This document shows, one piece after another, positions 1-64,000 of a stretch of 64,000 nucleotides of DNA; within the stretch, counting starts at the first letter, position 1, and the number at the start of each line of letters is the position of its first letter. The position numbers and the translations under genes were made by a program. The stretch is from Protonemura montana (lineage: Eukaryota > Arthropoda > Insecta > Plecoptera > Nemouridae). The stretch covers positions 12,586,001 to 12,650,000 of the forward strand of contig OX387606.1 in NCBI GenBank assembly GCA_947568835.1. Reading direction: 5' to 3'. The notes beneath the pieces were generated by a model, which was not told the origin of the DNA, ran no database searches, and was given only the letters and a program-made list of their open reading frames with translations.

Positions 1-234
1 TCGATATCGGGATATGTTTACTACCACAGATAACGTCGACACTCGTAACCATTCTGTCCCTCGGGTTCGGGCAGGACAAATATATGGTCTTAGCCTATAT
101 AGGTCTCAGCTCCGGCTAGAGAGTGACCATTAGCGCTCTTTTACTCTCGCCCCTATCTGTTTGCACTGGTATTAACTGATTACTGCAATAAGAAATCACC
201 GCTAGATGTATGTAACGGTATTTTTAAAACTTAC
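1..234. other. Presumed intron downstream of the minus-strand exon
   Basis: After the donor at 229-234 the minus strand runs out of the window. Nothing else is recognised here: no second exon, repeat or promoter element. Confidence 0.4.
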
Positions 235-290
235 CTACCTCTCTCCAATTGTTCTACTCCATCTGATATGTCATCGTCTGATCTGCATTC
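235..290 (-). CDS. Internal coding exon (56 nt) of an unidentified host gene
   Basis: Read on the minus strand, a perfect CTAAC branch-like motif and a pyrimidine run ending TTTTTTTTCAG precede this segment, and AG|GTAAGT follows it at 229-234. Only one reading frame is open. It begins at the first base and gives ECRSDDDISDGVEQLERG plus two bases, so the exon enters in phase 0 and leaves in phase 2. The other two frames contain stops. The peptide is acidic and polar, has no domain I recognise, and is too short to name the gene. At 56 nt it is a small exon that shifts the frame if skipped, so it could be alternatively spliced. A second possible donor lies four bases upstream (GAGAG|GTAGGT) but fits consensus less well. 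Three minus-strand recursive splice candidates lie upstream of it in the window, which fits a very long upstream intron. The splice signals and frame are seen; the assignment to a gene is inference. Confidence 0.6.
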
Positions 291-3200
291 CTGAAAAAAA
301 AGGAAACAACGTTGTTAGTTTTTTAATTAAAATGAAGGGAATAATTTTGATATCAGCGATAATAAATTAATAAACGGTTCAGATTGTGAGCTGCAAAAAT
401 TATGACCTGTAGTTGTGTTAATCGTGATGGTTAAACGACCTGCTGGTTCACTATAGCAAAAGTTTTCTATCAGGGATCGTGGAATACCGTTGGAAACCTG
501 GCAAGTTCATCGCGTGTTTTTATAGCAGGCTGTTTTATGACTATTTAAGTTTCCTCTTTTAATTAATTTTGTTAATTAATAGACCAAGATGGTGAATAAG
601 AAACGAAGGAAGCAGCAGCCAAATTCGAGGAAGAATTTTCTTAAACCCTCGGGAATTAACCGGAGGGCGTCGTAGCCGTGGATATAATTACAAACCCATG
701 GTACTGTGGGTGCGAAGCTTTCGACCAAGCAGTCGCCCGCTTTATTGACGGTAATCTTTCTCATATTAGCAAAGACAGAAAAAAAGAAATAATTTCACAC
801 GTTCTTTCACGTTAGTATAATTTTCAACAGGAGGATGTATGCTAGTATATTTGCACTACAAGTTTCGATCATCAATAATTATGGAAAACTGTATTAATAA
901 TCGATAAACAACAACTACCAAAATGGAGACATTACCATTAAGTTATGTTAATGCACATGTGCAATATGTGCACTGACACACATATTCGGATATCAACCAC
1001 AATCACTATTAATAACCCACTCATTAATTTTGTAACAGTACTGGTCATGTACAACAAGTGTAATGGCATCCCTCGATTGTTGTATCACATAACAATACAC
1101 ACGAACTGTCCACAACACCAACACGAAAAAAAACTCCATAGTACGTTCATCATCAGATGATAATTGAATCAAATGAAATTGATATCCTTAAAAAAAATCC
1201 AAATATTCGTCACATACAATTCTCCGACAGAAAAATATCATGTTACCCTGTCCTTTTGCTCCTCTTTGTTAGTTTTATTTGAAAAAGAATGCAAGAGATT
1301 TGGCGAGTGCATCCACCTAATATATGCACCCCGATATTTTAAGAACTTAAGCCATATTAACTAATGTGTACTGTGTACCCATTAGGCGGGTGTCTGAGCG
1401 CTCGTCCCTGATAAAACCAAAACGACTTTGCTCTCAGCTTCCCGGGATCTTGGTGTACTTTGTGTTAATGGGTGCGAACAGGGGGGGGTTTACAGAATGG
1501 GGCCAGTTTAAGAAGGGTGCATTATCAGCTTAAGCTTTTAAAGCAAATATAATGCACTTTTATGCCTTAGTAATTTTAATTATAAACAGACAGATAGAGT
1601 AAATGAATGTAGCGTTTTATAGCTATAAAAAAGACAAGTTTCAGACTGCTTCAAATTTAGAATGTTGTGTTAGTTGTTTGTTCTTTGGTTTCATATGGTT
1701 GAGGAATAGTCCACGTGGAAAAGATGTTGGAGAAGCGCGTAGCTCCCTCGTTTTATAAGCACATGCTTTATGACTTTCATCACTGATTGAATTTTTAGCC
1801 AAGTGAGGTGCATTATGTAAGAAATTTGTTTTTTGGGGGAGAAGTTTTATGGCGCGACTAGCCACGTATACACCCTTTAACTTTCATAATAACACCGTGG
1901 ATGTAGGCATTTATCATTAGAGCACCTCACGCCGGGGGATCACAACGCTCCTTATTGGAAGTTCTAAATTCGTTTTTTTCGACTTGATCTTCAGGCCAAA
2001 CGTTAAGCTCTGAAAGGTACTTTAAGAACGATGAATAAATTGAAATGTAGCCTACATTGAAGGGAATAATTTATCAACATAAAAATCGAGACCAAATTCA
2101 GCTGGTTCTGATGGGCTTCTTCGAGTTCAGATAAAAGTAAAAGAAAGGCGGACCGAGAACAATGTGTTTGGAAGAGAAATGGGTGTTGTGAGAATGACGG
2201 AATGATGGGTTGACTTTTAGAAGAAGTGGAGTCAGAGTCAACAAACGAAGAGAGAAAACAGAAAAGAATTGCAGATACGCTAACCCAAAAGAAAAGGGAG
2301 ACTTTTCGGGAACAAAGTGCAGATGAATAGCTCATGGTGTGCACCCAGGGCTTGCGACACCCGACTAACAAGACTGTTCCATTAGTCAGGTAAACAAAAG
2401 TCCGCGCAGCGCAGCCATTGCTATACGAGATAAAATCGGAATCTGACATATGACCAGTTTATCCAATATGCCCTGAAAGTGATAGGCACTTGAGAAACTA
2501 GCAATGATCATTTAGGATCACTTTCTCAGCTGATGATAAAGTTAGATAATCAGGATGACAAACTTCTAAAGGTTTTCTTAAAGGTTTATCGCCGGATTAC
2601 TGGTGGAGGCGCCATGGCGTTGCCGTTCTTTGATGGATTTGTGCTGTTTAACGACACACTTTTTTTAAGACTAGCCCTGCGGCACTTGTCTAATGGCGTC
2701 GGTGAATGAAAGGATGATGATGATAAGGATGATGATGAACCTAACATAGCCTTAAAGGGAGGAGGGGAAACTCAGTGCCGGCACGTAGCCTACATCTGTC
2801 GAATAGCACCACGGGGACCACCGGCTTAACATCCCTTCCGAAGGACGGTACAACTCGAACAGCAGGATTCCTCCACAAATCCATACCGTCGAGAGGTTGA
2901 TAAGCAAGGCGAATGAAGTTGCTGTACTACTTTCATCTCTCCAACCTCTCTCCCAAAGAGAACTGGTCATGTGTATGATGGTCACTCATCCAATACCTGA
3001 CTCAGTGCAGTGTTGCTTAACTTCGGGTATCTCATGAGAACCAGTGTTTCCAACACGCCAAACGGTTCGGTGCTTGCTTTTCTTTTACGGTGGTTAGCAC
3101 CGAAGATACTGAAGGAAAAAAGCGAAGCCAAAAACCAGCTTTTCACTACCGAGTCTTTCTTCAGCAAATAAAACACTTCTCGCTTCTAATTTTCAATAAA

Positions 3201-3598
3201 ACATCCAGAATTCCGTATTTATAAGTCCAGAGATCTCTCGAAAACAATATTAAAGAAATCAGAGCTTTTCCAGACTCGTACTTGGATTAAAGCAGCGATT
3301 CATGTTTTTCACGTGGTGCATTTCCATTTGCCATGGCGTGGATTAAGAATCAAAGGCAATGCGTCAGGTTACTGTAAGCTAAAAACAAAAACCTTCCCAG
3401 CAGAGGGATAGAAAAAAACACACAACAGGACGACGGCGTGGCCCGAGCAAGAAAAACCGATGAAGCGTGTTTACGAGGAGATTCTGACTCAACTTCAGGT
3501 TATCATCTGGAAAAGTACGATCCATCAATCTTCGTCATGTTCTCGCTCACTGCAGTGTCGGACCGCCGACCTCTCTGTAGCACGCTCCAGTGGCGCAC
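291..3598. other. Non-coding stretch, presumed long intron
   Basis: This stretch has no supported gene. The longest open frame is a 148-codon minus-strand frame at 2,003-2,449. It starts with ATG and has one hydrophobic stretch, but no recognisable motif or codon pattern, and is about what chance gives in 64 kb. Short GAT and A-rich runs occur near 2,710-2,740. No repeat family was recognised. Confidence 0.4.
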
Positions 3599-3944
3599 TG
3601 GACTGTACTACAGCATTGCTACCAACTCATAAATGGAATTCCAATTTTAGTGTCAGGATTGCAAAATAATTGTTACGTCTGCAAAATACAGTATATGGCA
3701 GACAAGTGCCTTCAAACAAAATTCACTCATTAAAGCTAAAAGACAAGAAGGCTGCGTGTTGGTCATTTTTGTTGGCGCTCCTAATTCTAAAAATACTACA
3801 ATTCCCATAGTCATTATAATTGGCAGAACATTTTTATAATAGTAATATTAAAATATAATATATTTTTTTATAAAAACTTCTTGGCACCACAAAAGTGTTT
3901 GAGCAAATAACAACGAAAATCAGCGCAGATGTAATTTGTTATAA

Positions 3945-3975
3945 TTAATGTAATGTAATGTAATGTAATGTAATT
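3945..3975 (+). repeat. TAATG pentanucleotide microsatellite
   Basis: About six head-to-tail TAATG/TAATT units lie at the left end of the Penelope-like insertion. They are probably a terminal simple repeat made or expanded at insertion. Confidence 0.8.
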
Positions 3976-4046
3976 AATATAATGTAATTGCTATAATTTT
4001 ATGTGGTTCTTTTGTTATTGGAAAATTGTCAGGACTGCTCTTACCC

Positions 4047-4082
4047 TTGAAGAAGTAACTAGTATATGTTACGAAACGTCGG
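4047..4082 (+). ncRNA. Hammerhead-ribozyme-like core (decayed)
   Basis: The order is TTGAAGA, stem GTAAC, loop TAGTATAT, stem GTTAC, GAAA, CGTC. This matches the hammerhead layout CUGANGA, stem II, GAAA. The first core base is T rather than C, and an extra A precedes stem II, so cleavage activity is doubtful. The copies at 39.7 kb keep the five-pair stem and loop, which shows the hairpin is a property of the family. Confidence 0.35.
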
Positions 4083-4258
4083 GAAATTTAGTAGCCCTTT
4101 ACTTAGCATTCAAAACCCAGTTCAAATAGTTTTTCTAAAAACTTGTGCTAAGGATAAATCAAGTAGACATAAGTCTAAAAACCAGCGCAGATGAAATGTT
4201 AGTGTTTTTTTTTTAATTAACCTCGGAACAACTTGTGGCGCCTCTATCGGTAAAGCAT

Positions 4259-5317
4259 GTACTTCCGCTGAGCGGCGAATATGCAAATGGCCGACCTTGC
4301 AATAGTACCTATAGCATAAGAGCAATGAAGACATCGGCAATTTTTAATGGTGGGTCTTGCATAGTGCGTGGTTCGACTTGTGTGCAGGCAGCTGAAAATC
4401 CGACTCTGAACTACAAAGAAATAAAGAAATTGAGCAATGCAACCCAAAGAATTCAGCGAAGAACTTTAAAGTGACAACAGCTCATTGCTTAACGCGTTCA
4501 GAGAAGCGATCGCGAAGACAGTGGAAAGTCAAATGTTTTGAAAATGCATCATTTGTCAAGTTGTGTTTTGCAGGATCATATTAAATACGAGTTCCACGAA
4601 GAAAGTGAAAAAATGTAAAAGTTTGGGGAAAAAGCAAAGACGAATTGTGGGTGCCTTTGAGTGTTAACGCTAAATTGACTGTTTTTTTTTGGGTTTTTTT
4701 ACATGCCATACCCAAATGAAGAAGAAATTCTCTGCGCCTCCGTTTTGACAAATATCTACCTAGTGAACTAAAAAAAAGTCTTACCAATAGACAGGTAAAA
4801 ATTGAGAAACACGTAAATGTATTCCATACTTAAAAGTTTACAGCTAAATTCTATGCTGCATTTTGTTCATACGTGGCACGTTTGAACTTTGAAAATACTT
4901 TCTAACATAAATTTGAAAAAAACCGACTTTCCATAATTTTGGTGAGGTCCTGATCTTGTCTACGTGTTTATTTTGAAGGGTCTTGATGAGAATGCGGTCA
5001 AAATGCATTTTTTATAACTTTGGTTAAATTTCTCATATTAAAAATCTGTGTATTAACCAAAGAAATTGTACAGAGATAAACACACAGAAAAACTCTGGAA
5101 AAGTCCATTCCAGTTCCATCTTTCGCCAGTGACTCCGAATTGGTATATTTTCATCAAAACCGTTATGACTTGAGTGTAAAGTCTTTTCACCGATAGAAGA
5201 GTGACACAGAAGCTCAGAAATAGTAAGCACTCGATGTCACGTTCGCTATAAATCACACCAACAATGTCCATCTGTTTCTTACAATGACACATACTCTTAT
5301 AACCATGACATATGAGC
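4259..5317. other. Non-coding stretch
   Basis: No gene is supported. The sequence continues past family A copy 1 into AT-rich DNA with frequent A-runs. A (TA)n run begins at about 5,326. Nothing else is recognised. Confidence 0.4.
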
Positions 5318-5456
5318 AGATGACGTATATATATATATATCTTACTTTGAACAACTGTATCACGTGTATAGAGAAGGCTTAAAAAAATAATTTATATATG
5401 GAACGTGAAATTGTGTGTAAAAAAAATTCCTCTACAGTGGTGGCAGCGGTGGGATT
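5318..5456 (+). mobile_element. Possible LTR end plus primer-binding site of a Gypsy-like fossil
   Basis: A segment ending CTACA is followed after one base by TGGTGGCAGCGGTGGGATT (5,438-5,456). That reads as the complement of a tRNA-Leu 3' end (...AATCCCACCGCTGCCACCA). A terminal CA, a one-base gap and a TGG-starting primer site form the usual layout at the inner edge of a left LTR. The left border is uncertain; TGACGTATATA near 5,319 is one option. No coding part follows, so this is at best a small, broken, old remnant. The tRNA match is from memory. Confidence 0.3.
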
Positions 5457-8400
5457 TTCAAAGTTTTTCATGAAATCAAGTACCTACGTCAGAAATTCAG
5501 AATTTCGCCAGCCCGAAGCCAATATTTAGAATCCAATTTCGCAGCGCAAATAAAAACAACAGATATGTTTACTAAGTACCTGGCCTATACCTTTATCGAA
5601 ATAATTTAATCATATAGCGTCGTCAACGTTGAATGTTAAGCAATTTCCCCAAAAAACGCCCGCTCGCAAAATTTAATGTCCAACGCATATCGAGACAAGA
5701 AGTTTTAAAACCTTGTACGCGTAAAACGAATTTTACGCGCGCTTTTTTTCCTCTTTACCAATCTAATAAAGAATTCTAAGTGTCTATACGCACACGAAGT
5801 TGATCATCAAATCTTTATCTCCGCCAAAGCAGGTGCATAAGCCATAATACCCTATTTGGACTTCCCTAATAACGTAGAGCCCTCGTCACAGGCACGCGAA
5901 ATTCTCCAGCCCCCAAGCCGACGGCGCTGCATCTTCATTGTGCCGGCGCCACCGTCTTTCTGAATATTGCATTATCCGACTTCTCCGTCCCTCCAGTTTT
6001 AAGCGACGTCGGCGTCGGCGGCGCGCCACGTCGCTCAGAGGCGGCCTAATCTCTCCCATCCCACACCGACGCAGACGCCCGTCATTCGCCGCCTCGTTTT
6101 ATTAGCTTACTACCATACATGGAGTCGAGCTTCCAACGCGCTCTTCAAAGCCGTACGCGAGATACGAACGACTTTTACCTATAATCTTGATGAGCCAATT
6201 TGAGCACGTCCAATTTTTCGACAGGATGCTCCCAAAAGCACGAGAGCTGGCATTGCATGCGTGAGGTAACAAAGCCAATCCCGGATAATTCCTTGAACAA
6301 GCTGGAGTTGCTTCCGACGCCGAGGTAGAGGTAATAAAATAAGGCTGCAGTGTATTCCTTCCTATAGCTAAACTCCTTTTCCACGTTTCCTTTTGACGCA
6401 TCACTGAAATAGAACGCGTTTTCTTACTAGCATACATACAGGCACAGATACAGGTATAATTATTTTCATGAAGGACACGCAAGAACTCTGACAACGGCGA
6501 CAGTATTTTAGTCCGCATGACCAGACATTGGTCTTATATCGGAGACGTTTCAGTAAACAACGGAAACGGAAACAAGAAGCTAATAGTGAAATATTGGCAT
6601 CATGTGTTTCGCTTGTCTTTGCTCGAGCATGCACCGGGAAAGAGATCTGGTGCTTGCTTTATCAAAAGCCGGCGAGGCATGTTTTACGACTCCGCGCTTC
6701 ATTTAATTTGATATAAAAATACCAATTTCGTCATCTTTTCTCGTCGGTCTTTCTCTCTCTCATTCTATCATCCCTTGCAGCTTTTTGGTTGACGTGACTC
6801 CTTCGATATATACTCGCATGGCGGCTAATTCTTCTCCTTTTGTGTTCTCATATTTGCGCCGGGGTCTTCTTTCACCTTTATTTCCATTTTCCTTGGGACG
6901 CTGCTATTCGATTCAATTTCTATATGGGAAAACGTATAGCTAAGTTAAATATGATAAGACTGGCGACGAGAGCCGATGTAAGCCGATCAAAGGCACGACG
7001 CTGCACAGAGAGTTTGGGGGGAGATATGGCTATAAGAGAAGAAGAAAAACTCCAATTTCGCCTGACGCCACATTCCCCTCATGGACTCCCCTGTGCCCGA
7101 GCCCTTTGAAAAACGTAACAGGAGTGTTATGTACTGTTTGGCCGTAAGAGAGGTGAGCAGCGGTCATTTTCCCACCACCACGTGATCACAAATTATGGAA
7201 ATCGTTGGTGCAAGAATTTCAGCTTATTTAACAGACACGCGACGAGTTGATGAGAACATTTCTGGCCTGAATATATAAGAGCGAGTCATTTAATTTAAAG
7301 TGAAAACCTCATCAAACATCAACGTCTGAAAATTACTCGATAAATGAAAAAAAAAATCGGAAAAAGTTACTAATTAGTAGATGGATTGTGCAGATCGCTC
7401 ATTTATTTACTGCCAACAAATAGGCAATCTACAGCCAGTTGAGATAAGCTCACAAAAATAAACGACGCTATCCAGCCTTGCGCACCCAGGCGAGGTAGAT
7501 ACGACAGTTGCCATGCGCCATTCTTTCGTCGTGCGAGTCGGCTGAAACAATTGGCGCTGTATTAATATTGGCGGCCGATGTATTGAAGTGCAGATCTAAT
7601 AAGCGTCGTGACGCCGTCGTTGGCAAAAGCGACGCTTGTCTTAAGAACGTGCGGAATCCGTCAAAACAGAGGAAATATCGTGAAGCGAGGAAGTCTGCCG
7701 TCTGGTGCCTGCTACAACTCAATATCGTACGTGGAAGGCTGGAAAGGAACGGGAAAGCTGGAAGCCTGTGAACGGGTATGACGTGTGGGGGTGAGGGAAT
7801 GTCTGTAAAACGTGCGCGCGCCTGTCAATAATGTTTTTTGATAGAGAAATACATTTCTTGATGCACGAAAATAGGGGTGTCTCGCTATATTTTTCACCCC
7901 TCCGATACAAAACATTGAACTAATTGACAATTGCTATAGCGTGTAACTGAAAAATGATGAGGTGCTTCTAGCAATTGGGGTCTTGCATGTCTAGCTGTTT
8001 ATCTGTCATAGGGACATCGACGAGTTTTATGTAATAAACAATGTTTCGGTATCTTCAAAATGTTAACCCACAGTAAAATATATAAAACTCTATCGCCTAT
8101 GCGACTATTATATCGATAAGAATCGCTTTAGCTTCACGTACAATTTTCTCTCACAAGGTGAGATTTCCCGAAATCAGAGACATTTCCTTCCGGCTTAAAT
8201 TAGTGCGCCTCGTGAGATGGAACAGACAATACCCTCAGAGCAATGAAATCATGGCAAGCGCAATTCAATCTGATATCAAGCGAATGTGTGTCGGCCCGCG
8301 ATGCACACTTGCGCCAGATTCCTTGATTACACTTAACTGTTATTGCAGAGCGGCTTCGAATGTGACCCAGCCTGTGCCCCGACGCGCTGCACCGTTGGCT

Positions 8401-11400
8401 TTAGGGGTGCTCGAAATGACTCTAGCTAAGTTTATGTTATGGCAGGATTAGAATGGGGTATGGTAGGTACTATAGCCTAAGCGCCAGCATACCAATTGCT
8501 CCCAGCGCTATATCTATTTATCTCTCTGTTGTTTAAGCTTGGATGCAAAAGGGATTAAATTGTGTTACGAATTTATCGACAAAAAAACATCATCCAATAG
8601 TTACATTATTTTTTAACGTAAATTCGGTTTCACCCCAGTCATTAACATCTGCTAACCCGTTTGATCTATTTTATCTCGTTAAATTTTGCAATTAAAACGA
8701 GGATACAAAAATCGCGCGGCGTTGTGGATAGGTGTGCGTCGGCGGTATTCGCGTGCGTAATTCTGCGTGCGGTTCGAATTGTTTTGTTGGCTAATTACAC
8801 GCTGTGTGCTGGCTGAGGTAATGGGGTAGTTGTCAAATTCAGGGCAATGCCTGTCGGCTGGCGACCCCTCGGATTGGGGTTAGGGAGCCCCCGTGCCGTC
8901 CCGCACAGATTCCACCAGGACGCCCCGAAAATACATGTGCGCGAGGGCGAATTACACAAGACTGCATCCGTGTGCCGAGCTGTAATCTGCAGCAGTCTGG
9001 AATGAGAAGTGTGCCAACGGCGATCTCAAGTGCATACATGTTCATTGCATCTAGTTGATGAGCACGTTGCTAATGATCGCTGCCTCAAGATGCAATTATA
9101 ATTCCTGTGTATATGTCGCAAACTTGGGTATACGGGTAATTCAAGCATAAAATCGATAAGATGGTTTTTTTTCGAAATTCAACCGTAATTAGGGTCAAAA
9201 CTTTGCAAGACGCCTCCGATGCACAAGGGGTATCCCGACTAATGGGAAGGCGTCGTTGAGGCAATGACATCGAAGATAGTGAGTTGGTTAACCTATAACT
9301 ATGCCCCACTACAACTTTGACAACTAAGTCAAAACATAATTACATTAAACGGTAGTTGGGGGCGAGAAGATGAACTTAACACCTTAGGAATGGGTAGTAA
9401 TCAGAAACTAAGCGAACGATATTTGAGATTACACCTTTACAAGGGCAACTTGTCGCACGTTTGCGGAAGTCAAGGGATGGTGACAAGCCATGTAACCAGT
9501 GAAATATGAAAGAAAACTCGATGAAATGAGGAGAGATCATCGATGTGGTGGAGGCCCAGAGTTCTTAGGGTCGAAAGCTTGTCCAATTAACTTTCCATGA
9601 GGCTTTATCAACAGGACAAACATATTGCAATATACTAGGAAATTCTTCATTCTAAAATAATTACATGATCGATGGCTACACCAAAAAGTTAAGTATTTAT
9701 TACTCAAAGACCATTATGTCTGTCAGCTTCTGTCACAAATTCTTCCATTTGTTGATTCAAACAAGCCGCAACAAAACAATTGCCTGACACGAGAAAATGT
9801 CATTAGTCAAAATACGATGAGACTATAACAAAAATAATATTTTGTGAGCAATGCTCAATATAATAGGTTATAAATACAATACACCCAGTAAATTATACCG
9901 AATAGTGATTCATTTGACGTCAGAAAAGTTTTCGATCATACTTCTCTCGAGTCTATCCACACGTAATCAATCACATCGAACCGTCGTTCCTGAAACCGCT
10001 ACACAGCAGCACTGTCCACATTTCGACGTCGACTCAAGCTTTCGCGGCGCTCCAAAGATGTCGCTGCCAGTCGGTCGCGCGCTCAGCAACATTCCCTCCC
10101 CCTGCACCCCATTGATCGGCTAGCAAACAGCAGAGCGCGCCAGTCTTCGGAAAACGTGGCGATTTCCCGAGAAACTATACTCGGAAACACACGACATTTT
10201 CCTAGATCCCGAGTCCAAAGCGCTCAACAAATTGGCGCTAATATCACCTAATCAGAACACTGTGCATAGCATGTAGTAACTTGCAAGTGGCATTTAAATA
10301 TGTTTTTATAAGTGCAACATGTGAAATGGTTGGTTGGAATGAGAAATTAGTATTGCTGCTAACGACTGTGGTTGTTGGGCTCGCCTTTGGTTAGAATGGT
10401 TTATGGAGGTTCTGCGTCCGACTTCGAAGAAGCCGGTTCCCCACCTTCACTGGCAGAACTGAATTAAAACTCACCCCCAAATCATCTTAGCGGTCACCAA
10501 AGCTAGAAGCGGTAGAAGTGGTCAGATGGTTTTGAGCGATGAAGGCCCGTCACCAGTATCTATGCAGGTCTCGACTTCGATTGGAAATACAAAGCAACGT
10601 CTATAAATGGCTGTGGTGTAAGCTTTAGATCGGTCAAAAGCCAATACCCCCTAAAACCACGGAGAGCCAATCTAAGTGGATATCCGCTGCTGCAACGCAC
10701 AGCATTCCGAGCCCGTGTAAGAGATGGAAGTCTAGGACGACGGCAGTCTCAACTCTCAGGATACGCGCTGGAAGCCTTTAAGCTGTCCTCGACAAAGATG
10801 CTTTACAAATCCGGGGTTCTCTTGTGGTAATAAGACGGAGCAAAATGGGTTCAAGAAGACAGACTTTGTCGGGAAATCTTCAGAAAATCCATGGTATTAG
10901 GACCTAAAGATGAGCAGACATGTGAGAAAATAATGGTGACTTATGAAAACCGCACTGAGTGGTCTCCCGAAGAATGATGATGCGACTGTCGGTGCGTAAA
11001 ATTGGTTATATTTCTGTCAGCGACAAGTGTTGTGTTCAATACCCACTGAAAACTTTCCACAAACAAATATTTTTAATTGGCTCTTTGTACTTTAAACAGG
11101 CGAGCTATTGGAAATGTTTGTTCCTAATTACACCCATGACACTCACCGTGCCATTTCTTTTCATGCTGCATAACCATTTCCAATGTTCACCCCCCATTGA
11201 CGATTCTGTTGGCGCGCTGTATCTGCTTATACTGTGACGCAAAGTGCTCATTATTTCAGAAAATGATATTCATAATTAACAAGCTTCGTTAGTCACGTTA
11301 CCTATGTTCAAACAGGTTCATTGATTGCCATTAATTACGAAATATGAGTGAAATTGCTAGAATATTGAAGCTATTTACATATTACTTGATTTACGAGCAG

Positions 11401-11529
11401 CCATTATTTAGCGGCGCATTAGTGGTGCAGCAATAAGTGTGCGCAAATACGCATAGATGAATCAAGAGCGTGCTTCTAGCTACCGTTCTACGAATATGCC
11501 TACACAAGTGAATATATTAGTGAAAAGTG
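5457..11529. other. Non-coding stretch with one GC-rich patch
   Basis: No supported gene. A CpG- and GC-rich patch at about 5,880-6,095 contains GACGTCGGCGTCGGCGGCG and could be a conserved regulatory segment. The minus-strand frame of 138 codons at 6,102-6,518 has no recognisable motif. Around 10,390-10,960 the sequence is less AT-rich and may be an old repeat, but I cannot name it. Confidence 0.35.
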
Positions 11530-11804
11530 GGTATAAACTATGTTCAGCGAGAGAACATTCTTTTCCGACAGAGGCGCCTCCGATCATTTAGGGATGACAT
11601 GAGGGCCACCTGTCATTTTTAAAAACATTATAAATCACCTCCGCTGATGTCCACCGATTTTTTTCTTGGGAAGAATCTTTGGAAGATAGAAGCAGATAGA
11701 AGTATTTTGAAATCTCGCTAGTGAAATCATAACTTAAATTTCATTCATGAGTTCGTAGCAATACTGGGGGGTAGTCCTTGCGCTGGTACCTTGCAGGCTA
11801 GACT
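11530..11804 (-). repeat. Family A interspersed repeat, copy 4 (reverse orientation)
   Basis: Read on the minus strand this copy gives GTCTAGCC, TACCAGCGCAAGGACT, GTATTGCTACGAACTCATGA, ACTAGCGAGATTTCAAAAT, ATCAGCGGAGGTGATTT, then GGCGCCTCTGTCGGAAAAG. The downstream part ATGTTCTCTCGCTGAAC matches the continuation of copy 2 (ATGTTATCTCGCTGAAC). The family therefore extends about 30 bases past the GGCGCCTCTG box. It is diverged by roughly a quarter from the other copies, so it is old. Confidence 0.6.
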
Positions 11805-14800
11805 ACACGGGTTGAAGTTGTGCATATTCAAGTGAACATGCTTTCCGCTAAAACATCTCAGGTGAGTAGGGTGGCTAATCGAAAAGCTGGATAACTGATA
11901 AGTGACACTTGGCCTTTTCGTGCAATACGTCGGCCATCCCTTTCACTATTTTTAGGGTGAAAATTTCAATGCTGGCATTAAGCCCGAGCCATTTGTGTCA
12001 GAAAGACATTGCGGTAGGATGTTGACTATTACAAAATAAAAGCTACATGTTACAATGCGTTTTATATGAGCGATTAATTGAAATTATATGCTTATTTGTT
12101 TGAAACTGTATCATGGGAACTTAAGTGAAATGAAGTGAAAATCAAGCTGGAAATTATTCATAAGATGCGTTGACGTGGAAGTGAGTCTAAGCTTGAGTAG
12201 ATGGGTGATGGGAATGGGAGGAATGAAGGGGTGGGGGGCGTTGATAAGAGTATTAAGCTAGACACCCTGGTGTAACCAGCCGATTCAGTCTATTCAGAAT
12301 GACATTAAGATAAGGCAAGGGATGTTTGGAATAAGGAGGGAGCGGGGACTTGCAATCTTCCTTAGTAAATAAGTAAAGACGAGAGAAGAAAAAACTCTGC
12401 AGTGCAAGTTCGGAGGAAGTTGCGGCATGAGACGGCGGCGCGAGGCTCTGCATTTCCCACCATCAATCATGGAGGTTGACAGACGAAGGAGTTTTCCGCG
12501 AGCTCTTAGCGGCGGTGATAATGCCTGGGATGATTGAGAAACACGGCGCAAGAATGCAGTAGCGAAGAGAATACAAATTCGAAACAGATAATAAAAGGAA
12601 GGAAGTGTAACGAGTCGCGTATAATTTTAGCTGTATTATAAACCCCATGCAAAACCAGATCGATACTTGAAGTAATTTGCTATTAGCCTTCATTTAAAAC
12701 GAAAATAACACTCCTCCTCCCCTCTTTTTTAACAAAGCAAGCAGAACGGGCCGATTATATCTGCTGATGATAGACACATTGAAATTTAAAAGAACAAGGA
12801 ACAGAGTGGGATCCGTTTGTTATACGCCAAGATGATGGATGATCGCTTGGACAATGACATCGATGGAATTGGATTGACAAACAAAATGTAAAGCATTTAA
12901 GTCGTCCCGCTGCGCGAAACGATTATTTAACTGTCACTTATGGCAAACAAGGCTGCTGCTACATGCAGTCCGTGCCCCGTACGTGACTCGTCCCCATGCC
13001 TACCTCGCTGTCCACTCATTTCACGCGGCATCTAATGAATTCAATCGAAACTTTTACTTTCCTGCTGTTACCGCATCAGAATTCGGAGTTACCGTAACTC
13101 GTAAGTAGTTTATATTTCTCTAGCGACAATTTTTCACGCGCGAGCATTACACGTGTAAGAACAGAGTAAAATTACGTGTAAAAAAAATCGCGCACGTATG
13201 TCGTCGAATTTGGCAAACCGCTGGCTCGAAGCAAGATGCTTTTGCAACAAAAAAAAAAACAAAAAAACGGAGCATTGCAGATTCAATTCACCAGCACTTC
13301 GAAATTGTGATTTTGTACACACGTGTAAGATTCGCGCAAATCCCGTCAACCGAACAATAGAATAAGAGTCGAGCTCTCTACGATCGCGGACTGCAATCCG
13401 CGCTCGAGAGCTTCAAGGGTATAGAGCTACCGCCAGTCGCAGACAGAGTGTGCTCTTGGTAAACGCGTCTGCGACACTCGATTTGATTTGCACCATCTTC
13501 GCCAAGTACTTGGCAGTCCCTATCTCACGTAACAATACTCAACGCTCTCAGTAAATGAGCTCACCTCTCCATCCGACTAGACTTGCACAAGTGTCAAGTA
13601 TCTCACCTCTCGCTCAGCTCCCAACTTCTACAAACCCCCATTGTTGCCAGAGAGACCAGGCAGGCGCCTCCACCGTCTCAAAACAAAACATGATCCCAAT
13701 TTAAAAGTTGGTGTCATCTCGTCCACGCAAGCCCGCACACTACGGATAATATACGACAGACAATATTAAAACCAGTAATTCATCCCCCCACCCCGTCTAG
13801 CAAGTATATAAAGCCTTTGACGTTTCACACCTTCACATCCGGTAGTATCAAGTATCCATGCGATGGCATACGTATATAAGCTTGAGCCCAACACCTCGAT
13901 ATCTACCCTAGCTATCTGTTATCCTTGCACATCAAGTACCATTATGCCAGCATTCTACCAGCATTCTCTAGCCCATAGAGCGTTTAGAACGCGAATGCAC
14001 CCCTTTTCCTGTGTATACCGAAACGAGCCGGATCTATAAAGTAACCCCCCCTATGGCCCTCGATGTGCATAGCTAAATCACGCTCTCCCCTCTCTATCTG
14101 TATCTCTATTGCAACGGTATATAATTATTGTACGAGTGCATTGCGCGCACTTGTCATAGCTGTCAAATTCTAAAACTCTCTCTCTCCAATCATAATGTGC
14201 AATTTGTGCGGCGGATTCACCGAGAGCACAGCGGCTCTAACAATTTTTTGTCTCTATTGTCATGGAGTTCTTTAGCTCGACGGAATTCACGGCAAGCTCG
14301 TCGTGACAAGAGACGATTATGGCACGGGACATTTCGGGGGCACCGAATTGATTAAGTGACAAACTCGCCACATGGTTGCACTTCTTTTCAAAAGTTCGTG
14401 GCTTTTATTTCGTAGCCAAGCTCATCCAATATGAGTGATGAATTTCACACGTAGGTACTATATTTTGTACGAGGAGAAGTGTAGTTATAAAGTGTGTGTA
14501 CTACTTTAATAAACAATGAACTCGAATTGCTGCGATGCATGCTCCGTGGATTATTATACCTCTATATGCACTTTCTAAATTGACAATAATCCACAGACAG
14601 GCGGAGGCGAGATGCATTAATATTATAATCGTGGTAGCAAACAGAAACCAGAAACAACGCGGTCGAGACTTGAGTCCTGTGTACAACGTAAGATGCCGGG
14701 CTGGGGCATCAAGGTAAACCGATATTGTACCACCAACGGTTTTCAGAGGTGTTAATGAGCGGGGGATGAAGACTGCTAACAAAACACCCTCCGGGCTCGA

Positions 14801-17800
14801 CAACGGCTTACAAGAATCCGTACAAAGGTTAAATGTAATCCATTCAGAACTGACACGTGTAATGCTATTAGATTTCAGCATCCGTAAGGTATAGGCCTCG
14901 TTCGCAAAAGCGTGTTAGACCGGATAATTTGAGTTATTTAATTACGTGCCGTGGAGAGTCGTTGATTAACCAAATAAAGGTGCAATCGATGGTGTCAGTA
15001 GCAAACGTGCCAGTGGGTATGAGGATCCGGCGCCTCCACCGCTATAGGACTTGTTTCCCGAAGGAGGGAAGAACGCTCGATTGATCTTCGACGCGCCGAT
15101 AAGAAGAAGCTAGCCCTGCAACGCGAGGTTCTCTCAGTCACTGATCGCACCCTTAGCGTCTCCGCTAATGGAGTCGTTTCACGCGAGCGCAAAATCACGT
15201 GCGGCTGTACTTCCGGCATAGTTTTCCCGGTCTATTTCCGGTTGTGTGGAAGGATAACAAGTGAGGAGAGAGCGGCCATCTGGAGTATGTTCTGTTTCTC
15301 AAATAGACGTACGGTACAACGCGCAACATCAATTTGAAATTCTACTTGAGGTTATAATGGGGAAGGAAAGTTTAGGATTTTTTGGAGAAAATTCATTCGT
15401 TTTCTTCCATAAAAAACACGGAAAGCCGGATTAATTTTCCCTAAAATCTGCTAGGTCTTTCTTCCTGAACTTCCCTACGATGCTATACGAAAAAATATAT
15501 ATATTAAAATATTGACTGTAAATTAAGACAGCAATTGGTTTCAAAGCATGCTAGAGCTTCTAGATCATTGACCTAACCAGCAACAATAGCGGAAGAGAAA
15601 TGCATTAGAACAGAGTCCTAGTGGTTCAAAATAACCCAAAAAAGCACCGACAGCCAACTTCAGCGCAGCTTGATTTTGACCGCGCTACATCGAGGCGAGT
15701 GTCCCCCGGTGTTCGGACCGGAGATTTCGCACGCAATTTTTCGAGGCTGAGCCGTTTACAAGGCAGGCCGCTTGCCCCCTCGAGCCATCAGAGACCCGGT
15801 TCCTTCAGGATCGTTATCTCCACCACCGAATCAAGAAACTACCCCTGTCTCATGTTAAGGGTTACGGCCCCGGTTCGGCAGGGGGGAGAGGAAGAGTAGA
15901 AAATCTCTTCAACTTTCAACCCTCTCGCAGGCGCGCGTTTTTCCAACTGAGCACGCAACGCACGTTGGCGATCGTTGGATGTTCGCAGTCAACGCCAATA
16001 AATGCCGATCTCTTCGAACTCCTGGTCGCGGCAATAGGGTTTGGTGAAAATCATGCTAAACGCATTCGATGAACCGGAAGCAAGGATCGAGTGAATTGCA
16101 ATAAAGTTTTCAACACTTTCTCAAAGTTTGTGCATTTTGCCAAGAAGTTTTCCTTTTCAGCCTACTGGGTAAAAAAGTATCTAACGTTCATTAGACGGAA
16201 GTTTAGTGCAAAAAAGCACTTTTCGCAGCAACAACAAAAAAAAACTACGTGATGCCGAGCTCGGAGAGCGCTCCAAGATCACGAGGAGAGACTAGACGTC
16301 GGGCGTTTTCTAGTTTAATTGAAACGTTGATTGAAACTAAATAATAATTCCAGGCGATGCGGATTAATTCGCAGCTTCCGTTGACGCAGATTGGCCTAGA
16401 AGCCTTGCGATGAGGAGGAATCGGCAAAGACAGAAAGGCCCCAAACAACGCCAGCAAACGCACACAATACAGCTTCGTGCAATTAAAGTAGATTCACCGC
16501 CAATTACACAGCCGAGTGCAGCGACGAGTCATAGTCGGCGGCGTCAGCGTCGGCCCCATTCGATTCGCAACGCGAGTTTAATCAAATTACACGCAATTTT
16601 GCCCATTTTGATGAATCGCTTTTAGATTGTGTAGTAACCGAGTGTCTCCTCCTTGCAATTGTTGTGCTGCGCCGCGAGTACGCGGCAAAAACCACGTCTC
16701 ACGACTACAAACCCCTTTGTCCCCAACCACACTGTACATCACCGCACCGCACCGCATAAAGACTAGGATATATAATTTTCCGCTATTTTCCTTCTCGTAT
16801 ACCCCACACTCAAAAACACATAACATCAGGATGCTTTTATGTGTTTTTTTAGTCTTCTCTGTTTCAATATTCACCAATCTTTTGACATGTGGACGTAAAA
16901 TGTGTTTCAGACGTTTTCCGTTGTGAAATATCCAAGTGTTCGCCCTTAGTCTGACGGGTTTGCAGGGTTCGACAGCGCGGTCGGTGCCGTATTCCCGTTT
17001 GATCTTTGGACGCCAGGCGCTCGCCCGCGTCCTCTCCGTGCATCGAGTCTCTGATACACGTTATTTGCTCTTTTACCCTGTAATGATGCCTTTGTGCGCC
17101 CGGCGGCCGACCACGTCAGGTAGGGCTACACAAATAGGCCACGATGAAAGACCAAACCACGGTCATCTTACAAACGCGGAGCACTCGTTTGGGTACTGAA
17201 TGCAATTTCGTCAGAGCACTAGCAGTATACAGTGTGCCCTATCACATTAGATCAAACAGACCTCGAAATAGATTTGGGATATCCAATTGCTAGGAGAGCT
17301 GAGCACTGTGTAGGGTTTTGAGTTGGCCAAGGGTTTTGAATGGCCACCCCTGCGCCCTGAAGGGCATTGTGTAACAACATTACTGACCGAACGTACACCG
17401 CACGCATTGGGACGGCGACCGGCGGAGAGGATGGCGTCCAAACGCACTCGGGGCGACGGCGACGGCGTCGGGGGAGGAATCGTAATGAACACTGACAACC
17501 GAGACCGAAAGGCCCGCAAAACGCGCGGCCGATAACCGAGTCCGCGCGCCGAAGGGTCGCCCGGAATTTTCCGCTTTTCATATCGAGTTTCGTTACAAAG
17601 GGTACGGGAAATAGGTTCGTTTCGTATGGTAAGGTGTCAAAGGCAACGTCTTAGTGTGTCCGCATGATTTAGACTTTGATCATAAAGTTTCAGGAGAGGG
17701 AACTTTTATGTGTGGCGAGAAGATCCGAGAACGTGTCTTGGAGTGTGTTACATTTTTTTTTTTTTGGTTTGTAAATTTAGTTTTATGTAATAGAAAGATG

Positions 17801-17911
17801 GTGCTGGGTTTTGTCAAATTTAGGACGGCGTTCTACACTACGTTGTACTTACTACGGAGATGCAATCTTTTCTGTGGATTCACGAGAGGAAATTGGTTCG
17901 CGAGAACTCAC
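11805..17911. other. Non-coding stretch
   Basis: No supported gene. GC-richer, CpG-bearing patches lie at about 15,640-15,900 and 17,390-17,560 (CGGGGCGACGGCGACGG). Short pyrimidine-rich stretches are seen at 13,500-14,100. A plus-strand CTCAG|GTGAGT at about 11,860 lacks a good pyrimidine tract and is not called. Confidence 0.35.
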
Positions 17912-17930
17912 CTGAAAAAAGGAAAGAAGC
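17906..17930 (-). other. Candidate recursive (ratchet) splice site 3
   Basis: On the minus strand a run of 16 pyrimidines (CTTCTTTCCTTTTTTC) ends in AG and is followed at once by GTGAGT. A 3' splice site thus abuts a consensus 5' splice site with no exon between; the junction is between 17,912 and 17,911. This is the established form of recursive splice sites in long arthropod introns. It is on the same strand as the exon at 235-290, 17.6 kb upstream of it, and is the nearest of three such sites. Confidence 0.55.
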
Positions 17931-18757
17931 AAACCTAAGTCTTTGAACATCGTTAAACTCTTCCGTCGCATAAACCGCAAGGAACCTTCCGTTATAGGTT
18001 GTTCGGATACGAGATACAACCATTCGTAACACTAAATCAAGTTGAAAATATCAAAATGTCTGTGCAAAGAAGTACTTATGCTTCTTGTGCAGAGACGTTT
18101 AATTTATATGGCAGACTTTAAAATAAAGAAACCAGATGTGAAACCCAGAATTTAACAAAAAGATTCTTTCTTCAATTTCAAAACCATCGTTATTCAGTTT
18201 CATAGACACATGAAAAAAACGACTTTTCAGTGAGAATGCACGTCGCAAATAATTATAAGATAAAAACCGTTTTCTAATGAGCAAGTTAACTATAGAGGTA
18301 ACTTATAAGCCATCTCAGAAAATTATTTAATGACCCCATGCAGATATACCACCCATTAACATCGTCCCAATCCTTAACCTCTCTTCTTTCTCAACGATAA
18401 ACACAAGATGCGATGCACATCTGCATTCACATGGTGCACCTAAGACAGCGTTGCATTGCTTACTATACAAAACTGCGTGAAAAATGCATACTGCAACAAA
18501 TAATGAGTCGGCACACATATTTAATATACGATGCACATAGACAATCATGTAAATCTAATATTGGATGGGTATCTTCCGCAAGCAACGCACACACGTGTGT
18601 TTGGAGATAAACAGGATTCCTTCGCAGCGTCCCTAGCAATGTACATACTCAACAACATGCACACATTTCAAACACATTCTATGTAACATTGACGATCCAA
18701 CAAAACGTTATGGCAAAATAACATTCATGTGGCATCAATAAGTGTGCAGTGCATAAA
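17915..18757. other. Non-coding stretch
   Basis: No gene, repeat family or RNA recognised between the ratchet-like site and family A copy 2. Confidence 0.4.
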
Positions 18758-19069
18758 GTCTAGACCGCGAGAGAAGATTCCGAACTAAGGACTGCTCAGC
18801 TACATTGCTCATGGGTGAAATTTCAGTTAAGATTCTAGCGATGGGATTTCAAAAAATTGGTTCATCTGCAAAATAATTCCTAAGATTGTTATTGTTAGTG
18901 GAAAAAATGTATAATAGCTAGAAAAACAAAAGATCTTGGCACGACAAATGCTTGAAAGCAAATGTAAAAGGGCGGATATCAACGGAGATGATTTGTAGCG
19001 TTTTTTTTTTTTTCAAATGACAGTTGGTCCCCATGACGACCAGTGGCGCCTCTGCCGGAAAAGTATGTT
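18758..19069 (+). repeat. Family A interspersed repeat, copy 2
   Basis: This is an uninterrupted copy: GTCTAGACCGCGAGAGAAG at the left, AGCTACATTGCTCATGGGTG, GATGGGATTTCAAAAAATTGG, GATCTTGGCACGACAAATGC, TATCAACGGAGATGATTTGT, a T-run, then CAGTGGCGCCTCTGCCGG. It serves as the reference for the family because its landmarks are in order without insertion. It may continue to about 19,090. Confidence 0.65.
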
Positions 19070-19409
19070 ATCTCGCTGAACAAAGTATATCTTCTGCGAA
19101 TAACGCATTTCGCCGTATTCCTGTAAGTCGATACTCGAAGCACAAAAAGCGCGTTCTTTGCGGTCACTAAACGGTGTTCTCATGTTTAAGAAGAAACTAG
19201 CAGAACGTCGACGCCCGTTCTGCAAACACTCAACTCTGCCCGCGCGTTTGGTGTGAACGTTTGTGGCGTTGAATGCGGCGGTGGGTGGACAAAGTACACA
19301 TGAACACCGAAGTCAATGCAAAACAGGTTAACATAACAGAATAAGTTTATGAAATAAACTTACAATGATTTGACTCGACGCTTAACATCATGTTAAACTA
19401 TAACGAGTG
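19070..19409. other. Non-coding stretch
   Basis: No gene recognised. The left part may be a further extension of family A. The rest is unassigned. Confidence 0.3.
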
Positions 19410-19560
19410 AAATTTGTGTTTTGAACGCATTCGGCAAAATAGAGAAGACAATAGATTGGTCAGTATTGATCATCTAAAACCAGATTACCCTTGGGTCCCT
19501 CGTAACACCGTAAATATCTTTGCGTTTCGGGTGCCCAGACACACACAAATCGCCGATGCT
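19410..19560 (+). mobile_element. Possible Ty3/Gypsy-type integrase C-terminal fossil
   Basis: A short open stretch reads RLVSIDHLKPDYPWVP. This resembles the 'VSIDRLKPAY' block that closes many LTR-retroelement integrases. Only this block is recognisable. There is no reverse transcriptase or protease nearby, and no LTR could be paired with it. It is at most a small, old, broken remnant and could be chance. Confidence 0.3.
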
Positions 19561-22500
19561 GCCTTTCATGACCATCCATATAGACATATAGAGTATCAAA
19601 ACTTTAGTGGGAATCCCCGAGGAAATCAGCTTCTGTTTTATATGGGTCGGCGCGATAGGTATGTCATGATGGCGAGCTTCGACGCCTAGTGCCGAGCGTC
19701 GTACGAGGGGTTTTCGCGCGGCGTCGTCGCCGTCATGACTTCAGGCGTCGATTGTAAACGGCGCCTAATGGGGCCAAGAGAGACGGGCTCCCAATTTTCG
19801 AATAGAGATACTTTGGATAACGACAATTATGTGCCCATGAAAGAAAGAAAGGACATTTCTGTAGAATTTTTAAGAGAGTATTGTGAAGATATGCGTATTT
19901 TTCCTTTAAACATTTTTCACGAAAAGGAGGAATGTTTCATGCATAAAATTGTGACTGTGAAAGAAATTTGACGAGTAATTTAATTCACTTGTCGAATTGA
20001 TCGCAGTGAACATAGCTAGCTATCGCACAGCATCCACTCTGAAACATATTACCACGCTATAAATAGATTGTATACGACGCCAAAAGGAAATGGGAAATTA
20101 AAATTTCCGCGAGCTCGCTGGAAAAGAGAGATGTGAAAGTTTGAGAGCCGAACGACGACATGATTCCCCTTATTTTCCACGTCACCCAACCCCACCTATC
20201 AGCCCGTTCGTGTAATCGCTTGTCAGAAGCACTTATTCGCCACCCTTGGCAACTTAGTTGACACACGTTTAGCTTGATGATGTCCATCAACATCAACATC
20301 AACCCCACCACCCCCACACCCTACTACCATCAAGCGCTCGGCTTTGTTCGACTTGAATCAGCGTCGATTTTCCTTGGCGATCTAGTCGAACAATCAGTTT
20401 GACGATGTGACTGAGAAAATCCAGAGACCGATACGACAAGATTCAACAGAATGGCCGAGCCCTGCTTACAAATGAATCCATTTGCTACCAGCTTTAAGAC
20501 TACCTTGTTAAGGTGTTATTTCTTTTACATGGCATAGCTATACCCACAGCAACTTGAAGCGCAGTATCGGTTTGATTTTGTCCATTGTCTCTTTACAAAT
20601 CTAAAACCTCTTCCACAAAGTTTATAGAACAGCAAGGTCTTATAGTTGTTACAGCCAGTTAAGTTTCGTGCTAGCGCGTGCTATATTTCCTTGGTAGTTA
20701 ACAACCTTATCACGACTTTTGAAAACACTAATTTCAAATAAGCATGTACAATTTTATTTTCTATTGCAATTATGTAAATTGCATGAGCAAAGGCGTTTGT
20801 CACAAAGTGCATTTACCACGATATGGAGTTTTCATCTCGTCTATGTATGAAAATAAGATTGCATTCTGCAGGCGAGTTGCTTTAAAATTAATTGCATGAA
20901 TAATATAATAACTCTAGAATTAACTGATTTTTTGATAACAATAACAAATCGTAGTGTACGATGCGATTTTCAACATGGACTCTTTAATGAAACTCGTATT
21001 GTGAGAAGAATATTTAACACGCACATTAAGTTCTTATAAGGAAGGTAATATGTGAGCGTTGAAAGATGAATTATACAGATTAAATAACCCGTGTCCTGGG
21101 ATGTAATTACGCTGTACCTACTTAAAACGTTACTTAGCGCATAAGATATGCTTTAAATGGATGTGTGAAATTTGCAACAGATATATTTCAAATAAAATGG
21201 CCGCGACATACGCGGTCCCGACTTGAGCGCCTAAATTAGGGTCTTTCTAACTCACACATGTTTGTGTTTACTGTTCACCGTGTCTGAATGCATATTATTA
21301 TAAATATGTCGAAAGCAGAATGCTAAAATATGTTAAAACGAGCAATTCTCATGCAAGACAGGAATTTCGTATCACTTCGCTCGGCGGTTCATGCGCACAT
21401 TCCCCGCAAGCGTGCGCCTGCAAGCGTGTATGTAGGGCCATGCTGTCGGGCATACTCATGCGAAAATGCGGTGACAAATGGATAGAGAGTCGCCACTAAT
21501 TCAAATATTCTATCGTGCTAAGCCTGAATCAGCTAGATCTGTGCAATGCTGTCATGTCCGCTTGACCGTTGCGTGCAATTGCAGAAATACACGATGAAGC
21601 CTGAATTATTTATGACACCTCCACCGCTCGAAATGCTTTCTCTGAATATAAAATGCACTTGATTGGCGCCTATAAGATGACGATTGATGTCATATTCTCA
21701 ACTATTCCAGCTGTTTTGTTTCCAACTTTATTAATTTCTGGTTCAATTCCTCAACGATAACCGTAAGGAACATCTGGCGTGATTGAAATCCTCGGTGTCT
21801 CGGCTCCTCCACCATCAGACGAAATATTTACCGCTTTTTTATACAGTGAACACCAGATGCAAGTTTCAGTTCATATTCAATGTCGACTGACACGAAATTG
21901 CTGCAGCACTATACGTACTTGACTTTCATTCCTCCGTGATTTTCCAACAAACTCGGAAAAGTTTGGGAGTTCCCCTCGTCTTATTAGAAGGCAGTTTCTA
22001 TGCAAGGCGCATAGAACCAACAACTTCGTTCCCCCAAACCCCTCCAACCCCATACGTACACTTTGACCCTTCAGTTCAGACACACCCAGATCGTTTCTGC
22101 GATCTTTGCGCAAGTATGGCGCGGTCGGGCGGCACACAGCACAGCATCCCTGCAGCCTCCGAATAGTTTCCAACTTCGAGCGTTTCAACGTTTCAGATCA
22201 TCAAACAGGCAAAGAGAGCGCTCGTTCCTTTCAGCTAATCAGAAACCCACCATTTACTAGAGTCACGTAAGGGCCGGTGTGTGGAACCCAAGAGGAGTCC
22301 GTCAGCCCCCGAAATGCGAGGGACACGTTCAATCCCTTTTCTTTCTACTTGTTGTCTCAGCTTGATGAATGAAGACGGGGGAAAAAAAGCTTTTCCTCGG
22401 AAAAAGAAACTCATTCGGGCATCAAAGTTGTTTACCATTTTGTTACAAAGCAGCAATAAAAATAATTACTTTATTTACTATTCGGAACAAATCCATTTGT

Positions 22501-24610
22501 AGCCTGTCTTACCCTACATCGACAGTCGAAGTTGGTTCGTTTGACGATCCGATTTTCCTTTTTTTTTACCGGAAATTAAATTTTACCCGCATGAGAAAAT
22601 AACTCTGGAAAATCGCGACTTGGTTAGCAAAAATATATTTCCGTATATGATCAGCATGAAAGTTTACTCCACAGCATTAAACTCAACCCTTCAACAACAA
22701 TTACATAAACAGTTGAGGAAACAGGCCCAACACAGTTTCTCAAGTTAGTCTAAATTCTAAACGCAATTAGTTGCATTAGATTATCCATAACCATGTCTTA
22801 TCGGATTTCCGTCAGATGCCAAGATCGCAATTTGTTTGTGTGCTAGAAGCTAATTGAACGAGGAGAGCAAGTAAGCCGATCCGCGCGGTAAATTAGTCTC
22901 CCGAGTAAGAACGAGATCGAAACGCCTCCACTACACACTGGCGGAAAACCGCCGGCTCCAGCCGCCACCGCCACCGCAGCGTCCACGTCCGAGTCCAACA
23001 CACTCTCACGGCATCTGTCTTCCAAGAAACCGTGGCCCCCGCTCACCAGTGCCTAAGTGAAATCTGATATAGAGTAGAGCTGTACACTGTGATTGAACTA
23101 TAGGGCTTTGGTGAAATTAATCAATGCACATATGGACGCGATCCACGCGGCTTGGCCGAAGCTTAATCTCAACTCGGATTTTCCTGCTATAACTCAAATC
23201 AGTATTCGCGCCGGTAGACTAACGGCAAGCCAGCCATCCCCAAATAAGGTAGCTTTAATTGTCTAACAAACTACAATAGCGGTGTCATTTGATTCGAATT
23301 GATATCTGTAACTTATGCACCCTTTTTTGGTTAGCTAACCTGTTCATGAGCAACCGAAAGTCTTTTGGCAAATGCGCGAGTTAAATGTCTTGTAATAACG
23401 CTGCCCATGAAGATGCTACGTATTGTAATGATTGTCTTGAGCAAAACGATATCAGTTTAGTTTGACAAGCTTCACAATGAGTTTTCATCAGGCAATAGAT
23501 TCATTTGACGTGAATGCCCGTCACTTTTCTAATACGTGCCTAAGATGTGCCACTCGGGATGTCTTCGAAGACGTTGAGCCACATATTTATATTCTTACAG
23601 ACACCTCGGACACCCATCTCGATCAAAAACCGACGGGCCATGGGTTGGGCCGGGCCCACGAAACTCCGAAACGAGTTTTGTGATTTGCTAAACGTTCGGC
23701 TGGCTGAAGAGTGGATGACGAATGGGTTGTGTCAAACACAATAATAAGGTGTGATGTAATATTCATGAGATTGAGGGCTGTTCAAGATTATCAGATAATT
23801 GTTAGGAGCTAAGGTTAACAAACATTTGATGCGCCGACTTCGAGTATGGATTTATTTTGCCATTGTCCTCATAAAGCGAATGTTTTCTTTCGGTCTACGA
23901 AAGATGGAAATTACGGGAAGTAAGAAAGATCTAAAATATTTAAAAAATTATTGCGACTACTGTAAAGAACTTTTTCAAATATGATAAGCGATATAATACG
24001 AGAATATAAATGTACCTACATAGCGTATAGAATAACTCTTCAAAAATAAATAAAAACTCTCGGGAACACTGCCCAACTCTACATCAAACACGTACCTGCG
24101 TGTATTTTATCTCATCCAATTTTCCCCTGTGTAACCGAGGAAACAAGAAAGAAAACTTGAAGTGTATAAGCAAAGAATTGATAAGGTGTGAAATAAATGT
24201 CAGGTATATAATGCGAGCCGCGCGATTCCTCATGAATTAAACATGAGGTCCACGTCGAGAACGGCTAGGGCGACGGTGGTTGTTGAACATCTTGCTGGCT
24301 TTGTCTCAGGAGTGGTCAAGCGGCTGTCGGCCCGGCGCAGGACACAGTCAGGAGTGGGAGGATGCTCTGTAGCTTGGGGACTGCGAAAGACACAGTCGCT
24401 TTGTCGTGCAGTCGTTTTGTTGGATGTCTGCTTCTTTTTTCATACTCTAAAGTATGGAAAACTACGCTTAATGTACCAAAACTTTTGGAAAGATACCTCA
24501 GAATCGGGTTTACATATTTCTCAACCCAGAAATAAAATAGAGGTTAGGTTCAGTAAGATAATTGAGAACCTATGAACGCAATGGTACGATAAGTAGGTTA
24601 GACTGGAAAT

Positions 24611-24686
24611 AGAATATTTTGATTGGAATATTTTGATTTTGGATATTTTGATTGGCTTTTTATTTTGATTGGTTGTGATTGATTGG
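24611..24686 (+). repeat. Imperfect ATTTTGATTGG tandem cluster
   Basis: TATTTTGATT recurs four times and TGATTGG five times within 76 bases, at uneven spacing of about 15 to 25 bases. Each unit carries ATTGG, the reverse of a CCAAT box. It is probably a decayed minisatellite; a regulatory role is possible but unsupported. Confidence 0.6.
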
Positions 24687-27267
24687 AGGTGTCTTTAACT
24701 GGCAGTTATAACTTTTAACCGGACTTTGCAAAACTTAGCTGAACAAAATTGTAAGACATGCACACACGAGATGAGAGATTTTCGCGTTCCTCTTTCAATG
24801 TGTGAAAAGTGTAATTGGTCACAAGTCATGGCCAAAAAGGAATCGATTGTTGAGAAATTGCACAGATCAGCACCAAGGAAATGGCGCAACCGTGAACGGG
24901 GCCCAAAACGTGATGAAAACTGAAGTGCAAATGATAGAGATACAACCGAGCGCATTTCAAATTCAGTACGGAAGTGTCAGCGGTCGCATCTTTGAAAACC
25001 CTTATCAATTAGGGAGGACTCGGCACGGCGCTGTTGAAAAGTGGGTCGTGATCATTATTTCCATCTCTATTTATTACCGTGTCTTGAGATTTGCGGCGAC
25101 TACGAAGATAATCGAATTTCGCAGTGTATTTATAAACTAGCAACTCAATTCGATGAAAACCCCTGCAGCTTTTAGTAGATACAATTTTAATTTAAAAATA
25201 GATGACAAAGTTGCATTCAAATGAGAAAATGGCTTTTCTATGAGATGGTTGTCAGAAAACCGATGACAAAATATGAAGTGTGCAGAGAATGGAAAAGAAT
25301 ATAATAATATGATCACGATTTAAATTGAGTGAGATATGAAAAGAACCGTATTATGGTGCACCTCTATGGAATAGTATTTTTTAACGTAACAATCTTGGGA
25401 CAAAAATATTCTTAGCAGGAACGTGCACTTTCAAATTCATCCAAAAGCTTCGTATTATTTATCAAAATGTTATCCATCGCCAAGCAGAATACATTGTGTG
25501 CCCCGCAAAGAAGTGATCTCCCTTCTATCACCAAGAAAAAAACCACACCTCATCTCCTCCACAAGGAGGAGATACGCTGAGGCATTAAATTCCACACGGA
25601 AATCAGACTTTGTCTTATAAAATAGCATAGTGTCACTTCAATTCCAGTTCTTGAACATCAAAAAAACAAATTCTCCCTAACGAGTAGTAACTCGTGCATT
25701 CTTTACGCGCCTCCTGGCTTCTCAACAACCATTTTCAGTATCACTCCAATTTCTCTTCTCCTCATCCAAATGCAATTTTTGGCTAAATATTTATAATCCA
25801 GTCAACCTCACGACGTCACTGAATAAGTCATCGAGCTCGCCGTCATTATTTCGCTTCTGCTAAACTCTGCTGAAATTTAGAAGCCTTTCGTTTGGCCTGT
25901 TTCTTTCGTGTTCATTTCTTTTCTAGTGGAGCAAGGGAAAAAAAGAGAATCAACATAATTAAATGTTGTGCTCAAGTTGTTAAACCAGCCCGTCTTAACA
26001 GGCCAGTTAACAGGCCTGCCAATGTGTGAGCAGACAAAACGATCCTTGCTTTTTCCTTTAAAAGATGTTTTCCTCAAGCTTTATCTGGCCCGCGACCGCA
26101 ATCGGATTCTTTACCGATAAAATTCGTTTCACGGCATCGGTTCGGACTGCAAATTACACGAAATCAACAGCAATTTGATTAAACAAGTCTACAGTTGCAA
26201 GTCTACATTCGCAGCTACTATTTGGGTGCGCAAGTCAGAAAATTGGTGTTGAACCACGATTGTGGCAATCCTTTTAACAGCGTTTTCAAAAAGTCTCAAG
26301 ACGCTTAAACTATCTAAAGTCGGCGGCAATCAACAAAGAATGTTTCGTCCGGAAGAATGTGATTGGACAGTATTTTTTTTTCTCAATTGTGTACACCTAC
26401 TTTCTACGCATAGCATTAGAATGAAGTCACTTCAAAGACATGTTTTATATTTTAAAGTTTAATTGCCAAATGATTCAAATTTCTTTTTTCGTCCCATCCA
26501 CCGACAGGCCAAGCATCGCATTCTGATTCATATCAAAGAATCTCTTGATTCTAATTAAGGACGGCGCATAGTTAAATGTTAACTTTTTATTTGTAATCAA
26601 CCGAAACCCTGTCCGTTCCTGGATCATAACAATGGGCAAACATGTCGGCGCATCGCCCCCCTCATTTGTATTCAGGAAGGGGTCCTAGCCAGTCAATTAG
26701 TATTTGGATCAAACGAGAAATTTCTTGACTTAAAACATGCCCGAGTCGGCTCTTATATTCAACGAAATATTCTGAAACGTGTGTCCACGTAGAACAAGCC
26801 AAACTTAATTAGGCTTAGAGCTTAAAGGCTTAAGATATCGAATTTTCATAACGCGGTGGAATTGGAGCGCAAACAGATAAGCGATTAAAATTTCTTCCAT
26901 GCAACCGAGCAATCTTTTATGTGCCACACGGTTTTTGTGAATGTGAACTCGCGATTGCAAGTCGGCAATGCATGTCCTTCACTCTACCTGTGTGTTAGGT
27001 ATAGGTAGGTACTACCGCTTCAAAGGTTAAACTCGTACAATCTAGTTAGTATGGAACCAATTCGTCTTCGTGATTGACAAGTGCGATCCAATCGACTATG
27101 CGAGTTACGGGCGCCATGTACAAGCTGAAGCAGTTTCGCCTGAGACGAAAACCAACCTAAAAACTCACCTATTCTACCTTGAATATTCGATTATGTAAAT
27201 TGTGAAAATCGAACGAAAATAAAACGAACTTGCGTTTCACTGAAATCACATCGGCTTGCCCGGTTTT

Positions 27268-27284
27268 TTATTATTATTATTATG
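27268..27284 (+). repeat. TTA trinucleotide microsatellite
   Basis: TTATTATTATTATTAT follows a T-run. Simple repeat, no further signal. Confidence 0.8.
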
Positions 27285-27365
27285 TGGAATTAATTTAAAT
27301 TGCTAATGCGCGATCAAATAATTTGGATAATAGAATAAATTCAAACTTTTCTTCGATTTTCTTTG

Positions 27366-27388
27366 CCCCCCCCCCCCCCCCCCCCCCC
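27366..27388 (+). repeat. Poly-C tract, 23 bases
   Basis: This is an unbroken C run (G run on the minus strand). It is one of three of nearly equal length in the window, all C on the plus strand. The length may be inaccurate because such tracts are hard to sequence. Confidence 0.85.
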
Positions 27389-30149
27389 GCGCGTTTTTCC
27401 CGCAAAAGAGTTCGCGTCCCTCGAGAATCTTTGTCAACTCCGAGTCGGCATTTTCTCGGAGAAACTTTTCACGAGGCTGGCTGCCAGCAGGAAATCTTCA
27501 CATTACCACCCAACTAATGCACTAAAGATTATACCGCATTTAAAACGGATCGCTCCGTCGCTTTTCACCGCCGCTTGCGAAGACGAATTTTATCTCTTTC
27601 CATCGCGTTAACGAGATCATTGCCGCATTAGATAACGTCCATGTGGCCACAACTTTTATACCAAGATTCGCTGGCGAAAATTTTACTTTAAATACTCTCA
27701 ACAGATGTGGATTTGCTAATTAATTAAGAGGATAATAAAACAATGCTTGAGTCTTCTTTCGCCGATTGAAAGGTATAAAGAGCGTAAGTATTTAAAGTTT
27801 CTAATCTAATCCAAAATGTTTTCACAATCCTGTAGAAAATATGATACTGCGCAATAATCCTGGTAATCCGGCAGACAAAAACCTCAAAAGATCTTTCTCA
27901 TAATTCCAAAGGAGTAATAAATTGTAGGCCCAATAATTTCTTGTGTCGAGTAAAATATCTCAGCGTTTAGTAACAGAATTCAAACGATTTTTATCAGTAG
28001 AAGAAATCACTTATCGATGATTTATGACCGCGTGGATTGCTGTCGGCTTGAAATACAAAACTGAATTCATTTTTACAAGAAATGTTTGCTGTCGATGAAA
28101 GAGTCATACATAAAACTGATGTCGAACCAGAAGCCGATGCTCGTTGCGTTGATCTGTAACTTGTTGCTTTTGGCTAAACGTATCTTTGCAGCTACATTCG
28201 AACATATGATTTATACTTTTGTAATATTTAAGAAACCTCCATGACTTCTTTGTTGGTAGTTACATTATTTATATAGTAGGTACCTACCTAACTTTAGTAT
28301 AGCATGTGTGAATTATGATGTGGATGTTTCAGCCATAAAACTGTCTATTGTCTACGCAAGATATAGATGGCTACCAACTTCAAAATTGTAAATAATCCTT
28401 GTTTTGTCCGGTGAAGAAAACTTTCTCGCAATATGGATTTGATTCAGACTTAATTTGTGGCATAATTCAAAAACATTGTTGCGTTAAAATAAAAATAAAA
28501 CACCATTTAACAAGCAAAAACATCAAGTTCGGATTATTCATCGAACGGCCAAGCAATGCAAAAGGAAAAAAAATCATAACCATAAAACTTTTTTGTATTG
28601 TTCCTGAAAGCTGCGTCGATTTCGATAACTCGTTTTACATCGCGCACCGTATCTCCTCACAGGCCTTCAAAGAGCAACGTTTCGTTGTCGAACGTTTGTA
28701 TATACTTTGTAGTTTGCAGTCGCCTTTTGGAAAATCAGTTCCCGCCGCGTCGCGTCTCGTTTGATCCAGCCTCTCATCTTCGCATCTCCACCGCATCCCG
28801 CGAAATGCCCCGAAGAAATATTCGCGAGTCTCAATAATACTCGCGAGCACACCCTCTACTACCTTTTCGAATTTACGCAACCCCGCACGAGTCCCGTTAC
28901 CCCAGGCTTTTTCACCCAGTCGTTTGTCGCAGTCGTTTTGACATCTAAAAAAACTCAGTGCCCACGTCTCCTTTGTTTGTTTCAAAGATTTCAGGATTAA
29001 ATATGTCCGTATTTGTCGTTGGAGGTTTAAAGAAAGCGAATTGAATCAATGTTTATTGAGGAGATGGTAGATTCAGAAGATGTATTGATCTTCTATGCGA
29101 AGGCGGTAGAAGCTGGTGGGATCTTCTCTCAAGTGCACATGTATATAACTTGAAGGAAGGAGCAAGACACAAAGTTAACCGACATAACCTGAATTGTGAT
29201 CTTTCGGTCCGGCCTATACAAATTGTGTGCCGAGACAGTGAGGATTAATCAAGTTAATGTGCTGCAAAACTTCTCTAATTTAGAGCCCGCGCGACAGGCC
29301 ATCAAGACAGTGCAAATGCAATGTTGAGGAGAAAAAAAAGATCAAAACTTTTGACATTCTCGACGAGAAAAGCCCAGAAGTAAAATATTCTATAAATATT
29401 AAAATTGAAATGGGAAAAGTTTCGTCTTGAAAGAAGAGAAAGTAAATTATGAAACGCAAGGGGGGGAGGGATGTTTCAGTTATGTTAGGTAAACGTAGAC
29501 AAGTTTCCGAATAGCTATAGAGAGTTTTCAAAAGCTTTCGGAATTCCTCCTCAAATCGCCGCTCAAGCCCGGCACCTCCATCCATCGTCTTTCTCAGTGG
29601 AACCATTGCGTACATAGGTTAAGGTACAGTCAGAGAGCCATCGGTAATATCAAATTTTCTGCTGAGCAAACGAGCTGGCAACACGTGGTTACGGTAGGCA
29701 GTAGGTGCCACATGATGGCGCTTGCAGCCGTCCTTTTTAACCAACTCTACAAATAAATAGTAACTATACTCAAAATATCGATACATGTACCTATATCAGT
29801 CGTTGAGGTGAAAATTATTAATCCCTAAACACAAATTGTCAACTTATGAACATAGTGTGTTTTATATAGAAGTTGAGCTTTTAAATCATTTACCCCTTGA
29901 TTGGACAATAGGAGCCAATTTAAAAAAAAAATCAAGACAAATGTAAAACAGGTTTTGTTTGACAATCCTCTCTATCGAGTGGAGAAATTCTTTAAAATAT
30001 CTTTTAAACATTAGTTAGTATGTTTTTATCTTATTATTTATTATTTTGTTATTGAATTATCCATTAGATATTAATTATGCATTATTATTATTGCAATATG
30101 TAGTTTAATGTGTTATTTTATTAAGTAGCATTGTACATGAAGTGACGAG

Positions 30150-30225
30150 CCCATCATCCAGTTACCAATTTGTAATTTACACGGGCAATAAATAAATATA
30201 TAAATAAAATAAATATACTTCAGAT
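30150..30225 (+). mobile_element. Possible 3' tail of a non-LTR retroposon
   Basis: GGGCAATAAATAAATATAT and further TAAA-type units follow a less simple segment. This resembles the A-rich or TAAA-repeat tails of insect LINEs and SINEs. No reverse-transcriptase coding was found upstream, so a simple AT repeat is the alternative. Confidence 0.25.
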
Positions 30226-30292
30226 TATTAATTAGTATACCTTATTTAAACTCAAATGCGAGTAATCTGCAAGGTATTGTATGATAATTTCA

Positions 30293-30853
30293 TTATTGTA
30301 TGATATTATTGTAAAAATAGAGGATCGTATCTAGTCCATATTTTTTCGGTAAATCAGTGATATAGCAGAAATTTTTCGCGAAGAACATTCGCGCTATGGT
30401 AGCAAGATATTCTTTGATTAGGCAGATTACTTTGCGACTGTCTTTCATATCGTTAGTAAGCATCAATGCGCCCAAGCAGCAGACAATAGACCAAAGGTAA
30501 ACCATGCAGTAGCGAGATAACAGTGCGGGATGCTGAACGTTTTCACAGTCTGCCATCTCTCTGTGGTTTATTGCGTTCGTGGTCGAGGAATATGAGATTG
30601 TCGTCCTGACAAACTTTAAGGCGCAACGACGCTCTACACACGTTTCAAGCGAACAGAGCCGAGAACGCGTCGGGCGGCGGCGGTGGGCAAAGAGATAGTG
30701 CACAACAGATTTACCTAGCCAAGAAAATATTTTCATGATGATGAAACGGGATAGCTGGCAAATATTATTGCAAGGCCTCGTGTGGCAAGCCAAGCGCTCG
30801 TTAACGAGATTGGATTTCGAAAACAAACGCGCAATTGTATACAGTGACGACAC
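30293..30853 (-). CDS. Longest open frame in the window, product unknown
   Basis: This frame runs about 187 codons without a stop. The first ATG is about 40 codons in (MKIFSWLGKSVVHYLFAH...), so a protein from ATG would be about 147 residues. One hydrophobic segment (YCMVYLWSIVCCLGALML) could span a membrane. I recognise no family. By rough estimate for this base composition, a frame this long is somewhat unlikely by chance, but there is no splice, promoter or poly(A) evidence. It lies on the same strand as the presumed host gene and could be a nested gene, an old element's fragment, or chance. Confidence 0.2.
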   Translation of the reverse strand: MSSLYTIARLFSKSNLVNERLACHTRPCNNICQLSRFIIMKIFSWLGKSVVHYLFAHRRRPTRSRLCSLETCVERRCALKFVRTTISYSSTTNAINHREMADCENVQHPALLSRYCMVYLWSIVCCLGALMLTNDMKDSRKVICLIKEYLATIARMFFAKNFCYITDLPKKYGLDTILYFYNNIIQ

Positions 30854-33300
30854 TGAGCGCTATATTTTGCTAAGCTCGGTCCCATGCAACTAAAATTTAG
30901 TTTAAATTACGTTGATGAACACTTTGACAAAGCAAATACTGAAGCAAATGTATGTACGCCATGCTTATTCATCACAAGCTGTAAAGCTAACGCTTTTTTC
31001 GATGCAGTGAATTATTTTAATCAAGTTAAGCTTTAATGAGATTTTTCGAATAACAAGATAAATTTTTACAGGAATTTTGAAGCTCATTGTATGCAAATTT
31101 CAATGTCAGAGATCCGCTTTACTGCTATTTATGCGGAGAGGCCAATTTAAAATTTCTGCGGTACACCGTGTGCATAGCTAGTGTGTGTGTGTGTGTGGTG
31201 TCTCCTTTGCGGCGGCAAACGGTACACAAAAAGCAGCAACTCGCATCATGGTTTATCTATGCTGCCTGCACACAGCATCGTATTTGAGTGCACACCGATG
31301 CCAACAAAAAAGAGATGCTAGAGCGCGCGGTAAAGTGGTTCACCAGCAAGAGTGTAGGCAAAGAAAACTGTATCCGCTTCGATGCAGAATTGTGCATCGT
31401 AGCCGGGAAGCTGGGCTCTCTCGGTAGATGGTACTTGCATAGTCGAACAAATAGGTGCACTGCTGCACATTTGACGGAGTCAGCAGTGGAAAATTATATC
31501 ACTAGAAGGTGGTATTTGCTGTGATCGAGATGAAATTCATGGAAATATGTGAGAATTGAGGTCATTCTCTTTTTCTCGGTGGTCATTTTTTGCGGTCTGT
31601 GCAATCACGCGAAGAGTTTTCTGAACCCCTTGTAACGCTTATTCAATGATGGTAATGAATAACCTGTGTCTCTTTTCAAAGGGATCGAGGGAAATGCAGG
31701 ATAAAAGTCGGGATTAATGGTAAAGTGATTACAGAGCATACAAACTTCTCAATCTAGCTGGATTATGGCCCGTTTCAATCGGCGAGCGATTTGCTGACAA
31801 TAGAGAACGGAAGGAAAAACGTCTCATTGATGGATAGAAGTCGGAAATCAACAAAAAACTTATTGCGCAAGAAGCGCAAGAAAGGGGAATAAATACTATT
31901 TTCCTTTACTATTTCGTTTTGTATACATATTCGAACGTGTGCGGAAACGGGAAGACGACGTGTAAAAACGATTATTTGATTTATTTAACAAAGTTTGCAG
32001 ATATTTTCATGTCTGTCGCGTTGAACAAATCTTGGACATAACTCATTCGCGCAAAAAGTGAATCAGAAGATTTCCTCGCAAATAATCAACAGGAACAAAG
32101 TCATTATCCTTAACTGTTAGAAAAACAACAACCCTTTGTCATTGCCAAAATTGTGGGCATCAATGTTTTGAACATTGTCAACAGCACTAAAATAATTGTA
32201 CACAAAAAAAATTTAACTTTATATAATTTTTTTTGGCTTAGAGTGTGTAACGCACCCAATAAGACAAGATAACTTTCAGATTACGTAGTAGCCATCCTCT
32301 CTATACTAGATATGCCATGTATTTGAGAAAAGCACGCTTAAAAACTGCTTTGCTCGTTCCACAACTCGGCGACCAGCCATGCATCTTACAATATAGCACG
32401 GATTTTTTCAAACGAGTAGTTATGGCTTGTGGGGGTGCACATAGTGAAGTCAAAAATGAATAAACCTCGTGATATCTTGGAACAATGGTGCTGCGCGTAC
32501 AGATGATGTACGCTGAGCGAACTGTATTGCATAATATACCGATTCGATACTCTCCATACTCTGTAAGATCCTTACAAAACAAGGAAAGCCACTCCCGCTT
32601 CTCCCATGCCGCACTTTCGAAACATCTGTTCATACTGCAGATTATTGCCAGAGGCGAACTACAATTGTATCCATCTACAGTCTACACATTAACATAGTTT
32701 GCAAGTAGCCCCCTCATTATTGCTTAAGTGTCATTTTGATTAACATTGGCAAGAAGTCGTTGAATGAAGAGGAAATTTCGAACAAGGAAGCGGCATCTCA
32801 ATTACGTTATGGAGGTACCCGTCTTAAGAATTATTCGAAAAGCGTTACCAAAACCATCCCCCAACGATGCGATACATTTATTAGAGCAACTTTTATGATA
32901 TTCCGAACTTTTTAAACAGAAGGCAAAGAAATTGTTGTCGAAATAGAAAAAGGAACGAGTCATCTAAACCAAAACCGACCAAAATGCATCCAAAAAAGGA
33001 CCCAAAATTTCCCTGCGGGTGTTCAGACCTCGGTTACGTACTGAACTACGTCAATTCTTGGTGGTCCCAAAAAGTTTTAAACGAATTTCTCAAAAAACTG
33101 TAAAAACAGCATAAGAACTTACATTTTTTCGGAAAATACTCACAACAGTTATATTGATAAATAATTAGTTTAAGTAGATAAGTAGAAGATAAATAAATTG
33201 ATATGTGGAAAGATGATCTATGTCGACAGAACTGGAACGAAATGAAGTAGTTTGCTGGGTTACCTATTCCATTAATTAAAGCATATATTAAGTATATTCC
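30854..33300. other. Non-coding stretch
   Basis: No gene recognised. A short TG microsatellite lies at 31,182-31,197. The rest is AT-rich without repeats that I can pair. Confidence 0.4.
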
Positions 33301-33302
33301 TA

Positions 33303-33328
33303 CACGCTAAAAAATTTGGAGTGAAAAT
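33303..33328 (+). repeat. Left terminal inverted repeat of the 3.1-kb element
   Basis: It matches the reverse complement of the right end over about 26 bases with two mismatches. Just inside is a perfect 19-base hairpin, GGAGTGAAAATTTCACTCC (33,318-33,336). Confidence 0.75.
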
Positions 33329-33636
33329 TTCACTCCTTGAACGAGTGGCGTCTAATTTGACACTTGAAAGAGTGGTTTTCTGTAATATTGACTCCCAAAT
33401 GTGTTGTTTTCCCACTCTTTGACAAGGAGTGCACAGAATTAGCTCTTTGGAATGAGTGCAGGGTATCGGGTACTTATTAAAGGAAGCGGTTAACTCCGGA
33501 TTGAGGCTGGAGCAGTGGCTGGAGCTTACGTGAGAAATGCTGAATCTACATTTCGACAGTCATTCAACTATTATGAGAGTGTGACTCATATCTTACTACC
33601 CAGCGAACTGTCGATTCGGAGCATTTTTAACTTTCG

Positions 33637-33672
33637 TTCAGTAGCTACCTCGGTCTTGAAGTGAAGTGATCA
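33637..33672 (+). promoter_or_regulatory. Possible initiator (TCAGT) upstream of the SAMD3-like start
   Basis: TTCAGTAG at 33,637-33,644 fits the arthropod initiator TCAGT. It lies 50-55 bases upstream of the ATG at 33,692. GATC follows near +29, where downstream promoter elements sit. There is no TATA box. The match is short and could be chance. Confidence 0.25.
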
Positions 33673-34310
33673 GTGCGTGTCGCAACTCGCCATGGAGGAA
33701 GAATGTGTTATGAATTTGGACTTGGAAGGTCTTCGACTTTTTCTAATCAAAAAAGGAATTCCGGAAGAATTGGCAAATGCTTTCAAAGGTAATAGAACAT
33801 TATGATCAAACTTTGAATTGCACACGAGGTACTTGGATTTTTATAGGTAAATTTCAACGCTTGCTTTACAGGTAACTCTGATGCAGTTTACTAAACCAGA
33901 TGAATCGACAAAAGGTGAAATCCAAGATCTTATGGACGATACATTTGAAATGAGGAGGAAAGAAATAAACGAGAATTCGCCTTCCATAACTGACATCATT
34001 GGGAAGTACCCTAGGCTGATCGACTTTGATGGTAACCAGGTACGCTGCACGCATTATACTTTTAAACAGCAAACTCTTTGATAAAACGTTCTTATAATCC
34101 TTGCAGTCCAATCATTTCCTACTTGTTTCAGGTAAATCGCGAATTCAACCGAATGGAAGAGAGCAAGTCAACAAACTTTTTATCGAAGTTCCGAAAAAGC
34201 TGTACTTCTCGGATACTGAAGTATTGCGAACAATTCAAACCCAAGTCCTTCAATATGTCAAAAAAAAATAGCAAATGGTAAGCATAACACCACATGTTTT
34301 ATGATTTCGA

Positions 34311-34343
34311 TTATTACCTATCGCGAATCGCGATAGGTAATAA
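34311..34343. repeat. Perfect 33-base palindrome in an intron of the SAMD3-like gene
   Basis: Arms TTATTACCTATCGCGA and TCGCGATAGGTAATAA are exact reverse complements, separated by one A. It lies between apparent exons 3 and 4. Such a long perfect palindrome in otherwise diverged DNA suggests a recent insertion or a structured RNA or protein-binding site. Confidence 0.85.
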
Positions 34344-34884
34344 GAATATTAATAATTTCCACTGGTAATTTGACATTTGCAGATGATCTTCGAGCAATTT
34401 TGCTTCTGGCGACTCTGCTGCCAGCATGCAACGCCAGCAAGAAAAAACTTCTGGCGACGCAGTACTTGAAAAGGGAACGGCGATCCCCAACGACTCTCTT
34501 TTGCGGTTTGTTAAGGTACGTTTAGTTTGACTGTTTCCACTTTCGCTATAAAATGATGCTCTTCAAAATTTTGGCTTCATAAATTGTAATAGATAATGGC
34601 GTGTCTACACTGTATGATTTTGTAAAAATCCTGACAATTTTCCCAAACCCATCAGTTTATTAAATTAAAGTCATCACTAAATAGGATATTGTGAAAAAAA
34701 TTAAATAAGTCACTGTAAATAAAGCTTGAAGTATCTTCTCCATGATAAGATATATCATGCACCTCACACCTGTCCAGCAACGTCACACTGATTACAAGAT
34801 TGACTATTAAAACAAGCTCTAATTTAATGTCGATACTTTCAGGCAGGGGCAGACATTACCGCCTTCGTCAAGGCGAGCACGCAA

Positions 34885-34896
34885 GGGGGGGGGGGG
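34885..34896 (+). repeat. Poly-G tract (12) in the last SAMD3-like exon
   Basis: Twelve G bases separate two reading frames that both match the family. Length change at this tract, real or from sequencing, is the simplest cause of the frame difference. Confidence 0.7.
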
Positions 34897-35399
34897 AGAG
34901 GTCCAACCGTTCCTCCTGTGTGTTGGCAGCCTGGAGGAGGGAGGCGATTACTTTATCGTCGCGGATAGATTTCATGTCGCAGTCGGCAAGTGCCCAGTAA
35001 GGGCTTTTGACTTGTTGTTTAAAACGTTCTATGTTTTTAATGTAGCATACCCATCGAACTTGATACGTTTCTACAATTTTGTCGAAACTCGCCTGTATGT
35101 AATGAATGTTAAGTCAAGCAACCTTGCGGCTACAGCAGGGCTAGACGCGTCCCTGTTGAACGTTCAAATTGATTAAAATTTATGACAATATGACAATATA
35201 AAATTTATGAGAACATTAGTATTGCTACCCAGATCGCTTGGAATTTGAAATATGCTAGGATTTATGACTAAAGTATTAAACTATTTAAGATAAGTATATC
35301 ACACAAAAAGAGTTTAAATAAATTCAATAAATTTGTTTACTTAAATGAGAATTTCTCTGACCTTGAGAACATTCAAAGAATTGTTTAATTTGTGTTAAA

Positions 35400-35631
35400 A
35401 TTGTAATTTAATCGATGGCGATCTGTTCTCTCTGATTTTTGTCTCTTCACTTCTAATTTCATTATAGAGAGTTGGTTTTATGTCTGCATTTTGAACTCTA
35501 CTTCCAGTTGTACTTGCTATACTTAATGATGAATCGGTTAATTTCTCTTGAAATTGCAATTTAATCGTGGCGATCTTCATTCTCTAATTTTTGTCTCTTG
35601 ACCTCTAATTTCAGTTATAGAGAGTTCATTG
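35400..35631 (+). repeat. Two-copy direct repeat, ~75 bases
   Basis: Copy 1 is about 35,400-35,472 and copy 2 about 35,553-35,631. Shared words in order: AATTTAATCG, TGGCGATCT, TTCTCT, AATTTTTGTCTCTT, CTCTAATTTCA, TTATAGAGAGTT. It is inside the 3.1-kb element, downstream of the gene, and of unknown role. Confidence 0.7.
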
Positions 35632-36034
35632 TGGAATTTAAAAAATTCAATACATCATTTCACCCATTTTTTCTGCTTAAAATTCAATTTTTATTTCTGT
35701 TTTCAATAAAATATTTTTATGATCCGAAATTAATTCGTTGTAATATTTCCACCTTCAAAAAGTACAGCTTGATAGACCTTGCCCATGACTAAAATAAAAA
35801 TGTCACGTAAGGAGTAAAATGTACGATCATGCGATGCACTTGCAATGCAGCAATGCATGCACACGAGCATCTAGCGAAAAATAATAAACAACTTCAGGTG
35901 ACAGGTCTATCAAGGCGTACGAAATTATCCTTTTTACAGGATTCCAATGAATTCTTTCACTCACTCGTTTTGGAGCATTGCAATCCCAGGAAATTTTCGA
36001 ATATTTCGAAACTAGAGTCGAAATTTTTGACTCG

Positions 36035-36388
36035 TTAAAGGAGTGAAATAAAATGTCTCTTTCGAGAGAATGACTTCCACTCATTATGGAGAGGGCACAT
36101 TTTGTCGTTTTAAAAGAGTGAGAATGATCCTTTCATTGAGTCAAAATATTTCACTCAATGAAAGAGTGAAATGAGATGACTCATTCGAAAGAGCGAGTTC
36201 CACTCCCAAGGGAGAGGGCACATTTTGTCGTTTTAAAAGAGTGAGAATGATCCTTTCATGGAGTCCAAATATTTCACTCAATGAAAGAGTGAAATGAGAT
36301 GACTCATTCGAAAGAGCGAGTTCCACTCCCAAAGGAGAGGGCACATTTTGTCGTATTAGAAGAGTGAGAATTGACTCTTTTGGAGTGG
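36035..36388 (+). repeat. Subterminal tandem array of the element, 123-base period
   Basis: The word GAGAGGGCACATTTTGTCG starts at 36,089, 36,212 and 36,335, exactly 123 bases apart. Two full units and two partial ones are present. Each full unit contains the hairpin ATTTCACTC-AATGAAA-GAGTGAAAT (36,148-36,172 and 36,271-36,295). Neighbouring units are nearly identical, so the duplication is much younger than the gene decay, or is kept uniform. Confidence 0.85.
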
Positions 36389-36414
36389 TTTTTGACTCCA
36401 ATTTTTTTAGCGTG
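36389..36414 (-). repeat. Right terminal inverted repeat of the 3.1-kb element
   Basis: Reads TTGACTCCAATTTTTTTAGC then GTG, followed by TA. It is the reverse complement of the left end, with a G/C difference after GGAGT. Confidence 0.75.
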
Positions 36415-36416
36415 TA

Positions 36417-37714
36417 CCCACGCACTCGTAAATCCACCGATGGATATCACCTATGTATAAATCGGTTCATCCTTTTATCCAGGTAACAGGTACAACCGTT
36501 GCCACCATTCTCGTGGCATTGTTCAAACAACATTCTCATTAGCAGTGCTATAATTGCTGCAGGAGGGGTCCAAAGGTGTACGCATCATTATAATTAATGA
36601 TTATACTACTAAAATATCGCGATGAAGTTGTTATTCACGGCATTATGAGTCCGTTGTACGTCGCGGTGTCATGTTACTGATATATGCCACAATTAATAAA
36701 GCTTTAATGCGGAATGTCATTGTTGCTTTTTCCAACTGAAAACCACATGGAAAATGAGGCACGACTTAATTAGAATCGAACGCGCTGGAATTCAATTACT
36801 TTTGAGTCGCGCTCGGTAGATGTGTGAAACGATATGCGAAGCGTTTCATCAATGTGCACACATAACGTTAATGACAAAATTGTCTGTGTCGCTAGGAAAA
36901 TTCATATTTGAAGTTTCTAATGCGTGTTTCGCTAAACTATTTCACATAGTCGGTTTGTTTGCTTCACTGCTGGCCTGGAAAGTTCACTATTCGGTTAGAC
37001 GGAGAGCATGCGAGCTCCAAAATATCACTTCTCAAATACTGTGGAATATTTTCAAACGGTTACCAGAACCAGCGGTCGCGGGCCAAAGCATCGAGAATTT
37101 CTCAGCCATTTCCCGATATGCATAGCAGCCATAACCATAGTTATTTCCTAAACTCCAGTCTCATGCACTTGTATAACGATGATCTTCCAGCTCGCATAGT
37201 TCTGGCGAAAACCACACTAAAGCCAATCCTCTAGCGGCCCTTGCCCCCCCCCCCCCCCCCCCCCCCCTCACCTACCCGATCTCCAACCTCCCGGAGGATG
37301 GTCAAAGCAGCTCAGAAATATGCGACGAGCGTCTGGACTCTGGGACTTGCCTCTGGTCCACATTTGCCGATATTTGAGATTCCTAGCGATCCATCCTCGG
37401 TTGGCGTCCGCGTGCCCATCGATGGGTACACGTTTCGATTCCCATAGCGTCGAATAAACGGCGTGGCGAGGAGTCGGCGTCGACATATCAGCTGGGTCAC
37501 TAGGGAATCACTCAAGTGTGATGGAGAAGGATTTCGCACTTCTGGTTCTCCTACTTTCTGTCTATATCGCATCCGGCTAAACTTTGCACTCTTTTTTTTT
37601 TGTAGAAAATGGTGACCGTTGAGTTGGTAACAAATATCGTTCGGGTGTCATGTCACTTGAAATATACCTATCAATTCATGCTAAGTGACTAGATAGATGG
37701 CAAAAATCTCTGCC
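36417..37714. other. Non-coding stretch
   Basis: No gene recognised. A 24-base poly-C tract at 37,244-37,267 is listed separately. The frame at 36,820-37,125 (101 codons) has no motif. Confidence 0.4.
37244..37267 (+). repeat. Poly-C tract, 24 bases
   Basis: An unbroken C run following CTTG and followed by TCACCT. Second of three tracts of this length and strand. Confidence 0.85.
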
Positions 37715-38028
37715 GTCTAGTCCGAGAGAGAAGATACCAGCACAAGGACTGCCTCACAGCATTGCTGCCAACTCACGAATGAAATTGCAGGTATGATCTT
37801 AGTGGTGGGATTCCAAAATAATTTTTACCAGCTGCAAAAGAATTCCCAGGATTATTATCGTTGGTAGAATAATGATTATACTAGCTCGAAAAAGAAGCAT
37901 CATGACGTGACAAAAGCTGCAGAGCGAGTGGTAAATTGCGGAAATCACAGGAGATAATTTGTAGTGTTTTTTTTTTAATTCAATTTCGTCCGCATTCCAC
38001 CCCAAAAAGGACCGGTGGCGCCTCTGCC
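37715..38028 (+). repeat. Family A interspersed repeat, copy 3
   Basis: Landmarks in order: GTCTAGTCCGAGAGAGAAG, ACAGCATTGCTGCCAACTCA, TAGTGGTGGGATTCCAAAAT, CATGACGTGACAAAAGC, GAAATCACAGGAGATAATTT, a T-run, GGTGGCGCCTCTGCC. Full-length relative to copy 2 and in the same orientation. Confidence 0.65.
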
Positions 38029-38193
38029 TCGTACAGCCAAAGATCACAAGACACCCACTCCCCAAGACGTCAAAGAGTCTATTCTATAACTGAGCAATTA
38101 CTCGGTCTTAGTATACTTAATTATTTATTAGACCCATACCAAGTTCTCCTTGCAGATTGCGGTATATATATGGCGACAACCGTGGGAAATCGA

Positions 38194-38213
38194 GCTCACC
38201 TGTAAAAAAAAAG
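38194..38213 (-). other. Candidate recursive (ratchet) splice site 2
   Basis: On the minus strand a branch-like CACTAAT and a run of C plus nine T end in ACAG, directly followed by GTGAGC (junction 38,200/38,199). Acceptor and donor abut with no exon. It is about 20.3 kb upstream of the site at 17,912 and 20.6 kb downstream of the one at 58,825. It lies only about 170 bases beyond family A copy 3, so an origin inside a repeat should be excluded; copies 1, 2 and 4 show no such sequence at this offset. Confidence 0.55.
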
Positions 38214-39660
38214 ACAAATTAGTGACTGAGATCGAAATTGCTACGGACATAAACATCTCGAGGCATGCCAAAAAAAAAAACACATCCTCAGCCCAGCTTG
38301 ACATAACACAAAATTGTCTACGAAGAATCGATATATTATTAATCTAATGAAATGTCATCACTAAGCCATACCGTAGTTTATAACCCAATATAATAACTTT
38401 TTTTTTCTCTGTAGACAAGGAGGATGTTCTTTCCACACCATGATAAATAACTTTCAAGCATGGTGCTACGTGCAATGGCCATCGCTTGTGAGCTGCAGGT
38501 GACTTTAGTTTGATATTCGGGCGCGCCCTATCAGGACACAGTCTCAGCGGGGCTACAAACGGCATAATTAATTACGACACTGCTGCCACCGCCGCGTTGC
38601 GCGACTCTGCACTAGGACGTCGCGACGCGCACCGACGCTGACAGGTGGCTGTTTTATGGGCGTCGGACAGCGTCGGGAGGCGTCGGTCGTACGAGCAATC
38701 ATTGATGACAATTATGTGGATGGTCCGCCTCATAGGTTGTGTACAAATTAAAAATATCCGATCGCGAGATTTTTGATTGAATCTATGGAGATGAAGAAAA
38801 CAAGCGATGAAAGTATGCAGGTACGCAACAGCAGGAGTTGACGCTAACATAAAATTTTATGCTGACAATTTATAACTAATGAAAGCTTTCAGCTTTGCGC
38901 GATGAGCATAACAAATGCAAGGACATGATATCCGTTTTCATAATCAAAACAGGAATTTATAATGGGATATTAATTGACCTGTTCGCGAGATGGTTTATGA
39001 AATGAAAATGAAAGTAAATGTGCAGCCCTTCTGAAATAACGGAGAGAAATAAGTCTTCCCGAAAAAGACGGCAATGACGAAACGAATAACACGAAAGCAA
39101 AATTAGATTCCATTCATTTTAGTATTCAAATTTCACAATAAAGTTTCCGGATATTAGAAGTGAACAAAGTCAAATGATCTTTCCGTATCGTTTCCATTTC
39201 TTCTTCAGGCAAGGACAAAAAAGCTAACTCCATTAACCCTATATTAAAATAAAATAGGTGCAAGTTTTCCCCCAAGGTTCAACCAAGCTTCATGAGAGTG
39301 AATATGGAGGTTATCATTTTCTTATTCATTATTTTCAAAGCAGACATGCGTAATGCGTAAACTGTGTTTAATGGGTACGGAAGAGCGAAAGATCATTCAC
39401 AAGGTTTCAGGTTAGAAGATTATAGGCGGATGGTCCCATAATTAAACATGCGATTTAATCGTTCGCTTCCTCACATTAACACGATTGAATACCGCGTTTT
39501 ATATTCAAATGTAATTAACTCGAGTCAGGAAAATGGTCTCGATGATTGCAGAACGAAGTGTTAGTTGCTTCTCGGGAGTTCTTTTCAAATGTTTAACGCC
39601 CACGTAACAGCGTCTTCGTAGCGTCTTCTGGCCGCCCAGTGGCGAGCAAGGTGGGACTTA
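38214..39660. other. Non-coding stretch with a GC-rich patch
   Basis: No gene supported. A CpG-rich patch (about 38,575-38,700) holds GACGTCGCGACGCGCACCG and repeated CGTCGG words. A plus-strand acceptor-like signal at about 38,416 is discussed under rejected items. Confidence 0.35.
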
Positions 39661-39748
39661 TTATGGTTTTTAATACCTTAGCACAAGTTTTGACAAACAC
39701 TTTTTGAACTAGGTTTTGAATGCTAAATGAAAAACAGCTAAATTTACC

Positions 39749-39783
39749 AACGTTTCGTAACTTGTACTTGTTACTTTATCAAG
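39749..39783 (-). ncRNA. Hammerhead-like core, arm 1
   Basis: Minus strand: TTGATAAAGTAAC, loop AAGTACAA, GTTACGAAACGTTGG. The five-pair stem and GAAA are kept; the CUGANGA box is changed, so it is probably inactive. Confidence 0.35.
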
Positions 39784-39825
39784 GATGAAAGAAGTCCTGA
39801 CAATTTTCCGATATTTCTTTCACCA

Positions 39826-39860
39826 TCGATAAAGTAACAGGTACAAGTTACAAAACGTTG
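39826..39860 (+). ncRNA. Hammerhead-like core, arm 2
   Basis: Plus strand: CGATAAAGTAAC, loop AGGTACAA, GTTACAAAACGTTGG. The stem is kept but the G of GAAA is lost, so it is presumed inactive. Confidence 0.3.
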
Positions 39861-41444
39861 GGAAATTTAGTTGTTCTTCAATTAGCATTCAAAACTCATT
39901 TTAAAAAGTTTTTGTCGGGCTAGGACTTAAATTAACAGATAAAAGCTACTATCAAGTGGGAAATTTTGATCAAACAGTGTCGTACAAAACAAATCATAAT
40001 CGTTTGGTAATGCGTATGTATATCGACACAATAAAATACATGAAACAGCATATAAAAGTATATCTTGGACTTGGCATCAAGACACAGAATGTCGAATTAG
40101 CTTGAAAACTGAGACCGAGATTCGGGTGTAATAAAGACACAGAATGCAGAATTCTTACCCCACGCCAAAGAAAACTGTCTCTCCGACGAAATGGTCATCG
40201 GCCTTTTTCCCACATCCCTGCGCCACTGAAACCAGCTGAGTTTAAGACAAAAGAGTACTATAAAGATCGTCGTGATGATCCAAGTTGCCCCGCCCTCCTA
40301 GCAATGCATCTGCAGAAACGAATTTGTTCCAGCGCACAGATGCCTAAAAATAAAACGGAAAAAACCTTTCGGTTCGGACTGCAAAACAAACACCTTCTCT
40401 GTAATTATAAAAGAGCTTTGTGCGTGAACCTCCCCAGCCACATATATCTCGCCGAACGCGATAAGCGTGGGAGCACCGAACGGCGGAGGCAGAACTATTT
40501 TACCCTCTCATTTCACGAGTAAATACCTTGAATTTACGAACACTTTTAACATACCAGCTGACCACATGACAACCGCATTTTACGCTCATAACTGTTCATA
40601 ATAAAAACATTTTAAAATAGTGACTTATCATGTCTCCTCTTAGAATTATTCGTCCCGGTTGTCTTTAAGAATATACATTATCGGGCTCATACCGAGCGGG
40701 CATAAAATACAATTATGCAAATGCATAGTGGAGTGAAAGAGAATCTAACACCTTCTTGCATAGAGCGACTCAAGTGCGCGTTAGCCTAATAAATCTCACG
40801 GGCTTGCAGTGTGCACTGGGCCGGGGCCATTCATTTAACCGATAGTGGGTACCATACCTCGTACATGTAGGATACGGATAACAAATGAACAAGATAAGTT
40901 ATGCATTACCTTGGATTAGAAGGCGATCGAACATGCTGCAAACGAAACGGTAGTAGATTACCACCATAGCGACAATGTTAAACTGTCTTCGCGAAAAATA
41001 TCCGCCAAATGACTAAATTACCCACAAAAATGTTAGTTTATTTTAGGTTGTTTCACTATCGTTTCGAGTGTTAACGATTTTCCTTTTGTTATTTCTTGCA
41101 GATTACTCGCATTTCAGTCTGGTTTATGTCAATTGATCGACATTAATGCTATCCTCAACGATTGATGTGCTGGTATCGATATTTCGGCGTAGTTATTCAA
41201 TTGTAGAGGTGTGTTAAAAAAGAAAGCCGCAATCGCCATTAGATAGCCCTTACTGTTACTACGCGTAGCCGGCAACATTAACAACAAACGACAACGACAA
41301 CACAAACATTAACGCTGGGCCTCTGACTATACCTATAAAGTCAATTATTGAAGTCAATGGTTAAAGTATCTTGCTATTGGACTGGTTATACCATTGATCA
41401 CTCTATGGTCCGTTAAAATTCGAATAGTCCGTTAATTTGCGCTA

Positions 41445-41457
41445 GTTGCTTAGCAAC
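41445..41457. promoter_or_regulatory. X-box (RFX-type) motif
   Basis: GTTGCTTAGCAAC is a perfect inverted repeat, GTTGC-TTA-GCAAC. It fits the RFX consensus RYYRYY-N(1-3)-RRNRAC known from ciliary gene promoters. A 13-base motif can occur by chance, and no transcription start is evident nearby. Confidence 0.35.
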
Positions 41458-44106
41458 AGCCTTTCAGTAGATGTTCTTTGTTTGTTAACGATTTGTTAAT
41501 TAAACCGGCACTTCATTGTGTCAAGTTAATATGGAAGCAACTTTTCGCAAAAGTGTCTTCAGAGCGAGATAGACTCTCTTTGGCGCAAAGAAAATTGCAA
41601 CAAAAAGGGCAAACACAAGCTTATGGTATAAATAAATATGCTTGACGCCAAATTATTTCATCCCTTGCTCTAAACTAAATGGGCCACACGACAGATGACA
41701 TATGAAAGACGCGCGTAAACAGTAGAGCACACAATTTAAAAACTCCTTCTCTAACCCTAATTTGGTTTGTCCGGGAAATATAACTCCATTTCCCGCAGCG
41801 CACAGTTTTGCAGTTTCCGGGTGATTTAGTAAACGTTTGGCTTTGTAAACGAGCTGATCCAAGTTTTATAATCAACCAAAGTCAACACTTTTATTAATGA
41901 GGTCACTTTGCAGCAACTAGATGCCGTTATACACAATCGCTATGAACCAACCCCCATACAAAAGTCTTTTGCGAAGGTTAACAGTGCAGTCGATATATAA
42001 GTATATAATGCTCAGAAGATAAGAATGCTCTCCGAATGGTGCATTATTGTCCGCTCAATTATGGAATAAGGTATACAATCTGTTTAGATCTCACAGAAAA
42101 GAACTTAGCGCTTGATGGTCGTAGCTTCAATGGGGTTAAAAAAGCAATTTTTTATTGGTTTTTTAATTGGTTTTCAAGTTTATCCGAGGAAAGTAATTAT
42201 GCATCACTATGGAACTAGAAAGAGTTAGTAATCACCATACCAAGCTATTTTGCGAGAAGGTAATTGAAGTGTGATCGTGAATTGGAGAATTATTTATACA
42301 CGAATTAAGAGGCAAAAAAATGTGTCTATCGATTCTTGTGCTTCATTTTATTCAGCAAATATCAATTATTTCGCGTAATTATGTTGCTTCACAGTTCTCG
42401 GTTCATCTATAGTGATTCTGGCGTCCGCACTCGATTTACTTGTCAAATTCTAGTAATCTCCTGAATATATCTGTGCGGCTAAAATACCGAATTTCCATCA
42501 AAGAAAATCCAAACAATTTGCGGTTTTTCATTAAAACCACCGAATTTTGATACGCTCTGTGATTGATATTGATGTGCATGTCCGATGGTAGTCAAAAAGT
42601 GGACAGGGAATTTCCGCAGGCCCGAAATTTATCGCAGTATTTGTCCTGGGCCACATTCATAAAGATTTATGATAAACAGCATCGCACATTGGTGTGGCGG
42701 TGGCGGCGACGGTCCACGCTCCACGCTTTAATCATTGTTAAATGTGTGTTTGCCTAACACAGTTACACGCGCCCGCCAACCGTTACACCTGAAATTTGAA
42801 AACTCTTCCAATGTAACGTGAAACTAACAAAGAGTGCGTGCGTCAGTTGCAATGATTTTGTCATGCGGTGGATAAATCACAGCTTGTTTTATTTCAAATT
42901 CAATAAAATGCTTGCGATTATTCTGCAAAAAAAAAATTTTTACCAATCAGAGCTAAAACAAATTTTACCAAAAAACCAACTTTTACTAGATATACAAATT
43001 CAAGCATTCCGTAAAGTATATCTAATAAAATTAATATAATAATTCAAGTATTTAGAAACATACATTTCTGATCAATTATTTGATTTGAAGTATAAATGTC
43101 ATCAAAAGCAAAAAAAATCTAACCATTCTGCACCACTGATCGATATTTTCGATTTAGAACATTTCGATCATTTCGATCTGTGGATGTTACCGACAAAAAC
43201 ACTTTTTTTCTAAATGACAAATGAAAATGTATTTTTTTAATCATTCTGAAGGATCGCTAGATAAATAAACTGCAAAATAGCGCACATCGAATTACTTAAC
43301 AACAACAACAAAAAAAATGCGACGCCTGCAAGCAATGGAAAGAAGCAATCCAATATTACAGAATTTGAGCCAGCTCAATAAATTGAGAGCAAATCCAGAC
43401 ATTAAGCATATTTTCCGTGCAAATTGTATTTTAGTTCCATGGAGCGCGAACGCTTGGCACCGGTGCAAGCTCAACCCATTCAATCGACTTCATATTAGTC
43501 TGTGAAGCCATGTGAAACTATCACCACAGCCAGGGTGCATGGGTCATTGAGAATAGTTTGAAAACTCTCTTTCCAAAGTCGGTATCACTGATGTGATTGG
43601 TCACAGCATACACTAACCACAAATCGCAGAGGTCGGTCGATGAAAGAAGATGAACACTTTGGGCGTCGGCCAAGTTGAAGACTTCCGTTCAAGCAATCAT
43701 AAAACTCGAATCAATGATACTGCGATCTCCATTCGCGGTGATTTTTCAGCTGGTAAGTGTATTAAAACGGTTAGCGAGAATGATTGGTGGCGTGGGCGAC
43801 GCCAGCGAGCGGCTCACCTACATTTTCCTTGACATTACTGACAACCGCTATGGCTGGATTAGGTCGGTCATCAATCATCGACCAGAGAACTAGGTTCTCG
43901 TTTGTGTAAGAGCAATTCTATGCAGTTGATGCATTTGCACAGGTGAATGCATGGTCTAGATGTGCTGACTAAAACGTCCAACATCATGGAGGGATGATGG
44001 AGGTCCTTGGTAGCTTCCTCAAATGTCGCAAGATCAGTATTAACTTTCGTGATCCATTTATGGGTAAAAAAAGATCAACTAAATATTTTTGGGCATGTCT
44101 TGAAGT

Positions 44107-44150
44107 AAGTTTTGGGGAAGTTTTGGGGAAGTTTTGGGCGAGCTTTGGGC
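44107..44150 (+). repeat. 11-base minisatellite, four units
   Basis: AAGTTTTGGGG appears twice exactly, then as AAGTTTTGGGC and GAGCTTTGGGC. The G-runs are regularly spaced and could form a G-quadruplex on the plus strand. Confidence 0.8.
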
Positions 44151-44197
44151 GATACCAATAAATCTCTGTGCCTTTGCCCGCTGTATAAATTCGGCGC

Positions 44198-44229
44198 GAA
44201 ATTCGCTATGGCGTTGTGTAGCGAATTTC
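44198..44229. repeat. Perfect 11-base inverted repeat
   Basis: GAAATTCGCTA, a 10-base loop, then TAGCGAATTTC. More TTCGC/GCGAA words follow to about 44,256, so the hairpin is part of a small inverted-repeat cluster. Confidence 0.75.
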
Positions 44230-45479
44230 TAGCGTAATAGCTTACGAATTCGCTTCGTAACGCCTCAATGATAAAGCTGTTTCCCATTAGAAATGACGTC
44301 TCTGGTACGCTACGGCGCGGCGAATAAATTTGAAATTTGGTCGAGGGGGGGAAAATTTGGACGCTCACCTTTTCACGGCTGCGATTTAGCTTAATAAATG
44401 CCATGAGGAGAGCCAACACCAATTTTTTTACTACATGACTTACCCTGCAAAAGCCAGGGTGCTTTTTACGATGTTTTCGCTTCGACCTTGAGAAGCTAAG
44501 ATCGGCTAATAAGAAGCGAACGTCACTTCTATGCCGTCAAAACCACGAAGGTATCGACGTATCGACGTAAGATTTTGCAAATGATTAGGCGTTTTGCTAA
44601 ATTAGACTTATCTTCAAATGTTGCAGTAATAAAGTGGTCTTTGGTAACACACTACCAATATGGCTGCCGAACGATAGTTACTGTGGCGAGCAAACGTAAA
44701 AATTGGAATCACAGGTTCATATACGTTGTGTGTAACCGTTAGAAACTCAAGTGGTCAAAAAAGACAAAATGGAAAATTCGCTGATGTAAGTTGCATTTTG
44801 TATTATCAAGTTTCTCCGGAAGGATATTTCTGCATAAGGAACAAGACTAATAATTTCTCATCAGGATACCTAAGGGCACCTAAAAAGCACAACGCATTTA
44901 GAGGTTTAGATATTCCCTTCGAGTTTGGCTTTTAAATTGCTGTCAACTAGACCCACGTTGACAGGTGAGCTAGTGCCGGTGCAGCACACAGTACGTGCAC
45001 CCCATTCGTGACATGCCTATAGGGTTAGGTCATGGTAGGATGAGTATTAAAACCATCCATAATCGCACGATCGTCGACCGTATGGTACGGCATACCACCT
45101 CGTATGTAATGAGCATTCGCGCCGTATTGTACTGCCAATAAAGGAATAATTCAAAACGCTAAACACCACTTTCATACAAATCGTATAAATTGAACGAACA
45201 GTGCGGTAAAAATAGTGCGCACCGTGTGCAAATCGAATAACATACTGCGTTAGCGATGCACATATTTATTCAGCTACACCCGCTTTTGCGTTCGCACGCC
45301 TGAATTGCGAATTGGTTTGTGGAAAAGTACTGCAGGGATTGGTCAAGTCAGCCATTGTAACTTTTTTAAAAGCCACGTTTTTTGTTGGCCCCAAAAAACA
45401 ATGCGGAATAAAAATGGGCGATTTTTGGCTGAGGATAGCGAGTGAATGGTACGGTTCAATTCGACTACCCGGAAAATGA

Positions 45480-45835
45480 TATACGACTTATGTTTGTTCG
45501 CACTCTAAAGGCCAAAAGGCTTAACCGATTTTTATCAAACTTAAAAATACCTTCAAAATCTTTGAACTTAGATCTGATACGTTTTTAAAACAATAGCCTA
45601 ATAGCCATAACAGTTTTTTTTTTATCAAAATTTACGAACAATTTCGGACATTTTCATCAAAGTTTTCGATCAAAAAATGTAATGAACAGTCAGACGGCTG
45701 AACCGATTTGGCCAAAATGAAAATCGGTCAACATTTTCATCAAATAATCCAGAGATATTTCACAGAGCCTTGGATGAACCGAAAGTACCGAAAGAAGGAA
45801 GAGGGGGTGCCTCTTTCCGAAAAAAATAAATAAAT
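45480..45835 (+). mobile_element. Decayed repeat of the 'GGCTGAACCGATTT' type
   Basis: Two related words, AGGCTTAACCGATTTTTATC (near 45,517) and ACGGCTGAACCGATTTGGCC (near 45,693), lie 176 bases apart. The block ends in AAATAAATAAATAAAGGAC. Text of this kind is common in non-coding ends of insect transposable elements. No coding sequence is seen, so the class cannot be told. Confidence 0.3.
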
Positions 45836-48800
45836 AAAGGACAAAAGAAAAGACGCTCATTTACAGTTGCAACTCTAAGCAACTCCAAACAGTGCCGATG
45901 GCCACGTCGCCGGACATAATTTTATGCCGCCAGCTTCTGTGCTGGATATGTATCAAGGCGCCATCACCAGCCGCCGCTACCTTCGCGTGCGAAGACAAAG
46001 GACGAAAGGAGAATATGCAATCTAAATTATAATCGACGAGAAATTTTTAAACGATTCGCGCGACGCCCATCTTGTTTAGCCTGCCTCTTTATTGGCTCCT
46101 CGTCTGCTGCGGCGAGACAAAAATTAATGACTTCATCAACTTCTTATGAATGAGTGAACGTTAGAACGGGCTAACAACATCTTGCCATGGTCGAGAATAT
46201 ACGTGAAATTAGAGATCGAGGTCATTTTGTGGCGCGGTAACAACCAACAACTCAAGTAACGTGGCTAGCTCGCTCACGACGAGGTGGTAAGATTCGTAAG
46301 ATGGTCATCGGTGCTGGTGTGCTGGTGTAGAGGATAGTGTGACGTCACGACTTCGGAGACCACCGCGCGAAAGACCACCCAGCTGTCTGGGCGATCTCTC
46401 TTGACTAGACATTGCCTGCTCGATCTGCATCTATTCAGATATATGGCCGGGTGTAGGTAACCAATAAACACGCGAAATGCGATAAATCTAATTGCACCCT
46501 AATTTAAAAGAAATATACGTGATAAAAATGGCCAGCGAATCTTGTCAAAAAAATTAAGAAGCTATTTAAGTTACAGACTTACTCCTATAGTGTGGATTGT
46601 TTGTTTTACCTCAGAAAATTTCTGCGTGCAAAGATATCAAATAAAGCGACTCGATTGTAAATAAGCAAAGGAATAAGAGCGACAATATGAATTCCGAACC
46701 GTTTCACCAACTATTCGTTTTTACTGCTTTGCCGCATTTCTTCTCTTTACTGCTTGGTTAGGTACTGCATTTCAGTATACCACATGTGACGGTGCATGTG
46801 CACTGCCTACTTACACTCGTGATATCTGTAATTGAGATTTACATTTTATTAGCTTACTTGAATGAATATGTCGGCATTATCGTAAAGTTTTAGCTTTTTA
46901 TAAACATTATAAAAACATTTTTAATGATATTACCGCAGGAAAAATGTCTGACCTCCATGTGGACGCACGGTGAAATGGCTGCACGGGGTAATATTTTTCA
47001 AAAGTTACAGCGAATAATAACTTTAGCAAGCCTCTTGGTCGAGAGATGCGGATAAGATTGAGCGTCATCGGTCATAGACTCACGGTCACGCTGGAGGGCG
47101 CACGGTAATCGCTTCATCATATCGGTATTGATTTGAGTAATGGACAGGATTAAGCTAGGCCAGGCAGTGGTCACTTTTTCATACTTCTTTACCATAGCAG
47201 GTCAAACCGTAGAATATCAATGAAGAGGGAAATAGATGACTGTTTGCGTGCGTGTGTGAGTTCAGCAAATATTGACTTAAATTGTAGTACCCTAGCTTCG
47301 ACATTTGAATCCGTCAGATTGAAAACCTTCTTCGATAAAAACAAGGTTTTGATAGATTATGCTTTACCTGACCAACACGATCACTTACATGAAAAAAAGC
47401 GTTCTGTTTCAAAAGGTAAAAAGAGGCAATAGAGTGAAATTTTAATTCGTGGTCGGTTCCAGCGAGCGAGGTCGATTTAAACGAGAGGCAGCCGAAGGGG
47501 CCTAATCCTGAGATTCCTGCAGCTCGGCCAGCCGCGGAAGTGAGTGAAGATGTGCATCACATGACTGCCCGTCTATTTTCAAGCTTTTTATATAAATCAC
47601 TCGCTATGGAAGGACAATGAAAAAGGTGTAGATGTCATGCTTCACGTCGTAATTAAGAGTAATGCTTTACATTTCGGCTGATGGTGGCATGGTACAAAAT
47701 TACCAATTACCTAGGTGAAGGATAATAATTTCTTAGCAAGTCTTGAGTATAAGGAACTGTTACAGTTCGATGCAGCTAAGTAGTAACTAAGTCTTGAAAC
47801 ATGTTGTATATTCGGAAGAATCTGCGGAATGTGATTGTGTTTTTTCCCCCCTAAGCAGACATATCTTGAAGTCAAATAAAATAGTCGCGACCAAAAATAC
47901 CAGGTCCATAATCAATCTGAATAATCAGCGAAAAGTTAGTGGCCAATGTATGACCCATCCATTGCATTCTTTACTGTTAAAACAGCATACTTGTCTTTGT
48001 CCAGGTATTTAATTGTATATAACCCATCTCTTCGGTTTTAAGACAAGTCCAAAAAAAAATAAAGATGAAGCTAAAGGCAAACAGAAAAACAAATATCTAA
48101 AACTGACACACACACATACTCACAATACACACAGACACAAGTCACACTGGTATATTTCAGTCCTGCCCGAAGCCAAAAGTTTTAGTGAGGTGTCTCCAGT
48201 TAATAGATTTACGATCGTGGACCTGTTCGGTCCATGCATATATTCGTAGCCTCGGCAGCCAGCTCGCGAGTGCCGTTTATTATAGGTTCCGTCCCACGGG
48301 CAACGGCGAGCCACATAGATAATAAAGGAGACTGTCGGGGCAGAAACTCGAGACGCGTCGCGACGCAAGACGACGCTACCCGACGCCTGCTTTCAGCATT
48401 AATATTGTGGCCGCGCGTGAGGCTTGTGCTCGTGTAGTTGTCCGGGACCGAAAATAGGTGAAAATATCACCGCAATAAAATAAAATTACATAGAAATGAG
48501 TTTCTCAGACATTCCGGCTGTCTACAAAATTAGAATAAGAACGCGGGAGAAGTTAGAAACAAGAAGGCGGAGATGTGTGTGAAAACGAAAAGTTTTCTTT
48601 TTGGAAATGTGGACGCATGAGATCGGTCTCGTAGGGACCGCTCCATGCGGACAACATTATACGAATGTGAGAGAATGGATGTCTAGGAGCTTGTGTGTTG
48701 GTTTATAACGTGGAAAAAGAGTAACTTTTTGGACATTTCGGATGTGTCCCTTGACAGAACTCTTCAAGCCGCGTTTCTGGTTCCATTTAGACATTGTTTG

Positions 48801-49466
48801 ATGTTCATTCTCTGGCTCTTGCTGGACCCAAGAGAAATCTATAATCACGTGTAGTGTATGCTCTCCTACCGTGTAATTAACAATCAGGCAGGTTGAACTT
48901 TCAATTCCCCTCGTCGTGGAAGTGAACACCAATCAAATTTGCATCCACAACAGCGTCTGATATTACCGGTTAATGCGTGTAACCGGCAATTTGTCTATAA
49001 TATTACATTTAGAACCAAAACATCCCCGGCGTCTACTGCTTGACCGTTTGGACACCGTAGATAAAAATTACATGCTAGATACAAAACCACCAAAACCATA
49101 CAACTATAAACAGAAAGTAAATAAAAATAAATCGTGTGCCGGTAATAACCGACATCAAACGAGAAACCAGAGTTGAGATGGCGCTGAACTATTCGGATAA
49201 CGAGCAACGAATAACGCTCATAAAATAGTCAAGAGCGTAGGAAAGAATTCCGAGAGAGTGCCACAACCACCGCCAGTACATTGTGTTAACTAATGAGCTC
49301 CTCCAGTTCCAGAGATGAAAACGCAGACGCAAAGCATGTCTCAGGTGGACCAGGGTGTCGTTACTTTATTAAACACGACACCAAACTTATTCGCGTGGAC
49401 GAGACGGAAGTAGGTTTTTTTTTCATTTTTGTAATACAACACGATTCGTAACATGTGCTCCATGTG
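45836..49466. other. Non-coding stretch
   Basis: No supported gene. A CA-rich patch lies at 48,104-48,138. A CpG-rich patch at about 48,240-48,430 contains ACGCGTCGCGACG, similar in style to the patch near 38.6 kb. Confidence 0.4.
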
Positions 49467-49575
49467 TGCAAACTTCACTCACGCGTGAGGTCCCACACGT
49501 GAGTTTTCACGTTTGCAAACTTCACTCACGCGTGAGGTCCCACGTGTGAGGTTCCACGTGAGAAGCTTCACGCGT
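49467..49575. repeat. CACGCG/CACGTG-rich tandem repeat, 47-base period
   Basis: TGCAAACTTCACTCACGCGTGAGGTCCCAC occurs twice (starts 49,467 and 49,514). Each unit contains the perfect palindrome CTCACGCGTGAG. Further sites between and after are CACACGTGAG, CACGTGTGAG and CCACGTGAG. At least six CACGYG or ACGTG cores fall in about 110 bases. Such cores are bound by bHLH and bHLH-PAS factors, so this could be an enhancer or simply a palindromic minisatellite. Confidence 0.65.
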
Positions 49576-50978
49576 ATGTACAATGTGGCGCGCGTCGCTT
49601 TTGGGCACAGGGCCACTCAGGCATGGGCGGCCCAACGCTCAGAGGGGTGCGCACAATGATGACACTTTATGGATATGGAAGTTTCATGTTTTCATCGTCT
49701 ACTTTAATTCCCTGTGCGTGATAAAAGCAGATAGCGAGGAGAATGATGAGAGCGAATGGAGGGAAAGAGTTGACAATTCGCAAGAGCGCAGTGCATAGCA
49801 GATCCCAGCAGGTATACGAACAAGTCTACACTACACACGTAGCCGTTTGGAGGAATGGCGGACACCGCAAAAAGCCATTACATGTAAAAAGAGTAATCAA
49901 AATTGAAACTTCATTTCAAAATCACAAAAGATTTTTTCTGCGTCCAATGGCTGTCCGCGTGCGGCGATAAGCTGAAAGTTACACACGCTCGCGGAGCTGA
50001 CAATGCTTTGGAAATGTTCATTTGTTGATGGACAGCCATTTTGCCGGACGGAAATGTCCAGATATATGAAACTAATCAAAAGTCTACTGTGCGGTTATGA
50101 AAGTGGCGGTAGATGAAATAAAACCCTTGCTCTTTTCCGCTTGCATGTAAGTGCAAGCATGACAGGGAAATGTTTTAGTCTGGTTGTATAAATGTATACC
50201 CGCGTTTCTGATAAAATTAAATGCTTCGCTGCTGAACTCCCTTTGAAACGTTTCTGAAAAGGTAGAAGGTATACACAACGCATTTACCAAGTACTATTAA
50301 ACTTTCTGCTCTTTTGATGGATTTATAATATTTTAGCCGAAGGGCAAAATAGAGACATCACGGCAATGTTACTAAGTTTGACTGATGCACCAAATTAATC
50401 TCAATAAGTCAAAGTATATTAAACGTTTTGTAAGCCATAATACACCCGCATATATATAGCGTATCCCAAAACTGCCATATCCTACCATTCATGATTTAAA
50501 TTTAAAGCTGCGATCATCAAAACTCAGATTTATTGTTTCAACCTCGTACCTGTAATTTAGCATGAGTTTTTTTTTGTGTTTTTTTTTTGATAATTTAATC
50601 ATGAAATGTAAATAGGATTGTCGTTATCAAGATTAGTGAAATAAAGGCAAAATGAACCGAGCCACCGGCCGACTCCGACCGTACATCATCGAGCAAAGTA
50701 CGAAATGCACGCCGTGCTTCGGAGGCCCGCCTGCTTGCGTGCCGCACACCAAAGTTATTGCGACTGCAAATGCGACTGCAAGATTTTCACCGGTTTCGCG
50801 GATAATAACAGTGAAACGTGTGTGCGTTACGCACAGGAATAAAAGTAACGGCAATGAATTGTATAAAAAAACATGAATTCCATAAGGGAAAATGGGTGGA
50901 TAAAACTGCGTGGCGACAGACTCGTGTATGTGTGTGTAAGAGAGTTATTATCGCGTCTAGTTTTTTCGGAGTAAAACT
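49576..50978. other. Non-coding stretch
   Basis: No gene or repeat family recognised. T-runs lie at 50,569-50,590. Confidence 0.4.
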
Positions 50979-51172
50979 GAAACGTCCAAGTGGTTTCGTG
51001 ATAGCGGCTATATCTTCAACACAACCACATGATAATGTGGAAGCAGTTATATCTTCGAAATGTCAATGTGGTTTTTATGTAAGCGCCATATCTACGAAAC
51101 GTCTCATCGGTTTTATGGAAACGCCATATTTACGAAAAGTCTCAGTGGTTTAGTGGTAGCTGCTGTATCTTC
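50979..51172 (+). repeat. 39-base minisatellite, five units
   Basis: Units of about 39 bases start at 50,979, 51,018, 51,057, 51,096 and 51,134. The common pattern is GAAACGTCTCAGTGGTTTT, then a variable middle with GGAAGCG, then CTATATCTTC. Because 39 is a multiple of three, one frame stays open through it (50,818-51,153) with a 13-residue period. I take that as a by-product. Units differ by about a quarter, so the array is old. Confidence 0.8.
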
Positions 51173-52036
51173 AAAACATTGAATGGTGTCGAAAAGGTCC
51201 ATTAAATAATTATATTGGCAAACGATTCGTGTGCGCCAGGAAGTTTAATTAGGGTGTGTAGGTAAACTCACCCCCGCGCGCGGCCGCATGGGTATCGCCA
51301 TGTGGGCATGAGATTATTGCTGAAACTAAATCGTGTCTAATTTGCTCCAAGAGTAACTTGGCTGGCAGAACAATATCTTGGCACGCGATGGCCACAAATT
51401 GCAACAAACAGTTACTGTTGATGATCTCTGTAAGACTGTATAGATATTGTCTTGCTGCAGGAATAGCATTTCATTTGCATCTAAACGCTATGCAAGCTAC
51501 AAATGTAATTAGGTTTCTTTTTTTTCACTACTGTATAATGTAATGTTCTTCAAGAACAAGTTTCAAGAAGTAAACTGCCATCAATTCAGATGTATAAATT
51601 GTCGTTTCCATGTTGTTTTCATTTTCAGTGCGCAGTGAAATATTAACATTATAGGAATCACCAATATACCTACAGCAATAATTTCGGTAAAATATATCGA
51701 TAACAGCCAGTAAAATGATCACCCAACGCCGAAAATTAAGTCGTCGCACGCAAAAAGCGATAACTCATGATTTATAAAACTTTGTTACGTTCCGTGGCTG
51801 ATTTATGTTGATAGCATTTTCCAACGCTTTTCGGTCTCTTGTAACCACAAGCCCGAGAGTTGATTCGCAGGCGGTTCTCGCTTTTAAAAGACTTCACACA
51901 GAAGTAAAGTGTTGGCCATTTCGGTCGGAGTTTTTTTTTTTATTCGCAAAACAAGTTTATCTGCGTTTGCGACACGCATGAGCGTAATCAATTACATTTG
52001 TTTAATGCCAGATTCCTCGTTGAATAGAAGCTGCAA

Positions 52037-52069
52037 CGTCAACAGCAACAGCAGCAGCAACAGCAGCAG
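52037..52069 (+). repeat. Mixed CAG/CAA trinucleotide run
   Basis: About ten CAG and CAA codons in a row would read as polyglutamine in a 43-codon open stretch (52,029-52,159). Mixed CAA and CAG is what coding polyglutamine often shows. There is no good splice acceptor before it, and it lies opposite to the presumed host gene. Treated as a simple repeat. Confidence 0.7.
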
Positions 52070-55000
52070 TCGACGAACAGCGATGTGATACTGGATACAA
52101 GACGACACCCAAGGGCACACGTTTTACTTGTTTTATGTACAAGAAAAGAATGCAATTAATTAATCGGTTCGGGGTAAGAAAGGCGCATGTACGCCGGGTT
52201 AAAAAGTTACGCCTCGGTGAAATTTAACTTCGTTAGTAAGAGAATTTAGCTGCTCGAAATTCAGGAAGAGATATAAAGAGGAAAGACTTTTCTTCACATT
52301 TCATCGCGTCGAGCAGTGGCAAAGAAAAAGAAATTCAAAATTAAAGTAAGCCCAAATGGATGACGTGGTCAGCCAAACGTGTGGTGCGCTGAAAATTTGA
52401 AAAGTTGTCTCATAAACGAGGCAGCTCTTAATTCTCGCGCAAATAGGAATACCGTCCTTTTATAAAGCATACTTTTACATTTTCAACCCTTTTCCTAATA
52501 CGTCAAAAACTCGTCCACACGACACGTATGAAAAAAACCTCACATGATGACGCCGACGCCAAACAAATTGCTCCTTCTCGTGATAATCCTCGGCCGGCGC
52601 CGGGTTATTGAAACTGCCACTCTTATCATCGTTATCACCTCATATAGTTCACCCTCTTCTACCCTAAACCCTTCGTCCCACGGTCCTACCTCCACCCCTG
52701 CTTGCGCGACACCGAAAACCTGGACAATTCTATCTCCGCGAGTGATACATCGCTCTGGCCAATAGAAGGGCGAGGGTCCAGCCATCAGCATCCAGTTATC
52801 AGGGAGCAGAGATTAGTGGCCAGTTTGCAGTCGTGCACGCAACGTCGGACATGGGTTGGGTCGGACCCCGAGGCGATGAGAAGCTTATCTGCATGCGAGC
52901 TGATGACAGAAACTGGTAGATGCAGGCCCGAAATGAAGATGGGGGCAGCTCGGACGACGTCGCGCCGACGGTGAAATGACACGAAGCCCTAGCGAGGTTT
53001 GGAACAGGGATTGGCACGATCGGCAAACGGATCTCTCTCATTTTTGTCAGGGTATTGCTTCGTTAGTTCCCCACTGACAACACGCAAGGGGTGTTTCACT
53101 AACTCGTGTGCATAAGATTATTGTTTTGTGACGGGTGTGTGCGACTGTTTGTAACAGAAAAAAAATATGATAATGTAAACAGGGGATGATATGGTCAAGA
53201 AAATGCCTACACCGATGGAACATTGAACAAATACTAGATGGGAACTCGGTACGTGTTCGGCTCATGTGTACACTGTCCTCGTAAAAACAAACAGCAGTGC
53301 ATTTTATGTTTGCAACCCATGCAGAACTGAATTTGCTGGATCAATGCATGCCAGCAGAGTTCCGATGCTCATTGTACCAGCGGAAATATGATGGAAAATA
53401 CCAGATATCACACAGAGAATGAAAAGTTGTATTTAAATTTTGTCGCAAAAAGACCACAACCTGCTGAGAGTCTTCACATATAGCAGACATGCTCAGAATT
53501 TACTTTGCGAAATGCGGTTTTCGAGATGTAAGGAACGACTGCAGTACACACACAATGCACGGTGAAACCCCTTAGCGCATGCTGACTGCGCGCGCACCTC
53601 AAGACAATTAAATGAAGTATATTACCTTCATAATAAAACTTTGTGATGAAGTCATAGAAATATTCATGTAATTATGTCGGACGAAATTAATTCTCATTTT
53701 TTTAGCGCAGTGTCTTTCAGTTGCTTTCTATCTTTTTGTTTCCTTACTAACTACTCTCAAGCTATATATTTCTAAGGTTTGACGTCTCTTTTGTGGCGAG
53801 CTCATCCTCTATTCGCCCATTTACCCGAGCATCATTATTGAACTAGAGCCATAGAAATATCTCAGACATATCATTCCAATGTACTTTGAAGATTTCGAAG
53901 ACAGGATTCGAACCGCGGGGGTATCCAAAAGCTTTGATATGCACATAGATGGAATTCGCCTTATTAACTTGAGGACTACGTCTGTGGTCACATGCCCAAC
54001 CGTTGAACGTTTGGCTGGGCGCAAAGATGGAACACTTTTCTATCCTGGACATCCGTGAGTGGACCTGTTCACTCCAAGTCATGTTCAACGACCGATAAAA
54101 GACATTGCAGAACATTTAATGGTTGCTATACGATATACCCGAGGCAATGTTAAAAAAAAGAGTCGGCCATCGGTAAAAATAACAAGACATGATACTATTT
54201 GTAATTAAATTTAACAAACTACACGTTTCTGGGTGGACAGTGGACGTATAAAATAATAAACACAACCGTGAAGTGCTTTATGGATTTATAACGAATATAA
54301 AACTTGTGATAAAATAGCGTAAAAGCCTGTCTCTACACATGAAGGACTAAAAAGGCAATTCCATTAAAAATCACTAAACTTGTCGGTGGAAAACTTTTTA
54401 CCTGCTAGGTCTCGAGTTTTTTTCCATAACTTTGTCAATTCTTGATCAAATCAAAACTGACACTAACCTAAAATTTAAAATTCGTATATGCTAAATATTT
54501 TGCCATCGATGTCAATTTTCCGGCGAACTTTTCCTGTGTGGTAATTGGTAAAATCCCTTCGAGTTATTTGACGGTGAACGAGAGCGTTCTGAACTTTCCG
54601 GGCGGGAAAAATGATAAAACATTAACTTTCCGACCCAGCCAGCATGCAAGTATTCTCATACCAACAATTTCGAACACATGAAAATTTGATGTGACCTTTC
54701 CCTGATGCTAATTTTCATGAAAATTCGAGCCACTAAAGTATGAAAAACTCGGTATCGCTAGACACATCCAGCCGATCCTCTCGTGAGTTATCAAATCTCA
54801 CGGTTCTAATTACTTATTTTATCAGCCACAATCTTGGTTACCTCTTCCTTTGGGGTTTCTCATTACAAAACTCAATTATTAGCGAATAATGGGAACAATG
54901 AGAAACCATAGAATATATCTAAAAAGATAACACGTGGCACCTTTAGCAGCAAATTCAAATAGGATCATATCCACACAGGCTCATTAAAAACCATATAATT

Positions 55001-56775
55001 ATGGTGGCCGAGTTTATTATTGTTATTATACACATGAGCAGTGGTGGGCGGTGGAGAGGGAGGGGGAGGGGACATACTGGCTCTCTGTAGGGGGCTGCTA
55101 TTACTCAGCAGACAACGAGACCAGATCAAGATATCGACTTTAAGCCTCGGCCCCCCCGGGGCGCGCACAGTGGGGCTCAACAATATCAACTACGCAGATT
55201 CTAATGCCATTTCAGAAAAGGAAATGTCGCTAAAAAGGATGATACAGTTTGTATGTGAGATGTAATGAGTTCTGATTTCCCTGTTAAATTGTCTTGAAAA
55301 GATGGGACGAGCGATGTGTCTAAAAGGCGGCCGGGCTATAACTGCAGTGCAATCCCCATGGGCGATTAATCGTACGTATAACATTATAAGATGTTTAATT
55401 ATGAATAACAATTTTGACCGGCTTTAGTAATTAGATATGGGACTTAATTGAGCTAGCTAATGGTACTTAAAAAAAAAGAACGCGTTCGGCCACGATTTTT
55501 GTAATGCAATGTCGTTCAATTTCGGTGTACAAGCTACGAGATTTAAAAAAAAGGTGAAATCCGACTACCAAATTAAGCAGACTAATGGCTGAAAAATTGT
55601 TTGACCAATACTGTATGGAAATTGCGATTTCAGTTTCTCCGTGTTAGCCTACATGGAAAACCTATACCTCGGTATGTGTCCACACGAAGAATGTCCTGCA
55701 ACATTTCGCACTCCATTGTCGCGACTAACAAAGACGGAACACCGAATTGCATGCCTGCCAGGTGATCGGCCTAACACGCTTATTCCAATTAAGATGAATA
55801 ATCACAAGGAGAACGTAAAAATAAATGTAAAGTAATCCTCACAAGATTGAGATTTCCAATTGCCGGGCGGACCCTTGGCCAGCTAGCAAGCCGCACAATT
55901 GAATGTTTTAACGTTTGCTTGTTTTGTAAACTGCATTCGGACGTGAGCGCAGTCTGCGTGCCGTTCTCTAGGCACGATCGCCCGTGCTCAGACTTATATT
56001 GATTAGTTTTCCCTCTGCCACGAGCATTGCGTGCATGTCACAAGCCGCAGGAGGCAAACACAGATTCTCACTCCAGCTTAACGTGTGTAGCGGTCATTTT
56101 TTTATCATGACCATTTCGTATGCGGATCGAGACTCAGGCCACGAGCACAGTAGGTTCTAATAACATTACATGCCTAGATTCCTTCCCTTTTGGTGTATTT
56201 AAATAGATACACATAAAATACTATTAATTAGTATCTTTACTGTACACGCACGCATCGTGATACTGGTTTTCTGGCGGTTGTCGTGAAGGTAGCAACACCA
56301 GTGAGATGTCATCACGAAGGTACGCAGCTATGTCGTTCGCTGGTTTGGGCAAAACATTTACACTCCCGGTCTGGTCATCAATTTTAATTTAAAAAAAAAC
56401 ACGGCGTGGTTTGTTTAGCTGTAGAGGTTTAGCAATGATCTGGCTGGATTCGCGTTTAGGCGCAATATTGATTAGGACTTCGGATTCATTTCGCATCCGG
56501 CCCTGGGCATGGGGCGGAAATGAAGTAGCAGAGGTATGAGAGGGTTGATGCGCGCGCGAGTAGCGGATGTGTGACAAATGTGTCCACTTGACTGTTCGCG
56601 TTTCAGAGTCTTGCAGAGCACCCGGTTCAGTTCGGTTCCGTGCTCCTGGAGCCAGGTTCGATTAGGCGGAATCTGGTGAAGCCGGTGCACACGGGCATAA
56701 AATCAAATCGGTTCCCTGAGAAAATCGGATTGCCAGGAGGCAGAAAGAAAGAAAGCAAATCGATTCCATTGATGG

Positions 56776-56879
56776 TGTATATATATATATATAGCTGAGA
56801 TTTGCAATATCGTTTAGAAAGGAAGAAAAATCAGATTGTCATTTTGTCATTCCCATATATATATATATATATATATATA
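56776..56879 (+). repeat. Two TA microsatellites
   Basis: Runs of TA at 56,776-56,793 and 56,855-56,879, with about 60 bases between. Simple repeats only. Confidence 0.8.
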
Positions 56880-58818
56880 CAGGGATGAAAAAAGAGAAAT
56901 AACACTGAGAACGAAGAATGGGATGTCGTATTGTACCGACTTGAATCCTTTCAGTTTCCTTTTCCCCTTTTTTATGTTTATTTTCACACTCAATGCACAA
57001 GATGTTGACTTTCTCGAGAATTGACATCTAAGGGATGTCTGTCAGAAAACTTTGGCTTTCCCAGCTTAAAATTTAAGCTTTCAGATTGAAAAGTATGAGA
57101 CAAAAACGTAAGACCAAATAAAGATCCAGTTCAAAAAGTCTACGGATGCTTTGCTACGTCAATCTCCAGAATAAGGAATTAAAACGATGAAATTCTAGAC
57201 TTCTATGTGACAGTCGCAACGCTGGAGACAAGAACTTAGAAACTAACTGTACAAAAAGAATACTACATAGTGCATAGCCTTGTATGACATTCTGCATCGC
57301 AAACAGCAACACTAAGTTCTCTCCAACAAGAAAAAGTGTAAACTAAATGTAACCTTATTGTTAGAAATGGGATTCCGACTCCCTACGGCTTAAATCAGGA
57401 TAACAATCGAAGCACTCATATGCAGTTAACCTAGATTTTGGTATTCTTCTAGCGTTTATTTGAAGCGGAATGTAACAATATGCCAGATGCTACTTGCCCA
57501 ACTCTCAAGAGAAGAGATGGCGATATCTCGCACATAGTAGGTACTTGGTGCACGCTTGGCGCAAGCTGCTCTGCACTTACAGTAGTCCTATAAAGGTCCT
57601 TGGTTGCTTTCGCCTTTTAGCTAGGAAAATTCGCTTTGTTTTACAATCCATAACACTTGACCTTAATTAATTGTCGCTATTAAAGTTTCCTGTACCGTAT
57701 TTATCGCTAATCGATGCTCTCGTTTAGTTCTGGCGTTAACGGCGCTAATTTGTTCGGTGGGTGAAGGCGTTTTACCTCCATGGTTCCGCGGACGCGGTAT
57801 TTCAAGCGCGCATTTTTTGGCGAATGAGCGAGGGGGGCACGCCAGGCCAGATGTGATGCCAAAATTCGTTGCAAATTACGGCGAAACTTTTAGTTACTGT
57901 CATATATACTAGCCGGAGAAACGTACGAGCACAGAGCGAATTCTACAAATAATTATCAAAATAGTCAACCCGTGGAGCAAAACGGTCGCAAATTTCAGAA
58001 CATTTTCTGGCAACAAATAAACGATGGCTAATGGGCATGACGTAGCTATTTTAAGAGAGAACGTTCAAAAAGATGAACACGAAAAAGATTCATAATTTTT
58101 TTCGAAAAAAAAAGTGTGGTTGGGTGCAAGATTTTTGGCTTTTTTAATCGAACTAGACGTGAAAACTGACAGTGGCGTAGGCAAAGATCACGATACTGCC
58201 TGCTGCCGGAATCCACACAAACGCACAAACGAATGAGACAGGAAAAAACGTTTAAACAACGAATAATTTTCGAGAAATAGGGAGCCAGGCAGGCATGACA
58301 TGGAATGCTCGGCAGGCAGCTTGCTCTCTGCTATCAGGCTAGGGAAAAGAAAATCAAAGCCCCGTCGAGCGTGGCGGTTGACTTCAGCCAATATCTTGCA
58401 TTCCTCGTGGCATCTTCGCATGCCCTTGCCGTGTTACCTCTGTGACGTTCCGACATTATGCGAGACCATTTCGTGAGCCCTTTGCGGAACGTGCGTTTGG
58501 CTGATACTCTCACTCTCATTTTACCTTTCAAATAGCGTAGATAGCGATTTGCACGGAACTGGTCTCGGGGATATCAGGAGGAAAGACGCATAAGAAAATG
58601 GCTGTGCCAGCGATATTCAGAAATAAATTTCAAATCAATATCCATGAACCGTGGAAAGTTAAAAGAGAATTTAGTGGTACATGAAATGTTATTACAGCTA
58701 CGTTCTATGCCGGTGCGTTTGTGCACGGTACTCACACGGCGCATGTATATGCGCAAGACACCAGTATTATTGGTATCAGGAAATGATCACGTTTCTCGTA
58801 GCAGTCTCGTTTTCAGTT

Positions 58819-58842
58819 GCTTACCTGAAAAGAGAAACAGGA
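58819..58842 (-). other. Candidate recursive (ratchet) splice site 1
   Basis: On the minus strand CCTGTTTCTCTTTTCAG is directly followed by GTAAGC (junction 58,825/58,824). The pyrimidine run is 11 bases, and acceptor and donor abut. It is the most upstream of three such sites in the presumed host transcript, 20.6 kb from the next. Confidence 0.5.
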
Positions 58843-61800
58843 TTTCATTGATTTTGACGTGCTATATAAATCTTAGGCGATACGAATAGACACAGACAGA
58901 TAATTAATTAACTTTGCTTTTCTATTTTCTGAATTCCACACAAAGTTTTATCGAATCATCTGCGCCAATTGAAACTTCTACGCGGGCCGGCATATTGGCA
59001 CGATCGTTGCCGAATCAGGACGAAACAGGACGAACGTGAACAACAAGTTCGATTATAATATTTTGCACGACATAACTTTACACCACTGTTCAGTCACATA
59101 CAAAACAAAAAAAAAAAAAATCGCTGATTGCTTGCTGGCTATCTTTTTTCAACTGCAGCATGCTGCAATAACAGTAAAGGAAAAAAATGGATTGTTAAAT
59201 AAAAAAATAATAATAAAAAAAAATAAATAAAAAAAACAGTGACACAGCGCGTGAACAGGTCGAAATTTTCGAAACAAACAGGGAAACAAAAATGGTTCAT
59301 TAGAAGAAGCAAGTGGAAAACTTGAAAATGTGTTCACGCTTTTGTTGGGCAAAAGTTGAGCGAAGTTTAATGATGAATGGATGCGGATGGCATGCCGGGA
59401 CGACTACGGCTGAAAACGACCAAACGAACGCGACGAGCAGCTTTCATGTCGATGCTAAAATTGTACGCTAGTTAGTAAGCAAAAAAGTTTTGAAAAAATA
59501 TTAAATCTCTGGCAAAAAAAAAAAAAAAATTATAGGAGTACCTTTGCCATCTTTATTGAACCCTAAATTTTAAGGACTAAAATAATACGGCCCTCTGAGC
59601 CACAAGTTCGAATACTTGAAGAGTTATGAATGTGACGAAATGAATGGCATAAATAACGCTCGGCTGACTTTTGGATTTAGTAACAATGATCCAAATCCCA
59701 GAGGTCGCTAAGTCTGTATCTGCTTTATAGCTGAGAATAAAGCTTGTTAATAAATCCATGTCCATATGAGTGTGGGGGGGGGGAGGGTGTTTTAAATTTC
59801 AGCATAACACACCCCTCTCTCCTCATGTACATCACAACGTTAAGTCGTTATTAAAATATAAATTGCTTTTACATAATATTACCAACCCTAGATATATAGG
59901 TAATATAAAACTGTATTATTTTGTTTTTAAATAAGATGCCCAGTTGGCGCAGCAGACTAGAAGGATAGTTCGTATATCTCTCCTAGATTGCGTATATGCA
60001 ATGCATTGTCACAAAAGGAGCACATTTCAAATGCGAACCCGCAGAAGAAGCTGAGGCTTAATCTACAAATCTTGCCGAAGCCATCCATCACCCTTGTTGT
60101 ATCTTATATGATATTCTGGGTGGCATTTTATTACACGGACACCTTAAGCTTTTTCGAGTAAAAACTGCACAGCGCCTTTAAATCTTGTGCCATGAAATTG
60201 CAAACGTAATTCGGTGTTAGAAAAAGGATCAAAACATGGCGATTCAAATATTTGATTGGGTACAGGAACCGATTTACGTGACTTTTGAGACGTCACACGA
60301 TAACTAACTTTAAATCAAATTTGTATAGTGCATTAATATAGCTGAAGCCCGTTATTGATGTGCCGAAATGTCTGCTTGAAAGCCGCTTTGATATCCGTGA
60401 AAAGTCTGTGATGAAAATAAATTCGATTCTACAACGGTTTTTCGATTCAAATTACTACTTGATCTAACCTTAGCATCAGTTTAGAAAAAATATATATTTA
60501 AATTTCGGTTTTGATTGCTTAGTAAATATCAACTTATTTTCCAACACTAAATAGCTAAAAAGAAAACTAGTATATTTTTTACTTGCATTCAAAATCAAAT
60601 TTTAAATTATATATATTTTTTTTAAATGAATTCCATGCCTTGTTTCTTTATGACACACAAACTACGGAGAGAAGCAATAGGGTCGTAAATATGCTTTAAG
60701 CATAGGTGGAGGCGCCAAGCCCGCTTACAAAAGCAGCGCGAAATACACGTCGCGATGCTTGTGGGCTTTCAATCAATTCCAATTCTTAACAAAAGCCACT
60801 CGAAATTGGCTATTCCTCTTCGGTCGAAAAACGCTCCATAATATTTCGTGTGAGGAATGTGTGATCGAGTATTATTTGGTTTCTTCGGACCAAAAACTCC
60901 CTCAGGAAGAAGGGGGGGGGGGAGGGGGTCGCGAATAGGAGGAGCTACATGTGTCCGAGGTAGGAACATGCGATAAATCGCGCATAGAATTCATGCGTGC
61001 GCCCTGGTGCCAGCAGCTTATTTGAACTTAAATTTTGGAAAACGACCAACATCCCCTAGCAGCACGCAGTCTACGCATTCTGCAAGACGGGAGGAGAAGA
61101 CGCTCTGCCCTCCCCACATCCTCAGTTCCTTCCAGGCCGCCCTCAATAAAAAGAAAACGTGGGTCAATTCCAACACCCATCTGGTTTATTCGTGTTCCCT
61201 GGACTGCTACACATAAAACATTTTCTCCTGGCTGACTCCACGGGGAGGAACAGCAGCTACCTTCCACTTGATAAAGTTGCACGAAGATGGTGGACAATAT
61301 TCGAAACTATAACTCCGTTCTTATTTTAAATCAAGGCGGTGGGTTTCGGGAGACATGCTTAAGAAGGCGGACATCTTTCATGTAAATCCTTAAAAGAACG
61401 GGAATTTGAAGGTGCGTCATTAAATTGTGGGAAAGTCTCATAGGTATAGAAATACCGAAGTTTAAATTCGAGGTATATGTATATGCGACCTTCCTTGTGT
61501 AAGGTATGCTGAAATTTATGAATCATAAAATTGCAAATAAAGTTTTTCGTGGGTTTTTTTTCATTAAATTAAACTTAGGCAGATATACGCTGAAACGCTT
61601 CAAATTAAATCACAAAGGAGTATGAAAAGGAGGCGTTTTCATTCATAACTCACGACTCTTATTCAATTTTATATAAAAACGCATAAAAAAAAATTTAATC
61701 AGGGGTTGTAAATTAGAGTCGCGCGTATAAGGGAGGATATGGACGGCCATCGGTTTTTTTTAAAACAAGAAAAAACTTGATTTCCACGTATAGCGAGTTC

Positions 61801-64000
61801 GACTTACATATAAACTTGCTTATTTCTCTTTGCTTATATACCGGTGGCCTTCTGCCAGAGCTGAAATTAATGATCCAATTTAGCTGATTTAGATATATGA
61901 TCTGGCTTGGCATGACTCGTTAATTGAGACATTTCAATTTAATTTCCTTCCAATGATCATCAAGTATTAATAATTACTTACTTCGAATGCGCCAGCACAT
62001 TGAGTTTGTCTTAGCATTTCAACTGTCAATTACTAAGAATTAACTGAATCGAATGCATCTATGTGCAAAGAAATAGTTTCGTAATTGGTTTGTTCCAAGA
62101 GAATAAAGCCGTTCTAGTGGCGGTTCTACCTTGAAATGCCCCCCCCCCCCCCCCCCCCCCCCAACCCTCATCGTGCCAGTAAATTTGCTGTGATATTCTG
62201 TGTACTACTAACCATTCCCTACGCTCATTTATATTTTGAAAAAAAAAATGGTACGCATTCAAAATAGCCCATGGGACTTGCAGGCGCTCAAATGTCATGC
62301 TATCCGTCGCACGTATTTGCATATACAACAATTTATATTTTATTAATATATCGCTTCCGTTAGTGGCTTGTAACACAGGTAAACCGGCAGCCCTGAATCT
62401 CGCTACTTCACTGGTTTCGAACAACAATGAATAATGCAACGTTTGCTCGTGTAATTGTTTCATAATAATTGGCTATTATATGTAAAACAATCCCGGAGTC
62501 AAATAAACTCTTTTCCAAATTGATAAATAGATCCATGGATGTTATAAAACTACTGTGACACTTACACATACCTCTGTCCCGAGCTAAGTATATGTAAAAA
62601 AAACAAAAAAAAACAGGAAAACAGAAGACAACGGGTCCTGCATTCACAACGAGATAGTGATCTTTGATTTGAATAAGGGTAGCTTATAAAGCCATAAGTT
62701 ATCCATTCTGAAATCAGGCCAAGCAGCGATAGGCATGGGTTCTTATAGGTATGCCAGCTAGCCAATGATTTATTTTGCCTCCGCCCTCTGCGTCGATAGA
62801 TCCTCGTTAACCACGAAACTCTCATTGGGATTTAACATTTTACTCAACCCTCTACAGCATCACGTCTTTCAGTGGCGTCGTCACCCCTTGGCCAACCGCG
62901 TGGGGTCGTGGGGGGTGGCAGGCAGCGGGGTGGTTGGTAGGAGCATGGCAAGGGTTGGAGGCATTAGAAAAACTTTGCCATGGGACGTCCTATATATTCT
63001 CTGTGTGCTACCAAGCTTAGCACTTTCCAACCTCCACAACGGGAACGTATATACCGTCTATCGGCCGTGCTCGCCCCGCTACGCCGTGCCAAACCGCATG
63101 TACACCTTTCCTTTTTGGTATAAAACCTTTCCCCGAGCCGGTGGTCCTGCTCCAACGAATGTGTACGCGACTCCCAGTGAAGCTATTCCGCAGAGAAATT
63201 AAATCATAATGGAATTATCTCATCTGAAATGAATTTAGCGAAAATGACCGCTCGGACTTTAATTCGGATTCATGAAAGATGGTAAAAAAAAAAAAAAAAA
63301 ATGTGCGCTAGTAAAAAGTGGACCCGCAGCAATGCTAATCCTGTAATTAATTTATGTGAAAATTCCGTTCGCTCTTTTATTGAAATTAAAAAAAAAATGC
63401 ACATAGAAAACAACGACGAAATCGAATAAAATAATGCATCATGTATGTATCTTCACTCGGGGGTCATTGATGATAATGATAAGACAATCAATGCTACCGA
63501 AATGACGTCCAGACACCAATGAGTGCGTAGCTCAGCTCGGTTCTGATATAAAACAGAACATGCACTTATTCTCCGGCTTTTATTTTCAAAAAGAAAAAAA
63601 TTGCGGCGGCGCATCTACAAGATAGAGTTTCATTCCACACACAATTAGATCGACAGTCTTGTGTTTCAAATGGCCAGCCCATGCAAGTCGATATTCTCCT
63701 CCGTCCAAGACGCTAACGGTGGTACCCATAATTGCAACAGATAATTAGCTTTCTCGAGATAATACGACGCGATCTTTCCATCAGGAGTGAGGAGCAGACA
63801 GGTTAATGCACACAGACTGCCGCCGTGACCCATGGGAGACGACGATGCACAGAGCGCACGATGGCTAGAAGGAGAGCAAGCTACACAGCCTCCAGCAGGA
63901 AAGCTGTCTTGTGCATCCAGGCTGACTTATTAGGATCGGTCGGAGCCCCAGGAAGCGACTAGCAAGAAGGAGCAGCGAGGAGCAATCTTGCGGCATCGGG
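58843..64000. other. Non-coding stretch to the window end
   Basis: No supported gene. It holds A-runs near 59,107 and 59,513, G-runs at 59,767-59,777 and 60,912-60,922, and a 24-base poly-C tract at 62,139-62,162. The last 300 bases are GC-richer and might approach an exon or promoter beyond the window, but no splice-bounded frame is visible. A tRNA-like A box at about 59,945 (TTGGCGCAGCAG) has no properly spaced B box. Confidence 0.35.
62139..62162 (+). repeat. Poly-C tract, 24 bases
   Basis: An unbroken C run after GAAATG and before AACCCT. Third of the three long tracts. Confidence 0.85.

Follow-up and report, generated by a model that had tools for sequence, protein, structure and literature searches.

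We identified a 3.1-kb element at positions 33303-36414 of the window (the whole 64,000-nucleotide stretch of DNA analysed here) that encloses a broken, multi-exon gene. Our tentative reading is that it is an old, non-autonomous DNA transposon of the cut-and-paste kind, bounded by CAC..GTG and inserted at a TA, and that a SAMD3-like gene was the element's own second gene. This copy has inverted terminal repeats, a TA on both sides, subterminal repeat arrays and the remnant of a gene whose start and stop codons both lie inside the ends (Table 1). We infer that the gene is SAMD3-like and that it served as a second gene of the element, not as its transposase.

Terminal and subterminal repeats

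The element ends exactly at 33303 and 36414, with CACGCTAAAAAATTTGGAGT... at one boundary and its inverted partner at the other, which confirms the ends that the earlier note had proposed. The left end reads TA-CACGCTAAAAAATTTGGAGTGAAAA and the right end, inverted, reads TA-CACGCTAAAAAAATTGGAGTCAAAA. When the TA is counted, the two ends are identical in inverted orientation at 25 of 27 positions, whereas the same two-end comparison reached at most 16 of 27 in 2000 dinucleotide-preserving shuffles of the element, and in 60 shuffles no inverted pair of 27-mers, wherever located, agreed at more than 22 positions. The exact 12-mer CACGCTAAAAAA is found at two places in the window, both of which are ends of the element. 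With up to two mismatches allowed, the 12-mer occurs at 15 places in the window against 13 expected, which is no enrichment, and we therefore place weight on the exact pair only.

The dinucleotide TA flanks the element on both sides, as the earlier note had described, and this part of its claim stands. As a target-site duplication (TSD), the TA is one of two equal readings. TA reads the same on both strands, so the same letters also fit a terminal inverted repeat (TIR) that starts TACACGC, with CC outside both ends (CC/TACACGC).

Inside the ends, the motif GAGTG/CACTC occurs at 22 sites, whereas 1000 shuffles gave 4.2 on average and never more than 12. The sites lie towards the two ends (Table 1), and none was found between 33600 and 35950, the middle 2.35 kb of the element. 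Measured in 426-nt stretches at 20-nt steps, the densest stretch of the element contains 13 sites, against at most 4 outside it. Three subterminal stretches folded as single-stranded DNA gave z-scores of -2.8, -3.2 and -3.0, in agreement with the hairpin-rich arrays reported previously for this DNA. The presence of these repeats at both ends and their absence from the middle of the element is the arrangement that a transposase or helper protein would presumably need in order to bind the ends. Taken together, the inverted repeats, the TA on each side and the subterminal arrays support the proposal that this is a DNA transposon. Further repeats lie in and downstream of the gene; among these, the perfect 33-nt palindrome between blocks C and D is set amid decayed DNA and may be of recent origin.

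Table 1 Features of the element and its immediate flanks, in window coordinates
Feature	Position	Strand	Details
TA, left flank	33301-33302		Candidate target-site duplication
Left terminal inverted repeat	33303-33327	+	Begins CACGCTAAAAAA
Perfect 19-nt palindrome	33318-33336		GGAGTGAAA-A-TTTCACTCC; adjoins left end; hairpin in centroid fold
Left subterminal region	33319-33581		8 GAGTG/CACTC sites
Block A	33692-33788	+	Start codon and presumed N-terminal half of a SAM-like domain, remainder absent; donor AAG/GTAATAG
Block B	33872-34039	+	EIQDLMDDTFEMRRKEINEN...; acceptor TTTACAG, donor CAG/GTACGC
Block C	34132-34277	+	VNREFNRMEESKS...RILKYCEQ; acceptor TTTCAG, donor ATG/GTAAGC
33-nt palindrome	34311-34343		TTATTACCTATCGCGA-A-TCGCGATAGGTAATAA; perfect 16-nt arms; intron between blocks C and D
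Block D	34383-34515	+	DDLRAILLLATLLPA in one frame, NDSLLRFVK in another (frame break)
Block E	34843-35176	+	C-terminal domain (QPFLLCVGS...AFDLLFKTFYVFNVAYPSNLIRFYNFVETRLYVM) up to stop codon; frame break at G run
Duplication of about 97 bp	35378-35626		84%; 35378-35473 and 35531-35626; downstream of gene
Right subterminal region	35958-36387		14 GAGTG/CACTC sites
Tandem array	36015-36371		123 bp x 2.9; hairpin-forming GAGTG/CACTC motifs
Right terminal inverted repeat	36390-36414	-	
TA, right flank	36415-36416		

The gene remnant and the search for a transposase

The gene remnant extends from 33692 to 35176 on the plus strand and consists of five coding blocks with four donor and four acceptor signals; the introns between the blocks have GT and AG where expected, and the stop codon is at 35174-35176. 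In this copy the gene is a pseudogene: blocks A and B are out of frame with each other, and further frame breaks occur at the C/D junction, within block D and at the G run of block E. The earlier note had not mentioned that the gene is broken. The remnant does not look like a fragment, given that its start and stop codons are both inside the ends.

The earlier note had assigned the gene to the SAMD3-like family. This assignment is plausible in that blocks B and E match presumed family sequences; the gene product gave no match near the cut-off in Pfam, NCBIfam, PHROGs or the PDB sequences. The comparators were four unverified sequences drawn up after the window had been read; one covers part of human SAMD3, and the other three are fragments from multi-copy relatives in fish or cnidarians. 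Against these presumed relatives, with E-values calculated for a nominal search space of 1e6 and without composition correction, block E aligned at 38% over 89 aa (E 2e-11) and block B at 42% over 36 aa (E 1.5e-6), and what we take to be the human SAMD3 piece gave a weak match (35% over 37 aa, E 0.002). Among 20 shuffles run as a control for these matches, the lowest E-value was 0.55. Blocks A, C and D (the last in one of its two frames) had no match to these comparators on their own. We take block A to be the first half of a SAM-like domain; Pfam gave no SAM match in this block. Predicted by itself, the structure of the 92-residue C-terminal piece had a pLDDT of 39.7 and was unusable. We judge that the remnant probably belongs to the SAMD3-like family, and we treat this as a lead and not as proof.

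The observation that the element has no known transposase holds for all 18 open reading frames of at least 60 aa within the element or spanning its ends, none of which has a transposase-type match in Pfam. Among shorter stretches, the scan covered block A and the other frame of block D; an open reading frame on the minus strand (33046-33306) that overlaps the element by four bases was left aside. Weak matches to AAR2, PRY, DUF7182 and STD1 (E 0.024 to 0.23) were far below the curated scores, and none of these is a transposase. Neither an EnSpm-type transposase (Transposase_21-type or related DDE) nor a Tc1/mariner DDE/D transposase with a helix-turn-helix was matched in the 18 frames of this copy. 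The search for a DDE-type or other catalytic domain, which the earlier note had envisaged for full copies of the element, covered this single copy, with no Pfam match near the curated cut-off.

Comparison with known transposons and origin of the gene

By anatomy, the EnSpm/CACTA-like (CMCT) elements fit best, and we do not claim membership. Subterminal repeats at both ends are a feature of plant En/Spm, and such repeats were found here at both ends. CMCT elements are described as having mostly CA..TG ends and TSDs of 2 to 5 bp, with TA as the TSD of ESTA (PMC12730594). The element studied here has CAC..GTG termini in inverted repeat; its flanking TA would be a 2-bp TSD, and the CC reading fits equally well. 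Among CACTA-like elements of animals, the TRC elements of Aedes, Tribolium and Schistosoma are reported to start with CCC, and 7 of the 14 Schistosoma copies to show a 2-bp repeat (PMC1636069), and Spongebob of Hydra to start with CCC and to have a 2-bp TSD (PMC4298943). Unlike the TRC elements, the element in the window starts with CAC, and judged by their letters its ends are closest to EnSpm. Because an EnSpm-type transposase was looked for and not found in this copy, which carries a probable SAMD3-like gene instead, we have not filed the element under EnSpm/CACTA-like. The ISL2EU (PHIS) elements are similar in their 2-bp A/T target and two-gene layout, and differ in having an AT TSD and ends that usually start with GG (PMC4482050), compared with TA and CAC here.

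There is precedent for a gene other than a transposase between the ends of a transposon. In fungi, TET/JBP genes are reported to accompany the transposons' own genes in eleven lineages, which indicates that a non-transposase gene can last in transposons and pass between them (PMC12730594), and ISL2EU elements carry YqaJ (PMC4482050). In contrast to the present case of one copy that lacks a transposase, those comparisons cover many families in which the transposase is known.

In the reading that we tentatively prefer, a CAC..GTG transposon would have inserted at a TA and would have carried, as its second gene, a SAMD3-like gene that was once complete. Other copies would supply the transposase that binds the ends. 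The SAMD3-like protein, oligomerizing through its SAM domain, may coat or bridge the subterminal GAGTG repeats, which is how TnpA acts in plant En/Spm; alternatively, its role may be to counter silencing. Part of the SAM region would then have been lost and frame breaks gained during later decay, so that this copy would now be inert.

A gene family already present in many host copies would be an easy target for capture, and it is quite possible, if not what we expect, that a non-autonomous TIR element took up a copy of a host SAMD3-like gene, introns included, through faulty excision or repair, and that the gene is passenger DNA undergoing decay. An intron-bearing, broken gene between TIRs without a transposase has the look of the Pack-CACTA and Pack-TYPE elements described in plants, which likewise hold a gene copy between TIRs and no transposase (PMC8616336). 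However, according to the same account, which draws mostly on plant work, the capture of a whole gene is rare in Pack elements, whereas the gene studied here has its start and stop codons inside the ends and is not a fragment. Only one gene is seen, with no mix of fragments, and the host would be an animal, to judge from the gene. Because the gene has both of its ends and Pack elements rarely hold whole genes, we lean slightly towards the gene being the element's own rather than captured, for which this is mild support.

A flanking TA is the rule for Tc1/mariner, and the TA on both sides would also be expected of a TA-targeting element unlike EnSpm, either Tc1/mariner-like (IS630-related) or of another MITE-type group, that carries the gene as cargo. 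We consider this unlikely. The tested open reading frames have no DDE-type Pfam match, a result that counts equally against EnSpm, but it is CACTA-like elements that more typically have dense subterminal arrays and CAC ends. CA..TG termini are given for these elements in PMC12730594. It is highly improbable that a host SAMD3-like pseudogene came to lie by chance between two unrelated inverted repeats: a single copy is known and the 25-nt repeat alone has an E-value of 0.002 (blastn, element against window), but the ends agree far better than in any of the 2000 shuffles, TA is present on both sides and the GAGTG arrays are confined to both ends.

To return to the SAMD3-like gene as a component of the element, such genes occur in many copies in the gene sets of fish, cnidarians and insects, and we know of no role for them. 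Speculatively, their copy number across animals could be due to a standard place as second gene in a lineage of TA-targeting transposons with CAC..GTG ends, in which they would have a TnpA-like or anti-silencing role; we regard this broader proposal as possible and somewhat doubtful. If SAMD3-like genes are transposon genes, many annotated 'host genes' would be genes of mobile elements, gene counts and 'family expansions' would need correcting, and the SAMD3-like family would acquire a role in transposition that can be tested. The exact ends make the link between SAMD3-like genes and the transposon easily testable in any genome that has them.

Within the open-licence PMC literature (Repbase and subscription journals lie outside it), we found nothing relevant that ties SAMD3-like, SAMD3 or sterile alpha motif to transposons, and nothing relevant on the end sequence of the element or on variants of the ends known from fish repeats. 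The parts of PMC11346364 that matched concern SAMD9, and in those of PMC11258905 samd3 is named as the neighbour of a sex marker and is not treated as an element.

Searches for relatives and other repeats in the window

The scans for further copies and for the gene used viral and prokaryotic collections, and their results say little about insects or other animals. In viral contigs, the strict end pattern had no matches and TACACGCTAAAAAA was found in at least 120 stretches. In none of the TACACGCTAAAAAA matches listed, all of which were inspected, do two exact ends face each other, and 4 have one exact end and one end with a single mismatch; these 4 stretches contain 4 to 18 GAGTG/CACTC motifs in 4 to 14 kb. 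A gapped version of the end pattern gave a single match in viral contigs, inside an open frame of a phage-like contig that we presume to be RecA-like, and we judged it to be due to chance. We judged likewise the single end match in prokaryotic genome contigs, which lies inside a 433-codon open frame in a bin labelled Chloroflexi.

At the protein level, 16 stretches of the viral contigs fit the pattern derived from the window protein, and 61 and 46 stretches fit those from two small protein alignments; none in either case was confirmed by tblastn. The element had no match to plasmids (blastn), and the C-terminal piece had no match to phages (tblastn).

In the remainder of the window, Pfam at E 0.01 gave no match for 10 of the 12 open reading frames of at least 130 aa, no tRNA was found with the bacterial setting, and Rfam gave no match. 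A poly-proline run occurs in plus-strand open frames at 37244-37267, and a 47-bp tandem repeat with CACGTGAGG-type motifs is present in 2.0 copies at 49467-49559. A near-palindromic inverted repeat of 225 bp (83%) is located at 39692-39916 and has a partial second copy (82%) at 4016-4158; these two repeats are a separate MITE-like family.
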